This document shows positions 1 through 64,000 of a stretch of 64,000 nt of DNA, in pieces. This stretch comes from an uncultured Isoptericola sp. Its GTDB lineage: Bacteria > Actinomycetota > Actinomycetes > Actinomycetales > Cellulomonadaceae. The position numbers were made by a program, and so were the translations under genes. A model generated the notes under the pieces. That model ran no database searches. It worked only from the letters and a program-made list of their open reading frames with translations, and was not told where the DNA came from. How positions within the stretch are numbered: position 1 is the first letter of the stretch; each line of letters opens with the position of its first letter. The stretch spans positions 1 to 64,000 of the forward strand of contig CANMFP010000003.1 of the NCBI GenBank assembly GCA_947497265.1, given 5' to 3'.

Positions 1-18
1 CACTGTTGAGTTCTCAAA
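1..18 (-). promoter_or_regulatory. rRNA operon leader motif
   Basis: Read on the minus strand, these bases give TTTGAGAACTCAACAGTG. From family knowledge, this conserved block sits in the leader just upstream of 16S rRNA in many actinobacteria and is linked to processing or antitermination. It lies about 60 bases downstream of a good promoter on the same strand, so a 16S gene should begin shortly beyond the left edge. The rRNA itself is not in the window. Confidence 0.75.
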
Positions 19-81
19 CAACCGACGCACACCATCCAAGACCGGAACAACCGCTCCGACCCCGTCCGGGGCAACCCCTCT

Positions 82-110
82 AACTTAGCAGTTCCGATAT
101 CTCCGTGCAA
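82..110 (-). promoter_or_regulatory. rrn promoter P2 (proximal)
   Basis: On the minus strand there is a -35 TTGCAC (105-110), a 17-base spacer and a -10 TAAGTT (82-87). It is followed by a G+C-rich initial transcript with a small GGGG-TTG-CCCC hairpin and then the rRNA leader motif at the window edge. Position and direction fit the promoter nearest the 16S gene. No coding region on either strand makes sense here. Confidence 0.7.
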
Positions 111-287
111 ACCGACCGAATCTCTGATTCGTGCGATTTCGGTGATTCCGAACCCGCCCCACTCTATCAGAGCGCGCATGGCGTCCTGATCCAGAAGGAT
201 GTGGTTTTCAGCTCCGGCCCGGCCACCGGTACCCAGCCCGTGGGCTGTCTCCTCGGTGTCCGTCGGCCCGTCGGGCTGACTCAGAGA

Positions 288-317
288 ACATTACAGAGGT
301 CGCTGCCCTGGCGTCAA
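288..317 (-). promoter_or_regulatory. rrn promoter P1 (distal)
   Basis: On the minus strand there is a -35 TTGACG (312-317), an 18-base spacer and a -10 TAATGT (288-293). The -10 context GTAATGTTCTC also occurs at the tRNA-Arg promoter (2211-2239), which suggests a shared stable-RNA promoter type. A perfect 12-base palindrome, TGGCGCGCGCCA (330-341), lies just upstream of the -35 and could be a regulator site. The 384 bases from the left edge to the symporter stop hold only this regulatory region. Confidence 0.65.
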
Positions 318-384
318 CGCGGGACGACGTGGCGCGCGCCACTCCCCCGAGCGGCTCGCCCGGGCCCCGAGGCAACGACCCGGC

Positions 385-1890
385 TCAGACCGCCGCGCTC
401 CGGGCGGGAGGCGCGGCGAGCCGTCGGGCCTCGTCGAACTCCTCCTCGACGTCCGCACCTGGCCGAGCGGTCAGCAGGCTCACCCCCACGGCCGCCACCA
501 GGCCCACGGCGAACCCCGGGACGATCTCGTACAGCGAGTCAGACAGTCCGCTGCGTCCCCAGGTGAACGCGACCACGGCGCCGCCCACCATCCCGGCGAG
601 CGCACCCCAGCGGGTCAGCCGGCGCCAGTAGAGGCTCAGCATGACGATCGGGCCGAACGCCGCACCGAAGCCGGCCCAGGCGAACCCGACCAGGTCGAGG
701 ATCGTCGCCGTGCGGTCCAGCGCGATGAGGCCCGCGACGAGGGCCACCATGAGGACGCCCGCTCGGCCGAGCATCACCTGAGCCTTCGGGGTGAGCTCCC
801 GCTTGGTCGTCATCTTCACCAGGTCCTCGACGAGCGCCGACGAAGAGACGATGAGCTGGGAAGAGATCGTCGACATGATCGCCGCGAGCACGGCGGCCAG
901 CACGAGCCCCGCCACCAGGGGATGGAACAAGGTCTGGGCCAGGAAGAGGAAGACGGTCTCCGGGTTCTCCAGCGTGAGCCCGTTGACGTTGACGTACGCA
1001 ACGCCGATCAGTCCGGTCATGACGGCGCCTATACCCGTGAGGATCATCCACGAGATGCCGATGCGACGGCCCACCTTGGCGTCCGCCGGCGATCGCATCG
1101 CCATGAAGCGCACGATGATGTGCGGCTGACCGAAGTACCCGAGCCCCCAGGCGACCGCGGAGATGACACCGGTGGCCGAGGCACCGGCGACGAAGGACAG
1201 GTGGTCCGCGGCGGCCGAGGTGTCCGCGGCGAGGATCCCCTCGCGCACGACGTCCCAGCCACCCATCTCGGCGATGGCCACGATCGGCACGAGGACCAGC
1301 GCCAGGAGCATGAGGACCCCCTGTGCGACGTCGGTCCACGTCGCACCGAGGAATCCGCCAAACAGGGTGTAGGCCAGCGTGACGCCACCGACGACGAGCA
1401 GGCCCGTCAGGTAGCTCATGTCGAACGAGCTCTCGAAGAAGGTCCCGCCCGCGACCATCCCGGAGGAGACGTAGAAGGTGAAGAACACCAGGACGATCAC
1501 GCCGGCGGCGATCCGCAGCAGCCGCGAGGTGTCCCGGAGCCGGTTCTCGAAGAAGCTCGGGATGGTGATCGAGTTGTTCGAGACCTCGGTGTAGGCCCGC
1601 AGCCGCGGCGCCACGAACTTCCAGTTGAGCCAGGCGCCGACCGTGAGCCCGATGGCGATCCACGCCTCCACCAGCCCCGCGGCATAGATGGCGCCGGGCA
1701 GGCCCATCAGCAGCCAGCCGGACATGTCCGAGGCGCCAGCACTCAGCGCCGCGACGCCGGGGCGCAACCGTCGGCCACCCAGCATGTAGTCGTCGAGGTT
1801 CTTCGTGTTGCGGAACGCGGTGTAGCCGATCCCCAGCATCAGTGCCAGGTAGGCCACGATGGCGATCAACTTCCAGGTCTGATCGCTCAT
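385..1890 (-). CDS. putP: Sodium/proline-type symporter (PutP family)
   Basis: A 501-residue polytopic membrane protein of the solute:sodium symporter (SSS) family, close to the 502 residues of Escherichia coli PutP. It would import proline or a related solute with Na+. Family-like segments include the N-terminal LDDYMLGGRRL and the following glycine-rich ALSAGASDMSGWLLMGLPGA near the Na+ site, and about 13 hydrophobic helices follow. I chose the ATG at 1890 because GGGAGG stands 8 bases before it; the frame stays open to 1947 but the longer form has no such signal and adds a non-hydrophobic leader. Proline is the best guess for substrate but is not proven by sequence. The gene ends about 70 bases upstream of the distal rrn promoter on the same strand. 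Confidence 0.85.
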   Translation of the reverse strand: MSDQTWKLIAIVAYLALMLGIGYTAFRNTKNLDDYMLGGRRLRPGVAALSAGASDMSGWLLMGLPGAIYAAGLVEAWIAIGLTVGAWLNWKFVAPRLRAYTEVSNNSITIPSFFENRLRDTSRLLRIAAGVIVLVFFTFYVSSGMVAGGTFFESSFDMSYLTGLLVVGGVTLAYTLFGGFLGATWTDVAQGVLMLLALVLVPIVAIAEMGGWDVVREGILAADTSAAADHLSFVAGASATGVISAVAWGLGYFGQPHIIVRFMAMRSPADAKVGRRIGISWMILTGIGAVMTGLIGVAYVNVNGLTLENPETVFLFLAQTLFHPLVAGLVLAAVLAAIMSTISSQLIVSSSALVEDLVKMTTKRELTPKAQVMLGRAGVLMVALVAGLIALDRTATILDLVGFAWAGFGAAFGPIVMLSLYWRRLTRWGALAGMVGGAVVAFTWGRSGLSDSLYEIVPGFAVGLVAAVGVSLLTARPGADVEEEFDEARRLAAPPARSAAV

Positions 1891-2064
1891 GCGACCATCC
1901 TCCCGTACGTCGTGCAGCGTCTCGCACCCGACGCTCCGTCGCGCCACGTGCTGCCCGCCGCACGGCTGCGGCGGCGAGGGGCCAGGTCAGTTCCGTACGA
2001 CCTCAGGATCCCTGCTGCCGACGTGCCTCGCTGCGGTACCGCCCCACGGGCCCACCGATGAGAA

Positions 2065-2093
2065 ACGGCCCGATCCCAGAGGGATCGAGCCGT
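2065..2093 (-). terminator. Terminator after tRNA-Arg
   Basis: The minus-strand transcript forms a 13-base-pair stem (ACGGCTCGATCCC paired with GGGATCGGGCCGT, one G-U pair) with a TCT loop, followed by TTTCTC. It begins 11 bases past the tRNA end. Confidence 0.8.
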
Positions 2094-2103
2094 CATCTCA
2101 GCG

Positions 2104-2176
2104 TGCGCCCGGAGGGATTCGAACCCCCAACCTTCTGATCCGTAGTCAGATGCTCTATCCGTTGAGCTACGGGCGC
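2104..2176 (-). tRNA. tRNA-Arg (ACG)
   Basis: A 73-base cloverleaf on the minus strand. The acceptor stem is GCGCCCG/CGGGCGC with discriminator A, the anticodon stem TCTGA/TCAGA closes the loop CTACGGA (anticodon ACG), and the T-loop is TTCGAAT. CCA is not encoded. The ACG anticodon is normally edited to ICG and reads CGU, CGC and CGA. Confidence 0.95.
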
Positions 2177-2210
2177 AGACCGTCCGATGCTCGCGCACCG
2201 GCCGACGAGA

Positions 2211-2239
2211 ACATTACCGTGCCGACTGCCGATCCCCAA
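2211..2239 (-). promoter_or_regulatory. Promoter of tRNA-Arg
   Basis: Minus-strand -35 TTGGGG (2234-2239), 17-base spacer, -10 TAATGT (2211-2216), about 35 bases before the tRNA. The extended -10 GTAATGTTCTC is identical to that of the distal rrn promoter. Confidence 0.6.
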
Positions 2240-2305
2240 ACCGGGATCCACGATGGTGACTGACGCCACCACGGCCGGACACAGAATGCCTTTGCACCGA
2301 CAGAA

Positions 2306-2335
2306 AAGACCCCGGGCGTTGAGCTCCGGAGTCTT
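2306..2335 (-). terminator. Terminator after tRNA-Ser (GCT)
   Basis: The minus-strand transcript forms AAGACTCCGG paired with CCGGGGTCTT (one U-G pair) around a 10-base loop, followed by TTC. It starts 2 bases beyond the encoded CCA. Confidence 0.75.
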
Positions 2336-2337
2336 CC

Positions 2338-2429
2338 TGGCGGAGACGGCGGGATTTGAACCCGCGAACGGGTTGCCCCGTTACCACCTTAGCAGGGTGG
2401 CGCACTAGACCAGACTATGCGACGTCTCC
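2338..2429 (-). tRNA. tRNA-Ser (GCT), CCA encoded
   Basis: A class II tRNA with a long variable arm. The acceptor stem is GGAGACG/CGTCTCC with discriminator G, the anticodon stem CCACC/GGTGG closes loop CTGCTAA (anticodon GCT, codons AGC/AGU), and the T-loop is TTCAAAT. The CCA end is encoded at 2338-2340, unlike the two neighbouring tRNAs. Confidence 0.95.
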
Positions 2430-2464
2430 TCAGCGGCCAGGCATCAGCCTGTGCTGCGGCGCCC

Positions 2465-2494
2465 AGACTACCCGTCTCGAGGGCCGCGGAGCAA
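2465..2494 (-). promoter_or_regulatory. Promoter of tRNA-Ser (GCT)
   Basis: Minus-strand -35 TTGCTC (2489-2494), 18-base spacer, -10 TAGTCT (2465-2470), about 35 bases before the tRNA. Its -35 lies in the T-run of the upstream tRNA terminator, so the two units are packed tightly. Confidence 0.5.
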
Positions 2495-2496
2495 AA

Positions 2497-2523
2497 GCCC
2501 GGGCGGGCAGCGAGTCCCCGGGC
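2497..2523 (-). terminator. Terminator after tRNA-Ser (TGA)
   Basis: On the minus strand GCCCGGG pairs perfectly with CCCGGGC around a 13-base loop, followed directly by TTTTGC. Confidence 0.65.
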
Positions 2524-2556
2524 CGGTGACGCGGCCCCTACCAGCGATGATCTCAG

Positions 2557-2644
2557 CGGAGGGCGGGGGATTCGAACCCCCGGTGCGGGGTTGCCGCACA
2601 ACGGTTTTCAAGACCGTCACATTCGGCCGCTCTGTCAGCCCTCC
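2557..2644 (-). tRNA. tRNA-Ser (TGA)
   Basis: An 88-base class II tRNA. The acceptor stem is GGAGGGC/GCCCTCC with discriminator G, the anticodon stem ACGGT/ACCGT closes loop CTTGAAA (anticodon TGA, codon UCA and related), and the T-loop is TTCGAAT. CCA is not encoded. A -10-like TAGACT (minus strand, 2655-2660) lies 10 bases upstream. Confidence 0.95.
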
Positions 2645-2684
2645 CAGGCCCCGCAGTCTAACGGGGCGGGCACGCGTGCGACGA

Positions 2685-2720
2685 CGGCCGGCCCGTGGGC
2701 GGGTGCCCACCGACCGGCCG
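2685..2720 (-). terminator. Probable terminator of the conservon operon
   Basis: Nested hairpin on the minus strand: CGGCCGG/CCGGCCG outside and GTGGGC/GCCCAC inside, with a 3-by-3 internal loop. It starts 19 bases past the GTPase stop. There is no T-run, which is common in GC-rich actinobacteria. Confidence 0.5.
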
Positions 2721-2739
2721 CATCGGAGACGTGCAGCGA

Positions 2740-3723
2740 TCAGCTCGGAGCGCCGCCCGACCGCAGCTGCCGCATGGCGAGCTGGACGAGAGAGATCAGC
2801 GTCTGCTTGGTGGCCGCCCGGGAGCGCGCGTCCGTGTAGAGCATCGGCACGTGCGCCGGGATCTGTAGCGCCTCACGGACGTCCTCGAGGCGGTGCTTGG
2901 CCACGCCGTCGAAGCAGTTGACCCCGACCACGAACGGGATGCCCCGCTGCTCGAAGTAGTCGATCGCCGGGAAGCACTGCTCGAGCCGGTCGGTGTCCAC
3001 CAGCACGACGGCACCGATCGCGCCACGCACCAGGTCGTCCCACATGAACAGGAAGCGGTCCTGGCCGGGCGTGCCGAACAGGTACAACCAGAGGTTCCCG
3101 GGCAGCGACACACGGCCGAAGTCCATGGCTACCGTCGTGGTCGTCTTGCGGTCCGTCACCCCGCCCGCGTCGTCGACGCCCACCGAGTGCTCCGTCATCG
3201 CAGCCTCGGTGTTGAGCGGCTCGACGTCCGAGATGGAGCCGATGAAGGTCGTCTTGCCGACGGCGAACCCGCCGGCGACGACGATCTTCGTGACGGTCGG
3301 CGCTGCCCCGGCATCCGTGGAGGGCGACGCCGCTGCCGCGGGAGCGGACTTCTGGACGGACTGCTGCTGCACCGAGTGCTGCTGCGCAGCCTGACCGGCC
3401 GGTGCGGCCTGCGGGCTCACCGTCCCCTGAGAAGCGGCGACGTTCGAGGCGGCGCTCGCCTGCTGCTCGGGTGCCGACTGCGTGGGGGCCTGCGGGGCGT
3501 TGGACATCTGCTGCTTCTCCTGGGGTGCACCCGCCTCGGCGCGCGTCGATCCACCGAGCACGCTCTGACGCACCGGTGAGCTGGTCCGTGCTGCGCCGAA
3601 GGGTGACGGCGCACCGGCGGCAGGGGCGTTCAGCCCGCCCGCCGGTGACGAGACCGGCGCCCAGCTGGGGGCCCGACTGCCGGAACCCCCGGGCGCCGCG
3701 CTGTCAGAGGGTGGAAATGCCAT
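2740..3723 (-). CDS. Conservon small GTPase (CvnD type) with long Ala/Gln-rich N-terminus
   Basis: A 327-residue protein. The C-terminal ~190 residues are a small Ras-like GTPase of the MglA/CvnD type: P-loop GGFAVGKTT (Lys about 157), FGTPGQDRF as the G3 box, and NCFDG as the G4 box. In Streptomyces conservons this GTPase works with a histidine kinase, a roadblock protein and a DUF742 protein, all encoded upstream here. The first ~145 residues are low-complexity Ala/Gln/Pro/Ser; usual family members are about 190-200 residues, so this is a clear extension. I chose ATG 3723 because GGAGAG stands 8 bases upstream; a GTG at 3732 is possible. It overlaps the DUF742 gene by 20 bases, indicating translational coupling. 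Confidence 0.9.
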   Translation of the reverse strand: MAFPPSDSAAPGGSGSRAPSWAPVSSPAGGLNAPAAGAPSPFGAARTSSPVRQSVLGGSTRAEAGAPQEKQQMSNAPQAPTQSAPEQQASAASNVAASQGTVSPQAAPAGQAAQQHSVQQQSVQKSAPAAAASPSTDAGAAPTVTKIVVAGGFAVGKTTFIGSISDVEPLNTEAAMTEHSVGVDDAGGVTDRKTTTTVAMDFGRVSLPGNLWLYLFGTPGQDRFLFMWDDLVRGAIGAVVLVDTDRLEQCFPAIDYFEQRGIPFVVGVNCFDGVAKHRLEDVREALQIPAHVPMLYTDARSRAATKQTLISLVQLAMRQLRSGGAPS

Positions 3724-4120
3724 TGAGAACACTCTCCAAGACGCTCAGGGAAAGCCCCGAGTGGTTGCTGCCGTGGCCCGTGTGGACATTCACCGGAGCC
3801 GACGTGTGCACAGTGATGTGGCCCTCCTCCTGCATGTCCGCCACGAGGATGCGGACGACCCCCAGGGGGAGCTTCAGGAGGGCCGAGAGCTCGGCGATCG
3901 ACACGTACGTGTGCGCCGCGTGCTGCAGGATCGCGCGCTTCTCGGGGGTGAGCCCGAAGCTGCTGACCGCTCCTGGCATGACCTCGACCAGCGCCTCGAG
4001 CGGCAGGTCGGACATGGAGGACCGGACGCGGCCACCCGTGACCGCGTAGGGACGCACCGTGGAAGCCTCGTAGCCGTCTGCGGAGTGCGTGCCCAGGGAA
4101 CCGAACGGTGCGTGCGACAT
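3704..4120 (-). CDS. DUF742 family protein (CvnC type)
   Basis: A 138-residue DUF742 protein, third gene of the conservon. The family signature VRPYAVTGGR is near residue 24, followed by DLPLEALV and a predicted winged-helix-like segment (TPEKRAILQHAAHTYVSIAE). In Streptomyces coelicolor the corresponding proteins form a membrane-associated complex with the kinase, roadblock and GTPase partners; that role is inferred here from gene order and family. The gene starts 8 bases after the roadblock stop and its end overlaps the GTPase start. Confidence 0.9.
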   Translation of the reverse strand: MSHAPFGSLGTHSADGYEASTVRPYAVTGGRVRSSMSDLPLEALVEVMPGAVSSFGLTPEKRAILQHAAHTYVSIAELSALLKLPLGVVRILVADMQEEGHITVHTSAPVNVHTGHGSNHSGLSLSVLESVLNGISTL

Positions 4121-4128
4121 CCTCTATC

Positions 4129-4578
4129 TCATCCAACCTGCGCTGAGCGCGTCGTGCCGTCGACGGGAAGACTGCCCCGCATCTCGGAGATGAGCTGCGG
4201 CGTGAGCGTGGCCTCGGTGCGCGACACCAGCAGGGCCATCTCGTAACCGATGAGGCCGATGTCGCAGTTCGCCTCGGCCACGACCGCGAGGACCGAACCG
4301 TTCGAGACGTTCATCAGGAAGAGGTAGCCGTTGTCCATCTCGATGATGGCCTGCCGGACGTTGCCACCACTGAGCTGGCGCGAGGCGCCACGGGTCAGGC
4401 TCGACATCCCCGACACGATCGCAGCGAGCTGGTCGCCGCTGGTGCGATCGAGATGGTCCGACATCGCCATGAGGAGACCGTCCGCAGAGACCACCAGGGT
4501 GTGGCGGCTGCCCGGGACGGTCCGGACGAAGTTGTCGAGAAGCCACCCGAAGTTGGTCGCTTCAGTACTGAGGGTCAC
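4129..4578 (-). CDS. Roadblock/LC7 domain protein (CvnB type)
   Basis: A 149-residue roadblock/LC7 protein spanning essentially one domain (residues ~10-110), with the family pattern LLDNFVRTVPGSRHTLVVSADGLLMAMS. Such proteins bind small GTPases and act as regulators (the MglB-like role). The start is a GTG preceded by AGGAGG at 4 bases. It is the second gene of the conservon and sits 101 bases after the kinase gene. Confidence 0.9.
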   Translation of the reverse strand: MTLSTEATNFGWLLDNFVRTVPGSRHTLVVSADGLLMAMSDHLDRTSGDQLAAIVSGMSSLTRGASRQLSGGNVRQAIIEMDNGYLFLMNVSNGSVLAVVAEANCDIGLIGYEMALLVSRTEATLTPQLISEMRGSLPVDGTTRSAQVG

Positions 4579-4679
4579 GCTTCCTCCTCGTCAGGTGCGC
4601 TGAGTGCGCAGGTCACCGCTGCTGCGGAGACGATCCAGGGACATCATTCACGGTCAAGGGGTCATCCGTCGAGGCCTCG

Positions 4680-7600
4680 TCACCCGGTTGCCTCGGAACG
4701 TCCGCGAGCGGTTGCCGACTGGAAGGCCGACAGCCGCGCGCGCAGCTGCTCCGGATCACGTTCGATACGGGCCGAGAAGCGGTCCGCTGACACGGGCTGC
4801 CCAGCGTTCCTGCTCCGGCGGGTCAGGCCGTTCGTGGCCTCCGGTGCCACCGCGGTGGGCCGGTACGTCTGCTCCTCGTTGCTGGTCGTCACGTTCTCTT
4901 CCTGGAAGACGCCGCGCTGCATGAGCGTGGACATCTCCTCGTACAGGACGGCCGAGGCCATCCACTCGGACCGCGCCTCGACGGTGTCGGGCACGTAGTG
5001 GGGGTCGAGCGCGTCAGCCCTGGCGTCTCCGGTGGAACGCAGCGGCAGCACGGACTCGCCGTAGGACCTGGCCGCCGGGCGGCCGTCGTCCGGCGACGCC
5101 GCGAAGGCGGGCGCGGCAGCAGGGGGTGCGGGATCCTCGGACGGTGCCGGTTCGACCGGGCGAGGCGCGGGGAACGGGACGTCCTCGACGACCGGCGGCT
5201 GGTAGGCCACCGGTGCCGCGGCGGGACGCTCTGGAGCGAACGGCTCCGGCTCGGTGGCACGCGGTGCCGCGGCACCCGACCACCCGCCGTCTGCCCCCGG
5301 CGCCTGCTGCAGCGGGCGCTCCGGCGCGGAGCCCGCGGAGTCCTCGCTGACGGCGAGCGTCGGTGCCGTCAGCGGATCGACGCCCCGAGCGGAGCCGACG
5401 GGCTCAACCGAGGAACCGTTCGTGACCGAGCTCGCCGCCGCAGCGGCAGCCTCCTCGACGGCGGGCTTGCGGCCGAAGAGGCCACGCTTGCGCGAGCCCT
5501 GGGCGGACGCCGTCTCGCTACGCCGGCTCGGCAGGTCGGACATCAGGTCCTCGAACGCCGGCAGGGTGGTGAAGCCGGAGTCCTCGGAGGCCGCCGGCTC
5601 GTCGCGCGGGCGCTCCGGCGCGGGAGCTGCCGCGACCGGTGCGGGCGCCGGCCGCGCCGGCGGCGCGACGGGCGGCGACTGGACCGACGCCGGGCTCTCC
5701 GCGACCGGGCTGAACGCCACGGGCACGTCGGCAGGGTCGTCCGTCACGGCGTCGAGCTGGAGGGTGCCGTCACCGGAGGTCTCCTCCAGGCGCTCCATCG
5801 ACCGGAAGCTCGAGAAGAGGCCGGTGCGCTGCTCCGGCTCGATCGGCGCCGGGGCCGGCTCGTCCTGCGGAAGGAGCGGCATCGCGCCCGAGTGGACGTT
5901 CGGCTCGTTCACGCCCCCGGCAGGGCGCTGGCGGCTCGGCAACGAGCTGCCCGACGTCGACACCTCGCGCGGCGGCGACCAGGAAGCGTCCTCGGCCTGC
6001 TGCGAGGCGGCCTCGTCCATGTGGGGCGTGGCGAGCGGGGGCAGCACGATCGACTCGGTCGGCGGGCCCTCGTCACCACGACGACGGCGCGGCATGCCGG
6101 TGGCGGTGGTGCCGTCCGTCAGGGCGTCGAGGTCGACGGGCTGGGCCGTCGGCGGCTCCGGCTGCGCCATCCCGAACGAAGACTGCGCGGGCTGCCGCTG
6201 GTCGGCCGGCTGGAGCCGGGCGGCGGGCATCGGCATCGCCGGCGCCGAGCGGCGGTCGACGGTGGCATCGTCCGGGTACTGACCCTCCGGTGCGTACGCC
6301 GGGGCGGCCGGGCTCGACGCCGCCCGCGGGTCGGCGGGGACGGTCTGCGGGACCGCTTCGGTCAGGCCGGTCCTCGCCTGCTCCGGGCCGGCCTGCGCCA
6401 CCGCGTGCTGCGTCGCCGTCTCGAGCGGGTCCGTCGGCTGCGGCAGGGGAACCGCGTCGTCGGACAGGAAGAGCTCGTGCGGGAACGCGATGGTCACCGT
6501 CGTGCCCTTGCCACCCTGACCGGCGCTGAACTCGACGGTGGCCCGCAGGCGCACGGCGAGGCGGCCGACCACGAAGAGGCCGAGGCGCTGGGCGCCGACC
6601 GCGTCGGACGCGGTGGTCGAGGCGACCTTGTGGTTGGCGTCGGCGATCTCCTCGGCAGACATGCCGAGGCCGTGGTCGCGGACCGTCACGACGACACCGC
6701 GCTCGTCTCGCGCCGTAGAGACCTCCACGGGGGTGTGCGGCTCCGAGAACATGGTCGCGTTCTCGAGCAGCTCGGCGATCAGGTGAGCCGCGTTCAGCGC
6801 GTTGTGGCCGAGCATCTGCGGGTCGGTGTGCAGGCTGAGCCGCACGCGGTCGTAGAGCTCGATCTCGGACGACGCCGTCCGGATGACGTCGGAGACGGGC
6901 ATCGGGTGACGGACACGACGGCCGGAGTCGATGCCGGCGAGGACCAGCAGCGACTCGGCGTTCCGGCGCATCCGGGTGGCGAGGTGGTCGAGCCGGAAGA
7001 GGTTGGACAGCGTGCTCGCGTCCTCCTCCGAGCGCTCGAGCTCGTCGAGGAAGGCGAGCTGGCGGTTGAGCAGCACCTGGTCACGCCGGGCGACGTTGAC
7101 GAACATCTCCGCGATCGAGCCACGGAGCGCCGCCTGTTCCCGGGCGACGTCCATCGTGGTCTCGTTGACCTGGTTGAACGCGTGCGCCAGGCGGCCGATC
7201 TCGTCGTCGGACTCGACCGGGATCTGCACCAGGTCGACGTCGGGCGACTGACCCGGGACCGCCATCTGCTCGACCATCTGCGGGAGGCGCTCACGCACGT
7301 CCGCCGTGGCGACGGTCAGGCGACGCAGCGGGGACACGATGCGCCGGGCGATGACCAGCGCGATGACCAGCGACAGCAGCACGATGCCGAAGGTGGCGAC
7401 GAGCGTACCGATCGCCTGGTTGCGGGCGTTCGACGACACGCTCTTCGCGTGGGTCACCGTCGCGTCGCGGACCTCGTCGCGCACCGGCTGCATCTCGTCG
7501 ACCCAGGCCTGGGAGAGCTCGGACCAGGTCGCGGCGTTGCGCTGGTTGATGTTCGAGAAGTCGAGGAACTGCAGCTGGAACCGCAGGCCGTCCAGCTCGT

Positions 7601-8348
7601 CGGAGTAGCCGGGGAGCTCGATCCCCAGGTCCAGGCGGTCGACGCGGTCCTGCGCCGCCGCCCGCAGGTCGTCCGTGGTGTTCAGCGCGGTGACCATCTG
7701 GTTCATGAGGTCGCCGTTGCGATCGCCGTCGGTCGCCTCGGCACGTGCCGCGTCGGCGAGACCGAGCGCCACGATCGGCCGCTCGTAGGTGTTCGCCAGC
7801 ATCGCCTGGTCCATCGCCACGTAGGCGTTCAGACGCTCGGCGAGTGCCGAGTCGGTCGAGGCCGCGGAGAGCGACCGGGGGATGTCCATCGCCCGTTCGA
7901 TGATCTCGCCGTACTGGGCGGTCGCGGACGCAGCGGTGATCTGCCCGGCGATGACGTCGGTCTGCAGGTCGTCGACGGCCCGGCGGTCCTCGAGCGTCGC
8001 GTTGATGGCGTCGCGCACGTTGGTGCTCAGCATGTCGGTGTCGAGCGCGGCCAGCGCCTCGTTGCGCGCGTCGACCGCCTCGTCCGTCTGCTCCTGCGCC
8101 TCGACGAGCTGGTCCATCGCGCCCTCGACGTCGTTCAGCGCGGCGACGGACAGCGCCCGCTCCGCCGCCATCGCGGTGCCCGCCCGGTCCTGCAGCTCGA
8201 GGCTGTCCACCAGGCCCGACGACTGGTTGGACTGGATCATGTCCTGCAGCGCGCCCCACGAGATGTACGTGGCGGCCAGAAGTAGGACGAAGATCGGCAC
8301 GGCGAGTGTCGCAAGGATCTTCCCGCGAACGCCCAACCTGCGGAGCAT
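4680..8348 (-). CDS. Nitrate-sensor-like histidine kinase of the conservon (CvnA type)
   Basis: A 1222-residue membrane sensor kinase. Residues 11-32 are TM1, ~50-300 an extracytoplasmic all-helical sensor (nitrate/nitrite-sensing, NIT-like), 312-335 TM2, and ~336-400 HAMP (DDEIGRLAHAFNQ). A dimerization helix carries LFRLDHLATRMRR (His ~454). The ATPase domain has HLIAELLENATMFS, the G1 box VRDHGLGMS and RLGLFVVGRLA, ending near residue 627. The remaining ~595 residues are low-complexity Pro/Ala/Glu/Ser with no recognisable domain. It heads the conservon, which lacks a response regulator, so output probably goes through the roadblock, DUF742 and GTPase proteins. GGAGAGAGG lies before the ATG. 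Confidence 0.9.
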   Translation of the reverse strand: MLRRLGVRGKILATLAVPIFVLLLAATYISWGALQDMIQSNQSSGLVDSLELQDRAGTAMAAERALSVAALNDVEGAMDQLVEAQEQTDEAVDARNEALAALDTDMLSTNVRDAINATLEDRRAVDDLQTDVIAGQITAASATAQYGEIIERAMDIPRSLSAASTDSALAERLNAYVAMDQAMLANTYERPIVALGLADAARAEATDGDRNGDLMNQMVTALNTTDDLRAAAQDRVDRLDLGIELPGYSDELDGLRFQLQFLDFSNINQRNAATWSELSQAWVDEMQPVRDEVRDATVTHAKSVSSNARNQAIGTLVATFGIVLLSLVIALVIARRIVSPLRRLTVATADVRERLPQMVEQMAVPGQSPDVDLVQIPVESDDEIGRLAHAFNQVNETTMDVAREQAALRGSIAEMFVNVARRDQVLLNRQLAFLDELERSEEDASTLSNLFRLDHLATRMRRNAESLLVLAGIDSGRRVRHPMPVSDVIRTASSEIELYDRVRLSLHTDPQMLGHNALNAAHLIAELLENATMFSEPHTPVEVSTARDERGVVVTVRDHGLGMSAEEIADANHKVASTTASDAVGAQRLGLFVVGRLAVRLRATVEFSAGQGGKGTTVTIAFPHELFLSDDAVPLPQPTDPLETATQHAVAQAGPEQARTGLTEAVPQTVPADPRAASSPAAPAYAPEGQYPDDATVDRRSAPAMPMPAARLQPADQRQPAQSSFGMAQPEPPTAQPVDLDALTDGTTATGMPRRRRGDEGPPTESIVLPPLATPHMDEAASQQAEDASWSPPREVSTSGSSLPSRQRPAGGVNEPNVHSGAMPLLPQDEPAPAPIEPEQRTGLFSSFRSMERLEETSGDGTLQLDAVTDDPADVPVAFSPVAESPASVQSPPVAPPARPAPAPVAAAPAPERPRDEPAASEDSGFTTLPAFEDLMSDLPSRRSETASAQGSRKRGLFGRKPAVEEAAAAAASSVTNGSSVEPVGSARGVDPLTAPTLAVSEDSAGSAPERPLQQAPGADGGWSGAAAPRATEPEPFAPERPAAAPVAYQPPVVEDVPFPAPRPVEPAPSEDPAPPAAAPAFAASPDDGRPAARSYGESVLPLRSTGDARADALDPHYVPDTVEARSEWMASAVLYEEMSTLMQRGVFQEENVTTSNEEQTYRPTAVAPEATNGLTRRSRNAGQPVSADRFSARIERDPEQLRARLSAFQSATARGRSEATG

Positions 8349-8463
8349 GGGGACCTCTCTCCATCACTGATCGTTCGGAGCGTCGAAAGGCGTCCCGCCT
8401 CCGCTGTCTCCGGTGTTCATGCACCTGAGGGGGCTGCTCTGGTCACTCGACGCCGCGCGCGAG

Positions 8464-8469
8464 TAGCCT
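8464..8469 (+). promoter_or_regulatory. -10 element for a leaderless transcript
   Basis: TAGCCT ends 8 bases before the GTG start of the quinone oxidoreductase and there is no Shine-Dalgarno between them. One of about fifteen such arrangements in this window. Confidence 0.45.
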
Positions 8470-8477
8470 TCCTCCGT

Positions 8478-9455
8478 GTGCGAGCCGTCACGATATCGGG
8501 CGAACCCCCTGCAGGGAAACTCGCCACAACTGACATCAACCTACCCGAACCGGACACCGGGGAGGTACTGATCGACGTCGCTTCCAGCGGCGTCAACCGT
8601 GCTGACCTGCTACAACGCGCCGGAGTCTACCCGCCACCACCCGGTGCTCCCGAGTGGCCGGGTCTTGAGATATCGGGTACGGTCCGCCGGCTCGGACCGG
8701 GCGTGTCGTCCCGGCGTGTCGGCGACGAGGTGGTCGCGCTCCTCGCCGGCGGCGGCTACGCCGAGCAGGTCGTCGTCCCCGCGGCGCAGACTCTGCCGGT
8801 GCCCGACGGCGTCGATCTGCTCGACGCCGCCGCACTCCCCGAGGCGGTCTGCACGGCCTGGACCAACCTGGTGGACAGCGGCCGTCTACGCAGCGGGGAG
8901 ACGCTGCTGGTGCACGGCGGGTCCGGTGGCGTCGGCAGCGTCGCGGTCCAGCTCGGCGCCGCGCTGGGTGCCCGGGTCATCGCCACCGCGGGCGGCCCCG
9001 AGCGCACCGCCCGCTGCCGCGAGCTCGGCGCGAGCGCCGTCGTCGACCACCGCTCCGAGGACGTCGTGGCCGCGGTCCGCGAGGCGACGGACGGCCGGGG
9101 GGCCGACGTCGTGCTGGACGTGCTCGGGGGTGGGGCGCTCGGCGACAACGTGCGCCTCCTCGCCCCGGGCGGGCGGCTCGTCGTCATCGGGCTGCAGCAG
9201 GGGCGGACTGGCGAGCTCGACCTCGCCCGGCTGATGGCAAGGCGCGCGACGGTGACCGGCACGACGCTGCGCTCGCGCAGCGTGGAGGAGAAAGCGGAGG
9301 TGGTCTCGGCCGTCGGCGAGCACGTCTGGCCGATGGTCGCGGACGGCCGGGTGCGGCCCGTGGTGCACGCCCGTCTGCCGCTGGACGAAGCCGAGGCCGC
9401 GCACGCCCTGCTCGACTCGGGCGAGGTCTTCGGCAAGGTGCTGCTCGTCCCCTGA
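8478..9455 (+). CDS. NAD(P)H quinone oxidoreductase, MDR superfamily
   Basis: A 325-residue zinc-free medium-chain dehydrogenase/reductase of the QOR/PIG3 type. The N-terminal GroES-like domain carries SSGVNRADLLQRAG and YPPPPGAPEWPGLEISG, features of NADPH:quinone oxidoreductases. The Rossmann domain has HGGSGGVGSVAVQL (about residue 140), the NADPH-binding loop. It would reduce quinones or enals in the cytoplasm. No structural-zinc cysteines are seen. The GTG start fits a leaderless transcript from TAGCCT. It is divergent from the conservon (129 bases apart) and converges with the EamA gene 4 bases away. Confidence 0.85.
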   Translation: MRAVTISGEPPAGKLATTDINLPEPDTGEVLIDVASSGVNRADLLQRAGVYPPPPGAPEWPGLEISGTVRRLGPGVSSRRVGDEVVALLAGGGYAEQVVVPAAQTLPVPDGVDLLDAAALPEAVCTAWTNLVDSGRLRSGETLLVHGGSGGVGSVAVQLGAALGARVIATAGGPERTARCRELGASAVVDHRSEDVVAAVREATDGRGADVVLDVLGGGALGDNVRLLAPGGRLVVIGLQQGRTGELDLARLMARRATVTGTTLRSRSVEEKAEVVSAVGEHVWPMVADGRVRPVVHARLPLDEAEAAHALLDSGEVFGKVLLVP

Positions 9456-9459
9456 CGCC

Positions 9460-10365
9460 CTACTCCCGGCCGGCCGCCGTCATGACGATCGCGCCGGAGA
9501 CGAGGGCCAGGCCGGCGATCTCCGGCCACGAGGGGATCTGCCGCAGGACGACGGCGCCGATCACCGTCGCCGTCGCCGGGAGCATCGCGAGCAGCACCGA
9601 GAAGGTGGCCGTGCCCACGCGGCGCAGCACCACCTGGTCGAGCACGTACGGCACGACGGAGGAGCACACCGCGACCACGAGCAGGAAGCCGAGCAGCGCT
9701 AGATCGGGCACGACGGCCGGTACCGAGGAGCCGAAGAACGGGGCGAACACCAGCGCGCCCACGAGCATGCCGACCGCGAGCCCGTCGATCCCGGCCCCGC
9801 CCCCGGCGACCCGCTTGCCCAGGACGATGTACCCGGCCCAGCACGCGGCCGCGGCGAGCACCGCCACCAGGCCGACGACGACGTCGGAGCGCGGCAGGTC
9901 GCCCTCCAGCGTCACGCCCGCGAGCAGGACGACGCCCGCGGCGGCGACGACGATCGCCCCGCGCTCGCGCCAGCCCCGACCCGTGACCGCCGCGACCGCG
10001 ACGGGACCGGTGAACTCGATCGCGACGGCGACACCGAGCGGAAGGTGGTCGATGCCCACGTAGAAGACGATGTTCATCGCCGCAAGGGCGGTGCCGAACA
10101 GCCCGGCCGCCACGACGTCGTGCCGGGTCCACCGGCGGCGCCAGGGACGGCGCCAGGCGAGCAGCACGACGGCGGCGAGGACGATGCGCCACCAGCTCAC
10201 CGTGGGCGCGCCCAGCGAGTCGAACAGCCCGACGGCGACGGCGGCGCCGAGGTACAGCGTCAGCCCCGAGACGACGAAGATCGCCGGGGCCGGCACCCGG
10301 TCCAGCGGACCGCGGGCCGGTGACGGCGGCGGGCCGGGCGGGACGGGCGCGGTGGCGTCGGACAC
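9460..10365 (-). CDS. EamA/RhtA family exporter
   Basis: A 301-residue membrane protein with ten predicted helices in two EamA repeats, similar in length to threonine/homoserine exporter RhtA (295 residues). Typical segments are WWRIVLAAVVLLAWRRP and GVAVAIEFTGPVAVA. It probably exports amino acids or other metabolites; the substrate cannot be read. I placed the start at the GTG at 10365 because a -10 TACGCT stands exactly 6 bases upstream (leaderless). The frame is open further to 10788, but that part is charged, non-membrane sequence lying in the intergenic region and the next gene's antisense. Confidence 0.85.
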   Translation of the reverse strand: MSDATAPVPPGPPPSPARGPLDRVPAPAIFVVSGLTLYLGAAVAVGLFDSLGAPTVSWWRIVLAAVVLLAWRRPWRRRWTRHDVVAAGLFGTALAAMNIVFYVGIDHLPLGVAVAIEFTGPVAVAAVTGRGWRERGAIVVAAAGVVLLAGVTLEGDLPRSDVVVGLVAVLAAAACWAGYIVLGKRVAGGGAGIDGLAVGMLVGALVFAPFFGSSVPAVVPDLALLGFLLVVAVCSSVVPYVLDQVVLRRVGTATFSVLLAMLPATATVIGAVVLRQIPSWPEIAGLALVSGAIVMTAAGRE

Positions 10366-10438
10366 CTGGGGAGCGTACGCCCGGGCGTCGGACGGACGTC
10401 CACATGGCGAGGGATGTGGAGGAAACGCGACGAGAACC

Positions 10439-10467
10439 TGGACGCCGGGTGATCGTGTCGCTATGTT
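10439..10467 (+). promoter_or_regulatory. Promoter of the DUF805 gene
   Basis: -35 TGGACG (10439-10444), 17-base spacer, -10 TATGTT (10462-10467), giving a leader of about 45 bases with AAGGG before the ATG. Confidence 0.5.
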
Positions 10468-10518
10468 CGCCTGCGGTCGTCGCGCCCGTGGCGACCGGAC
10501 CACGCACAAGGGATAGCT

Positions 10519-10938
10519 ATGAGCTTCGGCACCGCCGTCAAGACCGTCTTCAGCAAGTACGCCACCTTCTCCGGCCGCGCCCGCCGCTCCGAGTACTGGT
10601 TCTGGGCGCTGTTCCAGGTCATCGTCTACGTCGTCGTGAGCTTCATCGCGGGCCCGATGATGGCGGCCGGCATCGACCTGCAGACCGGCGAGATCGGCGG
10701 CTCGTACTTCGGTGGCACGGCGCTGTTCGCCCTCGTCGGCCTCGCCTTCCTGCTCCCGAACCTCGCGGTGGTCGTGCGCCGGCTGCACGACCAGGACAAG
10801 CCCGGCCCGTTCATCTTCCTCGGCCTCATCCCGGGCGTCGGCGGGATCATCATCCTCGTCCTCATGCTTCTCGAGGGCACCCGCGGCCCGAACCAGTTCG
10901 GCCCGGACCCCAAGGCCGTCGCTCCGGCCCAGGTCTGA
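10519..10938 (+). CDS. DUF805 membrane protein
   Basis: A 139-residue inner-membrane protein of the DUF805 (YhaH-like) family: a short amphipathic N-terminus with FSGRARRSEYWFW, three hydrophobic helices, the conserved VRRLHDQDKPG motif and a C-terminal GPNQFGPDP. The molecular function of the family is unknown. It stands alone between the divergent EamA gene and the convergent sugar transporter, with its own promoter upstream and a long hairpin downstream. Confidence 0.9.
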   Translation: MSFGTAVKTVFSKYATFSGRARRSEYWFWALFQVIVYVVVSFIAGPMMAAGIDLQTGEIGGSYFGGTALFALVGLAFLLPNLAVVVRRLHDQDKPGPFIFLGLIPGVGGIIILVLMLLEGTRGPNQFGPDPKAVAPAQV

Positions 10939-10950
10939 GCGGGAACGCAG

Positions 10951-11023
10951 GAGCCCCGCGACGTCGTCACTCCCCGAAGTGGAGCGCCCCCCTGGGGCGC
11001 GTGAACGCGACGTCGCGGGGCTC
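10951..11023. terminator. Long inverted repeat, bidirectional terminator
   Basis: A perfect 16-base inverted repeat (GAGCCCCGCGACGTCG at 10951-10966 and its complement at 11008-11023) encloses a second hairpin, GCGCCCC/GGGGCGC (10984-11000). It sits between two convergent genes, so it most likely ends both transcripts. Confidence 0.7.
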
Positions 11024-11047
11024 GCTCCCGCACACCCAGACGTGGGC

Positions 11048-12001
11048 TCAGCCCTTGACCGCCCCCGCGAGCATCCCTCGCACGAAGTACCGCTGCAGCG
11101 CGACGAACACGACCAGCGGCACGATCATCGAGATGAACGCGCCCGCCGTGAGCAGGTGCCAGTCCCCGCCGCGGGAGCCGGCCAGCTCGGCGACCGCCAC
11201 CGTCATCGGCTGGAACGGGCGGGCCGCGAAGGTCAGACCGACGAGCAGGTCGTTCCAGACCCACAGGAACTGGAAGATCCCGAACGAGGCGATCGCCGGC
11301 ACGAGCAGCGGGAAGAGCACCCGGAAGAAGATCTTCACGTGCCCCGCGCCGTCGACCCGGGCCGCCTCGACGAGCGAGGGCGGGATGTCCTTCATGAAGT
11401 TGTGCAGCAGGAAGATCGCCAGCGGCAGCGCGAAGATCGAGTGGGAGAACCACACGGTCCAGAACGAGCCGTTGATGCCCCACTGCACGTAGTCGCTGAG
11501 CAGCGGCACGAGCGCCACCTGGAGCGGCACCACCTGCAGCGAGAACACGGCGACGAACAGAAAGTTGCGGCCGCGGAACGGGATCCACGCGAACGCGTAC
11601 GCCGCCAGCAGCGCCAGCGTGATCGGGATGACCACGGCCGGGATCGTGATCACGAACGAATTGACGAAGAACGTCGCCAGGTCGGAGCTGTTGCCGTACA
11701 GCGCCTCGTTGTAGTTGTCGACCGTGAACTCGGCCTCGCCGCTGAAGAGGTCTCCGAAGACGGTCCACCATCCGCTGTTGCGGATCACCGTCTCCGGGCG
11801 GAACGACGTGACGAGCAGACCGATCGAGGGGACGGTCCACAGGATCGCGATGAGGATCGCGATGCCCGAGGCCCAGGGCGAGCTGAGCCGCCCCTTGACC
11901 GCGATCGCGCGCTTCTCGGCGCGTGACATCTTGCGTGGCTTCTCCGGCGCGGTCTCCTCGCCGACGGCGTGCGACGGGAGCGGTGTCGGGGTGCTGGTCA
12001 T
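11048..12001 (-). CDS. Carbohydrate ABC transporter permease (MalG type)
   Basis: A 317-residue permease with a ~45-residue charged cytoplasmic N-terminus and six predicted helices. The cytoplasmic EAA loop, EAARVDGAGHVKIFFRVLFP, contacts the ABC ATPase. It pairs with the upstream permease to form the channel of a CUT1-type sugar importer. The ATG overlaps the TGA of the upstream gene (ATGA), so the two are translationally coupled. No ATPase gene follows; actinobacterial CUT1 importers often share one ATPase (MsiK/UgpC type) encoded elsewhere. The sugar is not identifiable. Confidence 0.9.
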   Translation of the reverse strand: MTSTPTPLPSHAVGEETAPEKPRKMSRAEKRAIAVKGRLSSPWASGIAILIAILWTVPSIGLLVTSFRPETVIRNSGWWTVFGDLFSGEAEFTVDNYNEALYGNSSDLATFFVNSFVITIPAVVIPITLALLAAYAFAWIPFRGRNFLFVAVFSLQVVPLQVALVPLLSDYVQWGINGSFWTVWFSHSIFALPLAIFLLHNFMKDIPPSLVEAARVDGAGHVKIFFRVLFPLLVPAIASFGIFQFLWVWNDLLVGLTFAARPFQPMTVAVAELAGSRGGDWHLLTAGAFISMIVPLVVFVALQRYFVRGMLAGAVKG

Positions 12002-12987
12002 CGGATCTCCTCCGCCATCCGCATCTGACGCACGTTGTACGCGATGATCGGGATCACCAGGACGAACAGCACCACAGCCAGCGCCGCGGCGAGGCCCTGG
12101 TTGTTCTGCCGGAACGCCTGCGTGTAGAACTCGTTCGCCACGACCTGGGTGCCGAACTGGCCACCGGTCATGGTGCGGACGATGTCGAACGCCTTGAGCG
12201 TCGCCATGGCGATGGTGGTCAGCACCACGACGAGCGCGGGCCGGATGCTCGGCACGGTGATGTAGCGGAACATCTGCGCCCCGTGCAGACCGTCCAGCCG
12301 GGCCGCCTCGGTGATGTCGTCCGGAATGGCCTTGATCGCCGCGGACAGCACCGTCATGGCGAAACCGGTCTGGATCCAGATCATCACGACGATGAGGAAC
12401 CCGGTGTTCCACGGCTGGCCGATGAGGAACTGCTGCGGTGGCATCCCCAGCCACACGAGGATCTGGTTCAGCAGGCCGATCTGCTGGATCTCGCCCTGGT
12501 CGGGACGGAACTCGTAGACGAAGCCCCAGATGATCGAGGCGCCGACCATCGAGATCGCCATCGGGACGAACACCAACGCCTTGGCGAACTTCTCGAAGCG
12601 CGTGCGGTCCACGAGCACGGCGTAGACGAGGCCGATGACGGTGCTGAGCAGCGGCGCCAGGATCACCCACGCCGCGGTGACCAGCAGCACCTTCTGGAAC
12701 TGCGGCTCGGTGAAGGCACGCACGTAGTTGTCGACCCCCACGAACTCCGTGCTGTTGCGGTTGAAGAACGAGTTCCAGAGCGTGATCCCGGCCGGGCGCA
12801 GCAGTCCGTAGGCCAGAAAACCGAGCGGTAGCCCGACGAACCCGAGCGCGACCACCCACGTGGGGACGCGCTTCGGCCGGTCGACGGCGAAGAGCACCAG
12901 GCTCATCACCGCGACGAAGAGCACGATGGCCACAGCCATGACGGCGAACTTCTCACCCGGGGTCCCGGGTGTCAGCAACCAGTCCAC
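11998..12987 (-). CDS. Carbohydrate ABC transporter permease (MalF type)
   Basis: A 329-residue MalF-type permease. After extra N-terminal helices it carries the binding-protein-dependent transport domain with EAA loop EAARLDGLHGAQMFRYITVP. It partners the MalG-type gene, with which it shares a 4-base ATGA overlap. The start is a GTG with GGAAGG about 7 bases upstream. A 14-base-pair hairpin separates it from the binding-protein gene, which may lower its expression relative to the binding protein. Confidence 0.9.
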   Translation of the reverse strand: MDWLLTPGTPGEKFAVMAVAIVLFVAVMSLVLFAVDRPKRVPTWVVALGFVGLPLGFLAYGLLRPAGITLWNSFFNRNSTEFVGVDNYVRAFTEPQFQKVLLVTAAWVILAPLLSTVIGLVYAVLVDRTRFEKFAKALVFVPMAISMVGASIIWGFVYEFRPDQGEIQQIGLLNQILVWLGMPPQQFLIGQPWNTGFLIVVMIWIQTGFAMTVLSAAIKAIPDDITEAARLDGLHGAQMFRYITVPSIRPALVVVLTTIAMATLKAFDIVRTMTGGQFGTQVVANEFYTQAFRQNNQGLAAALAVVLFVLVIPIIAYNVRQMRMAEEIR

Positions 12988-13012
12988 ACCAGTTCCTTCC
13001 TCCTCACGTACG

Positions 13013-13056
13013 GCGGACCGGGCCCGCCGGCGTCACCGCCGACGGGCCCGGTCCGC
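13013..13056 (-). terminator. Intercistronic hairpin in the sugar transporter operon
   Basis: A perfect 14-base-pair stem (GCGGACCGGGCCCG at 13013-13026, complement at 13043-13056) with a 16-base loop sits between the binding-protein stop and the first permease. It has no T-run, so it probably works as a partial terminator or RNA stabilizer, as in malE-malF. Confidence 0.6.
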
Positions 13057-13062
13057 TCGCCG

Positions 13063-14463
13063 TCACTCCGGCCAGCTGTTCTCGATGCGGTCGACGACGT
13101 CCTGCGTGGACGCGCCGGTCAGCCAGTCGACGATGCCGGTCCAGAACGTCCCGGCACCGACGTCTCCGGGCATGAGGTCGGAGGCGTCGAAGGCCACCAC
13201 GGCGGCCTCGTCGGAGAGGACCTCGGCCGCGAGCTGGTCGAACTCCGTCTGCAGGTTCGCCGGGTCGAGACCGGTGTTCGCGCTGACCCAGCCGCCCTCG
13301 GGCGTGGCCAGGGCCTTCTCGTTGGCCCAGTCCGCGCTGGCCAGGTACGTCTGGAAGGCCTGGACCTCCGGACGGTCGTCGAAGGCCGCGACGAACTCGC
13401 CGCCGCCGAGGACCGGCTTGACGTCGGTCTGGTCGGTCGGCAGGTAGAAGGCGAACACGTCGCCGCTCTCGCTCACCTCGGTGCCGGACGGCCACTGCGT
13501 CTGGTAGAAGTTCGCGGCGCGGTGCATCCAGCAGTTGCCGTCGAGGATCGGGAAGCCGGCGTCCGTCCACGCGGTGGTGGCGATCGAGTCGACGCCGCCC
13601 AGGCCCGCGTTGACGTAGTCCGGGTTCTTGAGGATCTCGCCCGTGGCCTCCCACGCCTCGACGATCTGCGGGTCGTTGAACGGGATCTCGTGGTTGTACC
13701 ACTGCTCGTAGACGTCGGGGCCGGCCGTGCGGAGCACGACGTCCTCGATCCAGTCGGTGCCCGGCCAGCCGGTCGCGTCGCCGGACTCCACGCCGGCGCA
13801 CCACGGCAGGGCCTCCTGCTCGCCGGCGATGGTCTCGGTGAGGTCCATCATCTCGGTCCACGTCTGCGGGACCTCGTACCCGGCCTCGGAGAACATGGTC
13901 GGCGAGTACCAGACGAAGGACTTGGCGTTGGCGCCGAGCGGGGCCGCGTAGAACGTGCCGTCGACGGTGCCGTACTCCTTCCAGGTCTCGGAGAAGAACT
14001 CGTCGACGTTCGCCACGGTGGCGTCCGGCGCCGGGAGGATGGCGTCGGGGTAGTCGCTGACGATGGTGTTCAGCAGGCCGGGCTGCGGCAGGTACGCGAT
14101 GTCGGGCGCGTTGCCGGCCTGGACGCGGACGAGGAGCTGCGCCTCGAACTCGCGGGAGCCCTCGTACTCGACGGTGACGCCGGTGCACTCCTCGAACGCG
14201 TCGTAGGAGTCCTCCTGCGTCTGCTGCTCGGGCTCGACGATCGAGGTGTACACGCTCACCGAGGTGCCCTCGAGGTCGCCGAACTCGTCGTAGGCGGCGC
14301 AGTCGATCGACGACTCGGTCGCCGCACCGCCGTCCGCCGTCTCCTCCGCGACGCCGCCCTCACCGTCGGGATCGCTGCACGCGGCCAGGAGGAGCGCAAG
14401 GCTCGCACCCCCCGCGACCGCTGCCAGGCCACGGCGTCGTGCTGCCGTCGTCCTTGTGGTCAT
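13063..14463 (-). CDS. Sugar ABC transporter substrate-binding lipoprotein
   Basis: A 466-residue extracellular solute-binding protein (family 1). It has a twin-Arg-containing basic N-terminus, a hydrophobic stretch and lipobox LLAAC with Cys ~29, so it is lipid-anchored on the outer face of the membrane. An acidic linker follows (DPDGEGGVAEETADGG), then a binding-protein body with motifs such as GNAPDIAYLPQPG. It delivers a carbohydrate to the two permeases downstream. I chose ATG 14463 because GGAGG is 8 bases upstream and the signal peptide starts here; the frame is open to 14658 without purpose. Confidence 0.9.
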   Translation of the reverse strand: MTTRTTAARRRGLAAVAGGASLALLLAACSDPDGEGGVAEETADGGAATESSIDCAAYDEFGDLEGTSVSVYTSIVEPEQQTQEDSYDAFEECTGVTVEYEGSREFEAQLLVRVQAGNAPDIAYLPQPGLLNTIVSDYPDAILPAPDATVANVDEFFSETWKEYGTVDGTFYAAPLGANAKSFVWYSPTMFSEAGYEVPQTWTEMMDLTETIAGEQEALPWCAGVESGDATGWPGTDWIEDVVLRTAGPDVYEQWYNHEIPFNDPQIVEAWEATGEILKNPDYVNAGLGGVDSIATTAWTDAGFPILDGNCWMHRAANFYQTQWPSGTEVSESGDVFAFYLPTDQTDVKPVLGGGEFVAAFDDRPEVQAFQTYLASADWANEKALATPEGGWVSANTGLDPANLQTEFDQLAAEVLSDEAAVVAFDASDLMPGDVGAGTFWTGIVDWLTGASTQDVVDRIENSWPE

Positions 14464-14578
14464 GTCCAACCCTCCACTGCGTCGTGTGGTGCCGCCGGCA
14501 TGGTCCGCCGTCGGACTGCGTGGGTCGTTTTGTCCCGGCTTCGGCACTCCCGACCCCTTTGTAAAGTTGACCGCAAGT

Positions 14579-14593
14579 TTGCAGGTCCTGCAA
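14579..14593. promoter_or_regulatory. Palindromic operator upstream of the sugar-binding-protein gene
   Basis: TTGCAGG-T-CCTGCAA is a perfect 7+1+7 palindrome 116 bases before the start codon. A near-palindrome, CTTTGTAAAG, follows about 25 bases downstream (14547-14556). These resemble sites for a LacI- or GntR-type sugar repressor. No such regulator is encoded in the window. Confidence 0.45.
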
Positions 14594-14711
14594 CCGAGAC
14601 GGCGGCACGTCCCGGTTACGATGCGGTGACGATCCGACCCCGCCCCCGGTCGTGACACCCTTGGCGTCGGATGTCACGAGCACCGACGGACCAGACCGGA
14701 AGGACCACCAC

Positions 14712-15494
14712 ATGATCGAGCTGAGGACGCCGCGGGAGATCGAGGAGATGCGCCCCGCGGGTCGCTTCGTCGCGGAGACCCTGCAGGCGGTCCGCGAGGC
14801 CGCGCGGCCGGGCGTCAACCTGCTCGAGCTCGACGAGCTCGCGCACCGCCGCATCAAGGAGCGCGGCGCCGAGTCGTGCTACATCGACTACCACCCCTCC
14901 TTCGGCGCGAGCCCGTTCGGCAAGGTCATCTGCACGTCGGTGAACGACGCCGTGCTCCATGGTCTCCCCCACGACTACTTCCTGCGCGACGGAGACCTGC
15001 TGAGCATCGACTTCGCCGTCGCCGTCGACGGCTGGGTCTCCGACTCCGCCCTGTCGTTCGTCGTCGGCGAGCCGTCGTCGGACGAGCGCGCGACGGCGGA
15101 CGCCAAGCTCATCCGCACCACTGAGGTCGCGCTCGACGCGGGCATCGCCGCCGCCCTGCCCGGGAAGAAGATCGGCGACATCTCGGCCGCCATCGCGCAG
15201 GTCGCACGCGAGGCCGGGTACCGGATCAACACCGACTTCGGCGGGCACGGCGTGGGCCGCACGATGCACGGCGACCCGCACGTGCCCAACGACGGTCGCG
15301 CCGGCCGCGGGTTCCCCCTGCGGCCTGGCCTGGTCATCGCCATCGAGCCCTGGTTCCTCGAGACCACCGACGAGATCTACACGGACGACGACGGCTGGAC
15401 GCTGCGCTCGGTCGACGGTTCGCGCGGTGCCCACAGCGAGCACACCATCGCGATCACGCAGGACGGCCCCGTCGTCCTCACCGCGCGCGACTGA
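14712..15494 (+). CDS. map: Methionine aminopeptidase, type I
   Basis: A 260-residue enzyme that removes the initiator methionine from new proteins in the cytosol. All five metal ligands of the family are present: Asp in IDFAVAVDG, Asp in VSDSALSF, His in GGHGVGRTMH, Glu in IEPW, and Glu in AHSEHT. It lacks the N-terminal SH3-binding/zinc extension of longer forms. I chose ATG 14712 (GGAAGGA 7 bases upstream) over an in-frame start at 14652, which would add non-homologous residues. Confidence 0.95.
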   Translation: MIELRTPREIEEMRPAGRFVAETLQAVREAARPGVNLLELDELAHRRIKERGAESCYIDYHPSFGASPFGKVICTSVNDAVLHGLPHDYFLRDGDLLSIDFAVAVDGWVSDSALSFVVGEPSSDERATADAKLIRTTEVALDAGIAAALPGKKIGDISAAIAQVAREAGYRINTDFGGHGVGRTMHGDPHVPNDGRAGRGFPLRPGLVIAIEPWFLETTDEIYTDDDGWTLRSVDGSRGAHSEHTIAITQDGPVVLTARD

Positions 15495-15530
15495 CGGACG
15501 CCGCCGGGCGGGCGGGCAGCTCCGGAGGGC

Positions 15531-16340
15531 TCAGAGCAGGGTCTTCAGGAGCTGCGCCGCGCCGTCCTCGTGGACCGGCCCGGTGACCTCGTCCGCCGCC
15601 GCCTTCACGACCTCGTCCGCGTGGCCCATGGCGACGCCCCGCGCCGCCCACCGCAGCATCTCCAGGTCGTTGCGCCCGTCGCCCATCGCGACCGTGCGGT
15701 GCGGCTGGACGTGCGTGCGCCGCCGCACCTGCTCGAGCGCGGTCGCCTTGGACACGCCCAGGGGCGCCAGGTCCATCCAGGCGCTCCAACCCACGGCGTA
15801 CGTGACGTCGTCCAGACCGAGGTGCTCCACCAGCTCGTGGAACCGCTCGGACGTCGACTCGGGGCTGCGCACGATGACACGCGTGACCTCGCTCGACCAG
15901 AGGTCCTCGAGGGGGACCACGATGTGCTCCCCCTCCAGCTCACCCTCGGGGAAGCGGTCGGTCATGCGGAAGCCGACACCGAGGTCCTCGACGGCGTAGC
16001 GGGCGTCCGGGAGCTGGTCCCGCAGCAGGCTCAGCGCCGGCTCCGGGTCGAACGTGACGACGTCCTCCGCGACCCAGCCCTCCGGCAGCTCCGGGTCCAG
16101 GCGCACCGTCACCGCACCGTTGGAGCACACCATCCAGCCCGTGTCGATGCCCAGGTGCGCCGCGATCGGCAGCATCGAGATCAGGGCGCGCCCCGAGGCG
16201 AGCACCACCTCGTGGCCTGCCGCGTGGACCGCCGTGACGGCGTCGTGCACCGCGGGGGCCATCTCGCCGTCGTAGGACAGCAGCGTGCCGTCGATGTCGA
16301 GCGCCACGAGCATCCGGTCCGGCGCGGGGGTCGTCGCCAT
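15531..16340 (-). CDS. HAD-superfamily hydrolase, Cof-type
   Basis: A 269-residue HAD hydrolase with motif I DIDGTLLSYDG (catalytic Asp pair), a type IIB cap and motif IV GDGRNDLEMLRWA near the C-terminus, which together define Cof-like phosphatases. The substrate is probably a small phosphorylated metabolite. Its ATG starts 1 base after the serS stop (TGAGATG on the coding strand), so it is co-translated with seryl-tRNA synthetase. Confidence 0.9.
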   Translation of the reverse strand: MATTPAPDRMLVALDIDGTLLSYDGEMAPAVHDAVTAVHAAGHEVVLASGRALISMLPIAAHLGIDTGWMVCSNGAVTVRLDPELPEGWVAEDVVTFDPEPALSLLRDQLPDARYAVEDLGVGFRMTDRFPEGELEGEHIVVPLEDLWSSEVTRVIVRSPESTSERFHELVEHLGLDDVTYAVGWSAWMDLAPLGVSKATALEQVRRRTHVQPHRTVAMGDGRNDLEMLRWAARGVAMGHADEVVKAAADEVTGPVHEDGAAQLLKTLL

Positions 16341-16341
16341 C

Positions 16342-17610
16342 TCAGCGCACCGGCTCGAGGACCTCGAGCCCGCCCAGATAGGGGCGCAGGCCCTCAGGGA
16401 CCCGCACCGAGCCGTCCGCCTGCTGGTGGTTCTCCAGGATCGCCACGATCCACCGCGTGGTGCCGAGCGTGCCGTTGAGCGTCGCGACGGTCCGGGTGCC
16501 GCCCTCGGTCCGCTCGCGCACGTTCATCCGACGGGCCTGGAACGTGGTGCAGTTCGACGTGGAGGTGAGCTCGAGGAACCGCTCCTGGGTGGGCAGCCAC
16601 GCCTCGCAGTCGAACTTGCGCGCCGCGCTCGAGCCCAGGTCGCCCGCCGCCGTGTCGATCACCCGGTACGGCAGCTCGACCGCCGCGAGCATCGCCTCCT
16701 CCCAGGCGAGCAGGCGCTGGTGCTCGGCCGCGGCGTCGTCGACCGGGCAGTAGCTGAACATCTCCACCTTGTGGAACTGGTGGACACGGATGATGCCGCG
16801 CACGTCCTTGCCGTGGGAGCCGGCCTCGCGCCGGTAGCAGGCGCTCCACCCGGCGTAGCGCCGGGGGCCGTCCGACAGGTCGAGGATCTCGTCGCCGTGG
16901 TAGCCCGCGAGCGCCACCTCCGAGGTGCCGACCAGGTAGAGGTCGTCGCGCTCGAGCCGGTAGATCTCGTCGGCGTGCTCCCCGAGGAACCCGGTGCCGC
17001 GCATCGTGTCCGGTGTGACGAGCGTCGGGGTGATCATCGGCGTGAAGCCGGCCGCCAGGGCCCGGTCCATCGCCGCGTTGAGGATCGCGAGCTCGAGGCG
17101 CGCGCCGACACCGGTCAGGAAGTAGAAGCGCGAGCCGGAGACCTTCGCACCGCGGGCGGTGTCGATGGCGCCGAGGCTCTCGCCGAGGTCCAGGTGGTCG
17201 CGGGGCGTGAAACCCTCCGCGGCGAAGTCGCGCGGCGTGCCGACGGTCTTGAGCGTGACGAAGTTCTCCTCGCCGCCCGCCGGAGCGCCGTCGACCAGGT
17301 TGGGGATCCGGTAGAGCAGCTCGTCGAGCTCCGCCTCGGCCACGTTCGCCGCGCCCTGGTGCTCCTTGACCTGCCCGGCGAGCTCCTTGCTGCGCCCGAT
17401 CAGCGCCGCCTTCTCCTCGCCGGTGGCCTGCGCCACCTGCTTGCCCATCGACTTCTGCTCGGCGCGCAGCGACTCGAACTGCGCCAGGGAGGATCGGCGC
17501 CGGTCGTCGGCGGCCAGCGCCGCGTCGACCAGGGAGAGGTCCGCGCCGCGGGCCTGCTGGCTCGCGCGGACGGCGTCGGGGTTGTCGCGCAGGAGTCGGA
17601 TGTCGATCAC
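16342..17610 (-). CDS. serS: Seryl-tRNA synthetase
   Basis: A 422-residue class II synthetase that charges tRNA-Ser, including the two tRNA-Ser genes of this window. Residues ~30-100 form the antiparallel coiled-coil arm that grips the long variable arm. Motif 2 is represented by [17 protein letters not shown] and motif 3 by [18 protein letters not shown]. The start is a GTG with -10 TAGGCT 7 bases upstream and no Shine-Dalgarno, which fits a leaderless mRNA. It is divergent from the lipid kinase gene 73 bases away. Confidence 0.97.
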
Positions 17611-17683
17611 GCCCGCCAGCCTAACGGTCGGCCACGCGCGCCACCTCGCGCGCTCGGGCCCTGGTTCGTCCTATGTTGCCCTC

Positions 17684-18835
17684 ATGCCTTGGGAGCTCAC
17701 CGTCGGGATCGTCGCCCTCGTCATCGGCGTCGCCGCGCTCACCACAGCGCTGGTGGGGATGCGTCGCGTCCGGCAGCGCGCCGCTGGTCGCCCGACGGCG
17801 CAGGCGCAGCCCGGCGCCCCCCGCGCGCGGCCGCAGATCGCCGTCGTCGTCAACCCCTCGAAGGAGAACACCGACCGGATCGTGGACACGGCGCGGCGGG
17901 TCTGCGCGGAGGCCGCGCTGCCCGCGCCGCTCTTCTACGACACCACCGTCGACGACCCCGGCACCGGACAGGCGCGCGCCGCGCTGGCCGAGGGCGTGGA
18001 CGTGGTGGTCGCCGCCGGCGGCGACGGCACGGTGCGGGCGGTCGCCGAAGGGCTCTCCGGTTCCGACACCCCCATGGGGATCATCCCGGCGGGCACGGGC
18101 AACCTGCTGGCCCGCAACCTCGACATCCCGCTGGCCGACGTGGGCGAGGCGATGGCGATCGTCATCGGGGGCCGGGACCGCCGCATCGACGTCGGCCGCG
18201 CGCGCATCACGCCCGTGCCCGACGACGGCCCGGCTCCGGGCGACGTCGAGCCCGAGGCCGTCGCCTCCGAGGAGGTGGCGCCCGAGGGGCCCGGCGACGA
18301 GCAGGTCGCGCACATCTTCCTCGTCATCGCCGGGCTCGGCTTCGACGCCGCGATGGTGGCGGACGCGGACGACCAGCTCAAGGCACGGATGGGCTGGGTC
18401 GCGTACTTCCTCGCCGGTGCACGGCACCTGCACGGGCGCCGGATGCGGGCGCAGATCACCATCGACGACGAGACGCCCGTGTCCGCCCGGCTGCGCAGCG
18501 TCCTGGTCGGCAACACCGGCCGGCTGCCCGGCGGCATCACGCTGCTGCCCGACGCGGTGATGGACGACGGCGTCCTCGACGTCGCCGCGATCGACACCCG
18601 CGGCGGTCTGGCCGGGTGGGCGCAGCTCTTCGGCGAGGTGGTCGCGCAGGGCATGGGCGTGCAGAACGAGGCGAAGCTCAAGATCGGCCGCATCGACCAC
18701 GTGCGCGCACGCCACATCCGCATCGACGTCGAGGGCGGGGAGCAGGCGCAGGTCGACGGCGACGTGCTCGGCCGGGCCAGCTGCATGGAGTCGTGGGTGG
18801 AGCCGGGAGCGCTGGTGGTCCGGGCGCCCGCATAG
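17684..18835 (+). CDS. Diacylglycerol/lipid kinase family protein
   Basis: A 383-residue protein with one N-terminal membrane helix (residues 5-26) and a DAGK catalytic domain from ~50. Family features are VVVNPSKENTDR, the nucleotide-binding AAGGDGTVRAVAEGL, and IIPAGTGNLLARNL. It probably phosphorylates diacylglycerol or a related lipid at the membrane. An acidic insert of ~35 residues lies in mid-domain. I chose ATG 17684 because TATGTT stands exactly 6 bases upstream (leaderless) and the membrane helix begins here; the open frame extends upstream antisense to serS. The giant duplicated membrane protein starts 10 bases after its stop. Confidence 0.88.
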   Translation: MPWELTVGIVALVIGVAALTTALVGMRRVRQRAAGRPTAQAQPGAPRARPQIAVVVNPSKENTDRIVDTARRVCAEAALPAPLFYDTTVDDPGTGQARAALAEGVDVVVAAGGDGTVRAVAEGLSGSDTPMGIIPAGTGNLLARNLDIPLADVGEAMAIVIGGRDRRIDVGRARITPVPDDGPAPGDVEPEAVASEEVAPEGPGDEQVAHIFLVIAGLGFDAAMVADADDQLKARMGWVAYFLAGARHLHGRRMRAQITIDDETPVSARLRSVLVGNTGRLPGGITLLPDAVMDDGVLDVAAIDTRGGLAGWAQLFGEVVAQGMGVQNEAKLKIGRIDHVRARHIRIDVEGGEQAQVDGDVLGRASCMESWVEPGALVVRAPA

Positions 18836-18844
18836 GCTGACGGG

Positions 18845-21800
18845 GTGCGTCCCCTGGTCCGTCCCCTCACCGTCGTCGCCGCTCTGCTGGCCGCGCTCGT
18901 CCTGAGCCTGCTGCCCGCGACGGCGCACGCCGACGACGTCGACCGGCCGACCCAGACGCCGCTCGTCCTGGCGGGCGTGGCAGGCCTGCAGTGGTCGGAC
19001 GTGGACGCCGCACGCACCCCGAACCTGTGGCGGCTCGTGGGCGGCGGGTCGGTCGCCTCGGTGTCCGTGCGCACGCTGACGCCCACCTGCCCGCTCGACG
19101 CCTGGCTCTCGATGTCGGCGGGCAGCCGTGTCTCCGCCGCGGTGGACGAGGACGCGCTGCCGGAGTCCGGGACCGACGAGGAGGACGAGGACGGTCTCGC
19201 CACGGTCGGCGACCCGGCCGCCGCCGTCGGCTGCTCGGACCCGCCCCTGCTCCCCGCGGCGGCCGAGCCGGCACCCGTCACGGTGCCCGGCTGGAACAGC
19301 CTGGTCGACCAGGACACCACGGGCGCGACGGCGGACCCTGGCGCGCTCGGCGACCTCGCCGCGGCGGCGGGGGTGTGCACGACGGCGGCAGGCCCGGGCG
19401 GGGCGGTCGCCCTCGCGGACAGCACGGGTGACGTCCCGCGGTACGTCACCGGTGCCGGGGACCTCACGCCGGACGACGTCGCCGCCTGCCCGGTCACCGT
19501 CGTCGACCTGGAGGAGCTCCCCGACGCCGCGACGGAGCGCGCCGAGGCGCTCAGCGTGCTCGACGACACGATCGGCTCGCTGAGCACCCTGCTGCCCGGC
19601 GGCGGCCGGCTCGTCGTCGCCGGTGTCTCCGACACCCCGAACGGCCCGGCCGACCTCCAGGTGGTGGTGGACTGGACCGCTCCGGGCGGGACCGCCACCT
19701 GGCTGAGCTCCACCTCGGCCCGGTGGCCCGGCGTCGTGGTCAGCGCCGACCTCGCGGCCACGCTCGCCGACGCGATCACGGCGAGCGGCACCGCACCGCC
19801 CGCCGAGACCGACCCCGGGGACGACGGCGACGGCGACGCCTCCGGGCAGGAGGCCGCCGCGTTCACCGGCTCGCCCCTGGAACGGGGCGACGACCGGCGG
19901 CTGTCGGTGAGCCGGACGGTCGAGAACCGGCAGTACCTCGGCGTGCTCACCGAGGCGCTGCCGCTCATGACGCCCGTGCTCGTCGGCATCCTGGCGCTCG
20001 CCGACGTCCTCGTCGTGGCGGGGCTGCTGGTCGCGCGCCGCCGCACCGCGAGCACGACGCGCGCGCCGGGCACGGTGCCTCGCCGCCTGGCGATCGCCGT
20101 CCTGGCCGTCGCGGTCTCCCTGCCGGTGGCCGCGACGCTGGCCACCCTGACCCGCTGGTGGGTGGGCACCAACCCGGTGACGCTGCTCGCGGCGGCCGTC
20201 AGCACGGTCGCCCTGACCGTCACCCTCGTGGCCTGGGCACTGCGCCGCCTCGCCCGGCCCGGCCCCTGGCGTCTGCCGACCGCACTCGCGGCGGTCACCT
20301 GGCTCGTCCTGACCGTGGACGGTCTGACCGGCACCACGTTGCAGCAGGGCTCGCTGCTCGGCCCCGCCCCGTCGCTGGGCGCCCGGTTCTACGGCTTCTC
20401 GAACTCGGTGTTCGCCGTCTACTCCGTCGCCGGCCTGGTCCTCGCGGCCGGGCTGGCCGCCCTGCTGCGCGACGCCGGGGTGCGCCGCCGCACCCGCGTC
20501 CTGCTGGTCGCCGCCGTCGGCCTGGTGACCACCGCCGTCGACGGCCTGCCCCCGTTCGGCGCCGACCTCGGCGGCATCCTCGCCCTCCTGCCGGCGTTCG
20601 CCGTGCTCGTGGCAGGCGTCGCCGGGTGGCAGCTGACCTGGCGACGCGTCCTCGTGGTCGGGGGTGCCACGGTCGCGGCCGTCGCCCTCGTCTCCGTCGT
20701 CGACTGGGCGCTGCCCGGCCCGGGCACCCACCTCGGCGGGTTCGTCCAGTCCGTGCTCGACGGCGACGCGTTCGACGTGCTCGCCGGCAAGGCGGCCGGG
20801 GCGTGGGCGACCGTCGCGAACCCTGCCGGGGCGTTCGCCGTCGTCGTGTGCGCCGTCGTCGGCTGGGCCGTGCTCGATCCCGAGCGGGCGCGGCTGGGCG
20901 GCGTGGCCGCCGCCTACCGGGCCGACCCCCTGCTGCGTCGCGCCGTCCTCGCCCTGGTGACCGTCGCCGTCGTCGGCACCGTCCTGAACGACTCCGGGAT
21001 CGTGGTGGCGGTGTACGTGCTGCTCGCGTCCGCACCGCTCCTGGTCGTCGGGCCGCTCGAGCACGCCGACGCCCTCGCCACGACGGCCGCGCCTCCGGAC
21101 GGCCCGGGAGCACCCCGACCCGGCCCGCTGCTGGCCCGCACCCCCGCGGTCGCCGTCGGTGTGACCGCCGGCCTCCTCGTGGCGCTGCTGCTCGGCGCGG
21201 CGGCCGTGCCCGCCCGTGGCCTGGCGGGCGCCGGGGACGTGGCCGGGCCCGGGGTGCAGGTGCTCGACGAAGAACCCGTCGTCATCATCGGCACCGAGGG
21301 CCTGCGCTGGGAGGACGTCGAGCCGTCGTCGACGCCCACGCTGTGGGGCCTCCTGCGCGACGGCGCGAGCGCCACCGGTGTCACGGCCGCCGTGACCGGG
21401 GCCTCGGGCGACTGCACCGCTGCGGGATGGCTCGGCCTGAGCTCCGGGCGCAGCCCCGTCACCGGCGAGGCGGTCGACGGCGTGTGGACGTGCGCCCAGT
21501 GGGAGGTCGCCGGCGGCCGTGCCCCCGCCGCCGACGGCTCCGCGCAGGTCGAGGGCTGGCAGGACCTGGCCGACCTGCAGTCCCGGTCCGAGTTCCTGCC
21601 CCGGCTCGGCGTGCTCGGCGAGATGCTGGCCGACGGCGGCACCTGCGCCACCGCCGTCGAACCCGGCGCGGCGCTCGCCCTGGCCGGCACCGACGGGACC
21701 GTCGAGCGGTACCGCACCCTCGAGGCGGCGCTCGCCGACCCCGAGGAAGCGTTCGCCTGCCCCGTGACGATGGTCGACGCCGGTTCCGCGCCGTACCACC

Positions 21801-23344
21801 CCAGCGGGACCGGCAGCGCGTCCCGTCCCGTGCCGGACGACGCCACCTCCGGGGGCGACGAGCGGGCCGCCGCGCTGCGGACCGTCGACGCGAACGTGCG
21901 GCGCGTGCTCGCCGTCGTGCCCGACGAGACCACCGTCATGGTGCTCGACGTCGGCAACCCGGCACCCGGGCGGCCGTCGCTGGGCGTCGGCGTGGTGCAG
22001 ACCGACACCGACACCGCTCCCGCCTACCTGACGACCTCGTCGACCCGCTGGCTCGGCGTGGTGCGGCTGCTGGACGTGCCCGTCACGCTGGTCGACGCCT
22101 ACGACCTGACCCGGCCCGCCGACTTCTCCGGCGCGCCCCTCACCCTCGCCGACGACCGCCCCAGCACCACCACCGCGACCGTCCGCGAGCTCGACTCCCT
22201 CACCGCCCGGGACCACGAGCTGCGCACCACCACCGGCACGATCACCGGCATCCCGGCGATCCTCGCCCTCGTGGCGCTCGCCCTGGTGGTCCTCTGGCTC
22301 CCCCGTCTGCGCCGCCAGGCACCTCGCGCCGCACGCGCCTGGTCGCGCACGCTGGACGTCGCGCTCCTCGCCCTCGCCTCCGTGCCCGCCGCGACGTTCC
22401 TCATGACCACCTGGGGCTGGTGGCGCGGCGAGAACATCACGCCAGGGCTGTGGCTGTCCCTCGGCGCCAGCACGGCGCTCGTCGCGCTCGTCGCCGCACT
22501 CTGCCCGCGCCGACCGGTGTGGGTCGGCCCCACCGTGCTGGCCACCGTCACGTTCGCCGTGCTGACGCTGGACGCGCTGCTCGGCACACCGCTGCACCGC
22601 GGGAGCCCCCTGGGCGCCGCACCGACGCTCGGCGGGCGGTTCTACGGGTTCGGCAACCCGACGTACTCCGTCTACGCGGTGGCCGCGGTCGTCTGTTCCG
22701 CCGGTCTGGGGACCGTGCTCGCCCGCCGCCTCGGCCGGGCGGCAGGCGGTGTGGTCGCCTCCGTGGTGGGCGCGGTGGCGCTCGCGGTGACCGTGCTGCC
22801 CACGCTCGGGGCCGACGTCGGGGGCGGGCTCGTGCTGCTGCCCGTCATGGTCGTCGTCGTCCTCGCCGTCGTCGGGGCGCGGATCACCTGGCAACGCCTG
22901 CTGGTCGCCGGTGGGGCCGGCGTGCTGCTCGTGGCAGGCATCGGGATCCTCGACTGGCTGCGCCCGGTCGCCGAGCGGTCGCACCTCGGCTCGTTCGTGC
23001 AGTCGATGATCGACGGCACCGGCCTCGAGACGATCGGTCGCAAGGCCGGGTACGCCTACCGGTCGTTGTCCGGCGGGTTCGACGCCTGGCTGGCGCTCGC
23101 CGTCGTCGTGCTGACCGTCCTGGCGCTGTGGGGGCCGCGACGGTGGCGTCCGGACTGGCTCGCCCGGTCCGAACGGGCGTGGCCGCTGCTGCGGCCCGTC
23201 CTCGTCGCGCTGCTGATCGCCGGCGTCGGCGGCGCGGTCGCGAACGACTACGGGATCCGCGTCGTGTCGCTCATGCTGTTCGCCGCGGTGCCGCTCGTCG
23301 CCCTCGTCGCGCTCCGCACCGACGACGCCGAACCGGCGGACTGA
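18845..23344 (+). CDS. Giant membrane protein with two homologous halves, function unknown
   Basis: A 1499-residue protein with a signal peptide (about residues 1-29, ending TAHA) and roughly 20 hydrophobic helices. It consists of two related halves of ~700 residues. Each half has an extracytoplasmic domain beginning like an alkaline-phosphatase-superfamily fold (LVLAGVAGLQWSDVD near 40; VVIIGTEGLRWEDVE near 812), then a membrane block. Matching motifs are FYGFSN/FYGFGN (~513/~1263), FGADLGG/LGADVGG, HLGGFVQS/HLGSFVQS and NDSGI/NDYGI. I see no intact metal or nucleophile set, so the phosphatase-like part may be inactive. It starts as a leaderless GTG (TAGGCT 6 bases upstream), 10 bases after the lipid kinase. 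I do not recognise a named family. Confidence 0.85.
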   Translation: MRPLVRPLTVVAALLAALVLSLLPATAHADDVDRPTQTPLVLAGVAGLQWSDVDAARTPNLWRLVGGGSVASVSVRTLTPTCPLDAWLSMSAGSRVSAAVDEDALPESGTDEEDEDGLATVGDPAAAVGCSDPPLLPAAAEPAPVTVPGWNSLVDQDTTGATADPGALGDLAAAAGVCTTAAGPGGAVALADSTGDVPRYVTGAGDLTPDDVAACPVTVVDLEELPDAATERAEALSVLDDTIGSLSTLLPGGGRLVVAGVSDTPNGPADLQVVVDWTAPGGTATWLSSTSARWPGVVVSADLAATLADAITASGTAPPAETDPGDDGDGDASGQEAAAFTGSPLERGDDRRLSVSRTVENRQYLGVLTEALPLMTPVLVGILALADVLVVAGLLVARRRTASTTRAPGTVPRRLAIAVLAVAVSLPVAATLATLTRWWVGTNPVTLLAAAVSTVALTVTLVAWALRRLARPGPWRLPTALAAVTWLVLTVDGLTGTTLQQGSLLGPAPSLGARFYGFSNSVFAVYSVAGLVLAAGLAALLRDAGVRRRTRVLLVAAVGLVTTAVDGLPPFGADLGGILALLPAFAVLVAGVAGWQLTWRRVLVVGGATVAAVALVSVVDWALPGPGTHLGGFVQSVLDGDAFDVLAGKAAGAWATVANPAGAFAVVVCAVVGWAVLDPERARLGGVAAAYRADPLLRRAVLALVTVAVVGTVLNDSGIVVAVYVLLASAPLLVVGPLEHADALATTAAPPDGPGAPRPGPLLARTPAVAVGVTAGLLVALLLGAAAVPARGLAGAGDVAGPGVQVLDEEPVVIIGTEGLRWEDVEPSSTPTLWGLLRDGASATGVTAAVTGASGDCTAAGWLGLSSGRSPVTGEAVDGVWTCAQWEVAGGRAPAADGSAQVEGWQDLADLQSRSEFLPRLGVLGEMLADGGTCATAVEPGAALALAGTDGTVERYRTLEAALADPEEAFACPVTMVDAGSAPYHPSGTGSASRPVPDDATSGGDERAAALRTVDANVRRVLAVVPDETTVMVLDVGNPAPGRPSLGVGVVQTDTDTAPAYLTTSSTRWLGVVRLLDVPVTLVDAYDLTRPADFSGAPLTLADDRPSTTTATVRELDSLTARDHELRTTTGTITGIPAILALVALALVVLWLPRLRRQAPRAARAWSRTLDVALLALASVPAATFLMTTWGWWRGENITPGLWLSLGASTALVALVAALCPRRPVWVGPTVLATVTFAVLTLDALLGTPLHRGSPLGAAPTLGGRFYGFGNPTYSVYAVAAVVCSAGLGTVLARRLGRAAGGVVASVVGAVALAVTVLPTLGADVGGGLVLLPVMVVVVLAVVGARITWQRLLVAGGAGVLLVAGIGILDWLRPVAERSHLGSFVQSMIDGTGLETIGRKAGYAYRSLSGGFDAWLALAVVVLTVLALWGPRRWRPDWLARSERAWPLLRPVLVALLIAGVGGAVANDYGIRVVSLMLFAAVPLVALVALRTDDAEPAD

Positions 23345-23347
23345 CGG

Positions 23348-24223
23348 TCAGCCGCGCGTGCGGGTGCCCATCCGGCCGATCCTGTCGACGACCCGCCGCA
23401 CCTGCCGTGCGCTCACGGCCGCCATGACGTCGCGGTACTGACCGGCACGGTGGAGCTGGCCGGCCAGGTCGTTCGACGACGGCCGGTGCCGCAGGTCGCA
23501 GGGCACCTCGACGGCGACGTAGCCCGCCCGCAGCAGGTCGATCGTCATCCCGGTCTCGACCCCCCAGCCGTGCGCCAGCGGGGTGGCGGCCTCGAACGCG
23601 TCCCGCGTCAGGCAGCGCATCCCGGACAGCGGCTGAGTCGGGCTCCAGCCGGTGAGCCGGTGGATGGCGCGCCGTGCGGCACCGACCACGATGCCGCGTC
23701 CGCCGGCGCCCTTCTGCGTGGGCAGCAGCGCGATGGCGAGGTCGGCGACGCCCTCGCGCACCGGGCTGACGAGCGGGGCGGTGTTGACGGCGGTGTCGCC
23801 CAGGTCGCCGTCGATGAAGAGCAGCAGCCGCGGTGCCCGGCCGTCGGCGTCCCGCATGGCGACGACGGCGGCCCCCGTCTCCATCGCGGCGGCCTTGCCC
23901 CGGTTGTGGGAGTGCCGCACGACCACTGCTCCGGCGTCGCGCGCGACGTGCTGGGTGTCGTCCTCGGACCCGTCGTCCACCACGAGCACGAGGTCGACGT
24001 GCGGGATGGCACGGGCGGACCGGACGGTCGCCGCGATCCGCTCGGACTCGTCCTTCGCAGGGATCACGACCGCGACGCGCTGGACGCTCCGGCCGCCACG
24101 GGCGGTGGGCGGCCGTGGTGTCTTGGCCACGGGCATGCTCGGTCGGCGTGCCCCCGGGTTCACCGCCGTCTCGCCGGGCATCGGCTCACGGCTCGTCCGT
24201 GTTGCCCCTTGGTCCGCGTTCAC
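23348..24223 (-). CDS. Family 2 glycosyltransferase
   Basis: A 291-residue GT-A fold glycosyltransferase. After a ~45-residue disordered N-terminus come VAVVIPAKDESERI, the VVDDGSEDDT nucleotide-binding motif, HNRGKAAAMETG, and DGD (LLFIDGDLGDT) as the metal-binding triad. The overall pattern resembles glucosyl-3-phosphoglycerate synthases and polyprenyl-phosphate sugar transferases; the acceptor is unknown. No membrane anchor is visible. The start at GTG 24223 is tentative since internal ATGs also precede the domain. It converges with the giant membrane protein, with 3 bases between their stops. Confidence 0.82.
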   Translation of the reverse strand: MNADQGATRTSREPMPGETAVNPGARRPSMPVAKTPRPPTARGGRSVQRVAVVIPAKDESERIAATVRSARAIPHVDLVLVVDDGSEDDTQHVARDAGAVVVRHSHNRGKAAAMETGAAVVAMRDADGRAPRLLLFIDGDLGDTAVNTAPLVSPVREGVADLAIALLPTQKGAGGRGIVVGAARRAIHRLTGWSPTQPLSGMRCLTRDAFEAATPLAHGWGVETGMTIDLLRAGYVAVEVPCDLRHRPSSNDLAGQLHRAGQYRDVMAAVSARQVRRVVDRIGRMGTRTRG

Positions 24224-24292
24224 AGCTCCCTGCCTGTGCGGCCGTCACAGCCACGATCGTCGATGTGATCCTCGGCGCGACACGCCGGGATC

Positions 24293-24323
24293 GGAAGTGC
24301 AAAGAACTTCCCTCAGAATCCTA
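24293..24323 (-). promoter_or_regulatory. Candidate promoter/operator for the glycosyltransferase
   Basis: A -10-like TAGGAT on the minus strand (24318-24323) is followed downstream by an inverted repeat, GGAAGT-N7-ACTTCC (24293-24311), that would lie in the early transcript. No good -35 is visible, so this is only suggestive. Confidence 0.3.
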
Positions 24324-24396
24324 CTCCCACGGTAGGGCGGGAACCTGCCCGCCGCAGGGAGAGGTCGGGGGTCACCGGGTGAAGTTTCTGTGCGGG

Positions 24397-25221
24397 TCAG
24401 CGCAGGGTCACCTGGCGGGAGATGATGCCCGCCCGGGCGCGCCGCTCGTTCGGGTCCAGCGGTGCGTCGACGGCGAGCGCCGCCTCGAACCGGGTCGACA
24501 GGTCCTGGATCGGCTCGGTCAGCTCGTCCGCCTCGGTGCCGCGAGGCAGCTCCCACACCGGCACCACGAGGCCGCAGGCGCGGAACATCCCCAGGAACTT
24601 GCCGCCGGCCAGGCCGGAGTCCCGCTTCGCGTGGAGGCGGGCGATGGCGTCGACCACACGGTCCTCGTCCTCGGTGCGCGCCCACCGCACGAACTCGCGG
24701 CTCATGCGGCACCAGTACGCGGAGTCCACACCCTCGACCTTGACCGTGGGGACGGTCTGCTCGGCGGCCTCCTCGAGACCCTCCTTGATCTCGGCGGTCA
24801 TCTCCGCCGAGGAGTCCATCCAGTAGTCGTAGCCCTCGTGGACCGTGACCTCGAACGGCACCGAGGAGTCCAGCACGTCCTGCAGGCGCGGGGTGTCCGC
24901 GGTGACGTCGAGCTGCTCGGGCAGGACTCCCGTGCCCGGCTCGGCCTCGATCGCCGCGAGCAGCGCACCCGCCAGCGAGCGGCTGATGTCGTCGGAGCTG
25001 AGCACACCCTGCACGGCGAGCAGGACGGTGCCGTCCTCGCGGTGCAGCGCGGCCCAGCCGCCCGGCAGCACGGTGGCGACGACGACGTCGCGGCCGCCGT
25101 GCGCGTCGACGGTGCGGGCCGGCGCGGTCGCCGAGGGCACGATCTCCCGCATCGAGACCCAGTCGGCCTCCCCCGGGAGCCCTTCGAACGGACGCAGCAC
25201 GAATTCAGCGGTCTTGGCCAT
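24397..25221 (-). CDS. DUF5926 family protein
   Basis: A 274-residue soluble protein of the DUF5926 family, widespread in actinobacteria and of unknown function. Visible are the conserved N-terminus MAKTAEFVLRPFEGLPGEADWV, a mid segment VHEGYDYWMD and a Trp/Arg-rich SREFVRWARTEDEDR. No transmembrane or catalytic motif is seen. The ATG is preceded at exactly 6 bases by TAGGAT, indicating a leaderless mRNA. The gene stands just upstream of the glycosyltransferase on the same strand, 173 bases apart. Confidence 0.85.
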   Translation of the reverse strand: MAKTAEFVLRPFEGLPGEADWVSMREIVPSATAPARTVDAHGGRDVVVATVLPGGWAALHREDGTVLLAVQGVLSSDDISRSLAGALLAAIEAEPGTGVLPEQLDVTADTPRLQDVLDSSVPFEVTVHEGYDYWMDSSAEMTAEIKEGLEEAAEQTVPTVKVEGVDSAYWCRMSREFVRWARTEDEDRVVDAIARLHAKRDSGLAGGKFLGMFRACGLVVPVWELPRGTEADELTEPIQDLSTRFEAALAVDAPLDPNERRARAGIISRQVTLR

Positions 25222-25285
25222 GCGCCGATCCTAACGGCGTGCGGCCGCTCGCGGGCACACCGCACCGTTACCCGTCGGGGAGCTG

Positions 25286-25687
25286 TCAGGGCCGGTCCGC
25301 GTCGTAGCGCGCTCGCGCGGCGTCGACATCCGCCATGTGGTGCTCCGCCCACTCCTTGAGGAGGGTGATGCGCTCGCGCAGCGAGTCACCCAGCGGGGTC
25401 AGGGCGTAGTCGACCCGCACGGGGACCGACGGCGTGACCTCGCGCGTGACGAGCCCGTCGCGCTCCAGCGAGCGGAGCGTCTGCGTGAGCATCTTCTGGC
25501 TGACCCCGGCGATGCGGGCGGCCAGCTCGGAGTACCGCAGCGGGCCGTCGCGCAGCGCGGCGAGGACGAGGGTGACCCACTTGTCGGAGATCCGGTCCAG
25601 CAGCCGGCGGCTGGGACAGCTCGCGAGGTAGGCGTCGTACGCCTCCTTGGCCCGCTGCTTCCGTTGGACGGCGGTCGTGGTGGCCAT
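25286..25687 (-). CDS. HxlR-type transcriptional regulator
   Basis: A 133-residue winged-helix regulator of the HxlR family: SCPSRRLLDRISDKWVTLVL, then SQKMLTQTLRSLERDGLVTRE as recognition helix and wing, and YALTPLGDSL. Cys ~24 stands where redox-sensing HxlR members (HypR, YodB) carry their reactive cysteine, so it may sense thiol-reactive electrophiles. It is divergent from an MDR oxidoreductase 121 bases away, the usual target arrangement for such regulators. It probably binds the shared intergenic region. Confidence 0.92.
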   Translation of the reverse strand: MATTTAVQRKQRAKEAYDAYLASCPSRRLLDRISDKWVTLVLAALRDGPLRYSELAARIAGVSQKMLTQTLRSLERDGLVTREVTPSVPVRVDYALTPLGDSLRERITLLKEWAEHHMADVDAARARYDADRP

Positions 25688-25711
25688 GGAACCTCCCGTG
25701 AGTTACCTGCG

Positions 25712-25737
25712 GGTGCCTACCGTACTTTGAGGTGCCT
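25712..25737. promoter_or_regulatory. Repeated motif between HxlR and oxidoreductase genes
   Basis: GGTGCCT occurs twice in direct orientation (25712-25718 and 25731-25737) around GTAC. It lies in the divergent intergenic region and is a candidate binding site of the HxlR regulator. Confidence 0.35.
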
Positions 25738-25808
25738 TCTTCCTCCCGGAGAGCGCCTCGGCGAGGCTGAGGTCGTCACTCACCCCCACCGCGAGAGGAA
25801 CCTTCACG

Positions 25809-26702
25809 ATGCGTGCACTCGTCGCCCGTACCGGCAACAACACCCCCGTCCTCCAGGAGACGTCCCCGGAGCCCCTGGCGCCCGACGAGATCCGGGTCGC
25901 CGTCCGCGCGGCCGCCGTCAACCCTGCCGACGGTTGGGTCGCGAGCGGCGCCGCCCGGTCCCTGCTCGACCTGCCCGACGTCGTCGGCCTCGGCTACGAC
26001 CTCGTCGGCACGGTGACCGACGTCGGTGCCGCGGTGACGGACCTGACCGTCGGTGACGTCGTCGCCGCCCTGCACGAGGACCGCTCCGCACCCGTCCGCG
26101 CCCATGCGGACGTCGCCACCGTGCCCGCCGCCGCGGCCGCCGTCGTCCCGGCCGGCCTCGACCCGGCCGGGGCCGCCTCGGTCCCGCTCAACGCGCTCAC
26201 CGCGGCACAGGGGCTCGACCTGCTCGGCCCCGCCGAGGGGCGCACCCTGCTCGTCACCGGAGCCGCCGGTGGCGTCGGCGGGTACGCCGTCGCGCTCGCC
26301 GCACGGAGCGGCTGGCGCGTGACCGGCCTCGCCCGGGCGGCCGACGAGGACTTCCTCCGCCGGGCGGGGGCCGCCGACACCGTCACCGACATGCCGGGAC
26401 CGGACTTCGACGCCGTCTTCGACGCCGCCGCGCTGCAGGAGGGCGCGATCGTCGCCGCACGCGACGGGGGTGCCTTCGTCGGCGTGCTCCCGCCCGCCCC
26501 GGTCGCGCCCGAGCGCGGCATCTCCGTCGCGGCGGTGAACGTGCGGGCCGACGGCGAGCGCCTGGCCGAGCTGCTCGGGCTCAGCCGCGACGGGGTCCTC
26601 GAGGTGCGCGTGGCGGGCGAGGTGTCGCTCGACCAGGCGGCGGCCGCGTACGACCGGCGGACGGCGGGCGGCCAGCGGGGGCGGTGGCTCCTCGTGCCCT
26701 GA
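25809..26702 (+). CDS. MDR-family NADP-dependent oxidoreductase
   Basis: A 297-residue zinc-free medium-chain reductase. The N-terminal half has AAVNPADGWVASG and GYDLVGTVTDVG, and the Rossmann half has VTGAAGGVGGYAVALA (about residue 150). It likely reduces quinones or reactive carbonyls with NADPH in the cytoplasm. It faces the HxlR regulator and is probably its target, giving an electrophile-response pair. It differs from the QOR at 8478-9455 in lacking the YPPPPG segment. AGAGGAA lies before the ATG. Confidence 0.87.
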   Translation: MRALVARTGNNTPVLQETSPEPLAPDEIRVAVRAAAVNPADGWVASGAARSLLDLPDVVGLGYDLVGTVTDVGAAVTDLTVGDVVAALHEDRSAPVRAHADVATVPAAAAAVVPAGLDPAGAASVPLNALTAAQGLDLLGPAEGRTLLVTGAAGGVGGYAVALAARSGWRVTGLARAADEDFLRRAGAADTVTDMPGPDFDAVFDAAALQEGAIVAARDGGAFVGVLPPAPVAPERGISVAAVNVRADGERLAELLGLSRDGVLEVRVAGEVSLDQAAAAYDRRTAGGQRGRWLLVP

Positions 26703-26727
26703 CGGCACACGCCCTAGGCTGCCGACC

Positions 26728-27951
26728 ATGGAGTGGCTCGCCGCGACGCTGCCCGTCGCCGACCTCGCCCGCACCGCGCTCGAGGAACTGCGTGCCGCCG
26801 CCCGCCGCGCCGGGGTCGCCGGGCCGCTCGTGGACGCCCCGCTCGATCCCGCACGTGTCGCCGCCGCCTTCGCCTCGGACCGCCTCCTGCGGATCGACGG
26901 CGAGCCCTGGGCCGGGTTCGCCCCGCACTCCGGGTTCTTCCGCACCGCCGACGGCTGGGTCCGCACCCACGCCAACTACCCGCACCACCGCGCGCGGCTA
27001 CTGCACCTCCTGGACCTGCCCGACGGCGCCCCGCGGGACGACCTCGCCGCCCGCCTCGCACAGCGCTCCGCCCAGGACGTCGAGGACGCGGCGGCCGATG
27101 CGGGGGCCATCGCCGTCCGGGTGCGGTCGGAGCGCGAGTGGCGAGCGAGCGCACCCGGCCGGGCCGCCGCCGTCGGCCCCCTCGTGGCCACGACCCCCCG
27201 GGCGGACGCCCGGCCGGCCCGGGCCGCCACGCCCTTCGCCGGCGCGCGCGTGCTGGACCTGACGCGGGTGATCGCCGGCCCGGTCGGCACCCGCACGCTG
27301 GCGCTGCTCGGCGCCGAAGTGCTGCGCGTCGACCCGCCGGAGCCGGCCGAGATCCCCGCCCAGCACCTCGATACCGGGCAGGGTAAGCGGTCCACGCTGC
27401 TCGACCTGCGCCGCCGGGACGACCACGCGCGCGCCCAGGAGCTGCTGGACCGCGCCGACGTGCTGGTCACCGGCTACCGGCCGGGCGCCATCGAGGCCCA
27501 CGGCCTGCGCCTGCCGCCCGGCGCGGTGCACGCTCGTGTCTCGGCGTGGGGCGCCGGCGGCCCGTGGGCGGGACGGCGCGGGTTCGACTCGATCGTGCAG
27601 GCGGCCAGCGGTGTCGCGCTGCTCGAGTCGGCCGACGGCGTCACCCCGGGCGCGCTCCCCGCGCAGGCCCTCGACCACGCCACCGGGTACCTGCTCGCCG
27701 CCGGGGTCGTCGACGCCCTCGCCGGGCGGGCCCGGGACGGCCGCGGCCGGGACGTGACGGTCGCGCTCGCCCGCACGGCCGCCTGGCTCCTGGACACGCC
27801 CGGCCGGGAGCCGGGCCATCCCCCGGCCACGCTCCCGCCGTCGGGCACCACGGTGACCCACGGCCGCGTGCGATCCGCGCGCCCGGCGCTGCCGGTCGAC
27901 GACTACCCGGCGCCGGCCCGGCCCTGGGGCGGCGACGCGCCGCGCTGGTGA
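26728..27951 (+). CDS. CoA transferase (CaiB/BaiF, family III), unusual domain order
   Basis: A 407-residue class III CoA transferase. The classical N-terminal CaiB signature (FAGARVLDLTRVIAGPVGT, then the CoA-binding GQGKRSTLLDLRRR) appears only at residue ~170, followed by GGPWAGRRGFDSIVQAASG and the catalytic Asp in ALDHATGY (Asp 316). The first ~165 residues look like the C-terminal small domain of the family (FRTADGWVRTHANYPHH). The order is therefore rotated, or the N-terminus is a partial duplicate. The acyl substrate is unknown. The start is leaderless (TAGGCT 7 bases upstream), and the gene follows the oxidoreductase by 25 bases. Confidence 0.85.
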   Translation: MEWLAATLPVADLARTALEELRAAARRAGVAGPLVDAPLDPARVAAAFASDRLLRIDGEPWAGFAPHSGFFRTADGWVRTHANYPHHRARLLHLLDLPDGAPRDDLAARLAQRSAQDVEDAAADAGAIAVRVRSEREWRASAPGRAAAVGPLVATTPRADARPARAATPFAGARVLDLTRVIAGPVGTRTLALLGAEVLRVDPPEPAEIPAQHLDTGQGKRSTLLDLRRRDDHARAQELLDRADVLVTGYRPGAIEAHGLRLPPGAVHARVSAWGAGGPWAGRRGFDSIVQAASGVALLESADGVTPGALPAQALDHATGYLLAAGVVDALAGRARDGRGRDVTVALARTAAWLLDTPGREPGHPPATLPPSGTTVTHGRVRSARPALPVDDYPAPARPWGGDAPRW

Positions 27952-27974
27952 GCCGGGCGGCGCCGCCCGTCAGG

Positions 27975-28349
27975 TCAGGCGAGCGCCTTGGCCTTGAGCG
28001 CCTCGAACTCCTGCGGGGTGATGGTCCCGTCGTCGAGCAGCCGCTTCGCCGACGCGATGTGCTCGGCGGGCGAGCCGGCGACCGTCTTGATGTAGTCGTC
28101 GGTGGCGGCCTTGGCGTCCTTCGCCGCCGCCGTGCTGCGCTCGGCCATGCCGCGCCCGCGGGCGATCAGGTAGACCAGCGCGGTGATCATCGGCGCGAAG
28201 ATCAGCAGGACGACCCACAGCGCCTTCCACCAACCGCTCAGCCGGTGGTCCCGGAACAGGTCCGTGATGATCTGGAACAAGACGATGAGGTACGCCATGA
28301 AGAGGAAGATCCAGAGAAGCAGCCAGACATAACTCCAGAAATCGTCCAT
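27975..28349 (-). CDS. PLDc_N and SHOCT domain membrane protein
   Basis: A 124-residue protein with two N-terminal helices (residues ~5-30 and 42-64) matching the PLDc_N membrane module (SGWWKALWVVLLIFAPMITALVYLIARG), then a linker and a C-terminal SHOCT helix pair (LLDDGTITPQEFEALKAKAL). SHOCT is a short oligomerization motif; the SPFH protein at 60631-61836 ends with a similar one. No enzymatic residues are present. GGAAGGA precedes the ATG, and the gene converges with the CoA transferase. Confidence 0.87.
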   Translation of the reverse strand: MDDFWSYVWLLLWIFLFMAYLIVLFQIITDLFRDHRLSGWWKALWVVLLIFAPMITALVYLIARGRGMAERSTAAAKDAKAATDDYIKTVAGSPAEHIASAKRLLDDGTITPQEFEALKAKALA

Positions 28350-28459
28350 CGTGCGTGTCCTTCCGGTCCGCGAGGATGATCAGAAGCCGCATCCACGACC
28401 TCTGTCACATCACGCTAGCCACGGAGTGACGGAACCGCGCGACATAGCCCGACAAAAAC

Positions 28460-29857
28460 TCAATCGGGGGCGGTTCGATCGACGGCCGGAACGCTGCGCA
28501 GCGCGCTCTCCGCGCCCGTGACGACGGCGGCCTCCGCCGCCCGCGCCTCGGCCAGGGCCGTCGCGCGGGCCGCGACGATGCGGCCGTGCAGCGCGGCGTG
28601 CACCCGCCGGCGCGCCGACCGGGCGATCTCGTCCCGGTCCGACGCCGTGGGCTGCTGCCCGTGGGGCGCCAGCTCGTCGGCCAGCCGCTCGACCGCGGTC
28701 TCCACCACTGCCGCGACCTCCCGCTCCGCCTCGTCGAGCAGCGCGACGACGGCCGCGTCCGCGGCGCGACCCAGTCGAGTCTCCTCGAACCGCGCCGCGG
28801 CCCGGGCCACCAGCGCCCCGGCCTCGTCGACGACGGCGCGCTCGGTCGCCGGGGCGTGCGCCATCAGCGACGCCAGGTCGTACAGCAGCACGCCCTCGAC
28901 GTCCGCGGCCGCAGGCTCCACGTCGCGGTGCAGCGCGAGGTCGAGGATCACGAGGGCGTCGGGCTCCGGCTCGTCGCCCGCTCGGGCGGCGGCGCGCTCC
29001 CGCGCCCGCGCCACCGAGGCGGCGTCGAGGACGTAGGCCAACGAGGCCTCCGCGTCGTCCGGCGCCGCGCCGGACCGCCCGCTGCGCGCGCCCGAGCAAG
29101 ACACCACGACGTCGGCGTCCCCCAGGGCCTCGACGAGCGCCTCGGGCTCGACGCCGACGGCACCCGTGCCGTGCGACGCCGCGAACGCCTCCGCCCGGCC
29201 GGAGCGGGAGTACACCCGGATGTCGTCGCAGCCGCGGGCCCGCAGCGCCGCCACCGTGGCGCCCGCGTACGCGCCGGTGCCGATGATGACGGCGCGGGCC
29301 ACCGGGTACGGACGCATCGACCGGCCGGCCAGGTCGAGCGCGACCGACACGAGGGACCGCCCGGCCCCGCCCAGCGACGTCGAGCGTCCCACCTGCTTGG
29401 AGGTGCGCGACGCCGTCTGGAAGAGCAGCTCGAGCGTCTTGGAGGTGGTTCCGTCGGCCCGCGACTCCGCGAGCGCGCGCTTCACCTGCCCCGCGATCTC
29501 CCGCTCGCCCACCACCATCGAGTCCAGGCCCGCGGCCACCGTGAACAGGTGCTCGGCGACCTCGGGGCCCGTGCGGACCGTGAACGAGCCCGCGGCGACG
29601 TCCGTGGACACCCCGGAGGACTCGGCCACGAGCTCCGCGACGTGGCGTGTGGCGTGGCGGACCGTGTCGCCGTCGAGCGGAGCGTCGACGTCCAGGTAGA
29701 GCTCGAACCGGTTGCACGTCGAGATGACCACCGTGCCCTGCACGGGCCGGCACGTGCCCACGACCGTTCGCCCCACGGACATCGAGCCGGTGGACAGTCG
29801 CTCGAGGGCGTCGAGGTCCAGCTCGTGGTGGGAGGCGGTGAGAGAGAGGAGTACCAC
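28460..29857 (-). CDS. hemA: Glutamyl-tRNA reductase
   Basis: A 465-residue enzyme for the first step of C5 haem synthesis: it reduces glutamyl-tRNA to glutamate-1-semialdehyde with NADPH. The catalytic cysteine is Cys 48 in VVISTCNRFELYLD. Also seen are TVAAGLDSMVVGEREI and the NADPH-binding VIIGTGAYAGATVAALRARG, then a C-terminal helical dimerization domain rich in Ala/Glu. It diverges from hemE by only 49 bases, over which the two -10 elements overlap. The start is a GTG. The product feeds HemL, encoded at the far end of the cluster. Confidence 0.95.
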   Translation of the reverse strand: MVLLSLTASHHELDLDALERLSTGSMSVGRTVVGTCRPVQGTVVISTCNRFELYLDVDAPLDGDTVRHATRHVAELVAESSGVSTDVAAGSFTVRTGPEVAEHLFTVAAGLDSMVVGEREIAGQVKRALAESRADGTTSKTLELLFQTASRTSKQVGRSTSLGGAGRSLVSVALDLAGRSMRPYPVARAVIIGTGAYAGATVAALRARGCDDIRVYSRSGRAEAFAASHGTGAVGVEPEALVEALGDADVVVSCSGARSGRSGAAPDDAEASLAYVLDAASVARARERAAARAGDEPEPDALVILDLALHRDVEPAAADVEGVLLYDLASLMAHAPATERAVVDEAGALVARAAARFEETRLGRAADAAVVALLDEAEREVAAVVETAVERLADELAPHGQQPTASDRDEIARSARRRVHAALHGRIVAARATALAEARAAEAAVVTGAESALRSVPAVDRTAPD

Positions 29858-29866
29858 AGTGCCCCC

Positions 29867-29876
29867 ACTTTATGAT
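29867..29876. promoter_or_regulatory. Overlapping divergent -10 elements, hemA/hemE
   Basis: TAAAGT on the minus strand (29867-29872) points to hemA and TATGAT on the plus strand (29871-29876) points to hemE. Polymerase could bind only one side at a time, which would couple the two operons. Confidence 0.4.
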
Positions 29877-29906
29877 CTGTGCTCCCTCAAGGCAGAATTG
29901 TTGACC

Positions 29907-31022
29907 GTGACATCCCCCACGGTGAACGTCAGCGACCTGCCCGCCTCCCACCCCCTCGTCGACGGACGTACGGCACAGTCCTCGCTGGTCAGCGCGCTGC
30001 GTGGAGACCGCCCGCCGCGGACACCCGTGTGGTTCATGCGGCAGGCCGGCCGGTCCCTGCCCGAGTACCGCGAGGTGCGACAGGGTGTCGGGATGCTGGA
30101 GTCCTGCCTCCGGCCCGACCTCGCGGCCGAGATCACGCTGCAGCCGGTCCGCCGCCACGGCGTCGACGCCGCGATCTTCTTCAGCGACATCGTCGTGCCC
30201 CTCAAGCTGGCCGGCGTGGACGTCGAGATCGTCTCCGGCGTCGGGCCGGTCATGGACCGCCCCTACCGGACGGCTGCCGACATCGACGAGCTCGTCTCCC
30301 GCGACCTCGACGACGCCACGCTCGCACCGATCGCAGAGGCGGTGGAGCGCACCGTCGCGGGGCTGTCCGACGGTGCCGCCTCGACACCGCTCATCGGGTT
30401 CGGCGGTGCGCCGTTCACCCTCGCCGCCTACCTCGTCGAGGGGCGGCCCAGCCGCGACCACCTCGCCGCCCGCACCCTCATGCACGCCGACCCCGAGACC
30501 TGGCGCCGGCTGACCGAGTGGACCGCCGACCTGACCGGGCGGTTCCTGCGCACCCAGGTGCTGGCCGGCGCGAGCGCCGTGCAGCTCTTCGACTCCTGGG
30601 CGGGTTCCCTGTCGCTCGCCGACTACGCGGCGCACGTGGCGCCGTCGTCCACCCGTGCCCTGCGGCACGTGGCGACGCTCGGCGCGCCCGGCATCCACTT
30701 CGGCACCGGCACCGGGCACCTGCTGCCCGCCATGCGCGACGTGCTGCGCGACGCCGGGTTCGCCCACGCCACCGTGGGGGTCGACTACCGCACGCCTCTG
30801 GACGAGGCCGCCGCCCTGCTCGGCGGCGACGTGCCGGTGCAGGGCAACATCGACCCCGCCCTGCTCGCGGCACCGTGGGAGGCGCTGGAGGCGCACGTCC
30901 GTGACGTCGTCGCGCGAGGCGCCACGGCCCGCGCGCACGTGGTGAACCTCGGCCACGGGGTGCCGCCGACCACCGACCCGACGGTGCTCACGCGCGTCGT
31001 CGAGCTCGTCCACTCGCTGTGA
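29907..31022 (+). CDS. hemE: Uroporphyrinogen decarboxylase
   Basis: A 371-residue cytosolic enzyme that decarboxylates uroporphyrinogen III to coproporphyrinogen III. It carries the signature WFMRQAGRSLPEYR near residue 45, IFFSDIVVPLKLAG, IGFGGAPFTLAAYL, and FDSWAGSLSLADY. The start is uncertain: GTG 29907 is used, with alternatives TTG 29898/29901; the frame is open back to 29712 only as antisense to hemA. Its end overlaps the hemY start by 4 bases (GTGA). Confidence 0.93.
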   Translation: MTSPTVNVSDLPASHPLVDGRTAQSSLVSALRGDRPPRTPVWFMRQAGRSLPEYREVRQGVGMLESCLRPDLAAEITLQPVRRHGVDAAIFFSDIVVPLKLAGVDVEIVSGVGPVMDRPYRTAADIDELVSRDLDDATLAPIAEAVERTVAGLSDGAASTPLIGFGGAPFTLAAYLVEGRPSRDHLAARTLMHADPETWRRLTEWTADLTGRFLRTQVLAGASAVQLFDSWAGSLSLADYAAHVAPSSTRALRHVATLGAPGIHFGTGTGHLLPAMRDVLRDAGFAHATVGVDYRTPLDEAAALLGGDVPVQGNIDPALLAAPWEALEAHVRDVVARGATARAHVVNLGHGVPPTTDPTVLTRVVELVHSL

Positions 31023-32467
31023 GCCAGCAGGTCGACGCCGTCGTCGTCGGCGGCGGCATCGGTGGGCTGGTCGCCGCGCGCACGCTCATCGAGCGCGGGC
31101 TGCGCACCGTGGTGCTCGAGGCGTCGACCCGGCTCGGCGGGCCCGTGCGCGGCGGCGCGTTCGAGTCGTTGCCGCGCGTCCCCGTCGACCTCGGTGCCGA
31201 AGCCTTCGCCGCCCGGGGCACCGCCGTCGGCGAGCTCGCGCAGGAGCTGGGGCTCGACGTCGTCGAACCCGCACCCCTGTCCGCCTGGGGGTACGCCGCC
31301 GGCCGCGCGTTCCCCCTGCCGGGGGCGGGCGTGCTCGGCATCCCCGCCGAACCGTGGGCCGCCGACGTGCGCCGCGCCATCGGCTGGCCCGGCGTGCTGC
31401 GCGCCTCCCTCGACCGGGTGCTGCCCCGGTCCGTCGGCGCCGACGCGGACGACCTCGGCTCCCTGGTGCGCGCCCGCCTCGGCGTCCGGGCCACCGACCG
31501 GCTCGTCGCCCCGGTCGCCACCGGCGTGCACTCGGCCCCGCTCGACCGGCTCTCGGTACGGTCCGTGGCCCCCGGCCTGATGGACCGGTTCACCGTCGAG
31601 GGCTCCCTCACGCGCGCCGTCGGCGCGCTGCGGGCCACCGCGCCCGCCGGCTCGGCCGTCCGCGGCATCGACGGCGGGATGCACGCCGTCGTCGAGGCGC
31701 TCGCCGGGCAGATCGCCGCGAGCGCCGAGATCTGGACCGACACCCCGGTCACCGACGCGACCGGCCCCATCCACACCGCGCTGCGGCTCGGCCAGGAGGT
31801 CGTGGGCATCGAGCAGGCCGACGACGGCGGCTGGGTCGTGCGCTCGCGCGCCACCGCCGCGGGGGTCGCCGGCGGCCGCGGGTCGCTGCACACCGTCACG
31901 GCACCGCGCCTCGTGGTCACCACGCCCGCCGTCGGGCCGCTGCTCGCACCGTGGACCGACGTCGTCCCCACCCCGGAGGCGGGCGCCGACGTGCGGCTCG
32001 CGACGCTGCTGGTCGACGCCCCCGCGCTGGACGCCGCCCCGCGCGGGTCCGGGATGCTCGTCGCGCCCGGAGCCGCCGACGTGCGCGCCAAGGCCCTGAC
32101 GCACTCGACCGCCAAGTGGCCGTGGCTGGCCGCGCGCGTGCGGGCCGCCGCCGGTGAGGGGATGCACGTGGTGCGGCTCTCCTACGGGCGCATCGGCAGC
32201 GAGACGGTGCCCCCCACCGCCGACGAGGCAGCCCGGGACGCCTCCGTGCTCCTCGGCGTGCCGCTGACCGGCCGTGTCCGAGACCACCTGCTGCAACGCT
32301 GGGACGGCGCCCTGCCCCCGCCGACCCCCGCCTACCGGGCCGACGTCACCGCGCTGAGCGCCGCCGTCGGGCAGGTGCCGGGGCTCGCCGTGACGGGCGG
32401 CTGGGTCGCCGGCACCGGGCTGGCCGCGATCGTGGCGCACGCCCAGGCGGCGGTCAACGGGCTGTAG
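31019..32467 (+). CDS. hemY: Coproporphyrinogen/protoporphyrinogen oxidase (FAD)
   Basis: A 482-residue FAD enzyme. The dinucleotide-binding motif VVGGGIGGLVAARTLIERG is at the very N-terminus, and a conserved C-terminal TGGWVAGTGLAAIVAHA contacts FAD. In actinobacteria this family oxidizes coproporphyrinogen III to coproporphyrin III in the coproporphyrin-dependent pathway, followed by ferrochelatase and HemQ, neither of which is in this window. The GTG start lies within the hemE stop (GTGA), so the two are co-translated. Confidence 0.92.
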   Translation: MSQQVDAVVVGGGIGGLVAARTLIERGLRTVVLEASTRLGGPVRGGAFESLPRVPVDLGAEAFAARGTAVGELAQELGLDVVEPAPLSAWGYAAGRAFPLPGAGVLGIPAEPWAADVRRAIGWPGVLRASLDRVLPRSVGADADDLGSLVRARLGVRATDRLVAPVATGVHSAPLDRLSVRSVAPGLMDRFTVEGSLTRAVGALRATAPAGSAVRGIDGGMHAVVEALAGQIAASAEIWTDTPVTDATGPIHTALRLGQEVVGIEQADDGGWVVRSRATAAGVAGGRGSLHTVTAPRLVVTTPAVGPLLAPWTDVVPTPEAGADVRLATLLVDAPALDAAPRGSGMLVAPGAADVRAKALTHSTAKWPWLAARVRAAAGEGMHVVRLSYGRIGSETVPPTADEAARDASVLLGVPLTGRVRDHLLQRWDGALPPPTPAYRADVTALSAAVGQVPGLAVTGGWVAGTGLAAIVAHAQAAVNGL

Positions 32468-32517
32468 CCGCACGGATCTCCGCGCACGAGGCGACGAGCC
32501 GACCCTCCGGACATATA

Positions 32518-32544
32518 TCTACCATCCCGAGGTAGACTTCTACC
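32518..32544 (+). promoter_or_regulatory. vapBC operator with three half-sites and -10
   Basis: TCTACC (32518-32523), GGTAGA (32531-32536) and TCTACC (32539-32544) alternate in orientation right up to the ATG. The -10 TAGACT (32533-32538) lies inside the array and ends 6 bases before the start codon. This fits autorepression by the VapB-VapC complex on a leaderless promoter. Confidence 0.65.
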
Positions 32545-32823
32545 ATGAGTCTCAACATCAAGAACGAGCGGACGCACGCGCTGGTGCGTCGGCTCGCCGA
32601 GCTGACCGGCGCGTCGCAGACGAGCGCCGTCGAGGAGGCGGTGCAGCGGCGGCTGGACGAGCTGCTCGCGGAACGGGACGACGAGGCCGGCGAGCGCGCC
32701 GCGCGCCAGGAGCGGGTCGACCGGCTGCTCGGCGACCTGCGGGCCGAGCTCACCGAGACGGACCGAGCAGCGCTGCGCGGGTCGGACGCCGACCTCTACG
32801 ACGACGCGGGGATGCCCGCATGA
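32545..32823 (+). CDS. vapB: Antitoxin of a type II VapBC system
   Basis: A 92-residue antitoxin. The N-terminal ribbon-helix-helix-like part (MSLNIKNERTHALVRRLAELTGASQTSAVEEAVQRR) matches the VapB subfamily that binds operator DNA, and the acidic C-terminus (TETDRAALRGSDADLYDD) would plug the toxin. It overlaps vapC by 4 bases (ATGA). The three half-sites over its promoter support autoregulation. Confidence 0.88.
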   Translation: MSLNIKNERTHALVRRLAELTGASQTSAVEEAVQRRLDELLAERDDEAGERAARQERVDRLLGDLRAELTETDRAALRGSDADLYDDAGMPA

Positions 32824-33206
32824 TCGTCGACACGTCGGCGGTGGTCGCCGTGTTCCTGAGCGAGCGCGAGGCGGACCAGATCGTCGATCTCCTGATCGAC
32901 CGCCCGGCGGCCATGTCCGCGGCCACCCTCGCCGAGCTCGGGATCGTCGTCGGCCGGCTCGCTCCCCAGCACGCCCGGCGGCTCGACGCGCTGCTGGCCG
33001 AGTGGCAGGTCGAGGTCGCCCCCTTCACCGCCGCCCAGGCGAGGATCGCCCGGGACGCCTATCGGGACTTCGGCAAGGGCACCGGTCACCCGGCGCGCCT
33101 GAACCTGGGCGACTGCTTCACGTACGCCCTGGCGGCCGAACGCCGCGACGAGCTGCTGTACGTCGGGGACGACTTCACGCACACCGGGGTGCGGTCGGCC
33201 CTGTGA
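32820..33206 (+). CDS. vapC: PIN-domain ribonuclease toxin
   Basis: A 128-residue PIN nuclease of the VapC type. The acidic metal site is complete: Asp 4 (MIVDTSA), Glu 39 (TLAELG), Asp 98 (NLGDCFTYALA) and Asp 117/118 (YVGDDF). Such toxins cleave tRNA or rRNA when the antitoxin is lost; the target here is unknown. It is coupled to vapB by an ATGA overlap and converges with the spermidine-synthase-like gene 4 bases away. Confidence 0.92.
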   Translation: MIVDTSAVVAVFLSEREADQIVDLLIDRPAAMSAATLAELGIVVGRLAPQHARRLDALLAEWQVEVAPFTAAQARIARDAYRDFGKGTGHPARLNLGDCFTYALAAERRDELLYVGDDFTHTGVRSAL

Positions 33207-33210
33207 GGGA

Positions 33211-33921
33211 CTACCGGACGCCGCGGGCCAGGTAGACGGTGTTGCTGGACTCGCCCCCCGTGATCGGGTTGGGGAATGCGACCGGGTGCGCGGAGTGCTC
33301 GGCGAACACCCGGCCCAGCATCGACCTGAAAGCCGCCTCCGGCGGGTCGTCCGACCAGAGGGCGAACACACCGCCGTCGGTCAGGTGCCGAGCCATCGCC
33401 CGCAGCCCGTCCGCGTCGTAGAACGCCGCATGGCTGGGGTGCAGGACGTGCTGCGGGCTGTGGTCGATGTCCAGCAGGATCGCGTCGTACCGGACCTGGG
33501 GCTCGCCACGGATTCTCCGGAAGAAGTCGCCCTGGACCAGCCGGCAGCGCGGGTCGGTGGCGAGGCCCGCGGCGTCCGGCAGCAGCTCGCGGCGGTGCCA
33601 GTCCAGGACGGGCTCCGAGAACTCGATGACGGTCAGGTCGGCGACCCGGGGGTCGGCCAGCGCGGCGAGCGCGGTGTAGCCGAGCCCGAGGCCGCCGACC
33701 AGCACGCGCAGGTCGGCGGGCGCGTCGGCAGCCGGGAGCATCGCGAGCGCCAGGGTGGCGAGCTCGCGCTCCGCCACCGTGAAGAGGCTGGACATGAGGT
33801 ACTCGTCCCCCAGCCGCACCTCGTACACGTCCTGCTTCGCCGCCGGGTCGTAGCGTCGGCGCAGGCTGATCTCCCCCATCGGCGTGACCTGGAAGTCGAG
33901 CTCTTCGAAGCGCACAGGCAT
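33211..33921 (-). CDS. Spermidine-synthase-like methyltransferase-fold protein
   Basis: A 236-residue protein with the spermidine synthase Rossmann fold: nucleotide loop VLVGGLGLGYTALAAL (~residue 72), VIEFSEPVLDWHRREL, and YDAILLDIDHSPQHVLHPSHAAFY. It lacks the aspartate pattern typical of true aminopropyl transfer, so activity on polyamines is doubtful; an orphan SpeE-like methyltransferase is equally likely. No partner polyamine gene is nearby. It is part of the accessory block between hemY and hemC. Confidence 0.8.
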   Translation of the reverse strand: MPVRFEELDFQVTPMGEISLRRRYDPAAKQDVYEVRLGDEYLMSSLFTVAERELATLALAMLPAADAPADLRVLVGGLGLGYTALAALADPRVADLTVIEFSEPVLDWHRRELLPDAAGLATDPRCRLVQGDFFRRIRGEPQVRYDAILLDIDHSPQHVLHPSHAAFYDADGLRAMARHLTDGGVFALWSDDPPEAAFRSMLGRVFAEHSAHPVAFPNPITGGESSNTVYLARGVR

Positions 33922-33945
33922 GGGGCTCAGGGTCTCACGCGGCGA

Positions 33946-33993
33946 CGCTCCGCCCCCGGGAGTGCCACGGAGGGCTCACCCGGGGGCGGAGCG
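33946..33993 (-). terminator. Terminator of the secreted-protein gene
   Basis: A perfect 15-base stem (CGCTCCGCCCCCGGG at 33946-33960, complement at 33979-33993) with an 18-base loop, 7 bases past the stop of the secreted protein. No T-run. Confidence 0.7.
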
Positions 33994-34000
33994 CGAGACG

Positions 34001-34693
34001 TCAGTCGTCGAGGTCGACGGTGCGCGTGATCCGTTCGCCCGTCGAGGACTTCGCCACCACCTTCACGCGGTCGTCGTCCGCGCGGAACTTCTTGCCGAGC
34101 GTGACGTTGCCGTACTTGTTCGCCTTCTTCGTGGTCGAGCCGACCTTCTTACCGTCGCGGTAGAACGTCGCCGTCCAGCGGGCGTTCTTCTTCGGACCGT
34201 TGATGCGGATCTGCGCCTTGGCCCGGTCGTCGCCGACCTCGGCGACCGAGTACCCGTACCGGCTGCCCTTCGAACCCTTGCCGCTGCGGCACTCGAGGTC
34301 GTCGTCGAGCTCGATCGTGCGGGCGGCACGCTGACCGCTCTTCGAGACGGCGACGAACCGGAACCGGTCGTCGTCGTCACCACGCAGCGCCTTGGCCACG
34401 GAGATGTTGCCCTTGCTGTTCGCGCGCTTGGTGGTCCGGTAGGCCTTGTTGCCGTTGCGGTACACCGTGACGGTCCACCGCTGACCGGACTTCTTGGCGT
34501 CGACCGACATGGCCGCCCGCATCCGGTCGTCGTCGCGCTCCGCGAGCGTCACCCGGTACTGCGCGTTCTTCGAGGCGTACCCCGTGCAGCTGACCCGGTC
34601 GTCGTCGTCGGCCTGCGCCGCTCCCGCTCCGATGCCGACGCTCGCCAGCGCCAGACCCAGTGCGGCGATCGTTCCTACGATTCTGCTCTTCAT
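34001..34693 (-). CDS. Secreted Asp/Lys-rich protein with two internal repeats, function unknown
   Basis: A 230-residue protein with a clear Sec signal peptide (residues 1-27, cleavage after GAAQA). The mature part starts DDDDR and contains two related ~85-residue repeats: VTVYRNGNKAYRTTKRAN aligns with ATFYRDGKKVGSTTKKAN, and each ends with a Thr-rich strand plus acidic run (RTIELDDD, RTVDLDD). Each repeat is preceded by a cysteine (SCTGY, LECRSG), which may pair outside the cell. The many DDD(R) runs could bind cations. No known domain is recognised. I chose ATG 34693 (AGGAG 8 bases upstream); the frame continues upstream without a signal peptide. Confidence 0.83.
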   Translation of the reverse strand: MKSRIVGTIAALGLALASVGIGAGAAQADDDDRVSCTGYASKNAQYRVTLAERDDDRMRAAMSVDAKKSGQRWTVTVYRNGNKAYRTTKRANSKGNISVAKALRGDDDDRFRFVAVSKSGQRAARTIELDDDLECRSGKGSKGSRYGYSVAEVGDDRAKAQIRINGPKKNARWTATFYRDGKKVGSTTKKANKYGNVTLGKKFRADDDRVKVVAKSSTGERITRTVDLDD

Positions 34694-34845
34694 CTCAGGT
34701 GCTCCTGGTGAGAGGGCCGCGGGCGCGGGATGCGCTGTGCGGCGACGTGCCTCGCACGTTAGGAACGCTCCATGAGGTAACGGTGGCAGCACCGTGAGAG
34801 ACGTCTCATGATCCCGGACGGGTGTCGATGACCAGGCGGAACCAC

Positions 34846-34874
34846 TAGAACACACGTTCGACGACTGGTAGGAT
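34846..34874 (+). promoter_or_regulatory. Probable LexA (SOS) box and leaderless promoter
   Basis: TAGAACACACGTTCGA (34846-34861) matches the actinobacterial SOS box TCGAAC-N4-GTTCGA at 11 of 12 defined positions. A -10 TAGGAT (34869-34874) ends 6 bases before the ATG, so the box covers the -35 position, where LexA would block transcription until DNA damage. Confidence 0.7.
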
Positions 34875-34880
34875 CGAGGC

Positions 34881-36422
34881 ATGACAGCGAGGTCGGGTGA
34901 CGCGCCACCCGGGACAGCAACCGGTACGGCACCCGCCGCCCGGCCGCGAGCCACCGGCGAGGATGCGACGCTCGCGCGCCTGGACGCCCTGCTGTCGGAT
35001 CTGAGCGCGGCGCAGGCCGAGATCAATGCTCTGGAGGGTCGGCGAGCCGCGCTGCTCGCCGACATCGCCGACCTGTCCGAGCACGCCGAGAGGGCTGTGC
35101 TCGACGCCGACGACCCGCACCTGCGGCGCACCTCATCCGCCCGACGACGCGAGCTCGCCCGGCGGGCGGTCGTCGCGGAGGTCGGGACCACGCTGCACCT
35201 GGGCGAGCACGCCGCCGCGAATCTGTGCGACCACGCGCAGACCCTGCGCCGCAAGGCTCCACGGTCGCTCGCCGCGCTCGCCGCCGGGCGGTGTTCCTGG
35301 GCGCACGCGGCCCGCGTGGCGCGCCACCTCGCCGATCTCGAGCCGGCCGACGCCCGACGCGTCGAGGCCTCGGTGGCCCCCGTCCTGGCCACGGGCACGC
35401 CCGCCCAGGTGGACGCCCGTGCACGGCGTGCCCGCGAGAACATCCATCCCGAGCCGGTCGAGGTCCGGGCCGCCAAGGCGTCAGAACATCGCGCGGTCTA
35501 CCTCGACGACGGCCGTGACGGCATGGCCTGGCTCACGGCGCACCTGCCGGCGACGCACGCGCACGCGGCGTACGACCGGCTGACCCGCACGGCGACGGCG
35601 CTCCACGCCGAGACCGACAGCCTGACCGTCTCGCAGGGTCGCGCGGACGCCCTGGCGGCCCTGCTGCTCGACGACGGCACCCTGGACCAGAGCGCGGTGC
35701 CCGCCCTGCCTGCCTCCGCAGCGCCGCGTCCTCCCGCCCAGGACCCGGCCCTCACGCGCCCTGTGCCGAGCATCGCGGCGATCGCGCGGAACATCCGCCC
35801 GCAGGTGGCGGTGACCGTGCCGGTCCTCACTCTGCTGGGCGTCTCCGACATCCCGGCAGACCTGGACGGTCACGTGCCCATCGCGCCGGACACGGCCCGT
35901 GAGCTCGCCGCTCTCGCTCCCTCGCTGCGGCGGGTGCTGACCCACCCCGAGTCGGGCATCCCGCTCTCCGTCGGTCGGGAGAGCTACACCGCCCCGTCGG
36001 CACTCAAGGCCGAGCTCGCACGGCGCGACGCCACCTGCCGCTTCCCGGGGTGCACCGTGCCCGCGGTCCGGTCCGACCTCGACCACTCCACGGCGTGGGC
36101 CGACGGCGGAACCACCGGCGCGGACAACCTGGCCCACCTGTGCCGCCACCACCACGTGCTCAAGCACCAGGCCGGCTGGACGGTGCGGCACAGACCGCCA
36201 CCCGGCAGTCGGCCCGGGACACCGGGCAGCAGTCCGACCACGCCCACACCTGCATCCGCTTCCGCATCCGCCCACAGCCTCGGCCTCAACGGGCACCTCG
36301 AGTGGACCTCGCCCACCGGCCGGCGCCACACGACCTGTCCGGACGGTGGCGTCGTCGCCACCCGGCACGGTTCGGTGCCGCGCGGAACCCTGCCCACCAC
36401 CGCAGACCTCCCGCCCTTCTGA
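34881..36422 (+). CDS. HNH endonuclease with DUF222 (13E12 family)
   Basis: A 513-residue protein. The N-terminal and middle part is DUF222 (helical, Ala/Arg-rich, with ARVARHLADLEPADARRVE), and the HNH nuclease is at ~385-425: CRFPGC, then SDLDHSTAWADGG and DNLAHLCRHHH, giving the zinc cysteines and catalytic histidines. This is the 13E12-repeat family, multicopy in mycobacteria and other actinobacteria, where some members are LexA-controlled. A near-consensus SOS box lies over its promoter. The natural substrate of the family is not known. Confidence 0.93.
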   Translation: MTARSGDAPPGTATGTAPAARPRATGEDATLARLDALLSDLSAAQAEINALEGRRAALLADIADLSEHAERAVLDADDPHLRRTSSARRRELARRAVVAEVGTTLHLGEHAAANLCDHAQTLRRKAPRSLAALAAGRCSWAHAARVARHLADLEPADARRVEASVAPVLATGTPAQVDARARRARENIHPEPVEVRAAKASEHRAVYLDDGRDGMAWLTAHLPATHAHAAYDRLTRTATALHAETDSLTVSQGRADALAALLLDDGTLDQSAVPALPASAAPRPPAQDPALTRPVPSIAAIARNIRPQVAVTVPVLTLLGVSDIPADLDGHVPIAPDTARELAALAPSLRRVLTHPESGIPLSVGRESYTAPSALKAELARRDATCRFPGCTVPAVRSDLDHSTAWADGGTTGADNLAHLCRHHHVLKHQAGWTVRHRPPPGSRPGTPGSSPTTPTPASASASAHSLGLNGHLEWTSPTGRRHTTCPDGGVVATRHGSVPRGTLPTTADLPPF

Positions 36423-36512
36423 CCGGGCACCGCGTTCCAGCTCACCGGGCGTCCCCGTGCTCCCTGCCCTCCGCGCTCCCGCCGCACCGCGCACATGCGT
36501 GACAATGGAGCG

Positions 36513-37559
36513 GTGACCACCTCCGCATCCGCCCCCCTGCGTCTCGGCACCCGCGGCAGCGCGCTGGCGACCACCCAGTCCGGGATCGTCGCGCGCCGGC
36601 TGGAGGAGCTCCTCGACCGCCCGGTCGAGCTCGTCCGCATCAAGACCGAGGGGGACGTCAAGACCGGTTCCCTCGCCTCCCTCGGCGGCACCGGTGTGTT
36701 CGTCACCGCGCTGCGCGACGCGCTCGGCACCGGGCGGTGCGACGTCGCCGTCCACTCGCTCAAGGACCTGCCGACCACGCCCGCGCCCGGCCTGACGTAC
36801 GTCACCCCGGAGCGCGAGGACCCGCGGGACGCCCTGTGCGCGCGCGACGGACGCACGCTCGACACGCTGCCGCGCAACGGTCGCGTCGGGACCGGCTCGC
36901 CGCGCCGCGCCGCGCAGCTCCAGGCCGCCCGGCCCGACCTGGAGATCGTCGACATCCGCGGCAACGTCGAGACCCGGCTCGCCCGCGCGCTGGGCCCCGA
37001 GCCCGACCTCGACGCCGTGGTGCTCGCCTTCGCCGGGCTCACCCGCCTGCACCGCACCGAGGTGGTCAGCGAGGTGCTCGACCCGCTCGTCGTCGCCCCC
37101 GCCCCGGGTCAGGGCGCGCTCGCCGTGGAGGCGCGCAGCGCCGACCTGGCGCCGGACGACGGCGTCGCTCCCGCGCTCGCCGAGGCCTTCGCCGCGCTCG
37201 ACCACCGCCCCACGCGGGTCGCGGTCACCGCCGAGCGCGGCGTCCTGGCCCGCCTCGAAGCCGGCTGCGCCGCACCGATCGGCGCCTGGGCGCGGCTGGA
37301 GGAGGGAGCGCTGGTGCTGTCCGCCGTCGTCGCCTCCCTCGACGGCACGGAGCAGCTCAAGCACACCGCCCGCGTCGAGATCTCCCCGACGACGGCGCTC
37401 GCCGCGGCCGACGAGGCCGCCTACGCTCTCGGCGTCCGTGTCGCCGAGCGCCTGCTGTCCGACGGCGCGGCCCGCCTCGCCCCGCTCTCACCCGCCGAGC
37501 CCGCCCCGCCGCAGCCCGCGCGGACCCCCACCGGGACGGACGACCCGGAGGGGGCGTGA
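36513..37559 (+). CDS. hemC: Hydroxymethylbilane synthase (porphobilinogen deaminase)
   Basis: A 348-residue enzyme that joins four porphobilinogens into hydroxymethylbilane. It shows LRLGTRGSALATTQSG at the N-terminus, VHSLKDLPT, GTGSPRRAAQL, DIRGNVETRL, and the cofactor-carrying cysteine in LEAGCAAPIGAW. I chose GTG 36513 because GACAAT ends exactly 6 bases upstream (leaderless pattern); ATG 36495 would add six residues. Its end overlaps hemD by 4 bases (GTGA). Confidence 0.95.
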   Translation: MTTSASAPLRLGTRGSALATTQSGIVARRLEELLDRPVELVRIKTEGDVKTGSLASLGGTGVFVTALRDALGTGRCDVAVHSLKDLPTTPAPGLTYVTPEREDPRDALCARDGRTLDTLPRNGRVGTGSPRRAAQLQAARPDLEIVDIRGNVETRLARALGPEPDLDAVVLAFAGLTRLHRTEVVSEVLDPLVVAPAPGQGALAVEARSADLAPDDGVAPALAEAFAALDHRPTRVAVTAERGVLARLEAGCAAPIGAWARLEEGALVLSAVVASLDGTEQLKHTARVEISPTTALAAADEAAYALGVRVAERLLSDGAARLAPLSPAEPAPPQPARTPTGTDDPEGA

Positions 37560-38317
37560 CCGACCTGACCGGGCGCTCCGTCCTGCTGCCCCGCTCCCCC
37601 GCACGCGCCGCCGGGCTGGCCGACCTCCTGCGCCGTCAGGGCGCCGCGGTGACGGTCGCCCCCGTGATCGAGCGAGCACCGGCCGACGACGGCGCGGCGC
37701 TCGCGACGGCGGTCGCCGACGTCGTCGCTGGCCGGTACGCCTGGGTCGTGATCACCAGCGTCAACGCCGTCGGCGCGCTCACGGCGGCGCAGGGCCACCC
37801 CCGGGGTGACGCCGGCGTGACGCTCGCCGACGCTCCCGTGCGGTGGGCCGCCGTCGGACCCGCCACGGTGCGCGCCCTGGCTGACGCCGGGATCATCACC
37901 GACCTCGTGCCCGACGACGAGGCATCGGCCGACGGCCTCGTGGCCGCCTTCCCGGCGGCGCCCGGCCCCGGTTCCCGGGTGCTGCTGCCCCTCGGGGACC
38001 TGGCGCGACCCACGCTGCGGGACGGGCTGACGGCCCTCGGGTGGACCCCGCACGTCGTCACCGCCTACCGCACCGTCCGCAGCGAGCTGCCCGCCGACGT
38101 CGCGGGTGCCCGCTATGACATCGTGGTCGTGACCTCCGGCTCCGTGGCCCGCGAGATCGCCCAGCAGCACGGCACCGGCACACCCGTGGTGGCGATCGGC
38201 CGGCCCAGCGCCGAGGCCGCGCGCGACGCCGGGCTGAGGGTCGCCGCCGTCGCCGACCACCCCACCGACGCGGCGCTCGCCGTCGCCGTCACCACCGCCT
38301 GCGAAGGAGAACCATGA
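37556..38317 (+). CDS. hemD: Uroporphyrinogen-III synthase
   Basis: A 253-residue two-lobed enzyme that closes hydroxymethylbilane into uroporphyrinogen III. The family is poorly conserved in sequence, but [48 protein letters not shown] and [11 protein letters not shown] are characteristic. It begins at the GTG in the hemC stop (GTGA) and ends with an ATGA overlap into hemB, so hemC-hemD-hemB-hemL form one tightly coupled unit. Confidence 0.93.
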
Positions 38318-39327
38318 GCACCTCGGGGATCGTCTACCGGCCACGACGGCTGCGCGCCACGCCCCGCGTGCGGCGCCTCGTCGCCGAGCACCGGCTGCAC
38401 GCGGCCGACCTGGTGCTGCCGCTCTTCGTCAAGGAGGGCATCACCGAGCCGGTGCCGATCAGCTCCATGCCCGGCCAGGTGCAGCACACCGAGGACACCC
38501 TGCGCGACGCCGTCGCGGCGGCCGCGCGGGCAGGGCTCGGCGGGGTGATGCTGTTCGGCATCCCGGCCGTGCGCGACGCCCGCGGCACCCAGGCGGAGGC
38601 GCCGGACGGCATCCTGCAGCGTGGCCTCCGGATCGCGCGCGAGGGGGTCGCCGCCGTCGAGCAGGACGGGCGGCCCGGCCCGGTCGTCATGGCGGACACC
38701 TGCCTGGACGAGTTCACCGACCACGGGCACTGCGGCGTGCTGACGGACGGTCCCGACGGCACGGCCGTGGTGGACAACGACGCGACGCTCGAGCGGTACG
38801 CGACGATGGCCGTCGCGCAGGCGAAGGCCGGCGCGGACGTCGTCTCGCCGTCGGGCATGATGGACGGCCAGGTCGCGGTGATCCGCGACGCGCTCGACGA
38901 CGCCGGGTTCGAGCACGTGGCGATCCTCGCCTACAGCGCCAAGTACGCCAGCCCGTTCTACGGGCCGTTCCGCGAGGCCGTCGACTCAGCGCTGCAGGGC
39001 GACCGGCGGACTTATCAGATGGACGCCGCCAACGCCCGCGAAGGGCTGCGCGAGGCGGACCTCGACCTCGCCGAGGGCGCCGACGTCGTCATGGTCAAGC
39101 CCGCCGGCTCCTACCTCGACGTGCTGCGCGGCGTCGCCGACCGGTCCGACGTGCCGGTGGCCGCCTACCAGGTGTCCGGCGAGTACGCGATGATCGAGGC
39201 CGCGGCCGCCAACGGCTGGATCGACCGACGAGCGTCCGTCCTGGAGTCGGTGCTGGGCATCAAGCGCGCCGGCGCGGACATCATCCTCACCTACTGGGCC
39301 CTGGAGATTGCGGAGTGGATCAAGTGA
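38314..39327 (+). CDS. hemB: Delta-aminolevulinic acid dehydratase (porphobilinogen synthase)
   Basis: A 337-residue TIM-barrel enzyme condensing two aminolevulinates to porphobilinogen. The two Schiff-base lysines lie in AYSAKYAS and [10 protein letters not shown]. The metal loop reads [14 protein letters not shown]: compared with the zinc form (C-x-C...C) the second cysteine is Asp, and compared with magnesium forms the outer cysteines are kept, so metal use is intermediate and uncertain. It overlaps hemD (ATGA) and hemL (GTGA). Confidence 0.96.
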
Positions 39328-40655
39328 CCGGAACCGACAACCACGAGGCATTCCTGCGCGCCCAGGCCGCGATCCCGGGCGGGGTGAACTCTCCGGTCCG
39401 GGCGTACGGCTCCGTCGGCGGCGACCCCCGCTTCCTCGCGAGCGCCCGCGGCGCGTACGTGACCGACGTCGCGGGACGCGAGTACGTGGACCTGGTGGGG
39501 TCGTGGGGCCCGGCGCTGCTGGGCCACGCCCACCCCGAGGTGGTCGCCGCCGTGCAGGAGGCCGCCGCTCACGGGCTGTCGTTCGGGGCGCCCACGGTCG
39601 CCGAGGTCGATCTCGCCGAGGAGGTCCGACGGCGGGTCCCGGCCGCCGAGCGGGTCCGCCTGGTCTCCACGGGGACCGAGGCGACGATGACGGCGATCCG
39701 CCTCGCCCGCGGCGTCACCGGGCGACCGCTCGTCATCAAGTTCGCCGGGTGCTACCACGGGCACGTCGACTCCCTGCTCGCCGAGGCCGGCTCCGGCGTC
39801 GCGACCCTGTCGATGCCCGGGTCCGCCGGGGTCACCGAGGCCTCCGCCGCCGAGACGCTCGTGCTGCCGTACAACGACCTGGACGCCGTCGAGGCGGCGT
39901 TCGCCGCGCACGGGGCGCGCATCGCCGCGGTGATCACGGAGGCCGCGCCCGCCAACATGGGCGTGGTGCCGCCGTCGGACGGGTTCAACGCCGGGCTGCG
40001 GCGGATCACCGCCGAGCACGGGGCGCTGCTCATCCTGGACGAGGTGCTGACCGGGTTCCGGGTGTCCGAGGCCGGGTACTGGGGCTTCGAGAACGCGGGC
40101 CGGGACGCCGGCGACGTCTGGACGCCGGACCTGTTCACCTTCGGCAAGGTCGTCGGTGGCGGGATGCCCGTGGCGGCGCTCGGCGGCCCGGCCGCGATCA
40201 TGGATCGGCTCGCGCCGACCGGCCCCGTCTACCAGGCAGGCACGCTGTCCGGGAACCCGGTGGCCGTGGCTGCGGGCCTGACCACGCTGCGCCTCGCCGA
40301 CGACGCCGTCTACGCCCGCGTGGCCGAGGTGGCCTCCGCCGTCTCCGGCGCCCTCGGCGATGCGCTGGACGCCGAGGGCGTCCCCCACCGGGTCCAGAGC
40401 GTCGGGTCGCTGTTCTCGGTGTTCTTCGGGGAGGCCGCCGCCCGCGACGGTGTGCGGAGCTTCGCGGACGCCCAGGGCCAGGACGTGTTCCGGCACAAGC
40501 CGTTCTTCCACGCGATGCTGGACGCCGGGGTCAACCTGCCGCCGTCCGTGTTCGAGGCCTGGTTCTGCTCGGCCACGCACGACGACGCCGCGGTGGAGCG
40601 GATCCTCGAGGCCCTGCCCGCGGGGGCGCGGGCGGCGGCAGCGGCGCGGCCCTAG
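39324..40655 (+). CDS. hemL: Glutamate-1-semialdehyde 2,1-aminomutase
   Basis: A 443-residue PLP enzyme converting glutamate-1-semialdehyde (from HemA) to aminolevulinate (for HemB). It shows [38 protein letters not shown], and the PLP lysine in [12 protein letters not shown] chose GTG 39324, which overlaps the hemB stop as GTGA and has GGAG 8 bases upstream; GTG 39315 is the alternative. It closes the haem operon. Confidence 0.95.
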
Positions 40656-40747
40656 ACCGTCCCGGCGAGCGAGCGTCTGCCTTTCGGGGGCCGCTGATCT
40701 GCGGTTGAATGCCCGGGACACGCCCGGCATCCGGAAGGTGACCTCAG

Positions 40748-41230
40748 ATGAACAAGGCAGAGCTCGTGGCAGCCGTCGCGCGGCGCACGGACAGCAGCCC
40801 GGCCGACGCGCGCCGGCACGTCGACGCCGTGATCGAGTCCATCATCGAGGGCGTCTCGGCCGGTGAGCGCGTGTCGCTGATCGGCTTCGGCACGTTCGAC
40901 AGCACCGCGCGTGCTGCCCGGACCGCCCGCAACCCGCGCACCGGTGCCACGGTCGACGTGCCCGCCGCCGTCGTCCCCCGCTTCCGCGTCGGCGCGGGGT
41001 TCAAGGCGAAGGTCGCGGGGGCCGACGGCGCGAGGCCGGCCGGCAAGGCCGCTGCGGAGTCGCCGACCGGGACCACGAAGAAGAAGGCGGCTGCTCCGGC
41101 CGAGGAGCCGGCGACGCCCGCGAAGGACGGGTCGAAGGACGGCAAGAAGAAGTCGTCGAAGAAGGACAAGGGCTCGAAGAAGGACTCGAAGAAGAAGTCC
41201 AAGAAGGGCAAGAAGTCCAAGAAGAAGTGA
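40748..41230 (+). CDS. HU-family histone-like protein with lysine-rich tail
   Basis: A 160-residue protein. Residues 1-90 are an HU fold (MNKAELVAAVARRT, LIGFGTFDS, ARNPRTGATVDVPA), and residues ~95-160 are a Lys/Ala/Ser tail ending in KKSKKGKKSKKK, similar in plan to mycobacterial HupB and Streptomyces HupS. It compacts DNA, with the tail adding charge. A second, tail-less HU is encoded at 53242-53523. GGAAGG precedes the ATG by 8 bases. The gene stands alone between hemL and the copper operon. Confidence 0.92.
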   Translation: MNKAELVAAVARRTDSSPADARRHVDAVIESIIEGVSAGERVSLIGFGTFDSTARAARTARNPRTGATVDVPAAVVPRFRVGAGFKAKVAGADGARPAGKAAAESPTGTTKKKAAAPAEEPATPAKDGSKDGKKKSSKKDKGSKKDSKKKSKKGKKSKKK

Positions 41231-41279
41231 GGTGGCGCGCGTCAGCGTCGGCCGTCTCACCCCCCCCGTCCCCACCCTC

Positions 41280-41307
41280 TTGACAATGTACCCCCCAGGG
41301 GTATGTT
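41280..41307 (+). promoter_or_regulatory. csoR promoter with CsoR operator
   Basis: -35 TTGACA (41280-41285), 16-base spacer, -10 TATGTT (41302-41307), then 6 bases to the ATG. The spacer carries TACCCCCCAGGGGTA (41289-41303), the G-tract inverted repeat typical of CsoR operators. Copper should release CsoR and open the operon. Confidence 0.85.
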
Positions 41308-41313
41308 GGACCT

Positions 41314-41646
41314 ATGACCGAGACCGTAGAGCACGTCGACGCGTCAGCCGGCCCGCACGATGGTCCGCACGGCTACGCCTCCGACAAGGCCGCCTACCTC
41401 AAGCGCATGCGCCGCATCGAGGGCCAGGTCCGCGGTATCGCGCGCATGATCGACGAGGACGTCTACTGCATCGACATCCTCACGCAGGTCTCCGCCGTGA
41501 CGAAGGCCCTGCAGTCGGTCAGTCTCGCGCTGGTCGAGGACCACCTCGGCCACTGCGTCGTCGACGCGGCCCGCGAGTCCGACGATGCCGGCGCCGCCAA
41601 GATCAAGGAGGCGTCCGCAGCGATCGGCCGCCTCGTCCGCAGCTGA
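41314..41646 (+). CDS. csoR: Copper-sensing repressor
   Basis: A 110-residue all-helical CsoR/RcnR-family repressor. The Cu(I) ligands are Cys 52 (DVYCIDIL), His 77 and Cys 81 (DHLGHC), and KRMRRIEGQVRGIARM is the conserved first helix. It represses the csoR-copZ-copA unit from the operator in its own promoter and lets go when Cu(I) binds. The N-terminal ~25 residues are His/Asp-rich and variable. Confidence 0.95.
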   Translation: MTETVEHVDASAGPHDGPHGYASDKAAYLKRMRRIEGQVRGIARMIDEDVYCIDILTQVSAVTKALQSVSLALVEDHLGHCVVDAARESDDAGAAKIKEASAAIGRLVRS

Positions 41647-41675
41647 CCCACCCACCACCGACCGAGGGAGCACCC

Positions 41676-41996
41676 ATGAGCACCGTCACCACGCTGGGCG
41701 TCACCGGCATGACCTGCGGCAACTGTGTCGCGCACGTGACCAGCGAGCTCGAGTCCGTCGAGGGCGTCGAGCACGTGAGCATCGTGCTCGACAACGGCGG
41801 AGAGTCCGAGGCCACCGTGTTCTCCGACGAGCCGCTCGACGAGCGGGCCCTGCGGGGCGCCGTCGACGAGGCCGGTTACGAGGTCGCGTCGCTCACCGTG
41901 CAGCCGAACGCCCTGCGCGAGCAGCACGCCGAGCAGGCACCGAGCCGCCAGCAGGCCCACGACGCCGCCGCCCACCGCTTCGGCGCGAGCGAGTAG
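41676..41996 (+). CDS. copZ: Copper chaperone (heavy-metal-associated domain)
   Basis: A 106-residue protein with one HMA domain (residues 3-75), Cu(I)-binding MTCGNC (Cys 14 and 17), and a C-terminal ~30-residue Gln/His/Ala extension not seen in short CopZ proteins (~70 residues). It carries Cu(I) to the ATPase CopA encoded next. The start is ATG 41676 with GAGGGAG upstream, 29 bases after csoR. Confidence 0.93.
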   Translation: MSTVTTLGVTGMTCGNCVAHVTSELESVEGVEHVSIVLDNGGESEATVFSDEPLDERALRGAVDEAGYEVASLTVQPNALREQHAEQAPSRQQAHDAAAHRFGASE

Positions 41997-42165
41997 CGCC
42001 CCTCCCCCGCGGACCGCCTGCCGACCCACGGCACCGACGCACCGCCGTCGGACCGTGCAGGCACTCCGCGCCGCGCCGGCCGACGCCGGCGCCCCGACCC
42101 CGACGGCCGCCATCCCGGCCCGTCGCCGGTGACCTCCGCCGCACCGCACCATCCAGGAGTCACCC

Positions 42166-44610
<2,445 letters not shown>

Positions 44611-44625
44611 GCCGCCGCTCGAGCG

Positions 44626-44700
44626 CGTTGTGGGCGCGAATTCTGGCCCGTTTCACCCGCTTTGGGTGGATTTGGCGGCACAGAATTCGCGCCCACAACG
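44626..44700. terminator. 20-base perfect inverted repeat between convergent genes
   Basis: Arms at 44626-44645 and 44681-44700 (CGTTGTGGGCGCG then AATTCTG) pair perfectly, and with a 2-base bulge extend four more pairs. The 35-base loop holds a CACCC/GGGTG hairpin. It lies between the convergent copA and ABC permease genes and most likely ends both transcripts. Its AATTC core is AT-rich for this genome and could point to a repeat-family origin. Confidence 0.6.
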
Positions 44701-44709
44701 CTCGGGGGG

Positions 44710-45522
44710 TCAGCGGAAGCGGCGGCCCTCGTCACGGCGGTACGCCCACGCGGCCAGCGCGCCGAAGACGAGCGTCCAGCCGATGAGCACCGGCCAGGCC
44801 CACGGGTTGGCCTCGATGCCGGTGAGGGCCTCGACCATCAGGTCGCGGCCGGCGCGCGTGGGGGTCGCCTGCGAAAGGGTGTCCAGCCACGCGGGGAACA
44901 TCATCGGCGGCAGGAACAGTCCGCCCGCGAACGCCAGCGGGAACAGGATCACCTGCACGATCGGCAGCGCCGCCTTGGCCGTGAGCGAGTAGCCGATACC
45001 CATCCCCAGCAGGACGAACGGCACCGACGTCAGCAGGATCATCCCGATCCCGACCGCCAGCTCCGACGCGGTGACCGCGGCGTCCGTGAACAGCCAGGCC
45101 ACGACGATGAGCGGGACCAGGCCGAACAGCGCGAAGATCGCCCCGTTGCCCACCCGTGCCACCATGCGCGGCATCGGGCCGGCCGGCAGGGAGCGCACGA
45201 ACGGGTCGAACGGCAGCGCGCGGTCCTCGGCGACCCCGAGCCCGTACGTGAACAGGCTCGCGGAGCACACGCCGAACATGGCCAGCCCCGCCACCGCCAT
45301 CGTCGCGAACGCCGGGTTGCCCGCCACCTCGGCCTGGGGCACCACGAAGAACGCCATGGCCAGCGCCGGGAACAGCGCGTTGCCGATCACCGCCATCGGG
45401 ATCCGTACCGTCTCGAGGAACTGGAACCGCAGGTGCAGCCAGGCCAGGCGGGCCGGGCTCACGGTCTGCGCCGGGCCCGACGGCGGGGCGCCAGGTCGGG
45501 TGGTGGGGTGCGTGGTGGTCAT
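44710..45522 (-). CDS. ABC-2 type transporter permease
   Basis: A 270-residue permease with six predicted helices (for example IPMAVIGNALFPALAMAFFVV and VQVILFPLAFAGGLFLPPMMFP), typical of ABC-2 exporters. It is last in a four-gene overlapping operon; its ATG overlaps the ATPase stop (ATGA). It would export a drug, lipid or antimicrobial compound with the upstream ATPase; the substrate is unknown. Confidence 0.88.
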   Translation of the reverse strand: MTTTHPTTRPGAPPSGPAQTVSPARLAWLHLRFQFLETVRIPMAVIGNALFPALAMAFFVVPQAEVAGNPAFATMAVAGLAMFGVCSASLFTYGLGVAEDRALPFDPFVRSLPAGPMPRMVARVGNGAIFALFGLVPLIVVAWLFTDAAVTASELAVGIGMILLTSVPFVLLGMGIGYSLTAKAALPIVQVILFPLAFAGGLFLPPMMFPAWLDTLSQATPTRAGRDLMVEALTGIEANPWAWPVLIGWTLVFGALAAWAYRRDEGRRFR

Positions 45523-46439
45523 CGGGTCGCTCCTTCCAGGGGGGCCGGCACGGCGGTGTCGACCATCTCCGCGAACGCTTCCTCGAGGCTGGCGCCCCGG
45601 ATCTCGAGGTCGCGGAAGTCGACGTCGGCACGCACCAGGTCGCGGACGAGGGCGTCCGCGTCGGGGGTGAACAGCGACTGCCGGGTGCCGCCGTCGGACG
45701 ACGCCCCGTCGAACCGCTCGACGCGCACGACCCCCGGCCAGGCCGAGAGGTCGTCGGCGCAGGTGAGCACCACGCGTCGCAGCGAGACCTGCTGCAGGAT
45801 CGCCTCGAGCGAGTCGTCGGCGCGCACGACGCCGCGGTCGATGACCACGACGCGCTCGGCGAGCGCCTGGACCTCCTCGAGGTAGTGGCTGGTCAGCAGC
45901 ACCGTGCCACCGCCGGCGTGGTACCGGCGGATGGCGTCCCACAGCGCCTGGCGCGCGCTGACGTCGAGGCCCGTGGTGGGCTCGTCGAGCAGGACGACGC
46001 GCGGCCGCCCGACCAGCGACAGCGCGACGGCGAGCCGCCGCTTCTGCCCGCCGGACAGCGCCCCGGTCTGCTTGCGGGACATCTCGGTGAGGCTGAACTG
46101 GTCGAGCAGCTCACCGGTGGGCACGGGGTCCGGGAAGTGCCCGCCGACGAAGTCGACGACCTCCCCCACGCGCAGGGTCGCCGGCAGGCCGGTCTCCTGC
46201 GGGGTGATCCCCAGCCCGATCCGGCTCGCCGCGTCGCGCGGGTCTCCACCCAGGAGGCGGACGGTCCCGCGGTCGGGCCTGCGCTGCCCGCTGATCAGCG
46301 ACAGCAGCGTGGACTTGCCGGCGCCGTTGGGGCCGAGCAGCCCCACGAGCTCGCCGGGGCCGACGTCGAGGGAGACGTCGTCGAGCGCGACCACGTCCCC
46401 GAATCGGCGGGTGACGCCGTCGACGGTGATGACGGTCAT
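45519..46439 (-). CDS. ABC transporter ATP-binding protein
   Basis: A 306-residue ATPase with Walker A GPNGAGKSTLL, signature LSGGQKRRLAVALSL, Walker B VVLLDEPTTGLD and H-loop LLTSHYLEE. A ~90-residue C-terminal extension follows, as in DrrA/NatA-like exporters. It drives the downstream permease and overlaps both neighbours by 4 bases, making the operon tightly coupled. Confidence 0.94.
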   Translation of the reverse strand: MTVITVDGVTRRFGDVVALDDVSLDVGPGELVGLLGPNGAGKSTLLSLISGQRRPDRGTVRLLGGDPRDAASRIGLGITPQETGLPATLRVGEVVDFVGGHFPDPVPTGELLDQFSLTEMSRKQTGALSGGQKRRLAVALSLVGRPRVVLLDEPTTGLDVSARQALWDAIRRYHAGGGTVLLTSHYLEEVQALAERVVVIDRGVVRADDSLEAILQQVSLRRVVLTCADDLSAWPGVVRVERFDGASSDGGTRQSLFTPDADALVRDLVRADVDFRDLEIRGASLEEAFAEMVDTAVPAPLEGATR

Positions 46440-46735
46440 GATCCTGTTCCCTTCAGCAGTGCGGTGAGGGTGGTCGTGTAGTCCTCGAAGGCGCGGCGGC
46501 CTTCGGTGGTCAGTGCGAGATAGGTGACGGGCTTGCGGCCGGCGTGCCCCTTGACGACCCGGACGTAGCCGGCGTCCTCGAGCTTGCGCACGTGGGTCGA
46601 GAGGTTCCCCGCGGTCATGTCGAGGAGCTGTTGCAGCCGGGGGAAGACGATCTCGTCGTCCCGCGGCAGCGCCGCGAGGGTGGAGACGACCCGCAGGCGT
46701 GCGGGGGCGTGGATGACGGTGTCGAGCTCAGCCAT
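46436..46735 (-). CDS. Winged-helix transcriptional regulator
   Basis: A 99-residue winged-helix protein of the small ArsR/MarR-like group: IHAPARLRVVSTLAAL, TAGNLSTHVRKLEDAGYVRVVKGHAGRKPVTYLALT, then a short dimerization helix. Regulators of this type often control the ABC transporter encoded with them. It overlaps the ATPase start (ATGA) and the upstream membrane protein gene by 8 bases. A palindrome before the operon is a possible binding site. Confidence 0.88.
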   Translation of the reverse strand: MAELDTVIHAPARLRVVSTLAALPRDDEIVFPRLQQLLDMTAGNLSTHVRKLEDAGYVRVVKGHAGRKPVTYLALTTEGRRAFEDYTTTLTALLKGTGS

Positions 46736-47432
46736 CGTCCGCACCCGGCCCGACGGCGGCGGTGGCGCCGGGCACCCGGCCGCGGCGCCGTCGTCGGGCC
46801 ACGAGCACCACCTCGATGCCGCACATGACGAGGAACCCGCCGCCGCCGGCGAGCGCCATGACGAGGTAGGTGGCGGGCATCCCGGCGACGGTGGCGATGC
46901 CACCGGTGAGCAGGATCCACAGGCCGAGCACGTAGAGGCGGTTGTCGCAGAAGAACGTGCCGCCGGCGAGGTACATCAGGCCGACGATCACGCAGGCGAG
47001 CGCGTTGGCGACGAGGCCGATGACCTCGTCCGAGGCGCCGGCGTCGGCGATGCCGCCGATGATGAACGGGTACGTCACGAACGCGAGGCACCAGGACCAG
47101 CCGTACATGGTGCCGGCGCGGGTGCCGGGTCCGCGGGTGCCGGCGCCCCGGACGACGCTGTGCACGATGGTGATCGTCATCGCGACGGCCAGCAGGGCGA
47201 AGAAGACCGCGAACGCGATGCCGTCGGGCGCGCTGCCGTTCGACCGGGTGCTCGTCCACAGCACGAGGTACCCGACGAGCCACGCGACGCCCCAGACGAG
47301 GTACAGCAGCCTCCCGTCGGGCTCGGTCGCGGCGCGAGCGCGCTGCTGGGACTCCTCGATGAGCCGCAGGGACTCGGCGGGGTCGAGCGGCGGACGCCCG
47401 GGGGCGTCGTCGTCGTGCTCGGGGCTGGTCAT
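46728..47432 (-). CDS. Membrane protein of the ABC exporter operon, function unknown
   Basis: A 234-residue protein with a ~45-residue hydrophilic N-terminus and six predicted helices. No known domain is recognised. It is first in the operon with the regulator, ATPase and permease, with overlapping ends, so it probably belongs to the same exporter or its sensing. I placed the start at ATG 47432 because GAAAGG lies about 8 bases upstream; the frame stays open further as antisense to the antiporter. Confidence 0.75.
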   Translation of the reverse strand: MTSPEHDDDAPGRPPLDPAESLRLIEESQQRARAATEPDGRLLYLVWGVAWLVGYLVLWTSTRSNGSAPDGIAFAVFFALLAVAMTITIVHSVVRGAGTRGPGTRAGTMYGWSWCLAFVTYPFIIGGIADAGASDEVIGLVANALACVIVGLMYLAGGTFFCDNRLYVLGLWILLTGGIATVAGMPATYLVMALAGGGGFLVMCGIEVVLVARRRRRGRVPGATAAVGPGADDG

Positions 47433-47460
47433 CTCGGCACCTTTCAGGTCTTGCGAAGTA

Positions 47461-47475
47461 GTTTGTGTTGCAAAC
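47461..47475. promoter_or_regulatory. Palindrome in the divergent exporter/antiporter region
   Basis: GTTTGTGTTGCAAAC is an inverted repeat (GTTTG/CAAAC) about 30 bases before the exporter operon, and a further TTTGTAGG follows. Nearby bases are AT-rich for this genome. It is a candidate operator for the winged-helix regulator of that operon. Confidence 0.45.
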
Positions 47476-47583
47476 CTGTTTGTAGGGTCGCATACGTGCG
47501 GAGGCAGCACAACCCCCTGCGGCCGACGGAGGACTCGCCTACCGTGCGAGACACCGCCCTTCGGCCGAGGCAGAGGAGATCCC

Positions 47584-48819
47584 ATGGAGCTGCCGCTCCT
47601 GTACGCGACGATCGGCGTGGCGAGCGTCCTCCTGGCACTCCTGAGCAGACGCCTGCGCTTCCTGCCCGTCACCGAAGCGATGGTCGGGCTGCTCCTCGGT
47701 GTCGCGCTCGGCCAGGCCGGCGTCCTGGGCGGCTCCGGTGCCCTCGGCTGGGACGACGCGCAGCGCGACACGCTCCTGCTCGAGTCGTCACGCCTGCTGC
47801 TGGCCGCCTCCGTCATGGCCGCTGCGCTGCGCTTCCCGGCCGACCAGCTCCGGTCCCTGGTGCGCCCCGTGGTCTGGCTGCTGGTCGTCGTCATGCCCGT
47901 CGCGGCGCTGGTCTCAGGCGCCCTCGCACTGGCCCTCGGGCTCCCGCTGGCGCTGGCCGCCGTCGTCGGAGCCTGCCTGAGCCCCACCGACCCCGTGCTC
48001 GCCGCCTCCGTGGTCACCGGCGACGTCGCGGAGAAGTCCCTGCCGAGCCGGGTGCGCGCCCTGCTCACCGCCGAGAGCGGCATCAACGACGGCCTCGCAC
48101 TCCCCCTGGTAGCCGTCACGATCTCCCTCGCCCTCACCCCGCGCGAGACCGGCCACGAGCTGCTGCTCCTCACCTGGGAGGTGCTGGGCGCCGTCGCGAT
48201 CGGCGTCGTCCTCGGGCTCGCCACCGCCGCGGGCCGCCGGATCGCGACGCGCGAGCACGACCTCGACAGCGGGCCCACGCTCATGCTCACGCTCCTGCTC
48301 GCCCTGGCGACCCTCGGCGTCGCCCAGCTCGCCGGGACCGACGACGTGCTGGCCGTCTTCGTGGCCGGCGTCGCCTACGGGGCACGCACCGACCGGACGA
48401 TCCGAGAAGAGCAGGACATGATCGACGAGGCCGTGAACCGGTACGCCGTCGTCCCGTTCTTCGTGCTCGTCGGCGCAGCGCTGCCGTGGGCGGACTGGGC
48501 CGCGCTGGGACCCGTCGTCGTCCTCGTGACCGTCGGGGTCCTGCTCGTGCGCCGCCTGCCGGCGGTGCTGCTGTCCGCGCCCGTGCTCGGCCTGACCCGC
48601 CGCGACGCCGCGTTCGCCGGCTGGTTCGGCCCGATGGGGGTCTCCGCGGTCTTCTACCTCACGTACGCGCGGGACCAGGGCGTGACCGACCCGCGCGTCT
48701 TCGCCCTCGGGATGCTCGCGGTCGCGGCCAGCACCGTGGTGCACGGGATGACGGCGGCCCCGCTCGCCCGGATCCACCCGCGTCCGGCGAGCTCCTCGGG
48801 CTCCGACCCGGCACCCTGA
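47584..48819 (+). CDS. CPA1-family Na+/H+ (or K+/H+) antiporter
   Basis: A 411-residue antiporter of the NhaP/CPA1 type with 12 predicted helices. Family motifs are ACLSPTDPVLAASVV (the Asp/Pro ion-site helix) and ALLTAESGINDGLALPLV. It exchanges external protons for internal Na+ or K+. It lacks a C-terminal regulatory RCK domain. AGAGGAG lies 6 bases before the ATG. Confidence 0.9.
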   Translation: MELPLLYATIGVASVLLALLSRRLRFLPVTEAMVGLLLGVALGQAGVLGGSGALGWDDAQRDTLLLESSRLLLAASVMAAALRFPADQLRSLVRPVVWLLVVVMPVAALVSGALALALGLPLALAAVVGACLSPTDPVLAASVVTGDVAEKSLPSRVRALLTAESGINDGLALPLVAVTISLALTPRETGHELLLLTWEVLGAVAIGVVLGLATAAGRRIATREHDLDSGPTLMLTLLLALATLGVAQLAGTDDVLAVFVAGVAYGARTDRTIREEQDMIDEAVNRYAVVPFFVLVGAALPWADWAALGPVVVLVTVGVLLVRRLPAVLLSAPVLGLTRRDAAFAGWFGPMGVSAVFYLTYARDQGVTDPRVFALGMLAVAASTVVHGMTAAPLARIHPRPASSSGSDPAP

Positions 48820-48870
48820 CCACGCCCGCCGGCCCACCACCGCACCGTGGGTAGGCCTACCCTGGACGCC

Positions 48871-49707
48871 GTGCACGACTCCGCCTCCGCACCGCCCGAC
48901 CGATGGGTGGCCCCCGCGCCCGCCGCACCGGCGCGCACCGTGCGCGACCGCCGTCGGACCGGCGCGGAGATCTGGATCGTGCTCGGGCTGAGCCTCGGTC
49001 AGAGCGGCGTCTACGCGCTGGTGAACATCGTCGCGCGGCTCACCGCGGAGACGTCGCTGGCGGAGCAGTCCGCCACCCTCAACGCGTCCCGCTCGCCCCG
49101 GCCCTGGCTCGACCTGACCTACCAGCTCCTCGGCGTCGCGTTCGCCCTCGTCCCCGTCGCGCTGGCGCTCTACCTCCTCAGCGCCCGAGGGCCCGGCACG
49201 CTGCGGCGCATCGGGCTCGACGCCGCCCGGCCCGGCCGCGACACCACCTGGGGCTTCGCGCTGGCCGCGGCCATCGGGCTGCCCGGCCTCGCCTTCTACG
49301 CCCTGGGGCGCCTCCTCGGGATCACCGTGAGCGTCCAGGCCAGCGCCCTGGACGCGCACTGGTGGACCGTGCCGGTGCTGATCCTCGCCGCCCTGCAGAA
49401 CGGGCTGCTCGAGGAGGTCGTCGCGGTGGCCTACCTCGCCGAGCGCACCACCGACCTCGGATGGACGCGCCTCAAGATCGTCGTCGTCAGCTCGCTGCTG
49501 CGCGGGTCCTACCACCTGTACCAGGGGATCGGACCGTTCCTCGGCAACGTCGTCATGGGCGTCGTCTTCGCCTGGTTCTACACCTCCCGGTGGGGCCGGC
49601 ACCGCGTGCTGCCCCTCGTCGTCGCGCACACCGTGCTCGACGTCGTCGCGTTCGTGGGCTACGCGCTGGTGCCGGCCGAGTGGCGGGCGGCGCTCGGCAT
49701 CACCTGA
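48871..49707 (+). CDS. CPBP-family intramembrane metalloprotease
   Basis: A 278-residue polytopic protein of the CPBP (CAAX protease/bacteriocin-processing) family with the conserved Glu-Glu (NGLLEEVVAVAYL), SLLRGSYHLYQG and AHTVLDVVAF (His...Asp) motifs forming the metal site in the membrane. The role is unknown in most bacteria. I chose GTG 48871, because TACCCT ends 7 bases upstream (leaderless); GTG 48847 would add eight residues. Its 3' end overlaps the end of the broken ABC ATPase gene. Confidence 0.87.
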   Translation: MHDSASAPPDRWVAPAPAAPARTVRDRRRTGAEIWIVLGLSLGQSGVYALVNIVARLTAETSLAEQSATLNASRSPRPWLDLTYQLLGVAFALVPVALALYLLSARGPGTLRRIGLDAARPGRDTTWGFALAAAIGLPGLAFYALGRLLGITVSVQASALDAHWWTVPVLILAALQNGLLEEVVAVAYLAERTTDLGWTRLKIVVVSSLLRGSYHLYQGIGPFLGNVVMGVVFAWFYTSRWGRHRVLPLVVAHTVLDVVAFVGYALVPAEWRAALGIT

Positions 49708-50190
49708 CAGGTGCCGCCGTGAGCTCCTCCCACGCCTGCCGCCGCTCCGCCTGCGCCACCGGGTCCGGCACCGGCAGCGACGCGAGCAGCCGCCGGGTGT
49801 AGTCCTCGCGCGGCGCACCGAGCACCTCGGCGCCCGTCCCCTCCTCGACGAGCCGACCGCGGTACAGCACCGCGATCCGGTCCGCGAGGAGGTCCACCAC
49901 CGCCAGGTCGTGCGACACGAACAGGCACGCGAAGCCGAGCTCGGCCTGCAGCTCGGTGAACAACGCCAGCACCTTGGCCTGGACCGAGACGTCGAGGGCC
50001 GACGTCGGCTCGTCCGCGACCAGCAGCTCCGGGTCGAGAGCCAGGCCCCGGGCGAGGGACGCCCGCTGACGCTGCCCGCCCGACAGCTCGTGCGGGAACC
50101 GGTCGCCGTACGAGCGGGGCAGCTGCACCGCCTCGAGCAGCTCGTCGACCCGCTTGCGCGCCGCCTCCGGCGTCCGGGCACGCCCGTTGG
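49700..50190 (-). pseudogene. Truncated peptide ABC transporter ATPase (OppF/DppF C-terminal half)
   Basis: About 160 residues align with the C-terminal half of oligopeptide ABC ATPases: ARKRVDELLEAVQLP, HELSGGQRQRASLARGL, LLVADEPTSALDVSVQAKVL, LFVSHDLAVVDLLADRIAVLYRGRLVEEG. The N-terminal half with Walker A is missing, and no permease or binding protein is nearby. Upstream of ~50190 the sequence is unrelated, so this is a deletion remnant. The frame runs on to 50230 with a candidate start but without Walker A it cannot bind ATP normally. Confidence 0.8.
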
Positions 50191-50388
50191 TTGATCTCCT
50201 CTGGATGCGGCCGCGGATCGTCGCGGGCACGGAGTTGTCTAGCAGCCGCCTGTGTCGGGCGGGTCACGTCGGTGTGACGCCACACGACCCGCCCCGCAAC
50301 GCTGCGGATGTTGTGCGCGGCACACTACCCCTCGGACACGGCATATTTCGACCAGCCCTCGGCGACCCGCCCACCTAGACTCGCGAGC

Positions 50389-53169
50389 ATGTCCCGCGCG
50401 CGTGAGGAGGCCCCGACGGGGCCCGCTGCCCCGCGCTCCGTCGTGCACGAGGTCGGGTCCCTCGCCGCCGAGGAGGCCTCGAACCCCCCGACGGGCGCTC
50501 TGCGCGCGCTGTTCGTCGGCGGGGGCCCACCCGACCACGACGCCGGCCTGGTGCGCGTGGTCGACAACCCCGAGCAGCGCGTGCGCAACCCTTCCGACCT
50601 GCTCGGGCTGGTCCTCAGCGCGCTGGGCGTCACGCTGGTCCTGGTGCTGTCGGTGGTCGCGCACGGCACCACCGAGGGCGTCACCCAGGACGTGCGCGCG
50701 TTCAACACGCTCCTCGGCGAGCTGCTCTTCATCCCGGTCCAGCTCCTCGAAGGGCTCGTCACGCTGATCGTGCCGGTCGCGGCGCTGCTCGAGCTCGGCA
50801 TGCGGCGGCTCGGGCGGCAGGTCGTCGAGTCGATCGTCGCCGCGGGCCTGGGTCTGGTCCTCGGCGTGCTGGCCATGCTGGCGCTCGCCTGGCTGGGCAG
50901 CGACGAGCTCGTCCGCACCCTGTCGGTGTTCCGCGACGGCGCCTGGACGATCACGATCCCGGGCTACGTGTCCGCCATCGCAGGGCTGCTGACGACCGCC
51001 GGGCCGCGCACCCGCCGTCGGACGGTGCGCTGGTCCTGGAACGTGCTCTACCTCGCGCTCGTCGTCGCGCTGATCACCGGGCAGGCCGCGCTGCCGGGCG
51101 TGCTCGTGGCACTGCTGCTCGGCCGGCTCGCCGGGCAGGCGGTCCAGTACGCCTCCGGGGTCCGCTCGGAGCGGGCCTACGGCGGCGAGCTCGTCACCGC
51201 CGTCCGGCACGCCGGCTTCCGGCCCACCGCGCTGGTCCGCGTCCGGGGCGTGTCCGCGCTGGTGGACGACGACGGCACGGACGGTCCCGGCACCGGCACG
51301 GGCAGCGCGCTGCCCGACGACACGGTCACCCACGTCGACGCCGCCGGTGAGGTCACCGGCCGCACCACCCTGCGGGCCATGATCCGCCACCGCGGCCGGG
51401 CCGGCGCTCGCGGCAGCCGGGGCGAGCAGGTGGACCAGCCGGACATCCCGTCGTCGGGCACCCTCGCGGACCCCGCCACCATGGCGCTGACCCGGGCCGG
51501 CGACACCCGCGTGTACGCGATGTTCACGCCTGACGGCGACCGGCGCGACGTCGTCGTCCTCGACGGGGACCGGCACGTGGTCGGGGTGCTGACGCGGGCC
51601 TGGCGGGCGCTGCGGCTGCGCGGGCTCGAGGGGCGCGCGCAGGTGTCGCTCAAGGCGGTCGCCGAGCGGACCGCGCTCCTCACCTACGCCGCGACCGCGG
51701 CCGGCGTCCGCACGCCGCACCTGCTCGGCGTCGGCGAGGCCGCCGACTCCATCGTGCTGGTGAACGAGCACGCCGAGGGCGCCGTCTCGTGGCGGGACCT
51801 GCCCGACGACGCGCTCGACGGGGACGACGGGGACGAGGTCCTCGCGGCCGCCTGGGAACAGCTGTGCCGCGCGCACGCCGCAGGGCTGACGCACCACGCG
51901 CTGACGCAGGACGTGCTGCTCGTCGGGCGCGACGACGACGGCACCCCGCGGGTCTGGCTCACCGGCTGGGAGCAGGGCGAGATCGCCTCCACCACGCTCG
52001 GCCGGCGCCTCGACCTCACCCAGATGCTGGCGCTGCTCGCGCTCAAGGTCGGCCCGGACCGAGCGGTCGCGTCCGCGGTGCGGGCACTCCCGGACGCCGA
52101 CGTGACCGCCGTCGGCCCGCTGCTGCAGTCCGTCGCGCTGCCCGCCCCCACCCGGGTGGCCGTGCGCCAGCGCAAGGGCCTGCTCGACGCGCTGCGCGAC
52201 GCGCTCGTGGAACGGCTCCCGCAGGTCGACGTCCAGCCGCAGAACATCACCCGGTTCGGCGCGCGCACCGTCATCATGCTGACCCTGTTCATCGTGGTGA
52301 TCACCGCGCTGGTCACCACGATGAACCTGGACGAGATCACCGAGGCGGTGAGCCAGGCCAACCCGTGGTGGATCGTCGTGGCGTTCACGCTGGGGGCGAT
52401 CACCTGGTTCGGGGCCGCGTTGACGTTCGTGGCGTTCTCGCCGAAGCGGCTGCCGGTGTGGCGCGCCACCCTGACCCAGATGGCCGGCTCGTTCGTCGCG
52501 CTCGCGGCCCCCGCCGGGATCGGTCCCGCGGCGCTCAACCTGCGCATGCTGAACCGCCGCGGCGTCGCGATGCCGATGGCGGTCGCGACCGTGGCCCTGG
52601 TGCAGGCCTCGCAGTTCGTGGTGACGGTCCTGCTGCTCGTGGTGCTGTCGATCTTCACGGGCTCGGGCGGCCTCATCGAGCTGCCGTCCATCACCGTGCT
52701 GCTCGCGATCGCCGGCGTCGCCGCCGTCGTCATCGCGACGTTGCTGGTCCCGGCGGTGCGCCGCTGGGTGTGGGAGAAGACGCGCCCCACCCTCGAGCAG
52801 GTGTGGCCGCGACTGTCGCAGATGCTGGGCCAGCCCGGTCGGCTCGCGCTGGGGATCGGCGGCAACGTGATCATGTCGCTGGGGTACGTGCTCGCCTTCG
52901 ACGCGTCCCTGACGGCGTTCGGGCAGTCGCTCCACCTCATCGACGTCGCGGTGATCTACCTGGTCGGCAACGCCCTCGGCGCGCTCGTCCCGACGCCCGG
53001 CGGCCTGGGCGGAGTCGAGGCCGCGCTCACCGCCGGCCTCACCGCCGCCGGCATCCCGGCGTCGATCGCGCTGTCCACCACGATCCTGTTCCGGCTCGTC
53101 ACCTACTGGGGCCGGGTGCCGTTCGGCTGGGTCGCCATGCGCTTCCTGGAGCGCAAGGGCGACCTGTGA
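50389..53169 (+). CDS. UPF0104 (LPG-synthase-type TM) protein with degenerate kinase-like domain
   Basis: A 926-residue membrane protein. The N-terminal third has six predicted helices, residues ~280-600 form a cytoplasmic kinase/aminoglycoside-phosphotransferase-like domain, and residues ~625-926 are the UPF0104 transmembrane domain of lysylphosphatidylglycerol synthases/flippases (FVALAAPAGIGPAALN, ALVPTPGGLGGVEAALTAGL). In the kinase-like part the catalytic loop reads HHALTQDVLL (catalytic Asp lost) and the DFG place reads TGW, so it is a pseudokinase. The start at ATG 50389 is chosen because TAGACT ends 7 bases upstream (leaderless); the frame is open to 50308. It may move lipids, in a way regulated by ligand binding. 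Confidence 0.82.
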   Translation: MSRAREEAPTGPAAPRSVVHEVGSLAAEEASNPPTGALRALFVGGGPPDHDAGLVRVVDNPEQRVRNPSDLLGLVLSALGVTLVLVLSVVAHGTTEGVTQDVRAFNTLLGELLFIPVQLLEGLVTLIVPVAALLELGMRRLGRQVVESIVAAGLGLVLGVLAMLALAWLGSDELVRTLSVFRDGAWTITIPGYVSAIAGLLTTAGPRTRRRTVRWSWNVLYLALVVALITGQAALPGVLVALLLGRLAGQAVQYASGVRSERAYGGELVTAVRHAGFRPTALVRVRGVSALVDDDGTDGPGTGTGSALPDDTVTHVDAAGEVTGRTTLRAMIRHRGRAGARGSRGEQVDQPDIPSSGTLADPATMALTRAGDTRVYAMFTPDGDRRDVVVLDGDRHVVGVLTRAWRALRLRGLEGRAQVSLKAVAERTALLTYAATAAGVRTPHLLGVGEAADSIVLVNEHAEGAVSWRDLPDDALDGDDGDEVLAAAWEQLCRAHAAGLTHHALTQDVLLVGRDDDGTPRVWLTGWEQGEIASTTLGRRLDLTQMLALLALKVGPDRAVASAVRALPDADVTAVGPLLQSVALPAPTRVAVRQRKGLLDALRDALVERLPQVDVQPQNITRFGARTVIMLTLFIVVITALVTTMNLDEITEAVSQANPWWIVVAFTLGAITWFGAALTFVAFSPKRLPVWRATLTQMAGSFVALAAPAGIGPAALNLRMLNRRGVAMPMAVATVALVQASQFVVTVLLLVVLSIFTGSGGLIELPSITVLLAIAGVAAVVIATLLVPAVRRWVWEKTRPTLEQVWPRLSQMLGQPGRLALGIGGNVIMSLGYVLAFDASLTAFGQSLHLIDVAVIYLVGNALGALVPTPGGLGGVEAALTAGLTAAGIPASIALSTTILFRLVTYWGRVPFGWVAMRFLERKGDL

Positions 53170-53174
53170 CGCGC

Positions 53175-53214
53175 GAGGGCCCGCCGTCCGCGGCAGAGCG
53201 GACGGCGGGCCCTC
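53175..53214. terminator. Bidirectional terminator between UPF0104 and HU genes
   Basis: A perfect 17-base stem (GAGGGCCCGCCGTCCGC at 53175-53191, complement at 53198-53214) with loop GGCAGA, between two convergent stops. Confidence 0.75.
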
Positions 53215-53241
53215 GAGGTGCTGACCGAGGTCAGCGGGACG

Positions 53242-53523
53242 TCACTTGGCGACGGCCTTCTTCAGCAGCGAACCGGCGCTGATCTTGACGCCGTAGCCCG
53301 CGGGGATCTGGATCTCCTCGCCCGTGCGGGGGTTGCGGCCGGTGCGGGCGGCACGCTCGACGCGCTCCACCGACAGCAGACCGGTGACCTTGACGGCCTC
53401 ACCCTTGCCGAGCGACTCGATGAGCACCTCCTGGAGGGCGTTGAGCGCAGCCTCGGCGTCCGACTTGGTCAGGTCGGCCTTGGCGGCGATGGCCGAGGCG
53501 AGCTCGGACTTGTTCAGCGACAT
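53242..53523 (-). CDS. HU-family DNA-binding protein
   Basis: A 93-residue HU protein without extra tail: MSLNKSELASAIAAKADLTKSDAEAALNA, then GLLSVERVERAARTGRNPRTGEEIQIPAG with the conserved Arg-Asn-Pro DNA-bending arm. It is the short partner of the tailed HU at 40748. AAGGGG lies before the ATG. It has its own leader of more than 100 bases shared with the divergent-free region up to the CopC gene. Confidence 0.95.
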   Translation of the reverse strand: MSLNKSELASAIAAKADLTKSDAEAALNALQEVLIESLGKGEAVKVTGLLSVERVERAARTGRNPRTGEEIQIPAGYGVKISAGSLLKKAVAK

Positions 53524-53687
53524 GTGAATCCCCTTCTCCGGATCACGACGTACGAGACCCGCACGTCGTCACGTTCTCGGTCGGTCCGGCGCGAACCGGT
53601 GGACCGGGAACACACTAAGGAACATCCGCACGTTCCTGCGACTTTTGCGCCCTTCGGCGTGGCTCGCAGGCCGCACGGACGGCTGGT

Positions 53688-54449
53688 TCAGACCTGCGGA
53701 CCGTCCCGCGGGCCGGGCTCGACGGACTCGTGCAGGCGTCGGCGCGACCGGGTGACGAGCACGGCCGCCGTACCGATCAGGACCACCAGGACGGCACCGT
53801 AGACGAGCGGCATCGCGCTGCCCGAGCCGGCCTCGTCGGCGGCCGCGTCCGCCCCGCCTGCCGCCGGCTCCGACACCTCGGGGGTGGGCTCGGCAGTGGG
53901 CTCGGCCACCGGCTCGTCGGCGGGCTCGTCGGCGGGCTCGTCGCTCGGCTCGTCGGCGGGCTCGGCCGGCGCCGCGACGGTGTAGGAGAACTCGCCCTCG
54001 ATGGGGTGACCGTCCGCGGAGACGGCGCGCCACTGCACCACGTGCTCGCCGCCCTCGTCGGACGGGTCGAACGTCGCGGTGACGGTCTCGCCGTCGACGG
54101 CGACCTCCGCGTCGACCTCGCCCGACGGCGTGCTGACGCGCACCTGGGTGCCGTCCGGGATGATCACGGCGCTGTAGGTCAGCGTGAGGGTGTCGACCGG
54201 CGCGTCGAGCTCGTCGCCGTCCGCCGGGTCCGACGACACCAGGCGGTCGTGCGCGCTCGCCGGTGAAGCCGCCAGGATGCCCACCGCCGCGCCCCCGACC
54301 GCCGTCAGCAGCATCGCGAGGGCCACGATCGCCGCGACGACGCGGCCACGGTTCTTGCGCACCGGCGTCCAGGCGGGCCCGGAGTCGTTCGACGAGCGTG
54401 GGCCGGAGGGTCGAGGAGCGGGGTCGGAGCCCGCTGGTTTCTGCGCCAC
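53688..54449 (-). CDS. CopC-domain copper-resistance-like protein
   Basis: A 253-residue exported protein: a ~35-residue basic N-terminus, a signal-anchor helix ending ASPASA, then a CopC beta-sandwich starting HDRLVSSDPADGDELD (first His is the usual Cu(II) ligand) and containing SADGHPIEGEFSYTV (second His). An acidic, repetitive Glu-Pro/Ala-Asp tail (about 45 residues) leads to a C-terminal membrane helix. Unlike CopCD fusions there is no CopD part. It is not in the csoR operon. I chose GTG 54449 since TATGGT ends 6 bases upstream (leaderless). Confidence 0.88.
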   Translation of the reverse strand: MAQKPAGSDPAPRPSGPRSSNDSGPAWTPVRKNRGRVVAAIVALAMLLTAVGGAAVGILAASPASAHDRLVSSDPADGDELDAPVDTLTLTYSAVIIPDGTQVRVSTPSGEVDAEVAVDGETVTATFDPSDEGGEHVVQWRAVSADGHPIEGEFSYTVAAPAEPADEPSDEPADEPADEPVAEPTAEPTPEVSEPAAGGADAAADEAGSGSAMPLVYGAVLVVLIGTAAVLVTRSRRRLHESVEPGPRDGPQV

Positions 54450-54518
54450 GGTGCGACCATATCCGGGCCGCGCCGCCCCCGGCGAACACGGAGGCACGAC
54501 GTCGGGCACACTCGGAGG

Positions 54519-56567
54519 GTGGACTTCCGCAACGCCTACGCCCACGGCTTCGCCCGTGTCGCCGCCTGCACCGTGCCCGTGACGGTCGCCGACCCCGCCG
54601 CCAACGCGGCCGTGATCCTCGCCGAGGCGCGGGCCTGCCACGACGAGGGTGTCGCCGTGGCGGTCTTCCCGGAGCTGTCGGTGTCGGGCTACGCGCTGGA
54701 CGACCTCCACCTGGCCGACACGCTGCTGGAGGCCGTGGCCGACGCGCTGGCACTGATCGTCGCCGCGAGCGCCGACCTGCGCCCGCTGCTCGTGGTGGGC
54801 GCCCCGCTGGAGGTCGACGGGCGCGTGCTGAACTGCGCCGTCGTCGTCCAGGGCGGCCGGGTGCTCGGCGTCGCGCCCAAGTCGTACCTGCCCACCTACC
54901 GCGAGTTCTACGAGTCGCGGTGGTTCGCGGCCGGGGCGGACCACCGCGGCGGCACCGTGCGGCTGCCGTTCGCCGACGACGACGTCCCGTTCGGCCCGGA
55001 CCTGCTGTTCCGCGCCGCGGACGTCGCCGGCCTGACGGTGCACGTCGAGGTGTGCGAGGACATGTGGGTGCCCGTGCCGCCGTCCGCCGAGGCGGCCCTG
55101 GCCGGCGCCACGGTCCTGCTCAACCTGTCCGCCAGCCCCATCACGATCGCCCGCGCCGAGGACCGGCGGCTCATGGTCCGCTCGGCGTCGTCGCGGTGCC
55201 TGGCCGCGTACGTGTACGCCGCCGCGGCGCAGGGCGAGTCCACCACGGACCTGTCGTGGGACGGGCAGACGATGGTCTACGAGGCCGGCGACCTGCTGGC
55301 CGAGACCGAACGGTTCCCGGACGGGCCGCGGCGCACCGTCGCGGACGTCGACCTCGACCGGCTGCGCCAGGACCGCCTGCGGCAGGGGACGTTCGACGAC
55401 AACCGGCGAGGCCTGGGCGAGCGCGTCCAGGGCTTCCGCACCGTCGAGTGGGAGGTGGGTCCGCCGTCGGGCGACCTGGGCCTGCGGCGCAAGGTGGACC
55501 GTTTCCCGTTCGTGCCCGACGACGCCGCGCGCCTCGCGCTCGACTGCTACGAGGCGTACAACATCCAGGTCACGGGACTGGAGAAGCGGTTGCAGGCCAT
55601 CGGGCGGCCGAAGGTGATCGTCGGCGTCTCCGGCGGCCTGGACTCCACGCACGCCCTCGTCGTCGCCGCCAGGGCGATGGACCGGCTGGGCCGGCCTCGC
55701 ACCGACGTGCACGCGATCACGATGCCGGGGTTCGCGACGTCGTCCGCGACGAAGGACCGCGCGACCCGGCTGGCACGCTCCCTCGGCGTGGGGTTCGAGG
55801 AGCTGGACATCCGGCCCGCGGCGACGCAGATGCTGCGCGACCTCGGCCACCCGGCGGGCGACGGCGAGCCGGTGTACGACGTGACGTTCGAGAACGTCCA
55901 GGCCGGGCTGCGCACCGACTACCTGTTCCGGATCGCGAACCACCGCGGCGGGATCGTGCTGGGCACGGGTGACCTGTCCGAGCTGGCGCTCGGCTGGTGC
56001 ACGTACGGCGTGGGCGACCAGATGTCGCACTACGCGGTGAACACCGGGGTGCCGAAGACGCTGATCCAGCACCTCATCCGCTGGGTGGCCGACTCCGGCG
56101 ACTTCCCCGCCGAGGTGGGTGACGTGCTGCGCGAGGTCGTGGTGCAGGAGATCAGCCCCGAGCTGGTCCCGGTCGGTGAGGGCGAGGCGCCGCAGTCCAC
56201 CGAGGCGATGGTGGGACCGTACGCGCTGCAGGACCTCACGCTGTACTGGACGCTGCGGCACGGCCTGCGACCGTCCAAGATCGCGTTCCTGGCCTGGCAC
56301 GCGTGGCGCGACGCGTCCGTCGGCGACTGGCCGCCGAACTACCCGCACGACGAGCGCTCCGCCTACGACCTCGCGGACATCCGGAGGTGGATGCTCGTGT
56401 TCTTCCGGCGGTTCTTCGCCTCGCAGTTCAAGCGCACCGCCCTGCCGAACGGACCGAAGGTCTCCCCGGGCGGCACGATGTCACCGCGCGGGGACTGGCG
56501 GATGCCCTCGGACGCGTCGCCCGCGGCATGGCTGCGCGAGATCGAGGAGAACGTCCCCGAGGCGTGA
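54519..56567 (+). CDS. nadE: Glutamine-dependent NAD+ synthetase
   Basis: A 682-residue two-domain enzyme. The N-terminal nitrilase-type glutaminase has Glu in [11 protein letters not shown], Lys in APKSYLP and Cys in [10 protein letters not shown]; the C-terminal synthetase has the ATP-binding [12 protein letters not shown] (~residue 371) and [14 protein letters not shown]. It converts deamido-NAD to NAD with glutamine as nitrogen source, as in Mycobacterium tuberculosis NadE. The GTG start has GGAGG right against it and CACACT 6 bases upstream. It is divergent from the CopC gene. Confidence 0.96.
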
Positions 56568-56591
56568 CCTCGGAGCGGGCAGGATGGGGCG

Positions 56592-57863
56592 ATGACCTCC
56601 ACCACGCAGCCCGGCTCCCTGGGCACCACCCGCAGCTCCGTCGCCCTCACCAACGCCTACGTGGTCCCGGTGGTCGGCGACCCGGTCGACGGCGGCACCG
56701 TGCTCGTCACCGACGGCACCATCACCGCCGTCGGCGCGGACGTCACCGTGCCCGACGGCGTGCGCACCCTCGACGTGGGCGGCCGCTGGGTGCTGCCCGG
56801 GTTCGTCGAGTCGCACGGCCACCTCGGCGTGCACGAGGAGTCCGAGGGCTGGGCCGGCGACGACACCAACGAGATGACCCACCCCGACGGTGCCGCGCTG
56901 CGTGCCCTCGACGCGATCAACATCGAGGACGAGGGATTCCGTGACGCGCTCGGGGGCGGGGTGACGTCCGTGGTCGTCAAGCCCGGCTCCGGCAACCCCA
57001 TCGGTGGGCAGACCGTCGCGATCAAGACGTGGGGTGGTCGCACCGTCGACGAGCAGCTCCTCGCCGAGGCCGTCTCGGTGAAGTCCGCCCTCGGCGAGAA
57101 CCCCAAGCGCGTGTACGGCGACCAGAAGAAGCTCCCGTCCACCCGGCTCGGGGTCGCCGCCGTCATCCGCCAGGCCTTCGTCGCGGCGCAGCACTATGCC
57201 GCCGCCCGCACCGCCGCCGAGACCAAGGGGGAACCGTTCGCCCGCGACCTCGCGAAGGAGGCGCTGGCCCGCGTGCTCGACGGCGAGCTCGTCTGGGACC
57301 AGCACGTGCACCGTGCCGACGACATCGCGACCGCCCTGCGGCTCGCCGACGAGTTCGGCTACCGCCTGGTCATCAATCACGGCACGGACGGCGCCGCGGT
57401 CGCCGACGTCCTGGCCGAGCGGGACGTCCCCGTCATCTTCGGCCCGATGTTCACCACGCGCACCAAGGTCGAGCTGCGCAACCGGGCGATCGCCGGCCTC
57501 GCCCGGCTGGCGGAGGCCGGCGTGCGGGTCGCCATCACCACGGACCATCCGGTGGTTCCGATCAACTTCCTGGTGCACCAGGCCTCGCTGGCCGTCAAGG
57601 AGGGGCTCGACCGGCAGGTGGCGCTCGAGGCGCTCACCGTCAACCCGGCGGCGTTCCTCGGCCTGGACGAGCGCGTCGGGTCGCTGCGCCCCGGCCTGGA
57701 TGGCGACGTCGTCGTCTGGTCCGGCGATCCCCTGGACGTGACGTCCCGCGCCGAGCACGTCTTCGTGACCGGCACGGAGGTCTACACCTGGGACGCGGCG
57801 GCCGACGGCGGGAGGGGCGCGGGGCAGGTCGTCGAACGTGGCGCGCGGTTCGCCACGACGTGA
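56592..57863 (+). CDS. Metal-dependent amidohydrolase
   Basis: A 423-residue amidohydrolase-superfamily protein (imidazolonepropionase/dihydroorotase-like). It has an N-terminal composite beta domain, LPGFVESHGHLGVHEE (HxH metal motif), a possible ligand in LVINHGTDG, and AITTDHPVVPINFLV for the terminal Asp. The substrate is unknown; it is not a histidine-degradation enzyme by context. It follows nadE by 24 bases and may share its transcript. The C-terminal ~20 residues are Gly/Ala-rich. Confidence 0.88.
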   Translation: MTSTTQPGSLGTTRSSVALTNAYVVPVVGDPVDGGTVLVTDGTITAVGADVTVPDGVRTLDVGGRWVLPGFVESHGHLGVHEESEGWAGDDTNEMTHPDGAALRALDAINIEDEGFRDALGGGVTSVVVKPGSGNPIGGQTVAIKTWGGRTVDEQLLAEAVSVKSALGENPKRVYGDQKKLPSTRLGVAAVIRQAFVAAQHYAAARTAAETKGEPFARDLAKEALARVLDGELVWDQHVHRADDIATALRLADEFGYRLVINHGTDGAAVADVLAERDVPVIFGPMFTTRTKVELRNRAIAGLARLAEAGVRVAITTDHPVVPINFLVHQASLAVKEGLDRQVALEALTVNPAAFLGLDERVGSLRPGLDGDVVVWSGDPLDVTSRAEHVFVTGTEVYTWDAAADGGRGAGQVVERGARFATT

Positions 57864-57925
57864 CCCTCGGCACAGTCGGGCACCGATTGTTGCCTGCCGG
57901 GGGTCCCGCGTAGTCGAATCCCTCC

Positions 57926-58378
57926 ATGCGCTCACTCGCCGCCGCCGCCGCGGCCGTCACTGCCGCCCTGCTGCTCTCCTCGTGCGCCGGGCTGGCCGCC
58001 GACGGACCGGTCGCCGAGAACTCCCCCAGCGCGGAGGTCGCCGCGGAAGCCGCCGCGGGGCCCGAGAGCGTCGACCCTCTGACCACGTGCCGCAGCTTCT
58101 ACGTCGGCGGCAAGCTGTCGATCAGCAAGCGCATCAAGCGGTGGGGCTCGGAGGTCGCCTACCCGGCGACCGCCGAGAACACCGTGGAGCTCACCACCAT
58201 CCACGACCGCCTGGGCGGCCAGATCAGCGATGCCGAGCCCGGGCCGGCCATGCTCCTGAAGAGCGTCCAGAAGCCGTTCGGCGTCTCGCTCGACGGTGGG
58301 TCGGCGGACCCGGCGGACGTGGTCGAGGCCACCGAGGTCGTCGAGCGGATGTGCGTCGACGCCGGCTACCGGCCGTGA
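57926..58378 (+). CDS. Small lipoprotein, function unknown
   Basis: A 150-residue protein with an Ala-rich signal peptide and lipobox LSSC (Cys 20). The mature part has two further cysteines (TTCRSF and ERMCVDAG), which could form a disulfide, and no recognised domain. It follows the amidohydrolase by 62 bases and converges with the transpeptidase gene. Confidence 0.78.
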   Translation: MRSLAAAAAAVTAALLLSSCAGLAADGPVAENSPSAEVAAEAAAGPESVDPLTTCRSFYVGGKLSISKRIKRWGSEVAYPATAENTVELTTIHDRLGGQISDAEPGPAMLLKSVQKPFGVSLDGGSADPADVVEATEVVERMCVDAGYRP

Positions 58379-58425
58379 GCCCCTCGGGCGTCTGACCCGC
58401 GGGTCCGGGTGCGTGCGGGTGCGGG

Positions 58426-60453
58426 TCAGCGACCCTCGAGGAACTCCACCATCAGCGGCCCCGCCGTCGTCGACCCGTACTCGCCGTCCTCCACGAACAC
58501 CGCCACCGCGAGGTCGTCCGCGACCGCCAGCATCCACACGTGCTGGCGCGACCCGTCGCCGTACTGCGCCGTACCGGTCTTGGCCCCCACGACGTCCTCG
58601 ATGTCGGCCAGCACCGACGCGCTGCCGTCCGTGACCACGCCACCCATGAGCTCGAGCAGGTCGGCCGCCTCCGCCTCGGTCAGCCCGTCGCCTGCCGGAC
58701 CGGGCTCCGGCGACGCCTCCTCGGACGCCTCCGCCGTCGGCTCCCCGGCGGTGTCCACCTCGGTGCCGTCGGCGCCGGTCACCGACCGGACGATCCTCGG
58801 CTCGACCCGTTCGCCGGCGGCGACGCTCGCCGCGACGGTCGCCATCCCCAGCGGCGAGGCGAGCACCTCCCCCTGGCCGATGGCGGCCTCCGCGTGCCCC
58901 GTCTGCGTCGCCTCCTCCGGCACCGCACCGGTGAACACCGGTGACTGGTCGAAGCCCGTGGACGACCCGAGGCCCAGGTCGGCACCCGCGGTCGCGAGAT
59001 CGGCCTGGGACACCGCGTCGGCCGACCCGATGAAGGCCGTGTTGCAGGAGTGCGCGAACGCCGTCGCGAAGGGGACCTTGCCCGAGGCCGACGACGGGTA
59101 GCCCGGCACGTTCGAGTAGGTGCGGCCGTCCACGGTGAGCTCGGCCGGGCACCGCACGGAGTCCGCCGGAGAGGTGCCGTTGCGCAGCAGCGCGAGCGCC
59201 GTGGCCACCTTGAACGTGGAGCCGGGCGGGTACTGGCCGAGCGTCGCCGTCGACCACCCCTCGCTGCCCGGGCCGCTCGCCGCCGCGAGCACGTCACCGG
59301 TGGAGGGCCGTATCGCGACGATCGCGCTGGCCGGCGCGACGCCGTTCAGGGTGCTCTCCGCGAGCATCTGCAGGTCGGGGTCGAGCGTGGTTGCGACGTC
59401 GGCGCCGTCGGTGGGCTCGACCCGGAAGAGCTCGCGCGGCTCCTCGCCGTCCTCGGCGTCGCCCTCCGACGGCACGATGTTCACGGCCAGCCCACGGGTC
59501 CCGCGGAGCTGCTCGTCGTAGTGCCGCTGCAGCCCGGAGAGGCCGACGACGTCGCCCTTGCTGATCGCGCCGTCGGACTCCTCGATGATCTCGGCCGTCG
59601 CCTCCCCGGACCGTCCGAGGAGCGGCAGGGCGAACGTCGACGTGGGCCCGAGCTCCATCGTGTCCTCGACGACGTTGACGCCCTCGATGTCCCGGGCGTC
59701 CTGCACCGAGAAGTCGATGCCGGGGTCCTCCTGGCGGACCGTGATCGCCTCCACGAACGCCTTGTCGCCCGCGGCCTCCACCCGCGCCACGTAGTCGTCG
59801 GGCTCGCGCCAGATCAGCTCGCCCAGGCGGCGGGCCTGCGTCGCCAGCTCGCCGTTCTCGAGACGCGTCTTGTCGATGCCGACCCGCCAGACGTCCCGCT
59901 CGGTCACGAGCGGCTCGTCGTCGATGTCGAGGACGTCCCCGCGCCCGGCCGGCACCTCCTCGACCGCGATCCGCTCACCCGCTCCCAGTCCCGGCACCAC
60001 GAGGTCGGTGTCCCACTGCGCCTCCCAGGCGCCCGGTCCCTCGGATCCCTCCGGCGGCGCGGCCCAGACCAGCTCCGTCGTGGTCGTGTACTCCCAGGTC
60101 CGGTCACCGTCGAGCGGCCAGGACCAGGCGAGCGTGACCTCCGCGGTGGGCGGGGCGTCGTCGGAGTCCTCGGCCACCTCGGTGACCTCCGCGACCGTCA
60201 CGGCGGGTTCGCCGCCGGCCGCCTCGGCGACCTCGACGAGCGGCTCCGTCACCTCGAGCAGGTGCGCCTGCGGGTCTGCCGACGTGTCCGTCGCGAGCGG
60301 CACGTCCGTCAGGTCGAGCCCGGCGAGCGCCGCGGCGAGCGTGCCGGCCGCGTCGGACGCCGGAGGTCGGTCCGCGCCGGTACAGGCCGCCAGCGCGATC
60401 ACGACGGCAGGAGTCAGGAGGGCGGTCACGGTGATCGATGTCCGACGGCGCAC
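58426..60453 (-). CDS. Penicillin-binding transpeptidase lipoprotein
   Basis: A 675-residue cell-wall transpeptidase. A signal peptide with lipobox ALAAC (Cys ~24) anchors it to the membrane surface, a MecA_N/NTF2-like domain follows (~30-150), then a dimerization domain, and the catalytic domain with STFK (Ser 412), SCN and KTGT (Lys 625). It cross-links peptidoglycan and is a beta-lactam target. An acidic Glu/Pro/Ala loop lies before KTG. The start is GTG 60453, with TACTCT exactly 6 bases upstream (leaderless); the longer frame upstream is antisense to the next operon. Confidence 0.92.
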   Translation of the reverse strand: MRRRTSITVTALLTPAVVIALAACTGADRPPASDAAGTLAAALAGLDLTDVPLATDTSADPQAHLLEVTEPLVEVAEAAGGEPAVTVAEVTEVAEDSDDAPPTAEVTLAWSWPLDGDRTWEYTTTTELVWAAPPEGSEGPGAWEAQWDTDLVVPGLGAGERIAVEEVPAGRGDVLDIDDEPLVTERDVWRVGIDKTRLENGELATQARRLGELIWREPDDYVARVEAAGDKAFVEAITVRQEDPGIDFSVQDARDIEGVNVVEDTMELGPTSTFALPLLGRSGEATAEIIEESDGAISKGDVVGLSGLQRHYDEQLRGTRGLAVNIVPSEGDAEDGEEPRELFRVEPTDGADVATTLDPDLQMLAESTLNGVAPASAIVAIRPSTGDVLAAASGPGSEGWSTATLGQYPPGSTFKVATALALLRNGTSPADSVRCPAELTVDGRTYSNVPGYPSSASGKVPFATAFAHSCNTAFIGSADAVSQADLATAGADLGLGSSTGFDQSPVFTGAVPEEATQTGHAEAAIGQGEVLASPLGMATVAASVAAGERVEPRIVRSVTGADGTEVDTAGEPTAEASEEASPEPGPAGDGLTEAEAADLLELMGGVVTDGSASVLADIEDVVGAKTGTAQYGDGSRQHVWMLAVADDLAVAVFVEDGEYGSTTAGPLMVEFLEGR

Positions 60454-60630
60454 GCACGGAGAGTAGCGCGGCACGGCGGTGCGGGGCGGATCGTGCCGAC
60501 GGGCGGGTCGTGACGTCCCGGGTGAAATGTGCCGGATTCCGGCGCGTCCGAACACCGGGCGACCGAGGGACGATACGGTCGTCGGTGGCCAGTGCCGGAG
60601 CACGACAGCGGAACGACATCGAGGACACGC

Positions 60631-61836
60631 ATGGGATTCATCAAGGCCTTCGCCGGCGCTCTCGGCGGCACGTTCGCCGACCAGTGGAAGGACTTCCTGG
60701 TCCCGCCGCGCGGCCTGGCGCCGACAGCGGCCATCTTCCCCGCCGTCGCCCAGGGCCGCAACGCCGGGCGCGGATCCAACACCCAGGCCTCCGAGCACAT
60801 CATCACCAACGGTTCGCGCATCGTCGTGCCCGAGGGCTACGCGCTCGTGACGTTCCAGGACGGCGGCCTCACCGGGTTCGTCGGTGAGCCGGGCGGGTAC
60901 GTCTACACGTCCGAGGACCAGAACTCCGCCTCGGTGTTCGCCGGGGACGGCCTGCTCTCCTCGACGGTGAAGACCTCGTGGGAGCGTTTCAAGTTCGGCG
61001 GGCAGCCCGGGTCGCAGCAGCTCGCGTTCTACGTGAACCTCAAGGAGATCCCGAACAACCGGTTCGGCACCCAGTCCGAGATCTACTGGGACGACGCCTA
61101 CCTGCGGGCCCAGGTCGGAGCGATCACCCGTGGCAGCTACACGCTGCGGATCGTGGACCCGATCCTGCTCATCAAGAACTTCGTGCCGCTGACCTACCTG
61201 GGCCACGACGCCAAGGTCTTCGACTTCAGCGACCTGGACAACGACGCCGCCAGCCAGCTCTTCAACGAGCTCGTCGGATCGTTGGCTGCGGCGTTCTCGC
61301 ACTACACGAACGACCCCGGCAAGGGGAACCGCATCGCGCGCATCCAGGGCGACGCGGTCGGCTTCGCGCAGTCGCTGAGCCACGCCGTCGAGGAGGGCTA
61401 CAGCTGGACCTCCGACCGCGGGCTGAGCATCGTCAAGGTCGCGCTGCAGGCGATCGAGTACGACGAGGACACGCGCAAGCTGCTCTCCGACGTCAAGAAG
61501 GCCGACGCCCTGGGCGGCGCACGGGGCAACTCGTTCATGCAGCAGGCCGCCGCCCGCGGGTTCCAGGCCGCCGGGGAAAACCCGGACGGCGGGGCGGCCG
61601 GCATGGCCTTCCTCGGCATGGGCATGAACGCCGCGGGAGGCGCCATGGGCGGTCTCCAGCAGCCGACCGAACCGGGCTTCCAGCAGCCGAGCGCGCAGCA
61701 GGCTCCGCCGGCGCCCCCCGCGCCGCCCACGGAGGACCCGATGGCGCAGCTCACCAAGTTCAAGGAGATGCTCGACGCAGGCCTCATCACCCAGGAGGAC
61801 TACGACGCGGCCAAGAAGAAGGCGCTCGGTCTCTGA
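60631..61836 (+). CDS. SPFH-domain protein with SHOCT tail (YdjI-like)
   Basis: A 401-residue soluble-looking protein. Residues ~1-300 form the virion-core-like SPFH domain (MGFIKAFAGALGGTFADQWKDFLVPP, then TNGSRIVVPEGYALVTFQDG), a Met/Gly/Pro/Gln linker follows, and a SHOCT module closes (FKEMLDAGLITQEDYDAAKKKALGL). Similar proteins (Bacillus subtilis YdjI) are encoded with PspA-type and zinc-ribbon partners and act at the membrane under envelope stress; the link here is inferred. It is followed by two coupled genes. Confidence 0.88.
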   Translation: MGFIKAFAGALGGTFADQWKDFLVPPRGLAPTAAIFPAVAQGRNAGRGSNTQASEHIITNGSRIVVPEGYALVTFQDGGLTGFVGEPGGYVYTSEDQNSASVFAGDGLLSSTVKTSWERFKFGGQPGSQQLAFYVNLKEIPNNRFGTQSEIYWDDAYLRAQVGAITRGSYTLRIVDPILLIKNFVPLTYLGHDAKVFDFSDLDNDAASQLFNELVGSLAAAFSHYTNDPGKGNRIARIQGDAVGFAQSLSHAVEEGYSWTSDRGLSIVKVALQAIEYDEDTRKLLSDVKKADALGGARGNSFMQQAAARGFQAAGENPDGGAAGMAFLGMGMNAAGGAMGGLQQPTEPGFQQPSAQQAPPAPPAPPTEDPMAQLTKFKEMLDAGLITQEDYDAAKKKALGL

Positions 61837-61839
61837 CGG

Positions 61840-63081
61840 ATGGCGGACATGACCGAACCCGCGGCGGAGCGGCGGGACGAGAGCGACGACCGGCAGGCGG
61901 ACGGTACCCCGCAGGTCCTGCGGACCGACGCTGACGCGGCCTCCGGGCTCAGCAAGTGCCCACGGTGCGGGGCGACCCAGATCGCCCTCAACATCGGCTC
62001 GGGGATGCTGCGCTGCAGCTTCTGCCGGGACGAGTGGTCGACGCCCAACGCGAACGAGGCGTTCGCCCTCGACCAGGGCGTCGACCAGCTCACGGGCGTC
62101 ACCATGGGCTCCGGCTCGGCGGACATCGTGCCGTCCGCCGAGGTGGTGCTGACGTTCAAGTGCGGCGCGTGCGGTGCGGAGATCGTCATCGACACAGCGA
62201 GCAGCACCCAGGCGCGCTGCCACTGGTGCCGCAACAAGCTGTCGATGAACGAGCAGGTGCCCAACGGCGCCGTGCCGGACATGGTGCTGCCCTTCAGCCT
62301 GCCGAAGGAGCGCGCCGTCGAGCAGATCGCACAGTTCGTGCGCAAGCGGCGGTTCTTCGCGCACCCGCGGTTCCGTGAGGAGTTCAACCCGGAGAACGTG
62401 CTGGGCGCCTACCTGCCGTACATGGTCGTGGACGTCAACGCCCACGCGTCGTTCACCGGCCAGGGCGAGCACCAGACCCGTCGCTACTCCGTGAAGGTGA
62501 GCGACGACCGCTCCGAGACGCGCTACGACGCCGACCTGTACGACGTCGGCCGGGACTTCGACGTCGAGATCCACGACCTCGCCGTCGTCTCGTCGCGGGA
62601 GCGCCTCGACCAGCGGTCCAGCACCTCGAACAACGTCATCAACGCGATCCGGCCGTTCGACCTCGAGAACGCGGTGACCTACGACTCGAACTACCTCGCG
62701 GGGTTCACCTCGGAGCGTCGCGACACCAACGTCGCCGACCTGGCGCCGATCGTGGACGCGCAGTCGACGGACGTCGCCCGGCACGCCGCCCACAGCACCC
62801 TCGGCTTCTACGACCGCGGCGTGCGGTGGGACCACGAGCAGCTCACCGTGAAAGGTCAGCGCTGGGTGTCGGCCTACCTGCCGGTCTGGCTCTACAGCTA
62901 TCACCAGGAGAAGAAGGACGGCCGGTCGATGGTGCACTACGTCGCGGTCAACGGCCGCACCGGCTCCGTGATGGGCAGCGTGCCGATCAACTATCCGCGC
63001 CTGCTCCTGACGTCCGCGGCGGTCGAGGTCGCCGGGATCGTGGTCGGCACGATCATCCTCGCGCTGGGGGCGATCCTGTGA
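61840..63081 (+). CDS. Zinc-ribbon membrane protein (YdjG-like)
   Basis: A 413-residue protein with two N-terminal zinc ribbons (CPRCG...CSFCRDEW at ~40-60 and CGACG...CHWCRNK at ~107-130), a large central beta-rich region, and one C-terminal helix (~385-411). TFIIB-type zinc-ribbon annotation is common for it. In Bacillus the equivalent YdjG recruits the SPFH and PspA partners to the membrane. It starts 3 bases after the SPFH stop, and its own end overlaps the next gene as GTGA. No PspA gene is in the window. Confidence 0.85.
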   Translation: MADMTEPAAERRDESDDRQADGTPQVLRTDADAASGLSKCPRCGATQIALNIGSGMLRCSFCRDEWSTPNANEAFALDQGVDQLTGVTMGSGSADIVPSAEVVLTFKCGACGAEIVIDTASSTQARCHWCRNKLSMNEQVPNGAVPDMVLPFSLPKERAVEQIAQFVRKRRFFAHPRFREEFNPENVLGAYLPYMVVDVNAHASFTGQGEHQTRRYSVKVSDDRSETRYDADLYDVGRDFDVEIHDLAVVSSRERLDQRSSTSNNVINAIRPFDLENAVTYDSNYLAGFTSERRDTNVADLAPIVDAQSTDVARHAAHSTLGFYDRGVRWDHEQLTVKGQRWVSAYLPVWLYSYHQEKKDGRSMVHYVAVNGRTGSVMGSVPINYPRLLLTSAAVEVAGIVVGTIILALGAIL

Positions 63082-63410
63082 CCCGCCTCGCCGAGGTGAC
63101 GGTCCTCGCCTCCACCGACTCCGGCGACTGGTCGAGCGTCGGCCTGCTGTTCTTCGCCGCCGGCTTCGTGTTCTACGCCGTCATGTACCTGCGGTACCGC
63201 AACACCGACAAGCGCTACCAGCACGAGTCGCGCACGCGGACCGTCACGAACGACATGCGGGCCCGCGACGAGAAGGTCCGGTCGCTCAAGGGCTTGAAGA
63301 ACTCGCGGATGCGGGGGGCGAACCACCGGTCGGTGAAGGGCGCGCTGAACTCCGGGGGCGGCGCGGCGAAGCTGATGTCCGCGCTCGGCCGGCACGGCAC
63401 GGGCAGGTAG
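63078..63410 (+). CDS. Small membrane protein coupled to the zinc-ribbon gene
   Basis: A 110-residue protein with one predicted helix (SVGLLFFAAGFVFYAVMYLRY, residues ~20-40) and a strongly basic cytoplasmic tail. It starts at the GTG in the previous stop (GTGA). It matches no family I know; by context it is the third component of the SPFH/zinc-ribbon module. The tail has no Cys or enzymatic motif. Confidence 0.75.
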   Translation: MTRLAEVTVLASTDSGDWSSVGLLFFAAGFVFYAVMYLRYRNTDKRYQHESRTRTVTNDMRARDEKVRSLKGLKNSRMRGANHRSVKGALNSGGGAAKLMSALGRHGTGR

Positions 63411-63440
63411 ATCGCTCGGGTCCGGTACTACCTCGCCGTA

Positions 63441-64000
63441 CTACCTCGGGGTGAGGGCGGGGGCGAGGCGGCTCACGGCCTCGGTGAGCGTCTCAGCCGA
63501 CGCCGCCAGGTTCAGCCGCAGCATGCCCTCGCCCCCGGAACCGAAGTGCCGGCCGTCCCCGAGAGCCACCCGCGCGGTGCGCAGCACGTGGTGGTGCGGG
63601 TCGGCGCCCTCGGGCACCGCGTCCCGCACGTCCAGCCACATCAGGTAGGTGCCGTCCGCCGGCCGGACCTGCACCGCCGGCGCCTGCTCGGCCAGCAGCC
63701 CCGTCACCAGCTCCCGGTTGCGCACGATCCCCGCCCGCAGCGCGTCGAGCCACTCGTCACCGTCGGTGTACGCCGCGGCGTGCGCGATCACCGCGAGGTG
63801 GTTGACGGCGTGCCCGGCGATCTCGGGGATGCGCCGCAGGTCGTCCGCCGCCGCGGTGCCGCCCACCGCTGTCGCGGCCCGCAGCCCCGCGAGGTTGAAA
63901 GCCTTCGACGCCGAGTGCACGGCGATCGCCCTCTCGCTCCCCGCGACGGAGAGCAGCGGCGTGAAGGGTGCGGCGCCGTCGACCAGGTCGGCGAAGGTGA
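63441..64000 (-). CDS. MalY/PatB-type PLP aminotransferase, C-terminal part
   Basis: The gene runs off the right edge; about 186 C-terminal residues are present. It shows the PLP lysine in HSASKAFNLAGLRAATA, plus an upstream LTFADLVDGAAPFTPLLSVAG typical of MalY/PatB cystathionine beta-lyases and related class I/II aminotransferases. Substrate and start are beyond the window. It converges with the SPFH operon (30 bases apart). Confidence 0.88.
   Translation of the reverse strand, partial: TFADLVDGAAPFTPLLSVAGSERAIAVHSASKAFNLAGLRAATAVGGTAAADDLRRIPEIAGHAVNHLAVIAHAAAYTDGDEWLDALRAGIVRNRELVTGLLAEQAPAVQVRPADGTYLMWLDVRDAVPEGADPHHHVLRTARVALGDGRHFGSGGEGMLRLNLAASAETLTEAVSRLAPALTPR

Follow-up and report, generated by a model that had tools for sequence, protein, structure and literature searches.

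A fused pair of homologous membrane units in Isoptericola, a candidate outer-face glycan polymerase or ligase with a probably dead alkaline-phosphatase-like domain

In polymerases and ligases that use lipid-linked diphosphates, every conserved residue lies on the outer face of the membrane, and members of clans GT-C1 and GT-C2 carry a long outer loop near the C terminus (PMC10920833, in the sections dealing with these enzymes). According to the same sections, the O-antigen ligase employs two Arg and one His (PMC10920833). A second described system of relevance is SteA-SteB (MctB), whose components regulate the hydrolysis of the wall and the separation of cells and occur in basal lineages and some Clostridia (PMC6705760, PMC12977500, as far as their main texts go). 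The words glycosyltransferase and MurJ are absent from these main texts, and the portions consulted make no mention of the family considered here, called X (PMC6705760, PMC12977500). Literature searches for the X family or system found no description either.

The window analysed is a stretch of 64,000 nucleotides from an uncultured Isoptericola sp. On its forward strand, a GTG start at 18845 and a stop at 23344 delimit a single open frame of 1499 residues (18845..23344), encoding a fused protein of two halves, X-X. An earlier note on this DNA had proposed that the halves are homologous, that they share ordered motifs and that the protein belongs to no named family. These three proposals hold. 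Residues 1-770 and 771-1499 align with 230 bits (BLASTP, E=3e-69, 257/738 identical, 35%). Their global alignment score is 891, to be compared with 136 ± 26 and a maximum of 224 in 200 shuffles of half B within 20-residue blocks, a null that roughly retains the hydrophobicity pattern. A chance likeness of two membrane proteins is thereby ruled out. All the motifs were found at the places claimed: RFYGFSN in half A (residues 514-520, 20384..20404, forward strand) and RFYGFGN in half B (residues 1265-1271, 22637..22657, forward strand), both assigned to the outer face, then GAD..G (572-577 and 1322-1327), HLG.F (629-633 and 1380-1384) and ND.G (715-718 and 1467-1470). From A to B, the membrane-domain motifs are displaced by 750-752 residues and the N-domain by 772 (44/816). 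Moreover, 82 single-form relatives define 58 positions with at least 92% conservation, and at these the family residue is retained on average in 90% of cases over 18 half-A rows and in 91% over 21 half-B rows. X-X matches no family in Pfam (E<=1), NCBIfam (E<=1) or PHROGs (E<=0.1).

Half A opens with a hydrophobic segment (residues 3-26, 18851..18922, forward strand), delimited from the hydropathy mean of 86 aligned halves and signal-peptide-like by inspection, which would export the domain after it. In half B, a transmembrane helix placed by averaged hydropathy (residues 767-790, 21143..21214, forward strand) re-enters the membrane, so that the topology of half A is repeated. Each segment is followed by an alkaline-phosphatase-like extracytoplasmic domain, at 18950..19894 in half A (forward strand; alignment to half B and matches of the family profile to structures of the superfamily) and at 21266..22150 in half B (residues 808-1102, forward strand). 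The core alpha/beta fold of the alkaline phosphatase superfamily is present. Searching Pfam with 40 relatives gave sub-threshold matches to SGSH_C (4/40) and Phosphodiest (2/40), both of this superfamily, and two further single DUF matches at chance level.

The two-metal site is not intact in the family profile aligned to NPP. The metal-ligand Asp of the NPP SIDGL motif is aligned with the Pro of GVPGL, and in DHG the Asp is retained while His is replaced by Ser; two of the three metal-ligand positions readable in this alignment are thus replaced. X-X itself has Ala (half A) and Glu (half B) at the first ligand position. The family profile retains Thr, which is at the nucleophile position in NPP, and in half B this Thr is replaced by Asp. 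These ligand replacements argue against an active phosphatase, which was set aside as a likely reading, and agree with the earlier description of a phosphatase-superfamily domain lacking an intact catalytic set. The domain is probably catalytically dead. X therefore differs from NPP, sulfatases and iPGM both in these replacements and in the polytopic domain fused to it. A divergent X (L242:7392-9653) has Asp in the first phosphatase motif (VIDG) and matches four Pfam models of the superfamily, all below cut-off; basal members may retain more of the phosphatase site.

Two other readings start from this domain. X could be an active transferase of the alkaline phosphatase type, transferring the head group of a phospholipid to a glycan as LtaS and the GPI ethanolamine-phosphate transferases do, with a lipid kinase recycling the leftover diacylglycerol. 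The fold would suit such an enzyme, as would the N-terminal phosphatase-like and C-terminal polytopic architecture, which is that of PIG-N/O/G, the one ligand Asp and the Thr retained in the family profile, and the lipid kinase encoded 9 bases upstream in the window. However, LtaS- and GPI-type transferases have the intact catalytic metal site that X lacks, half B has lost the Thr as well, and among 39 X loci drawn from the class a lipid kinase lies within four genes in 2 and is adjacent in none. We consider this reading quite improbable. A role without catalysis, in which X would sense or scaffold and so adjust lipid-carrier or wall-hydrolase (SteAB) activity as the phosphatase-like periplasmic domain of PbgA/YejM might suggest, appears improbable to the same degree. 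A tether would not need eleven helices in which Asp, Arg, Asn, His and Lys positions are conserved in 86/86 rows, and no cytoplasmic domain is predicted. In addition, the helices of PbgA are N-terminal to its phosphatase-like domain, and helix order and number differ from those of X, which moreover has a conserved polar site on the outer face.

We favour instead a reading centred on the membrane domain. Each half would be an outer-face polymerase or ligase of polyprenyl-diphosphate-linked glycans, of the SEDS/O-antigen-ligase structural class (GT-C type B), carrying a probably dead phosphatase-like domain. We regard this as probable, and we infer the catalysis, substrate and pairing it involves from the duplication, predicted folds and topology, conservation, gene context and co-occurrence computed here. 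The half B membrane domain (22157..23341, forward strand) was modelled with AF2 (pLDDT 92.0, pTM 0.92). In VIA-align, applied as a re-examination of the best 1000 chains from Foldseek, the top 7 rows are all WaaL, RodA or FtsW, and the predicted fold fits the GT-C type B, or diphospholipid-sugar, glycosyltransferases (RodA and WaaL class). The membrane-domain profile searched against PDB sequences gave no RodA or WaaL match at E<=10, and only chance matches to opioid receptors.

The hydropathy mean over the 86 halves indicates for each half an N-terminal helix followed by 11 more, two helices near the end having been split by hand; in half A, the 11 predicted helices of the membrane domain occupy 19895..21115 (forward strand). 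Inner loops hold on average 2.2-5.6 Arg/Lys and outer loops 0-1.5. One outer loop, 40 residues long, departs from this with 4.5 Arg/Lys and 3.2 Asp/Glu, and the C-terminal tail, short and on the inner side, averages 0.7 Arg/Lys. Conservation in at least 93% of rows holds for 28 membrane-domain positions, of which 26 were manually assigned to outer loops or outer helix ends, the two exceptions being P424 (mid-helix) and R693 (inner). R508 is conserved in 86/86 rows, and so are Asp, Asn, His and Lys positions. The 40-residue loop (614-654 in half-B numbering, with H623 and K643) is near the C terminus. The alignments used for structure left out L119, L121, L136, L150 and short genes, and a further six of 90 rows (half A of L125, L128 and L129, plus L130, L144 and L186).

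X thus shows features of the class: its conserved residues lie almost all on the outer face and include Arg, and not far from the C terminus there is a long outer loop. R508, R616, H623 and K643 (half-B numbering) are in places like those of the class, a likeness of position as judged from the sections on the class in PMC10920833. By analogy with these enzymes, the long outer loop of half B, which in the predicted topology runs from D1370 over R1373 and H1380 to R1399-K1400 (22952..23044, forward strand), is likely an acceptor/diphosphate loop (PMC10920833, same sections).

X nevertheless stands apart from the named members of this class. Compared with the SEDS proteins RodA and FtsW (CAZy GT119), it shows no sequence match, has other motifs and has an extra phosphatase-like domain before the membrane domain. 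Compared with the O-antigen ligase WaaL (CAZy GT121), it lacks a ligase Pfam match, has the phosphatase-like domain and, in X-X, comes as two fused copies; the host is, besides, expected to lack LPS. No sequence membership in GT119 or GT121 was found with Pfam (E<=1 for the window protein, E<=0.1 for 40 relatives), NCBIfam (E<=1) or the PDB profile search (E<=10). On the basis of the predicted models, we call X a GT-C type B-like enzyme outside the sequence families tested, with a new domain architecture and, in the clade of the window, a fused pair.

A polytopic protein with conserved charged residues could also be a flippase or scramblase for polyprenyl-linked sugars, with no transferase activity. 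Polyprenyl-phosphate mannose destined for GT87 would be an example, and a GT87 gene is directly adjacent to X in 32/77 loci of the genome_contigs set (taken from the best 80 of 340) and in 7/39 class-draw loci. We hold this unlikely, if slightly less so than the two preceding alternatives. The conserved residues of X are on one face, whereas in a carrier one would expect conservation at both gates, the predicted fold resembles transferases, and the ancestral operon of X already holds MurJ-like flippases.

This operon points back to the polymerase or ligase reading. In L098, L086 and L087 the order is SteA-MctB(SteB)-PNPT-MurJ-GT4-X-PyrG, and L083 is alike with PyrG uncalled. L241 has SteA-MctB-GT2-GT4-X-PNPT-PyrG, L238 has SteA-MctB-MurJ-GT4-X-PNPT-PyrG and L232 the same order with two X genes. 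No such operon occurs at the X locus in L239, L242, L243 and L246 of the phylum draw, among others. The ancestral neighbours of X are thus the genes of the SteA-SteB locus, which in the window's own genome still stands with PNPT and MurJ (SteA-MctB-PNPT-MurJ-PyrG, G000:C10:6131-12707), without GT4 and X. The PNPT gene ('c43') keeps paired Asp, NLLDLRPGRA-like and GDxGxN motifs. Its matches to PF00953 are patchy (31.3 bits in L241 for a cut-off of 27, weak in L229, none in L086 and L098), which makes the actinomycete form a divergent relative of MraY/WecA.

X and the PNPT-like gene also co-occur. In the class draw, 57 genomes have both, 4 have X alone, 6 have PNPT alone and 81 have neither (p 6e-29), the PNPT-like gene being found in 57/61 genomes with X and 6/87 without. 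Kinship of the genomes was handled only through a count by family, in which 19 families have both, 2 X only and 2 PNPT only. The two genes are far apart in several genomes (4.35 Mb on one contig in G094, for instance), so linkage does not explain the association. MctB is less specific (58/61 with X, 32/87 without), and urease, used as a patchy control, shows no association (17/61 vs 34/87, p 0.17).

The immediate neighbourhood of X-X was read by the earlier note as a hint of envelope lipid or glycan work, and the glycan part of this probably holds. The gene order in the window is HAD, serS, kinase, X, GT2, DUF5926. SerS and Cof-type HAD are putative labels of neighbour clusters; the remaining labels were confirmed by Pfam. 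The neighbour HMMs came from clusters around the first 60 loci, hence the counts are not blind. Within four genes of X in the class draw (39 loci, 31 with a complete window of four genes each side), GT2 is found 18 times (adjacent 16), GT87 8 (7), GT4 6 (5), MurJ 4 and PNPT 4. The expectation for GT2 within 5 kb is about 4.5%, from 17 PF00535 matches in 3.77 Mb. In the phylum draw (20 loci) the counts are PNPT 11, GT4 8, MctB 8, MurJ 7 and SteA 7. GT2 is near X in 57 of the 77 genome_contigs loci from the best 80 of 340 (adjacent in 41), with GT87 in 32 (32) and the kinase in 21 (12); in 18 loci of relatives, GT2 reaches 9 (6) and the kinase 9 (7). Any of five glycan genes is near X in 23/39 loci of the class draw, 14/20 of the phylum draw and 60/77 of genome_contigs.

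The convergent GT2 gene of the window (23348..24136, reverse strand) is thus a conserved neighbour, shared with single-form relatives. The solved structure closest to its protein is that of glucosyl-3-phosphoglycerate synthase (E 6e-11), and the nearest NCBIfam model, AglJ, is matched at a score well short of the cut-off; what this glycosyltransferase makes is uncertain. GT87 (PF09594), when beside X, is usually divergent from it. The donor of GT87 enzymes is a lipid-P-sugar, thought to be polyprenyl-phosphate mannose, and these neighbours suggest mannose or another lipid-P-sugar in some lineages. A DUF5926 gene (PF19348) often follows GT2 (L072, L138 and L146, for example) and is within four genes of X in 46/77 loci from the best 80 of 340.

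The same note had taken the YegS/DAGK-type lipid kinase with an N-terminal transmembrane segment (17684..18835, forward strand) for a probably co-regulated neighbour. An ancestral link is not borne out by the class draw, and the kinase was rejected as ancestral partner. Nor do single halves always neighbour the kinase: all 19 kinase-adjacent X genes in genome_contigs and relatives are doubles (19/19). Kinase adjacency is secondary, since pheA often separates X from kinase/serS in the single-form relatives. Synteny that arose late accounts for the link to the kinase; that to the glycosyltransferase is genuine.

Taken with the polymerase or ligase reading, these genes would form a pathway parallel to peptidoglycan synthesis, mirroring MraY-MurG-MurJ-SEDS. 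The MraY/WecA-like enzyme encoded beside X in ancestral loci would put a sugar phosphate on polyprenyl phosphate, GT4 and/or GT2 enzymes would lengthen the lipid-linked sugar, and the MurJ-like flippase would bring it to the outer face. There, X would polymerise the glycan or pass it to an acceptor, the pseudo-phosphatase domain probably binding or positioning substrate or acceptor. In the clade of the window, two paralogous X units in one chain would amount to an obligate 1:1 pair. More tentatively, and with somewhat less than even confidence, we propose that much of Actinomycetota has a second peptidoglycan-like line for a surface polymer (MraY-like enzyme, glycosyltransferase, MurJ-like flippase, and X, which would be a new family of polymerases bearing a dead phosphatase domain). 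Since this line was ancestrally encoded with the SteAB genes, synthesis of the polymer may be coupled to the separation of daughter cells; X would tend to pair (unlinked, tandem or fused), one half being catalytic and the other regulatory in the lineage of the window. If the polymerase or ligase reading is right, an unannotated family found in 114/296 sampled Actinomycetota genomes would be the outer-face enzyme still missing, as polymerase or ligase, from a lipid-linked glycan pathway that is itself uncharacterised and whose remaining steps these genomes already show. It would extend the class to which major antibiotic targets (RodA/FtsW) belong by a new sequence family, make the link between surface-polymer synthesis and SteAB-controlled cell separation testable and, through a natural fusion of two polymerase-like subunits, open the role of pairing to dissection.

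The two halves have diverged differently. The half A membrane domain retains R514, N520, D574, H629, K649 and N715-D716, and has Leu at 623 and Gly at 648 where the family has Arg; over 18 half-A rows these two arginines are retained in 39% and 17%. In the Promicromonospora doubles L125, L128 and L129, the match of half A to the 724-position model ends at position 553-555, short of the outer loop and the ND.G motif, and half B is complete. Arginine loss and this shortening point to half B, which has the family membrane-domain arginines, as the likelier catalytic half, judging from sequence. Against this, three family residues are missing from every half-B row: the Ser of ND.G, a Gln in the membrane domain and an Arg in the N-domain (0/21 each).

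X homologues are present in 34/38 genomes of the relatives set, 61/148 of the class and 114/296 of the phylum, own genome included in each case. All 17 congeners have one (54-89% identity); a single match spans nearly the full query in 16 of them, and the homologue of the remaining congener is divided between two contigs. Double X occurs in these 17 and in three further genera of the family; another three genera of the family, and most of the order's families, have single-half X. Single-half proteins, which the earlier note proposed to look for, are thus widespread in Actinomycetota; X presumably also occurs in Bacillota. Among the best 80 of 340 loci, the closest named genomes are Isoptericola (89% identity), and the named doubles are Isoptericola, Oerskovia, Cellulomonas, Cellulosimicrobium, Xylanimicrobium, Promicromonospora and Puerhibacterium, all Cellulomonadaceae/Promicromonosporaceae save one record titled Sphaerisporangium. 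This record (L119, QAPD01000038.1, titled Sphaerisporangium cinnabarinum) has a double X with serS-side neighbours resembling Cellulosimicrobium, and may be mislabelled or contaminated. X was called in 18/20 relatives loci (L040 and L047 missed), 39/40 class loci (L071 missed) and 77/80 genome_contigs loci (the best 80 of 340; L124, L133 and L170 missed), genes of AT-rich loci being called with a self-trained model. The 40 class-draw loci come from 37 of 61 positive genomes and the 20 phylum-draw loci from 20 of 114.

Pairs also exist as separate genes, tandem or close in L046 (G029), L229, L230, L231, L232, L233 and L240, and divergent in L234 and L235. At L229:7566-12912 and L230:7053-12390 the MraY-like gene is flanked by X on both sides (MurJ-X-PNPT-X). 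The first seven phylum-draw loci were chosen for two X matches, hence pairs are over-represented. On the tree, the pair label changes 7 times over 16 rows, in loci partly chosen for pairs, which suggests that pairing recurs, gains and losses being lumped in the count.

Trees were built on 69, 59 and 31 chosen rows. A halves form one clade and B halves another (100 and 100 in the first tree, 100/100 each in the mixture-model tree), so the fusion looks old and single, as far as sequences tell. In the mixture-model tree (31 rows), halves A and B and three unfused genes are on one side of a 100/98 branch. Unfused genes of Kribbella (L195) and Actinomadura (L132) join half B at 100/100, and Kribbella L172, from the same genome as L195, joins half A weakly (85/72) on a long branch. 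L132 starts at a contig edge with an open frame and may itself be a truncated fused copy. Native Micrococcales singles, including L039 and L041 of the window's family, fall elsewhere. Of the in-frame tandem duplication proposed earlier, the duplication thus stands, and its origin from the local gene probably does not, the halves grouping with the Kribbella/Actinomadura paralogues; a simple in-situ duplication of the native gene was rejected as the likeliest history. That two older paralogues fused, the fused gene then taking the place of the native one, is likeliest; direct fusion after local duplication, with later spread of B, is a possible alternative. In Cellulomonas sp. JH27-2 (L150:4685-10468), a double X stands beside a native single X of the other lineage. 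The double ends early (1218 aa) and the single has 714 aa; they are convergent, with an 18-base overlap.

Elsewhere in the window, two small overlapping genes (32545-33206) resemble by eye what we take to be a VapB-type antitoxin and a PIN-domain VapC-type toxin.
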